From Saccoglossus kowalevskii (Eukaryota; Hemichordata; Enteropneusta; Harrimaniidae), in NCBI RefSeq assembly GCF_000003605.2, contig NW_003124907.1, positions 10,764-36,233 on the forward strand: DNA of 25,470 nt, in the 5' to 3' direction. Shown one piece after another: positions 1 to 25,470 of this stretch. Below the pieces are notes generated by a model. The model ran no database searches, was not told where the DNA came from, and worked only from the letters and a program-made list of their open reading frames with translations. The position numbers were made by a program, and so were the translations under genes. How positions within the stretch are numbered: position 1 is the first letter of the stretch; each line of letters begins with the position of its first letter.

Positions 1-1889
1 TTTGGGTGTATTTGTAGACTACATTTTAGTTTCTGTCACTATTAAAATGAGAATTTTGTTTATGTTTGAGCATTTTGGGGATTGTGCACTGATATAGGCT
101 TCAGTCGTACTTATCAAACACATGAGAACAAAGCTGACGTTTCTGTAACATGATTCAAACACTCATAATCCATATAAACTAAACTATATAAAGTTAAATG
201 AAAATATAATTGAAACATTGTTTATAGTATAATGACATTTAAAATAAAAAAAATGAAATGTAATATATAAAATAAAACAGAAAAACAAATAGAAATGATA
301 TAGAAATGAACCGCAATTAAACAAATACAATTAAAATTACAGTAAAATTAATGCGAAGAACATTCATACAAACATTACATTGTAATATGTAAAATGAAAT
401 AAATAAAAACACGTGGAAATATAAGTTTTGCGCATTGAAACAAACCCATACATACGATCCTCTGCCAAGCCCCAAAATCAAGACCAAATGTCAATGTTTG
501 TACCTGTCCAATTACGTAACTTTTTTTTAATAAACTTCTTTTATCAATGTATACTCTGAACTCAGAATAGCTGTTTGACAGCATAAATTAATAGCCGCCA
601 ACAGCTTGCTATCCACACACTGTGGACCGACAATTGCTTACCCTGGCCTCGGGTCGTATGTAAATTTAAATCGCATTTCTCTCGTTGTTTTGACAACAGA
701 ACTATACTCTAGAGGAGTAATCAGGGCATTTCTTTGGGGCTAGGTTTTTTTAACGAGTATGCAGAAATCAGGATTCGAGGTAACTCATATTTTACTGTCT
801 CTTTACTGTCGTGGTGAGGTTTTACTATGGAACGTGTGAGATCAGGAATGGCGTGAAACATATGTTTGTCTGCTGTCTGCTATTTGGCGGGGAAACGTGA
901 CACATGAACATCCTCAGATCCTTAGTCCTTGTGTGACCCACAAGATTACTTCCAGAGACTGTATTCTCTAACTCTTTTATATATCAAGTCTCTGTAATTT
1001 CAGGCAGGCGTAAATCAATCATGTTCTTGCTGGGGTATGATTTTAGTGGATGTCAAATGTTTTAATCCGCAGTTATTTACCAGACATAGCATATGCGGCC
1101 GAGGGCTTAAACTGTCTGGACTCACTAGTTGCAGGACCGCGAATCTGCGTTCACTCCGTCAGGGGGACATAAAGTGGGAAAAGAAAAAAGTGAAGGGCTG
1201 TATGGTGTTTCGAGGAGATGGAATTTCTGTTTGAGATACCTCTGTTGAGTTCCAGTTTACAGTTGCGTTTTAACTCACCGGGTCCCAGTTTTATGTATGT
1301 ATTATTCCAGCAAAGTATTTCCCCAGCTTACTAATTCAGTTAAAATCCTTTTATGTCTGCCTGTGGTTAAATAGTTAGATTAGTTCTGTGTAACTGTTCC
1401 CTCATTTCCTGGTGTGGATTCAAAACAGCCACTTTTAATTGATTGACAACTCTGACAGTCACCCACCCCCTGGTATGCATTATACTCAATATTGCTTGTT
1501 AATAAGGTAATTATGAACGTGCTAGTAAAATAAAAAAAAAATAACCACAGGGATAAATTGAAATTGTACACAGCAAAGTCATACATACCTTACCCTCCCC
1601 CGTCACTACAATCTCCTGTAGATTACATGGCGTGACAAAAATAAAATTGGTTGCTAGTGGTGCTAAGGGAGATGTTGCCGATTTTATTGGCGCCTGGAGT
1701 GCTAATTTCCAAAACAAGGGAAGGGCATGTATTTCGTAAAATTGTATTTTAATATTTAATTTAAAATATCAACGTCACAGAGCCATTAACATTGGCTGTA
1801 CTATTAGGATATGACTTTCCATTTACAGCTGAATTCAATCTAATGTCCCTCATGTTAAACATGCATACACTCATGTATTGATTACATAT
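1..1889. other. Non-coding region downstream of gene 3
   Basis: This AT-rich stretch lies beyond the poly(A) signals of gene 3. I saw no convincing coding exon, RNA gene or transposon in it. The open frames on either strand are short, lack splice context and show no recognisable motif. On the minus strand near 1590-1620 a good acceptor and a good donor flank 22 bases, but no neighbouring exon supports them. Confidence 0.5.
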
Positions 1890-1916
1890 TTTATTTCACT
1901 GTATCCGTATTTTATT
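1890..1916 (-). terminator. Poly(A) signals of gene 3
   Basis: Two AATAAA hexamers on the minus strand (1911-1916 and 1890-1895) lie about 130-155 bases after the proposed stop codon of gene 3, as expected for a short 3' untranslated region. The assignment rests on position and hexamer only. Confidence 0.5.
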
Positions 1917-2044
1917 ACCACTAAAGCATAACGTATACACTGCTTATTACACGTATTTTTGCATACGAATAATTTAAACGAAAGACCCATCACCATCGTC
2001 GAATATGATGATGATTTTCTCAACATCAATGTCCTCCTTACGGA

Positions 2045-2057
2045 TTATATACTGCAA
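2045..2057 (-). CDS. Gene 3 exon 10: terminal coding exon with the last Cys
   Basis: The acceptor CCATAG is followed by TTGCAGTATATAA. Joined to the phase-2 donor of exon 9, it encodes Ser-Cys-Ser-Ile and a TAA stop. The cysteine completes an even number in the VWD domain. Gene 2 has the same AG|TTGC start in its last exon, which supports the choice. A nearby alternative acceptor (TTGCAG) would omit the cysteine. Confidence 0.6.
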
Positions 2058-5000
2058 CTATGGAGTGAACACACAGAAAATTAAACACACTCAAGTATTT
2101 AACACTTTTGGCATCATTAGATGAGAACAAATCACAAAATAAAAACAACCTGGCTGCCTGGGATTCACACTACCCATAGCGTTGTCATTTCAAATCAAAT
2201 GTACACGTACTACTGGAGCTATTCAATAATGAAATTTCCTCACCAACTGAAGACCAAACGCCGATTTAACTAACACCAATGCCGATTTGAAACAAACATA
2301 ATCATATATACGTCAGTGTTTTTATATTTTGCAATATATTTTTAATATGTTTTAAATATGGCATAGCTCAACTATTTAAACTTTGTGTAGCCAGTATCAA
2401 ACAATTATAAAAAAAAGCAAAATATTAATTTTCAGGCTCAGATCACACAAATCTACATCTATACTTTACAAATTAATCGCAGTAATGATGTGCTCACCTT
2501 CCTGGAACAATCCACATGTCCCCAAAGTCACCAGACTCAGTAACTAATTTTAGTGTCCCATCTGGCATCGGTACCTGCATATCATTAGACGGATCCCCGT
2601 CAGCATTTCCCAACATGCCACACACTTTTCCGAACATAGATTTGTTTAGAACAGGAGCAACGCGTCCTTTGCCATTCCACGCCAAAGTAAATGTTGAATC
2701 TAGTTTTGCTCTCACATATCCTGCATTATCTCGTGTCACTGTCAGATTTCCGAGTATCAGTGGAGTCAGAAGACTATGGATTTTGCCATTTATCTATAAA
2801 GTTAGTGAATATAATAGACAATATAAATTAATGTGCCATATATGATGTGTATTATGCTAGAAACATTTGATTGTAATGTATTGCAAACGTGAAAGCTGCT
2901 GTGTGCACCCCTTCGCTACAATTCATTACAATACACTTTCCAGGTTACAATAGTAAACAATTCAAGTGGCTGACAAAATAGAAATCCATGATGTACGAGA
3001 ATATTCACCACTGCCAATTAAATTTAAAAATGGTTGGCAGAATCTCTGGTTCTGACTCTAAATTGTGAAAATTCATATTGGTAAAATACGAAACAATAAA
3101 ACCGAAACTGTTCGGACAGCCTACTGAATTGGTAAGTTACATCGTGTAGGATTGTAGCAGCTCTGCCTGTTTAACTCTGTTTTTCCACTGATTAGTCGTG
3201 CAGTGTTTTCTGGCTAGAGCCGTAGGGCTCCGATAAAATGCTGTTGTGTGAACGTAGCAATTAATCATCCACTAACAATGCTATCTGATTCTATCTGAGT
3301 GTACACATCAATGGAGTGAAATCTACTTACGTAAAGCCTGTCCTCAATCAAGGTAACACGGTCTCCATTAAGAACAATCGAAACTTCGGAAACCACCATT
3401 TTCATAACTTCCCTGAGATAATGGTATCGGATCAAAACAGTGAAAGATGGACGAGGTACACAATCTTCAAATAATACGTACTCACAATCGCTGTTGCCAT
3501 TATACATATAATGAAATCCGTCGAATGTGCGAATCTGTGGGTCCCCTTGTACACTAGCACTCCCTGGTGGCCGTGGGGATGGTGTTGGCTCTGTAATAGA
3601 ACGTTGTTTTCATTGCATGACTTAAGTTCTACTTTTGAACAGAACTGGGTAATTCCATAGTATTGCAAGATCATTTTAGGTGGAATGAAAGCAACATAGA
3701 AATATTCATCCAAAATTAGCAAAAAAGGGGATTGGAAAATGATTTAACTTCCAGTTTATAAAATTATCTGTTTTTTTAACTGTATTGCACAACGTATTTT
3801 CATAAGACCATATAGTATACAAACCAACTCACGGGTATCCCCTGTAACGAAAAAAAAATAGTTATAATAACAATAATTTTAAACAATGTTGTGTTAAATT
3901 ATTATACTGTAATAATTCGAGACAACGTATATTTAAATGTGAGTATCTTGTACATTCTTACGTTTACAACATTTGCAGAAAAAGGGGAACGGACAGGTGT
4001 TTTCCATTTGTCCTATGTGCTCGCCGGCTTTACATTTGAAAAGTCTACACTTCCCTCCGAGCTCTTCGCATTTGGTGTCTGTAATTGCAAAGCAACAGTC
4101 CTACTTGGTCAAATTTGCCATTTCTAGATTGCACGTGCGCCTTTTATGTTATCAAATCGTTATGTGTACGTTGGCCGGTTCGCGTGGTACATGTACATTA
4201 ATGGCCACACATTCGGATTGTTTTTCAGTACGTGTTCTTCATATCAATAATAATTCATGTTCGCAAAATCCTGCATTCCATTTAGTGATTGCATTACAAC
4301 TCAGGTTTGTTGAAATGATATAAACATAACTTACGACAAAACCATTGACATATATCGAAACCCAAACCGTATAGAGCTTTCAGAGCTGAAAAAAATTAAA
4401 TGTCCAGTTTTAAAGGAGTTGTCAAAAAAAAGGAAGACAAATCACACAATAATGCCAAGGCGAATGTGGTCATAAACACTTGCAAGTTTTAGTTTGATAT
4501 TTTAGAGTTATTATAATGGTAATGTTAAACAATATCTAGTCGTAACAATTGTTTCGTGTTAATCAGAATCCCAATCAACGACACTGTAGAAATCCAGTAT
4601 ATTAAGCGATAATAGCTTACTATCTTTATTAGCGCACGACTTGCAACCCAATTTGTCGTTAGTGGTACCACAGGGTAAGGAATCTTTTTGATAACTACAT
4701 ATTTCTGCCTCGTTGTCTTGACACACGGCTCGGCATGTCGCATTAACATTCTCGTCTGTCTGAGTCTGGACTTCCTTAATATATGATTGTTCTACATTGT
4801 GAAATAAAATACGTTTAAATACATACAGACTGCAGACTAAATTAAACTATTACGTCATTACAGGAAGTGTGTGTAACTTACTTACCAGGACACGCTGGCT
4901 CAGCACCTGGGAGTAAAATAATAAAGACGAATTATGGACTAACACCCCTAATTAATAATATGCTCTTGTCAGTTGCTCTGTTCTTGTTGACTGTTTGGCC

Positions 5001-5416
5001 GTTTAGTCTGGTTGTTTTGTGGAGTACTTGTCGGTGTTTTTGAAATTGTAAATTCCTATTTATGACTATCTCGTATTTTTACTTTAATTACATGTCATGC
5101 AAATCACCATTTTTAATTATCTTAAACTATTACAAATAACATACGATATACCTAATTAGTATTCATATCATGTGCAGTGTAAACAGAAGGTGTAACTCAC
5201 GTGTTTGTTTGGGGAAAACCCATTTAGAAAGTTCATCCTGTACAAACACAAATATGGATAAAATCAAAATGATATATTCAAAATATTCATAACTTGTTGG
5301 TCCTTTAGTATCTCTATGACGACTTTAATGAATGGAAATAATGAAATTACCTCACTGCATGAAGTCAACGTCAATGTAGTCGCGACTAACAAGCATCGTA
5401 AAACAAGAAATGACAT
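2045..5416 (-). CDS. Gene 3: secreted defensin-like / VWD chimeric protein, 10 coding exons
   Basis: The model joins 5351-5416, 5201-5237, 4886-4906, 4621-4791, 4335-4385, 3962-4078, 3833-3841, 3331-3590, 2498-2793 and 2045-2057, giving 1041 nt or about 346 residues. All junctions are GT-AG and keep frame. Order: signal peptide (1-22); short linker; nine-cysteine region (C40 to C115) that I do not recognise; beta-defensin-like domain (119-153); Pro/Ser linker (159-171); VWD domain (about 172-344). VWD landmarks are GDPQIRTFDG (173-182) and CGMLGNADGDPSND (302-315). The domain has four cysteines (193, 201, 302, 344), and its CGxL lacks the CxxC seen in genes 1 and 2. The whole protein is probably extracellular. 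An antimicrobial, inhibitor or mucus-associated role is inference. The start is chosen because it gives a clean signal peptide. Alternatives are skipping of the 9-nt exon or another 3' end. Confidence 0.85.
2058..2497 (-). other. Gene 3 intron 9
   Basis: This 440-base AT-rich intron has donor GTGAGC and acceptor CCATAG. If the intron is retained, the frame hits TGA inside the donor. Nothing else is recognised in it. Confidence 0.6.
2498..2793 (-). CDS. Gene 3 exon 9: second half of the VWD domain
   Basis: This exon has 296 nt, enters in phase 0 after acceptor CTTTATAG and leaves in phase 2 at AAG|GTGAGC. It encodes residues 245-342 with the VWD signature CGMLGN followed by ADGDPSND, then FGDMWIVPG. 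The acidic Asn/Asp cluster matches the calcium-binding loop of VWD domains. Confidence 0.92.
2794..3330 (-). other. Gene 3 intron 8, inside the VWD domain
   Basis: This 537-base phase-0 intron (GTAAGT donor, TTTATAG acceptor) splits the VWD domain at the same place as in genes 1 and 2. No other feature is seen. Confidence 0.8.
3331..3590 (-). CDS. Gene 3 exon 8: Pro/Ser linker and first half of VWD
   Basis: This exon has 260 nt, phase 1 in and phase 0 out. The first 13 residues are rich in Pro, Ser and Arg (PTPSPRPPGSASV) and look like a flexible spacer. The VWD start follows: GDPQIRTFDGFHYMYNG, then cysteines 193 and 201. The acceptor is CTATTACAG and the donor is TAC|GTAAGT. Confidence 0.92.
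3833..3841 (-). CDS. Gene 3 exon 7: 9-nt microexon
   Basis: GGGATACCC lies between a strong acceptor (polypyrimidine run, then CGTTACAG) and a strong donor (GTGAGT). It is phase 1 on both sides, so it can be included or skipped without a frameshift. Inclusion gives Lys-Arg-Asp-Thr-Gln-Pro at the domain junction. Skipping gives Lys-Gln-Pro. Its reality needs a transcript. Confidence 0.6.
3962..4078 (-). CDS. Gene 3 exon 6: beta-defensin-like domain
   Basis: This 117-nt symmetrical exon (phase 1 to 1) encodes 38 whole codons. The cysteine spacing is C-x6-C-x4-C-x12-C-x5-C-x-CC (residues 119, 126, 131, 144, 150, 152, 153). It has the Gly-Gly-Lys before the second cysteine (CEELGGKC), an acidic residue then Ile-Gly (GEHIG) after the third, and a final Cys-Cys followed by basic residues. 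Vertebrate beta-defensins follow C-x6-C-x3-5-C-x8-10-C-x6-7-CC with the same Gly pair and Ile-Gly. The loop before the fourth cysteine is about two residues longer here and there is one extra cysteine. Carboxypeptidase inhibitors with the same fold are an alternative. Confidence 0.75.
4335..4385 (-). CDS. Gene 3 exon 5: short hydrophobic/Cys exon
   Basis: This 51-nt exon is phase 1 on both sides (TTTTTTCAG acceptor, GTAAGT donor). It encodes LKALYGLGFDICQWFC, which is partly hydrophobic and carries two cysteines (111 and 115) just before the defensin-like exon. A hydrophobic segment in front of a defensin fold recalls big defensins, but this one is far shorter than a big-defensin N-terminal domain. 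Confidence 0.8.
4621..4791 (-). CDS. Gene 3 exon 4: unrecognised cysteine-rich module
   Basis: This 171-nt exon is phase 1 on both sides. It encodes 56 whole codons with six cysteines (61, 65, 73, 82, 91, 94): CRAVC, then C, C, and GCKSC. It contains one N-glycosylation sequon (Asn-Ala-Thr, 58-60). I do not recognise the family. With C40 and exon 5 it forms a nine-cysteine block, so at least one cysteine probably pairs into the following defensin-like domain, which has seven. Confidence 0.85.
4886..4906 (-). CDS. Gene 3 exon 3: 21-nt microexon
   Basis: The exon reads phase 1 to phase 1 between CTCCCAG and GTAAGT. It encodes Ala-Glu-Pro-Ala-Cys-Pro and contributes the first mature cysteine (C40). 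Both splice sites are strong. Confidence 0.75.
5201..5237 (-). CDS. Gene 3 exon 2: linker after the signal peptide
   Basis: This 37-nt exon enters in phase 0 after TTGTACAG and leaves in phase 1 at GTGAGT. It encodes DELSKWVFPKQT plus one base that makes Arg with the next exon. There is no cysteine. It could be the end of a propeptide. Confidence 0.8.
5351..5416 (-). CDS. Gene 3 exon 1: signal peptide
   Basis: The 22 codons MSFLVLRCLLVATTLTLTSCSE form a textbook signal peptide: a short N-terminus with one Arg, a hydrophobic core, and small or polar residues near the likely cleavage point. The donor is GAG|GTAATT in phase 0. The bases just before ATG (TTTTCAGG) could be an acceptor, so an upstream untranslated exon is possible. 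Confidence 0.8.
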
Positions 5417-8400
5417 CCTGAAAATCTGTGAACCAATGGAATCGAAATGAGCTTTATTTATTTCACATGGAATGCCGAATTAATTACTTTGGTAGTTTGA
5501 CTCAAATTTAAAATATAAGATATATATTGTAGTGAGTGAAACAGTCATTAGGCGAGCTAAAATACTTAACCCATTTTGTACTATAAACAATCGGCAAAGA
5601 AATACATTACATTTTCGGCATTCCATGGTTGTGATGTTATTGTCTTCAGGTCAAAAGTTATTAATTTTTTTATTTGTGTTTACAATTCTGTAAAGCTGTA
5701 ATCAACATCAAGCAGTATTTTGTCCATAAAAAATAAGAGTCAATCCTGGATAGTGTATACGATATGTGTGTATAATTAGTACATTAAGTAGTTGTGTAGA
5801 TAGAAATATATGACAGAAATATTAATTATAATATTGATGTTTTGATATCGAAATCTTAGCCCAGTTTACATGGGAGCATTGAATTTGTCCAGCTACATAT
5901 ACGTATATTTCGTCCGTCTGATTTACAACAATGCGTGGATGGTAGAGAAATGTAGGAATGTAATAATGTCGAAGCAATACTCGTCAGCAATTTTCAGCAT
6001 TAATGTTAACGTTGAAAATACGAATTCGATGCAACTGTTTTATTCACAGAGCAGAGAAACTGCATAAAAGAAATTATTAACAGCATTACAAAACCATCAA
6101 CAGCATACGACACGGCAAATGCGCCATCGCCACTGTCCTTACGACACGACCTTAAATGTGGAAATTCACACACTGATCAAACTTCCCCTGCACGTACAGT
6201 TGCACGGTGTACAAATTATGGAAATATATATTTCCCTGGGACATTATATCGATGTAAACCGTATGTTCACATTACGTAATCCGGAAGAAGGTGTACATCT
6301 GTGCATCATAGAAGTCGTTTGTTATCGATATGAGTAAAATAATCTCAACAGAATGATACAACGCGTGCTATTATATAAAACACGACCTGTGGACGGATTA
6401 AAATGGTCCGATATGATTTGTCATTGTTCAAATAAATATGCGCGTAAAACTTCCTTCTGCGCAGTCGCACAATTATAAATATAACTTTTGCCCTGGAATA
6501 ATTTATAGATGTATTCCGGTTACTGTAACCATATCAACGCCAATGATGAAATCGAGCCAAGAATGGACGTCTGTGTATCATATGTGTATTTTTGATGTAG
6601 ATATGAATTGATCAATCACAATGGTTGGTTTTCTGAATCAGAGCAAATTCATGGCGGTGACACGGTTGTGTGAGTGTGTTACACACTAACCCCAGAATGT
6701 CTACAGTTCAAGCCATGCTTACTTTTGTTTCCATAGAAACAAAAGAATTGTTCACAGACATAGGGAACAAGATCTCTGTATTGTAATTGACTAGTCTTGG
6801 TATGCTTTTGAAATTCTAAATTTGCATATCGATGTACCCCCCCACAAAACATTAATTTTCCACTTGCTAAAGCAAAAAACACTCTACGCACCAGCTGTCC
6901 ACAACAGACATCTCGGGATATCTGTGGCTTGTCAGTTTTTATGTAAAAACAAATCATAAATCTATCAAACATATGCCTAGAATCACATAGTTGATGCAGA
7001 AGATAAAACAAGGTAGAAAATGAAATTAATCACAATTAACACACGGATGAGGAAAAAACCCTATAGATTCAGGATAACCACGAAATAAGCTATTTAGGGA
7101 TATTTAAAGGTAATTCAGAGATATTCTAATGAAATTTTTAAAGAATAAAAGTACAATTGTTATATCACATTTTAATTATAAACATGTATACTGCTGAAAT
7201 TCAGAAAAATTGATAAAACTCGATGGTTACAAATATGGCGCATGATGAAATCGTCTGTCTATCATAAATGTGATGACGATGTCAAATTATGTACAACAAC
7301 AGAATAACACAGCACATGTTAATATAGAACAAAATGACTTGTTGTGTCGATTGACCTGCCAATGGCATTTTATTTGTTACAGTGTTGTTTTAAGTCCAAT
7401 TCATATTGAATATGTTGATATGTTATGATGTCGTAGCGTTTTTATTGGACCCAGTACGACATGATGTTTTTGTTTAAACTATTAATCTTAGTTTAGGATT
7501 AAGGCCACAGCGATGTTAAAATGAATTCATTATACCTTGCAATTCTGACTGAGAAGTGATAACCTCTGGCAATCATAACGACAAAAAGATAAATTCTCGC
7601 AACAATAATAGCAAGGTAATAAATCCCCGCAGTCATAGTAGTGACGTGACTACTCCTCTACTAATCTCACTATTATACGATCTACAACAGTAACTGATCT
7701 TTGTGGTATGGCAGTATGGTATAAATGACGCCCTCAACCAATCGCTCCTCGTCCTGTCAGGCTATGGCAACTTTTACTTTTCTCTGTGATGGCGGGGGTT
7801 GATTACTGACAAACACGGCCATTCTGCGGCCAGGTCGAACGTATTAAGATGCCTATTAGGATTTTTATAGTTCAACATTAAATGAATTGAATTTTATATT
7901 TTTGTATTAAGTATGCAGTTGGGTCGAATAATCACTTGATGAATAGTATCTTGGCCAGTACTAAAACAACTGTACCGAAACATGATCGCTATTGCATCAA
8001 GTAATAACAGCAAATATATGTTAAAACGGAAATTAGTCAAAATATAACGAATATAAACTTGAAAATTATTAGTGTAAGTGCTATTAGGTCGTAAATCACT
8101 TGATGTATAGTCCTTATACATATAACTGTTATTTCTCCAACCAAGAACAGCCATTGTATTATGATTTCAAACAAAAATGAGGATTTTCAGTTCATAGAAA
8201 ATATAAGAAAGTGTAAATTCTGTCACCGAAATGTCAAGTTGATAAATTATGCGGGTAGTACTCCACCCCAATATGTTTACTGCCCAATTCATATGCATTT
8301 GTGTTACTGCAACTTTTCCTAATGTCCGTTTTGCAGTCCTCAGAAGAATTGTGTTTTACAAGGTTTTAACATGATGTTTTCAACTCACCAGAATTGTGTT

Positions 8401-9284
8401 CCCAGTCAAAATGTTTTCCATATCTATACACACAATGACAATGTCCATGCAGTATTATGTTGTATGTGTAAGATGATCGGTAGTGTATACTTTTCATAAC
8501 TCAGAACCAATTTCACAGAACCCAATTTCAAAATAGTTTGCTTATCATCGGAAGTCATCTTTTAGGTTCTTATTACCCTACCCAATATAACCCGGACATG
8601 GTCCATGTTATTGTTTACCAATTTAAATAATATAAAATTACTGTAAATATGTTAAAGAGTGTTCTAGTGTTTGGTTACTGAAACGGCATTGTGCGTTTTA
8701 CGGTAATGTTTTCATTCCCGCCTTGGTCGTTGCATTGATTTTGCGATGAAGGATTTTGTAGTGTAGAGTTTGTGTTTTCATGGGATTATATTTACCTATG
8801 GCCACACAACGTGTGGTGGCGATCGTATACGTTTTGTTTCGAATGTACTTGACTGTGACCCACCCACCACTCGATTGTAATTTGGCCAGCTGCTATTAGA
8901 CATCACTCAGCATGACTAGTTGGAAGACAACCATATAAAAATAGTGTGAATAGAATAAACGTCTGTAATGAACAAGGAAAAAATAAAGTTTATTATATTT
9001 TTTATCTTAAGCATCAATATACAACAAGTTTACAAGTTTACAAAAAAATTCGAGTAAGAATAAAGTAAAAAGTTGAACCAATAGGAGATACAGGTGATGG
9101 TTGAATTATCTCGCCTGGAAGAAAATAAAAAAACAAACAAGTGGTACGGATTATATATTGTAATGACTGATTTGAGTAAGGTGTTGAGTAGAGGAATGTT
9201 CAATAGGAAGAACATTGTTGAGATGCTTTGGAAATGATTTGACTTTCCATAAATTAAATCTTGAGGCACATTGTAAATAACCAG
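5417..9284. other. Intergenic region with no supported gene
   Basis: This is AT-rich non-coding DNA upstream of gene 3. The longest minus-strand open frame (6679-7011) has no recognisable domain and no splice partners. Two diverged similar segments occur near 6195-6325 and 6465-6605. A direct repeat built on ATCACTTGATG occurs near 7925 and 8095. I see no RNA gene. Confidence 0.45.
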
Positions 9285-9329
9285 TGAGAGGATGCTGAAA
9301 GCACTACCGTGCATTCAAGCATCCTCTCA
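9285..9329. repeat. Short near-perfect hairpin
   Basis: TGAGAGGATGC (9285-9295) pairs with GCATCCTCTCA (9319-9329). The inner bases TGAA/TTCA and GCAC/GTGC also pair, with one bulge, one mismatch and a TACC loop. The stem has about 19 base pairs. It could be a tiny inverted repeat or part of a decayed element. It is short for a microRNA precursor. Confidence 0.6.
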
Positions 9330-10695
9330 ATGAAAACACAGGTTATGCACATTATAATGAGGTAAATAAGTGTTGTAAACGGAGTGTCATGATTAAATCT
9401 GGTATGATGTGCATGGAACGACTCATGGTGCAAAAGCCGAAAATACTATATCTTGTTGTTTTCAATAAGTATATGTGCAGCAACAATAAACTGTACAAAA
9501 CCAGACAAGTATTATAGACCCATATCATGCAAAGTTACAGGGTGTGTACAAATATACCCCCTTACTTTTAGGCTATTGTATGTTCATCCAACTGTCCATT
9601 CAGAATGAATAAGAAATAAAGTAGGTGCAAAGAGACTATATGGAATGTAATTGTACTTCATAGAGTTATCAATGATGATATCAATTCCATCAGACTGATA
9701 GAACCGATAAATGTAATGAATTTATCGCATGGCAATAGTAATGTGTCATCTGACATATAACCGGAGTGAATTGACCATGTGCAAAAACAGCATTTTTGGT
9801 TTGCATAACACATGCTATAAGAAGTAAACTTCTTGTATCACCAATGAAAAGGCTGTAAATGAGTCAACATCAAACCAGAAACATAGAATGTAAATGCATG
9901 GACCTGTTTGTACAGAATCCCAGTTCATCCCTCATTATTTTTGTGGATCATGTTAAAAAGATCTAAACCATTATGAGGCCAATGAAAAACTCATTTCCAT
10001 AAAAAAAATAATAACAAATGACAACACATGTCATTGTTTAATGTTGAGGTGATTGGCATGAACTGTTAATCGGTGGCACCATTTCAAAAATGGCAGCTGG
10101 CAACAGAAAAACCTTCACTGATGTACATGTGTATGTAGTGAGCACAAGGAATTGGCCCCTATCAGTTTCTGCCTAATAAATGACAGTTATGTACATTCCT
10201 GCTGTGACCATTTACCTACAATAGCAACATCACAAGCATGATAAAAGCCCCCTGATGTACACATTGCAGCTCTTGCTGTTTCTTGCATGTGACAAAAGTC
10301 CGCCTAAATCACAAGAAACTTGTAGTGCGCCAAACAATGATCATGAAAAAGTAAGAATGAATAAAGCCAGCCATGCCAATGTGGTGAATCAAATGCAATT
10401 TCTTGCATGACTTTCTGCTCAATATTATACAGTGTGTGGTAGCCTATGCCGAATAATCAATGGTGTGGTCACAAATGATCATGAAGATTAATCATGATCA
10501 CATACTTCATATACATTATAACATTACATTAATGGGCAAAGACTATAAATCATATCCATGCCCCTAGACATGGCTACATCCGAGGTCATCATTTTGCCAA
10601 TGCCATTCTTGCATGTCATTATTGCTTGGTTGCATAGACTAGACTATTAATGTACAAGTATTTACACATATCGGCCTTAATTGGTTTTAGATGCT
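9330..10695. other. Non-coding DNA left of the gap
   Basis: No gene is seen. A palindromic pair, TGATCATGA and TCATGATCA, occurs at 10476-10500, and TTCTTGCATG-type words recur. This may be an old unrecognised repeat. Confidence 0.4.
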
Positions 10696-10822
10696 NNNNN
10701 NNNNNNNNNNNNNNNNNNNNNNNNNNNNNNNNNNNNNNNNNNNNNNNNNNNNNNNNNNNNNNNNNNNNNNNNNNNNNNNNNNNNNNNNNNNNNNNNNNNN
10801 NNNNNNNNNNNNNNNNNNNNNN
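10696..10822. other. Assembly gap (127 N)
   Basis: A run of 127 N. Its real length and content are unknown. Any open frame crossing it is an artefact. Confidence 1.
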
Positions 10823-11268
10823 AATTTATTGAAATGCATCGCGACAACTGTGACCGGTCGGTTAGGTAATTGTTACTAGTCGCACCGTGCACACACATAT
10901 GAGTTCACAGGCCATAGGCCTAGTAAATCGCTGTTATCATTTATATACGATGCAATATTTATTTTTGGTCATTAGTTTCTCTGATTCATGACATCATGTG
11001 CCAATTAATCCTGAAAATTGGCTTTGCTAAGCGATGAGTCGTTTAGTACAAAACACTGAATGATCATAGCATGGTGTGCAGAGTTTTAGAGGTAAAGCAA
11101 TTGTTAAGAATATATTAAAATTTGTGGAAAAGGGCAAAGGCTCTTACCTTAGTACAATGTCTGTACGGCGTCCTGGGCTGGCTGGCAAAATAATCACGTC
11201 ATCGAAAGATGCGTGTACGTGTACTGTAGACAATTTCCATGACGCTGCATTGCATGCGTAGAGTCTAT

Positions 11269-12169
11269 GGGGTGAGATCACCGCCAAAATAGAATTATTT
11301 CAATATCTTTCAATTATCTCACCATTATTTCATCTTTATTTCAATATCTTTCAATTATTTCACCATTATTTCACCATTATTTTAATATCTTTCAATTATT
11401 TCATCAGTATTTCAATATCTTTCAATTATTTCACCATTATTTTATCATTATTTCAATATCTTTCAATTATTTTACCATTATTTCAATATCTTTCAATTAT
11501 TTCACCATTATTTCATCATTATTTCAATATCTTTCAATTATTTCACCATTATTCCAATACCTTTCAATTATTTCACCATTATTTCATCATTATGTCAATA
11601 TCCTTTAATTATTTCACAATTATTTCAATATCTTTCAATTAATTTCACCATTATTTCACCTTTATTTCAACATTTTTCAAATATCTCACCATTATTTCAA
11701 TATATTTCAATTATCTCAACATTATTTCAATATCTTTCAATTATTTGAGATAAATCATCGCTGAGTGACGTTTCCTTTTGGTAGGGTCTGTTGTGACAAT
11801 TATAGTTTGCCATAACATCGGAATCTGAAATAATTGAAAGATATTGAAATAATTGAAAGATATTGAAATAATGGTAAATAATTGAAAAATATTGAAATAA
11901 TGGTAAAACAATGGTGAAATAATTGAAAGATGTTGAAATAATGGTAAAATAAGTGAAAGATATTGAAATAATGATGAAATAATGGTGAAATAATTGAAAG
12001 ATATTGAAATAATGGTAAAATAATTGAAAGATAATGAAATAATGATAAAATAAAGGTGAAAAAATTGAAAGATATTGAAATAATGGTGAAATAATTGAAA
12101 AATATTGAAATAATCGTGAGATAATTGAAAGATATTGAAATAATTCTATTTTGGCGGTGATCTCACCCC
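11269..12169. mobile_element. Fold-back element with minisatellite arms
   Basis: The two ends are inverted copies starting GGGGTGAGATCACCGCC and continuing through AAAATAGAATTATTTC. TAT flanks both sides (11266-11268 and 12170-12172), which may be a target duplication. The left arm (to about 11747) and right arm (from about 11827) are built from the same tandem units in opposite orientation: an 11-base word (ATTATTTCACC and variants) and a 30-base unit made of two such words around an 8-base core (ATCTTTCA). A unique core of about 80 bases separates them. No transposase is present. A long open frame read through the right arm is a by-product of the repeat and not a gene. Confidence 0.85.
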
Positions 12170-13459
12170 TATTGAACTTTGGAAAACAGGACATGTGATA
12201 ATACAACAACATTAAATAGAAGACATTGCATGTCAATCTTCACACAATAAATACTATACTCGCACATTCAGTGCATTTTCTGTGTTATGGAATAATAAAA
12301 ATACTTATTTGATTCGGCTTACATGAACTTCTTTTCTGTTTCATAAATAAATACGTACCCCAATGCATGGACTGAGGTTTGTCACACTCGTTTACGGATT
12401 ATTTCGTCCCACTTCTCAAACTCGCGTGAGAAATCCCATCGTAGTCTCTTGGGTTATGGGACTCTATTATTATTGGTGTGTGGAGTCTACAGCACAAAGG
12501 CACATTTTGCAATGATTTCAAAATCATTTCACGGGAATAAGTTGGTATTTTTAATCATCGCATTTAATAGTTGAAAAAAATGACATGCAATGTGTTTTAT
12601 GTAATTTTGTGCTGTATAATAGGCCCGTACGGCTTTGCATAGGATTGACTGCATTTCCCACTATTCAGATCAATGGGCCATAGTCACTACGGACATGTAC
12701 ACCTTGACCTTGTTCAGACTATAACTGAATAAGCAATACCTACATGATTAGAAGTCACCCGGATAAAGCGGATATTCTTTCTTATCTTCTCTTAATTATG
12801 TCATTAAATTTTTATTCAAAAAAATAAATAAAATTATTCTCGAAACACGTACAGGAAGTTGATCGAAGGTATATATTTTATTTTTAACTAGTGCTTGTTG
12901 ACCCCTTTAAGCACTGCCCCACAATCTCCAATCATGCCGTGTTTCAAGAGTAAATAAATTTATTATTTGCTATAGACTATCTTTGTTTACATTGTCATCC
13001 ATTTTCTGATCAATAAACGACTTCCTCCATACACAAAAAACACTGTGTGCTGCATCATTGGACTGTATATATTATCCATAGTTTCCCCGCAAAACAAATC
13101 CAATTTACTCCTCGGGCAACTACAGACAACCCAAAACCTCTCACTAGACAGCCTTATATGTATTTTACGGCGTGAAATTCTTTATTTTATATACCTGCGT
13201 CTAATTTATTTTGTTATAATTATAAAATACAACCAGAAAGAAAAACGAAAATGAAATAATAATAATAAATAATAAATTTGATTGCAATACGAGGAAGTAA
13301 GGCAACGAGAGACTGTAATCTGGCTATATGACAGCGTAACAGTCCTACCTTGGATCGTTGAATGAACAGTTATTTTCGTATCGTATTCATATGCTTGTAT
13401 CACGCCATCTATGACATTGAATGTCACGTTCTTTGTAAGTTTATAGATTATTTAACTTC
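12170..13459. other. Non-coding stretch with no supported gene
   Basis: AT-rich sequence. The minus-strand frame near 13335-13430 is discussed among the findings as a possible isolated exon. Nothing else is supported. Confidence 0.4.
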
Positions 13460-13467
13460 AACACAGG

Positions 13468-13626
13468 CAGTGGCGGATCCAGGGGGGCAGGGGGGCCTTG
13501 GCCCCCCAAACGCATGATGATTCGTATCATCTGGATTACGCATAGCTTCTCTGCGATTTTCGCTCCGTATATTTTAAGCGAAGCTTGCCCCCCCCCCCCC
13601 AATCCTTTTTCCTGGATCCGCCACTG
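13468..13626. mobile_element. hAT-type MITE, 159 bp
   Basis: The perfect 16-bp terminal inverted repeats are CAGTGGCGGATCCAGG (13468-13483) and its complement (13611-13626). An exact 8-bp duplication, AACACAGG, lies at 13460-13467 and 13627-13634. An 8-bp duplication and CAGTG ends are typical of hAT superfamily elements. The interior is non-coding, with G and C homopolymer runs (13 C at 13588-13600). It is non-autonomous and needs a transposase from elsewhere. The intact ends and duplication suggest a fairly young insertion. Confidence 0.92.
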
Positions 13627-13634
13627 AACACAGG

Positions 13635-15748
13635 CTGTTTCTATATGCGACGGCTAGCTGTTGGGGAAGAGGTGATGTGTACCATACAAGACGGCATAGA
13701 TGTGCTAAACATTGCTTGGTAAATTGCTATGTTTTTCTGAAGGTCATAGTTTAAATACATTTCAAGGTAAATAAATTTATGCATGAAATAATCATGGCAC
13801 CATACTTACATCATTTATCAAGACGTTTATACGTTGTGTATAGTATAATGCCTTAAGCAGGATACGGCTTGCACGGGGTGATGTTGCCACTCAACTTCCT
13901 CATCATGTTATCGTTTGGTTCACATGTAAGCTGCGAACTAACGGATTATTTATTCCAAACTAATTCTTAATATATATTAATCCGGGGAGCTGATAATCGA
14001 CACGATACATCACCTACATTGTTAACATAATTTTTTCAAAAAAGGTCCATCTTGACTCGTGTATTGTTCTATGCTGAGAAAGTAGTCTCTGACGCACGCA
14101 TAGTGTGGTAATGTTACACAGTAATCAGATCTGTATAACCACCCCCTAAGCGTTCAACGCTACCTGACATTCGATAAATTAGCCCAAATAAAAATTGTGA
14201 AATTTCACATCAAGGCAGACATCGTATGATAAATACATACTGTCAATACCATACTATTGATAGCTTTTTCATTCATTCATTTGTTTCTGAAATTTCATAT
14301 CAATTACATAAATATAACAAAATACTTTGGTGACTCACACTGTGTTACAATAATGTTACTTAATATAGAATCAATTTCGATTACAATAATCTTACTTCAA
14401 CACCATTCTTTTTCAACATGAATTCTACACATTATTTTGCATGGTGGTCGATCACATTCAATTCAGCAGTAACAATCGTATGATATACTCTATTAAACCG
14501 AAGTATTTTTTGTATTGTCTCAGTCAAACTCAGATAGATGGGCCAAAGATTGACAAGACATCAGCGATTAATTTTATCTCTATTTAGCAATTACAGTATA
14601 TACCATATAAACTCGACAGTGACCAACTTCAGCACAAACATTAATTAAATGAAGTAAATATAACCCGCATGATTTAGGAAAATTTATGTCTGAGGCAGGT
14701 ATCACTGGAACTTGTTTCTGGAGCTGGTCATGCAATAACTATAACCCTGATCCCAACCAAAAACGCTTCTCGATCACATATAATTCGAAAAATTTTGAGC
14801 TATTGTCTGTAATTTATGTTCACGGGGAATGTCACAATAAATTTTTAATACAATGGCACTAACATGTATGAACGCACCTGTACTCTCAGATACAGTCTAC
14901 TTAACCACTAAATAACACTGATTTTTAATTTTAGATTTAATGACACATACATTTATTTGCTGTAAAAAAATAAATGTCCGTATTCACGACCGGATTTTGA
15001 GCTCACGTGATATGAATCCAAATATGTTTATATAGAAAGATACATGGAGATTGGTATAATTCTATATTAATGAAAAGCATGACAGTATTTGATGACGATT
15101 ATTATATTAATAGGATGTTTGGTGGTGGGCGACAGCTGTAACTATGTCATACGAAAATTCGAGTTCAAAACGCACCTCTAGAACTGCGAAAAAAACATTT
15201 AATAATGTTCACTCATGCTATTCATATAACAACTTGATTGTTTTGATAATTGATGTCATCGGCAGTAGACTACTGCATTTGTTTACATGTTTAGTATTCA
15301 CAGTAACAGCTTGTCAGTTCCTATGTGGCGTCATACATCCTACTCTCTACAAACATAATAATGCGATTCAGTCTGATCCTAACATATATTAATTGGATTT
15401 AACATGCACGGATTCCCATTAGTGTAACACACCCGCACAACACAACACGCCCAAGGACATCGTTCTGAATGGCACATAATAATTATTATTCTACACCTGC
15501 CATCGTAACGCCATAAGTTACAGCGTGTCGTAATTTTGCTGTATTTTTCGGGATATATTTTCATCCTACCATATAAGAAATTGCGAACATGGAATGATTA
15601 CGCGCGTAAGCATCCTCTAAGATTGAAAAACAAACATGGCTGCCATCAGAGTTTGACCGAATTCCACACGAAGAAGTTCGCTGATTTTGTTCTAATTTTT
15701 TTTTTGGATTTTGGCATTCCCATGATGTATCCTTGGAAGGAAAATATG
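13635..15748. other. Non-coding stretch with no supported gene
   Basis: No exon with splice context, RNA gene or element end was recognised on either strand. Confidence 0.4.
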
Positions 15749-15877
15749 TATAGCAATAAGGTTATTACGAGGATACCTCAAACTATGCACTCACACAGTA
15801 CGCCGTCGCATACTGTGCTGTCTTCGTTCATACTTTGAGGTATCCTCGCAATGACCTCATATTATTCCTACTGCTAT
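15749..15877. mobile_element. Inverted-repeat (MITE-like) element
   Basis: The exact inner arms CGAGGATACCTCAAA (15768-15782) and complement (15834-15848) extend outwards with mismatches to TATAGCA on the left and TGCTATA on the right. The repeat also extends weakly inwards (CACAGTA / TACTGTG). The total is about 130 bp. No clear target duplication was found, so the superfamily is open. Confidence 0.6.
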
Positions 15878-17551
15878 AAGCAAATAAAACTTAGAATACA
15901 ATTTTACGTCCTTAACTTTGCTTCAAATCATTATTACGTATATATATTATTACCCTTCTCGTCACTAGCACTTTGACTGAAGTCTACATTAGTTTAGAAT
16001 GGTGGATAGAAACAATATAGAGAGAACACTGAATTACTGCCATTCACTCTGATTGCTGCAATAAATAATACATCTCTATATCTTATAATCCCCTCTCCTT
16101 GAAATGACACGCACATCGTGTCAATGGGTTATGTAATAATTTATGTGAAAGTAGTGGTGACAATGTGCATTATTTAGGTACACGTGTCTTCCAAACGAGT
16201 AATTAACAGTACGTCATTAAAACGTTTCTATGACAAATATTATGAAATGGTGACAAAATGCAAAAAATCAACGAAGTAGAGGATCTCTGAATATTTTGTC
16301 GTTCGTCCTGTGTAGGAAGTCTGCAGGACAGGATATATCACTATTATCTGATATCACATTTTTAACCACGCAGGTCCATATATCATTCTTGTGCTCATTA
16401 ATCGTCGTGGAGGCTCCGAGACAGATTGACGTGTAGCACATTAATTTCTCTACTACCATACACATTGACTTATGTACGTGCGGAAACGTACTTTGTCCAG
16501 ATATATTGTTATTGTTATATGTTATTATTATCTGTTCAAGAAACATTGAGTTTAGATTAATAGGTGGATATGTCAGTGTCAGCTTGTAGCTCGGTCACGC
16601 AAGTTGACCATTTTCAAAGTTTAAAAACATATCGACGATACTATTTGTGATGGAAGTAACAACTTACTTACTCACGAACAGATCCACACACGCACTGAAC
16701 ATCGAACGATATAAATAGAAAAAGTCAACGATATCAACGACCATATAATACAGCAAAGGCTACAAATAAGAAAAGTATGACCATTGACACAATGCACAAA
16801 CGATCTCGAATCACCAACCGGGGAATTTATATGTGATCGACGTAGTGGACTTCTTGTTTTACTTTTACTGAAATAATTAATTTACATCAAAACTTTCGCT
16901 CTCACAATATTGCTCCAAATCACTTGACAATTGTTAATATACAAGTTCAGCCAAGTAGCCAATCACGATAGGTTTAGCATACTATGAATATTCACAACAG
17001 CGAGTCGAAAAACACAATCTTATATATATATATTGATATTGGATATATATTTAAAACATATCACTGTTATACAAGCAAACCAGGACTATTAATATGTCAT
17101 CTGTTATTATCATAGATTATCTTGAACAATCCCAACTGGCCATTACCAGGTTATACAAATACTGCTTGTACATCCGTAATCATCATTTTACCTTGCGCAC
17201 AGGTCCAATATCAACATATTTAATTTCATCTAACAATTTGTTTCGGAGATTTTTGGAGTTTCGAGCTCTAAAAAAGACATATATATATATATACCTGTCC
17301 ATCATTTACGATTAAAAATAATAATGGTCACATATGCTACCTTCCAATTCAATTCGCTTACCAACACTGTAGTTGCCTTTGAGTTAATGCCTAATTGATT
17401 GGATGCAATTATATATCATTAGGTTAATTGTATTTTGTAGATAATGTAAGATTATGTTATGAGTTGAGGTTAGAATTGTTATTTTATTATTCTGTTTATG
17501 TCAATCAACCCAAAAAAATGTATTTAAGAAAACAACCCCAGGATCGTAGCT
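15878..17551. other. Non-coding region between the MITE and gene 2
   Basis: No supported gene. TA dinucleotide runs occur near 17020-17050 and 17279-17293. A 92-codon minus-strand frame (16268-16546) has a possible acceptor but no recognisable motif. Confidence 0.4.
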
Positions 17552-17557
17552 TTTATT
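17552..17557 (-). terminator. Poly(A) signal of gene 2
   Basis: An AATAAA hexamer on the minus strand lies about 140 bases after the proposed stop codon of gene 2. Confidence 0.5.
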
Positions 17558-17697
17558 TTTCAATCTATTTACATAATATACAATTTGCCTTATCTTAAAA
17601 CTTCACTTTATCAATAGCCATTAGCTTTCACCCTCGATTGGCGTAACTATACTACAATATCCATCACCATATACTTCATTCGTCTTTAGATAAAAGT

Positions 17698-17704
17698 TCA
17701 GCAA
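17698..17704 (-). CDS. Gene 2 exon 5: last Cys and stop
   Basis: The acceptor TTTTTATCCATAG is followed by TTGCTGA. With the two bases carried from exon 4 this gives Arg-Cys-stop. It restores the cysteine that gene 1 has near its C-terminus, and matches the AG|TTGC start of the gene 3 terminal exon. Confidence 0.6.
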
Positions 17705-20700
17705 CTATGGATAAAAAGACAAAAAACAAATCCTGTGAACATATATAAATATTTATAACAATAGCTGACTCAATTTCCATTTTGACCTTACATAGAATAA
17801 AGATTACATAGTCATTTTAGTAATGATTTGATATCATTTTTTTGCGTTCAACAAATTTTCCATTTTAGTAGCATTTTGAGATTTTAATTTGACTAAACTC
17901 ACCGGTCATCCATGCCGCGACGCCGAAATTTTCTTGCCATATCGTCAATAGTCGAATAGCCTTGGAGTTCGTCGTCTTCTGTTCCGATTCCGTTACGATT
18001 GCCACACATTCCACATATGGGAGTTTTATCGGGAAGTAATAATATTATTTCAACCATATGTATCTTGCAATCAAAAATCACTCTATACTGATCGAATACC
18101 TCAATGGTAAAGATGTTACCATCTTTCTGCACGCTTCCCTTCCCGGGCCAAACGTGGGGGAACTTTGTCCACTGTTCTCTATTTAGCTGTATGAAGAATA
18201 CATTCAATGAGACAAACAACATTAAGTACAGTACAAAGTTCATTCGAATAAGTCGAAAAAAAAACTTTAGATACAGAGAGAGGTGACGCCATTTAGCATA
18301 CAATAATAGCTCATAATAGACACAATGAAATGCAATTATTGGTGATATGTTAAATGTACACACTAACCCAGTATGAGCAGTCATCGGGTATAATTTCAGT
18401 AAACCGACGAGTACCACGTCGATTTAATTTCAAGGCCGTTACCCGTGTGTGACCGTGCTGGTGTGGGCGTGCATTTGCAGTGGTCACTGTCACTAGGTGT
18501 GAAACTTTTTTCTTGCTACACCAACCAAGAAGAATGTACGTACAATTTCCCATGTAGCTGTAGTGGTACCCATCGAATGTCTCGTAGTGAGGGTCCCCTT
18601 TCACAATGCAATCTTGAAATCAAACACAGTTAGGATTTTATAATAGTACCACCATTTATTTACACTCCTAGCTATGATGGTATAGTAACACTGTCAAGTC
18701 AGGGAAAGCAATCGCATCCAACTGACAAAGCAATAATCTGATTCAATACAACTTGCTTGCAATTATGTTCATGTGCTGCCCCGTTGATCTTTCTAACAAG
18801 ATCGTTAACTCTCCCACCTCCCATTCTTTTAAATCCTCATATGCAGTTCTACAGGTTTATTCCTAGAACCCTCTTTTTTAGGTCATTTTATGTATTCGAG
18901 TCGAAATAAGTGACTGTATGCGATGTTTAGACCAGTTATTCAATCATAACATGTTTGGTTCAATATTGATTTACTCATACCATTTGCAAAGTTCAACACA
19001 TTTTCTTGTATTGTTGTATTGCTTATGAATAACTACTCTAAAGCTTTCATATATTAATTTCATCACATGGCAGATCTTGCCTGAATGTGGTTGTTGTTGT
19101 CTAGGAAAATGAGCTTAAACTGCATAAAACACTTACGTGGTCCTTCTTGACGCATCATTACTGACTTGATTGCCAATATTCACATGTACACACATATATG
19201 CAGCACCAGAATAGAAAGCAAAACATATGTATGAATGAAAAATATGAATGTTTAAATTATTCTGCGAGTAGCACTCTCAATCTAACATTGATGCACCAGA
19301 GATCACTTAGTGATTGAGGAACAGTATATTATATACTGCAAAAGAACTTTTGGGGATTCAATAGTACATCAATTTAAAATCTGGCTCCCTTGGAAATGCA
19401 TAATGTGCATGCTTTCATTTTGGAAGAGCGCCATATAATGGATAGCATGTATTTACTTAACTTTTTTATATGGTCCTGTGTGAATATGTTTATTGCAAGG
19501 CCTCTGGCTCATATATACAATATAAAATAAATTATATAAAACAAGAATCAACTAAATTACAAGATAATGTGTCAGTTAAATGTTGTCAGATTTTGAATGG
19601 ATAACTTGACCTGAAAAACTTTGTATACAAATAATCAACTGTGGCTAAATCTGATGTTTACAATAATTCAATGACGTTTTGAGAGTTCAGCTTCTGTCAA
19701 ATATACCACATTTTACAATAATGATTCAGATATATTCATATACCGCTGTAGTTGTATAATAAATAAATAAATAAATAGCAAGTCTAAACAAATTGGAATT
19801 AGCATGCAGCTCCGCCCACATCTTGAGGACAGTCAAAATAACATAACCCAATTAAAGCTAGACATAAAAATGTGCATACAAACACGTAAACAAGTAGTAA
19901 GAAGAGCGGCATACTTCCTATCTACAATGCATATCACTATAATTGTTTCAATTAATTAAATCAACTATGTGTATGAAGAAATACTTAACAATATTATTAG
20001 CTGTATATATAACTAACCATACAGAATTTCCTCTAACTACAACACGATATGCATAGACTTCTAATTGATAATGCACGACATTTTGTGCGGACAGTATTCG
20101 TTTATGCCACCTTTGTGCTAATATCGACGCCCAGCCAGTTTATAACATAACAAATACGCAGCGTAGAGAATATGAATCTATAATGATATTATTGAGTTTC
20201 GACATGAATCCACCATCTTCAAGGATTTACAGATAGTCACCAAACTTACAATGCTTACTTGAAACTAGTGTATGTTACAACGCTACATTCATGTACTCAA
20301 GGTAAAAAGACATACCCATATATGTATTATAATACCATGCGTCTATCTATCATATATGGACAGTATTTGAGGGTCAATTTTCAATTTTCGTTCACATTTG
20401 TATGAATTGCTAGAACAGAAAATGCATTATGGCCCTAGTCATTTTCAGTTCGAAAAAAAGTTTGTTTAACTCACGGGCCCGACTGCGTCTCGTTCACTAT
20501 TGTGTTTGCCGTGTAATATTACAAACCACTGAATATAAATTGATTAATTTATGTGAATTAGCATGATACATATGTAATAGGTTTGTACCCACTACCTGCC
20601 AATGTAATATGGTGCGTGGACCACATAACTTATAAGGAACCTGTCGATAGTGAAACTTTCCCAATTACGCTATTTGACGAGCTTCATCAATCCACTATAT

Positions 20701-21457
20701 TATAACATTGGCCTGTAATAGATTACATAATGATAATGCTGTGGTTGGCATTTCTCATGCGGTAATCCTAAACGATGTAATCAGTTCTAATGCCAAATAA
20801 ATGAACTTTTTCAGCACGGTCTACTTGTTCGGAATATAATATGGAGTCTCCATACGAACATAAAAAAATTGCAAAATGACGAACAATCCGCCAAAAATAC
20901 TAAGTTTGATTCACAAATTAATAAACATCAACTTCAACGGTTGGTTCCAAAGTAATATATGTTCGTGTGTGTCTTTAAGTACATAAATCTGTTGTTATTA
21001 AAATCGAAATACTGTAGTCGTCTAATTATAACTACTATTGATTCAATTATTATATAAAGTTACTCACTTTTTATATACATTTAAAGTACACATCAGACAC
21101 TATTTTAGATTGCCCACCCCCAAAAAACTGTACAACGTGTCAAATATGGGTTTGATACAATAGGTTGAACCTTCTTTGTCTTGACCATATATGCATGTAT
21201 GTAGTTCACTGTCTACTGTGCGGTTCAGTCGTGAATATAAATAGGGTTACTACAAGCAACGATTACCTTGTATAATTAAAATAAATGACCTGACGTTGTT
21301 AATATATGTATACATGGTCGTGATAATTACATAAAGGTGTACAAGTGATTGTTGTATATAGGAAATGTGGAAAAGAAATAATACATACATGAACCGACGC
21401 TCCGTGTACAGCAGTGATACATAGCACCACCACTGCCACTATAGTCGCAAGGGGCAT
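17698..21457 (-). CDS. Gene 2: secreted single-VWD-domain protein, 5 coding exons
   Basis: The model joins 21389-21457, 19137-19164, 18368-18612, 17903-18186 and 17698-17704, giving 633 nt or about 210 residues. It has a signal peptide (about 1-20), a short linker, then a VWD domain (34-210) with [20 protein letters not shown] near its start and CGMCGN (171-176) plus [10 protein letters not shown] near its end. Eight cysteines are seen (34, 56, 64, 111, 154, 171, 174, 210), an even number. VWD domains occur in extracellular proteins such as mucins, von Willebrand factor, zonadhesin and Cypridina-type luciferase. A free single domain does not tell function. It is a tandem duplicate of gene 1. 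If the last intron is retained, an in-frame TGA in the donor ends the protein without its last cysteine. Confidence 0.85.
17903..18186 (-). CDS. Gene 2 exon 4: second half of VWD
   Basis: This exon has 284 nt, phase 0 in (TTCATACAG) and phase 2 out (CCG|GTGAGT). It encodes residues 115-208, including [20 protein letters not shown] and [17 protein letters not shown]. It is very similar to 22340-22633 at the nucleotide level. The tail ([12 protein letters not shown]) is more basic than the gene 1 tail. Confidence 0.92.
18368..18612 (-). CDS. Gene 2 exon 3: first half of VWD
   Basis: This exon has 245 nt, phase 1 in (TTTCAAG) and phase 0 out (TGG|GTTAGT). It encodes residues 34-114, starting [14 protein letters not shown], with the NCTY sequon and cysteines 34, 56, 64 and 111. 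It is four codons shorter than the gene 1 exon in the loop after Cys64. Confidence 0.92.
18613..19136 (-). other. Gene 2 intron 2
   Basis: A 524-base intron with GTAAGT donor. No other feature is seen. Confidence 0.7.
19137..19164 (-). CDS. Gene 2 exon 2: 28-nt linker exon
   Basis: It encodes SVMMRQEGP plus one base of His, phase 0 to 1, with donor CAC|GTAAGT. The acceptor is AAG rather than the CAG four bases later, because CAG would put a stop (TAA) directly after the signal-peptide exon. The matching exon in gene 1 has the same length and site. Confidence 0.7.
19165..21388 (-). other. Gene 2 intron 1
   Basis: A 2.2 kb AT-rich intron. It contains a short (AAAT)n microsatellite at about 19759-19777. 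The part next to exon 2 (about 19170-19220, with TATATGCAGCA) resembles the same place in gene 1. No gene is seen inside it. Confidence 0.65.
21389..21457 (-). CDS. Gene 2 exon 1: signal peptide
   Basis: The 23 codons begin [20 protein letters not shown], then SVH: a hydrophobic core with Ala-x-Gly-Ala before the likely cleavage point. The donor is CAT|GTATGT, phase 0. Length and end (GASVH) match gene 1 exon 1 exactly. Confidence 0.85.
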
Positions 21458-21690
21458 CTTCTGAACGTATTAAGTAAACGATTGGTTTTACTTCTAATAG
21501 CAAAAACGCTGTGCAAAAGATGCGGTGTTTAGTTACCACGACACACGACAGCTGTTAATAGGCTTGCGTGAAACAAATCAAATTAAAGTGGATATAACAA
21601 CACACACGACAGCTTGCAAATTATGCAAATTTCACTTACATATGGCTGACTTTATTGTTTCAGATTACACAGTCCCATGACGAAATTTGA
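21458..21690 (-). promoter_or_regulatory. Upstream region of gene 2, conserved with gene 1
   Basis: A CAGCTG E-box lies 92 bases upstream of the ATG (21549-21554) and AGATTACACAG lies 205 bases upstream (21662-21672). The same two words lie 94 and 190 bases upstream of gene 1. No TATA box stands out. A promoter role is inferred from conservation between the duplicates. Confidence 0.4.
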
Positions 21691-22339
21691 AATCAAGAAT
21701 TTAACTTTCATAAACATGAACATGAGCTTATCAATAATTCGCAGGACGCCCTATTTGTAGGTTATTCAGCCGAGCGTATATAGAGTTAGTAGAATTGTCA
21801 TTATTGAATATTTAAATATATTTACATATACAATATGTAAATCAACATCATGAGCTAAATGTTGTCGTGTATGTACTTATTTATAATTTCTGATATTTAT
21901 AATTGGTATGAAATACATTTTTGATAGCTATGCCAATTTATGGTGCACCAGTAAGATGTAGATTACACAATCGTTATATGAGTTGCCAAAAGATACGACT
22001 AGATTAGATCATTTGCAATTATACCCATCACCATTCTGATCCGAATAAATACTACAGGAAGTAGCATGCGAAGTCTTCGGGTTTTTTTTCTCTCGAGCTC
22101 AGCAACTGCAGGTAAAACAAACGAAAAATCCACAAAAAACGTAAAATAATTCTTATAAATTACTTACTAATAATACTTATATAGTATATATATATAATTA
22201 TAGTATCTTTTGATAAACCAGAATGTTTGATCACAATGCGATGTTGTACTATACGTATTGTCAATAGTCATTAGGAAACAGTTTAAATTATAATTATAAT
22301 TAATCTAAATTTGATTACACTTACTTGGCATGTCATAGT
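21691..22339. other. Spacer between gene 2 and gene 1, with likely gene 1 3' UTR
   Basis: A donor (CCAA|GTAAGTG, intron starting at 22324) lies just after the gene 1 stop. An acceptor (CTGCAG) precedes TTGCTGAGCTC at 22105. That motif matches the start of the gene 2 last exon, so it is probably the corresponding gene 1 exon, now untranslated. No standard poly(A) signal was found nearby. A TA run lies near 22185-22196. Confidence 0.4.
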
Positions 22340-22633
22340 TTATTTACAATCAGCATGACGATCATTGTGTTCGAATGCTTCTGCCATCTCGTTAATCGTC
22401 GAATAGCCCTGCAGTTCGTCGTCTTCTGTTCCGATTCCATTACGGTTGCCACACATTCCACATATATGTTTTGTATCCGGATGTAATAATATTATTTCAA
22501 CCATATGTATCTTGCAATCGAAAATCACTCTATACTGATCGAATGTCTCAAACGTAAAAATGTTACCATCTTTCTGCACGCTTCCCATCCCGGGCCAAAC
22601 GTGAGGAAACTTTGTCCAATCATCTCCATTAAA
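22340..22633 (-). CDS. Gene 1 exon 4: second half of VWD and stop
   Basis: The exon enters in phase 0 after TTTTCACAG. It encodes residues 119-215 with [26 protein letters not shown] and the end HADCK-stop. About 25 extra bases before the homologous donor carry the new cysteine and TAA. Confidence 0.92.
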   Translation of the reverse strand, partial: FNGDDWTKFPHVWPGMGSVQKDGNIFTFETFDQYRVIFDCKIHMVEIILLHPDTKHICGMCGNRNGIGTEDDELQGYSTINEMAEAFEHNDRHADCK

Positions 22634-24959
22634 CTGTGAAAATAAAACAGACTAGTCAGTGAAATATAGAAGATATTCTAATAAAATTTAGAATAAGTTA
22701 TATTTTGTTCGTACTTTCTAGGATGTACTTCTATGTTCTCGTGGGACAGAAAATACACATTCTAAATTCTTCTTTATGTAGTTTTCTAATTCTAGATCTG
22801 ATTCAATTTTTGGCATAATACCTAAACATTTTGTGTCACTTGTATAGTGTTAATATAGGACAACAATTTTACAGAATGTGAAATTTAACTTAGTGTCTTG
22901 CATGATATTCATCCACTATAAATTGTTCCCAAAAGTTTTTCATACAGAAAAGTTCCATATTTAAAGATATATGTTTAGGTATTATGTCTGTGTTAAGGAT
23001 GTAGTAGAGGTTATTGCTTTTGCAATTACATAACACATTTCTGAAGTAACATATTCGTTGACTCCCATTAAATTTTATATTTTTAGAAAGCTTATTTTTT
23101 CAAATAATATGAAATAAACACAAAAATGGAACCCTGTAATCACGTGGTCACTGTGCAAATAGAGAGATGTTATTTTCGAAGAAACCGAAATAAGGCCACA
23201 GAAATAAAGTTCACGGTACTTAGAGATACTATACAAGGTTTGAATTAAATTTCGCACTTAGTATAATATTGCGTGACCTAGATTGTGACCTCATAACACT
23301 TTTTAAAAGCATCTTCAACGTTGTTTTGAAATTTCTGTTGAATATGCATTAAGGTATATATGACGTCATTATATCACACTCAAGATTGACATTGTCACTC
23401 ACCCTAAATGAGCAGTCATCAGGAATGAACTCAGTAAATTGCTCAGGAGAACGAAGTCGATTTAATCTCAAGCTCACAACCCTTGTGTGTCCATTATTAT
23501 TGGGGTGTTCATTTTTAGTACTGACTGTGACGAGTTTCTGCTGAACTTTACCATTTCTTTTGTTGCACCAAGCAAGAAGCATATATGTACAGTTGCCCAT
23601 GAATGTGTACTTGTAACCATCAAATGTCTCGTAGTGAGGGTCACCTTTCACGATGCAGTCTTGATGAAAAAAAGATAGATGTGCATATTAAGGTAAACAA
23701 GAGAAGTGCATTCTAATGACGAAAGATAAACGCATTTTATCGAGCCCTGATAACAACGGTAGAAGTACTCAATATAGCTGAAAAATACACCAGTGAAAGA
23801 ACCAGTGGCCGTTTGATGACGTTTTCTGTCGATCTACTCGATTAAAGGTACTTTATTTCACTCGGAATCTTTAATGAGCTCTCATCTTTTATCTTTTAAA
23901 TCGAAGTATCGTTTATTTCGTTTTTTTCTCGATTTATCTGCTTGCGAGATGCAAAACAAATTAAAAATAAAATGAAACAAACTAAAAAAAATAGAATGAT
24001 TTTTAAAACGTATGGCATATCACTTACGTGGTCCATCCTCTCGCTTCACAACTGACTTGAATATAAATATTTATACATATATGCAGCATAAGAACAGAGA
24101 GTAGGTACAAAACAAAAAAAATAAATTGTTGATTGACAGATTCACCACGAGAGTCACATTTAAATTGTTCACAATGATAAGTATTAAACAATCCACTAGA
24201 TACCTAACTAGAGTTAACCACGTAACGCCAAAATTACCCTTCATTAATTGTATCGTCTTTTAAGAATTGGTAGACAGTAGACTAAGTTGTCAATATAGTT
24301 TGACACAGTAGCTGCAATACAGGCTATTGACTTCAACGACAATCACTCAGACTTGGGAATTACAACGCCACAGTTGCACATTACAGTTGTAGATGTATTC
24401 ATTCGATTCACTGTATGCGACCTACACTGTCACCTATCAATTTAAATCGACTACACAAAATAGAAACACTGACCAACTCATCTATGTTGGCTACGCCAGT
24501 ACGTTATATCCCATACAAAAGCGTTAACATCATACAGAATCACTATATATCTCAATGATTTAAAACTATATTATTTTGAATATTCTACAAGCAGTGCATA
24601 TAATACCACTGTAAACAATGGGTCAGATTATTTGCTGACATGGTAACTACATGCAATACGTGGCATAATATATTATGTACCATAACTTTAACCCTTTCTA
24701 GCTTGTCCATGACTGTGTGCCCGAGGCTCGCCGTTCCCAACGATGTACGGTAGTAAATATATAACAAGATAATCAAGTTATGTGACAAGGAGAACACGAA
24801 TGAGGGGACTGCTTTTACATATGCGTCATGTTATTGAATTAAAAGGGACAAGTATCATTTTGTATAAAGAGTCGTAAAAATAATACATACATGAACCGAT
24901 GCTCCTTTAACAGTGGTGCTACACAGCATCATCACCACTACAATGATCGTTAGATACAT
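22340..24959 (-). CDS. Gene 1: secreted single-VWD-domain protein, 4 coding exons
   Basis: The model joins 24891-24959, 24028-24055, 23403-23659 and 22340-22633, giving 648 nt or about 215 residues. It has a signal peptide, a short linker with a Lys-Arg pair (SVVKRED), and one VWD domain (34-214). Motifs are [20 protein letters not shown] and CGMCGN (176-181), then [10 protein letters not shown]. Eight cysteines are seen (34, 56, 64, 115, 158, 176, 179, 214). The CGMC resembles the CGLC redox motif in the D1 and D2 domains of von Willebrand factor. It is probably secreted, and its function is not known from sequence. The stop (TAA) lies inside exon 4, unlike genes 2 and 3, where a further small exon supplies the last cysteine. 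Confidence 0.87.
22634..23402 (-). other. Gene 1 intron 3
   Basis: A 769-base phase-0 intron (GTGAGT donor), against 181 bases in gene 2, with no visible similarity to it. No other feature is seen. Confidence 0.75.
23403..23659 (-). CDS. Gene 1 exon 3: first half of VWD
   Basis: This exon has 257 nt, phase 1 in (CATCAAG) and phase 0 out (AGG|GTGAGT). It encodes residues 34-118: [14 protein letters not shown], the NCTY sequon, then a basic loop, and FIPDDC near the end. Confidence 0.92.
23660..24027 (-). other. Gene 1 intron 2
   Basis: A 368-base AT-rich intron with GTAAGT donor. Nothing else is recognised. Confidence 0.7.
24028..24055 (-). CDS. Gene 1 exon 2: 28-nt linker exon
   Basis: It encodes SVVKREDGP plus one base of His, phase 0 to 1, with donor CAC|GTAAGT. 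As in gene 2, only the AAG acceptor keeps the frame open. The Lys-Arg pair could be a processing site; gene 2 lacks it. Confidence 0.7.
24056..24890 (-). other. Gene 1 intron 1
   Basis: An 835-base intron (GTATGT donor), much shorter than the 2.2 kb intron at this place in gene 2. The end near exon 2 resembles gene 2. No gene is seen inside it. Confidence 0.65.
24891..24959 (-). CDS. Gene 1 exon 1: signal peptide
   Basis: The 23 codons begin MYLTIIVVVMMLCSTTVKGA, then SVH, with a strong hydrophobic core. The donor CAT|GTATGT is in phase 0 and identical to gene 2. Confidence 0.85.
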
Positions 24960-25185
24960 CTTATAGTCGGACAAATTGAACAAGAAAGTGATAAACCTGT
25001 TATATCACACGGGAACAAAAACTACGCGCCTTTTACTTGTTACAACCAATATCAGCTGTGAATAAGCGAACGTGTTTTAAATGATAACTATAGTATGTTT
25101 ATGGGATAATGTCAGCTTGGACCAGTATGCTCACTTTGCAATTGTTTTAGATTACACAGAAATAACCGGAAATTGGATTGCCAAG
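24960..25185 (-). promoter_or_regulatory. Upstream region of gene 1, conserved with gene 2
   Basis: The CAGCTG E-box (25053-25058) and AGATTACACAG (25149-25159) lie at nearly the same distance from the ATG as in gene 2. The rest of the region is only loosely similar. The promoter role is inferred. Confidence 0.4.
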
Positions 25186-25470
25186 TATCGGCGGTTTTGA
25201 ATGAATTATATTATATCACATTATATTATGCCATTCTGTTGAAATCTGCTCGTAAACTGCATCTAGACCCAGAACGAGCATACCAAAATATGGATATGCT
25301 TTTTTTTTATCACGGCTGAGTCAACTAAAGTTATCTTTTGTCAATAATATCGAATGTCCCTCAATGGCAAGCCGATGACCCACTTTGTCATGAAGCGTAA
25401 ATGTCCTATATAAAGGTTGATACGACAAGATAAACCATTGGAATTTAAAAGCAAAAACAAAAAGCAAGAG
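25186..25470. other. Right edge of the window
   Basis: Non-coding. A TATATAAAGG word on the plus strand (25407-25416) could be a TATA box for a gene beyond the window, but nothing else supports it. Confidence 0.3.

Follow-up and report, generated by a model that had tools for sequence, protein, structure and literature searches.

Beta-defensins are known as small, free-standing peptides that form a three-stranded sheet, with the cysteines paired Cys1–5, Cys2–4 and Cys3–6. In the vertebrate beta-defensins (Pfam families PF00711 and PF13841; PDB entries 1bnb and 1fd3) the cysteine array starts as C-x6-C-x4-C and ends in CC-K/R. A GG is located ahead of Cys2 in 1bnb, and two solved members have the spacings 6, 4, 9 and 6. 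In big defensins (PDB entries 2rng, 6qbl and 8bgk) Cys2 is preceded by R-G-W and followed by Arg (C-R), Cys3 is followed by E-x-hydrophobic, and the cysteine region forms a separate exon behind a phase-1 intron; their N-terminal domain is hydrophobic. PMC7203481 places a phase-1 intron just 5′ of the cysteine region in beta- and big-defensin genes. It considers two hypotheses on the origin of beta-defensins from big defensins, one of which is exon shuffling of the cysteine module.

VWD domains are typical of FCGBP, von Willebrand factor (VWF) and the gel-forming mucins, where they are parts of D assemblies. The VWD of FCGBP carries the motifs GDPH and CGLC, and the CGxC motif acts in disulfide exchange. 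According to PMC10880436, the replacement of GDPH by GDPN in FCGBP inhibits cleavage.

Here we describe a gene of the hemichordate Saccoglossus kowalevskii in which a beta-defensin-like exon and a VWD are joined. It is gene 3 of a stretch of 25,470 nt, which as a whole is called the window hereafter. A ten-exon model read from the genomic sequence (5416–2045, minus strand) is in frame and yields 346 aa. The order along the protein is a hydrophobic start, SKWVFPKQT, the Cys-rich exon 4, exon 5, exon 6, the 9-nt exon, a proline-rich linker and the VWD. The signal-like character of the start was judged by eye. The features of the gene are:

5351..5416, minus strand: exon 1, start codon ATG with a signal-like hydrophobic stretch MSFLVLRCLLVATTLTLTSCSE, found in five of the six copies
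5201..5237, minus strand: exon 2, DELSKWVFPKQT, with SKW[VI]FPKQTR common to all six copies
4886..4906, minus strand: exon 3, R-A-E-P-A-C-P
4621..4791, minus strand: exon 4, Cys-rich module C-x3-C-x7-C-x8-C-x8-C-x2-C, phase 1-1
4335..4385, minus strand: exon 5, short, phase 1-1, C-terminal end G-F-D-I-C-Q-W-F-C
3962..4078, minus strand: exon 6, beta-defensin-like Cys array, phase 1-1
3833..3841, minus strand: exon 7, 9-nt microexon (RDT), phase 1-1, in copies 1, 2, 3 and 5
3331..3590, minus strand: exon 8, proline-rich linker followed by the first half of the VWD, GDPQ in place of GDPH
2498..2793, minus strand: exon 9, second half of the VWD, CGML in place of CGLC
2045..2057, minus strand: exon 10, final residues SCSI and stop, seen in the gene of the window
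1890..1916, minus strand: two signals of the polyadenylation type (AATAAA) beyond the stop, at 1916 and 1895

Elsewhere in the window, a low-complexity array extends over 11262–12239, whose frames encode FQYLSII-type peptides that are alike on both strands (plus at 11262–11748, minus at 11727–12239), as if two arrays were placed head to head. A run of N is located at about 10690–10825 (127 N in the window). A scan of the window against Rfam gave no match.

The 38 residues of exon 6 were searched against the assembly of the same genome (572 Mb, 4830 contigs); the six candidates were all scored, and the counts are lower bounds. Besides the window copy, at least five more were found on four other contigs (E 1.7e-8 to 1.1e-4), namely on C3649, C844, C1003 and C373 (two). 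Five of the six copies are intact: the one in the window (on C1742, copy 1), those on C3649 and C844, and both on C373. These are in frame throughout exons 1–9 with splice sites at matching places, and the exon order is common to all six copies as far as exons were detected. The 9-nt exon 7 recurs together with its splice sites in four copies (1, 2, 3 and 5); it was searched for and not found in copies 4 and 6. The two copies on C373 (loci L011–L013) share a strand and are about 17 kb from each other; the 9-nt exon was detectable in neither. Copy 5 (C1003, locus L016, 6440–9178) is decayed. Its Cys4 is replaced by Tyr, the joined model has a stop right after exon 7, exon 8 measures only 95 nt, the VWD aligned as fragments only, and a search for exon 1 found none. 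With the exons of gene 1 and the protein of copy 4 as tblastn queries, 15 further genome stretches (L019–L033) gave no match at E 0.01.

The initial annotation of this DNA, made from the letters alone, had placed exon 6 between a signal peptide and a VWD with the frame kept, and both the 346-aa model and the five intact copies agree with this placement. It had also proposed to look for the same fusion in related genomes; the search run here, in the same genome, showed the architecture in every intact copy. In this genome the fusion is therefore a gene architecture that has been duplicated and conserved.

Between the six copies the segment SKW[VI]FPKQTR in exons 1–3 (4886–5416) hardly changes, in contrast to the variable Cys-rich exons downstream. 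Its constancy beside these exons suggests that the segment has its own function. In Pfam, the heads of five copies (exons 2–5) matched nothing convincing, with zf-primase at E 0.015 on one of the five, and their profile matched no PDB chain at E 10.

Exon 6 itself consists of 117 nt (4078–3962, minus strand), is open with codons beginning at 4076, and is flanked by the acceptor ttacag and the donor gtaaga, with phase 1 at both ends. Its residues are TKCEELGGKCRLFKCKAGEHIGQMENTCPFPFFCKCCK. GG precedes Cys2, E-H-I-G follows Cys3 and CC-K stands at the end, just as the initial annotation had described; the array, which it had equated with the beta-defensin order, contains seven cysteines and not six, at spacings of 6, 4, 12, 5, 1 and 0 in the window copy. 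The seventh Cys, two places upstream of the CC pair, is seen in all six copies. C, GG, C-R, C, E, P and C-x-CC-K do not vary among the six. Where Cys4 is present (five copies), the spacings are 6, 3–4 and 10–12, then 7 to the CC pair, the second gap being 3 residues in copy 2. The net charge amounts to only +1 to +6, a point against the reading preferred below, and is low in copy 2. By chance such arrays are rare: in first-order Markov sequence a loose form of the Cys pattern turned up 0.015 times per window of 25 kb. Exon 6 fits the strict form, which none of the 200 windows simulated in this way contained.

With the vertebrate beta-defensins, exon 6 has in common the C-x6-C-x4-C start and the terminal CC-K/R, and with 1bnb the GG ahead of Cys2. 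It differs in its seventh Cys and in its Cys3–Cys4 loop of 10–12 residues instead of 9; the 6, 4, 9, 6 of the two solved members compares with 6, 3–4, 10–12, 7 in the copies. Moreover, in beta-defensins the mature part is the defensin domain, whereas exon 6 is embedded in a VWD protein of ~340 residues. The likeness to big defensins consists in the cysteine order, the C-R after Cys2 and the E-x-hydrophobic after Cys3, but exon 6 lacks the R-G-W before Cys2 and is followed downstream by a VWD. As in both defensin groups, a phase-1 intron lies immediately upstream of the first cysteine, and as in big defensins the cysteine region is a separate exon. Since exons 4–7 are all phase 1, the intron phase says little about kinship.

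For the profile comparison with beta-defensins, exon 6 of each copy was scanned singly against 24736 Pfam models. Four of the six copies gave matches, all of them to beta-defensin models: PF00711 matched copy 3 (E 0.008), copy 4 (E 0.39) and copy 5 (E 3.4), and PF13841 matched copy 2 (E 0.69). Exon 6 of copy 6 and that of copy 1, the window's own, matched none of the 24736 families. Every match falls under its gathering cut-off, the best score being 16.6 bits against a cut-off of 21, and the four are not independent as the copies are related. The filters of HMMER discard most matches above E 0.1, and weak matches are therefore incompletely listed. When exon 6 of copies 1, 2, 3, 4 and 6 was shuffled with the cysteines fixed, 0 of 60 shuffles hit a beta-defensin model, and four hit some other family, a different one each time (best E 0.035). 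In the Pfam test this points to a likeness beyond the cysteines. Against it, Cys-rich stretches also arrive at E-values of this order by accident, as the hits of these four shuffles, zf-primase on one of the exon 2–5 heads, and UPF0489 at E 0.18 on the joined exons 5–6 of copy 1 illustrate.

An alignment of profiles by hhalign gave a weak result. The five intact copies scored 14.8 against four solved beta-defensins, which was reached by 40 of 400 column shuffles with fixed cysteines and by 15 of 400 shuffles of all ungapped columns (copy 5 was left out here, as in the 60 shuffles above). Neither exon 6 nor its profile matched a PDB chain at E 10. Searched against the same genome, PF00711 gave eight matches at E 10, none above the cut-off and none among the six copies; a search that misses these copies lacks the sensitivity to establish absence. 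The beta-defensin likeness named in the initial annotation is supported in part: beta-defensin models alone responded to exon 6, but below the cut-offs and without a match for the window copy. On motif and on weak but consistent profile evidence we consider exon 6 to be beta-defensin-like; common descent with beta-defensins is not established.

A link to big defensins, the other family named for comparison, found no support. Against three big defensins hhalign gave 10.9, a score that 113 of 400 shuffles attained with the cysteines fixed and 79 of 400 with all columns shuffled. The window exon 6 alone gave E 0.45, while exon 4, run as a control, scored better (E 0.05), and a close kinship was rejected on these grounds. 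One big-defensin query against the same genome returned 0 matches, which shows little as the search had no positive control. With regard to the hydrophobic N-terminal domain, the profile of exons 2–5 was compared with PDB, where it matched no chain at E 10.

The cysteines outside exon 6 raise a different possibility, namely that exons 3–6 constitute one lineage-specific domain of 16 cysteines with another fold, in which the beta-defensin likeness would be convergent spacing. Copies 1, 2, 4 and 6 have 16 cysteines from the signal-like start up to the VWD (copy 3 has 17), the last Cys of exon 5 is only three residues ahead of Cys1 of exon 6, and the extra Cys before the CC pair is never missing. 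Because of this seventh Cys and the two cysteines in exon 5, exon 6 may not fold alone. The frequency at which cysteine-fixed shuffles equalled the hhalign score is likewise in line with convergence. Against it stand the separate phase 1-1 exon and the Pfam result, in which only beta-defensin models were matched, by four of the six copies, and none of these by the shuffles. We regard this alternative, which overlaps with the functional readings below, as a serious though minority possibility.

Downstream of the head, the assignment is firm. Pfam PF00094 matches residues 170–319 (E 7.5e-24, 85.3 bits against a cut-off of 22.9), and the nearest solved chains are those of FCGBP, which is the nearest in PDB, and VWF. 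Gene 3 therefore has its VWD family in common with FCGBP, VWF and the gel-forming mucins by sequence. In contrast to their D assemblies, it has a single VWD: in the 346-aa model Pfam found the VWD only, without C8, TIL or E domains, and the model stops 27 residues beyond it. Unlike the VWD of FCGBP, with GDPH and CGLC, the VWDs of all five intact copies have GDPQ or ADPQ and CGML or CGLM at these places. Because GDPH is lost, and GDPN, in which the substitution differs from the Gln found here, is inhibitory in FCGBP, self-cleavage of the VWD appears unlikely in this family.

The window contains two further VWD genes in tandem on the minus strand, at about 22343–24959 and 17902–21457. They have the signal-like starts MYLTIIVVV and MPLATIVAV and, unlike gene 3, retain GDPH and CGMC. 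The two share 66% identity in one exon stretch and 83% in another, and one of these stretches weakly resembles gene 3.

Rates of change were estimated from NG86 counts. The five intact copies were compared in 10 pairs, which were pooled, and the decayed copy 5 was left out. The VWD had a dN of 0.062 and a dN/dS of 0.19. The corresponding values were 0.307 and 0.41 for exon 6, 0.360 and 0.54 for exon 4, and 0.387 and 0.71 for exon 5. None of the regions compared had a dN/dS above 1, so that the head gives no proof of positive selection. The dS was 0.55–0.74 in the head versus 0.33 in the VWD, and the lower value may point to possible exchange between copies within the VWD part. The identity between copies in exons 4–6 (58–91%) is about that of introns 4 and 5 (58–81%). 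It is 90–94% in exon 9, 77–87% in exon 8 and 81–87% in exons 1–3, with 75–88% in intron 1 and 50–73% in intron 8. A fixed cysteine frame with free loops on a conserved scaffold would fit a recognition or defence head, and relaxed constraint would give a similar pattern of head variation.

The exon order, the gene family, the motif losses and the uneven rates of change are observations; for fold, secretion, place and activity we infer the following. Gene 3 and its copies, a small family that arose by duplication, encode secreted-looking proteins whose variable Cys-rich head would serve host defence or ligand binding, carried by a conserved VWD as an uncleaved scaffold. The head would consist of two modules, that of exons 4–5 and the beta-defensin-like one, the latter with three putative core disulfides and one extra cysteine. 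It would most likely act as a host-defence effector or as a ligand-binding module that varies between the copies on a fixed cysteine frame. A single VWD without GDPH and CGxC could provide a stable, non-polymerising scaffold and would hold the head within mucus or the extracellular matrix. Judged from the sequences, this is our preferred reading, to which we give somewhat less than an even chance. An antimicrobial or inhibitor role of exon 6 would be one form of such an activity and is presumptive.

A more specific version is that the proteins are an undescribed effector family of animals. Their diversifying head, held permanently on an uncleavable VWD, would have the true fold of a beta-defensin plus an extra cysteine. 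Such a protein would be a matrix- or mucus-tethered defensin that arose via shuffling of a phase 1-1 exon. We put this forward tentatively, at about the weight given above to a 16-cysteine domain and below that of the general reading.

The type of domain also lends itself to a structural or adhesive extracellular protein of mucus, egg coat, matrix, shell or glue, whose Cys-rich head cross-links instead of killing or inhibiting. VWDs are typical of mucin, FCGBP and VWF proteins, the low net charge of copy 2 would be compatible with such a role, and the odd number of cysteines in exon 6 would be so as well. Nevertheless, GDPH and CGxC are gone in the five intact copies, and a head that evolves faster than the VWD is a better fit to recognition, even if relaxed constraint could equally account for it. 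On balance we regard a structural or adhesive role as a further minority possibility, a little less likely than a 16-cysteine domain of another fold.

Release of a defence peptide from its VWD carrier by proteolysis is far less probable. At the junction of exons 6 and 7, copies 1 and 5 read CC-K-R, which could be taken for a dibasic site, but the four other copies have K-L, K-P, K-P and K-P at this place. The site is not conserved, and dibasic release of an exon 6 peptide was rejected. Finally, the model was read from genomic sequence alone and might have joined unrelated neighbouring exons, but the same exon order and splice places are kept in five intact, in-frame copies on four contigs, so that the fusion is not a gene-model error and an artefact was rejected as very unlikely.

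We return to the preferred reading, a recognition or defence head on a conserved VWD. The initial annotation knew of no described family with this architecture, and in the literature searched, covering few subscription journals, no description of a fusion of a beta- or big-defensin-like module with a VWD was found either; the combination looks undescribed. If the reading is true, a beta-defensin-like phase 1-1 exon in a duplicated VWD gene would be a case of the exon shuffling that has been put forward for the cysteine module of defensins. It would also suggest that the module is used here in a tethered rather than a diffusible form. The members of the family are variants provided by nature, in which the loops differ on an unchanging cysteine frame, and the binding of the module may be tested on them.
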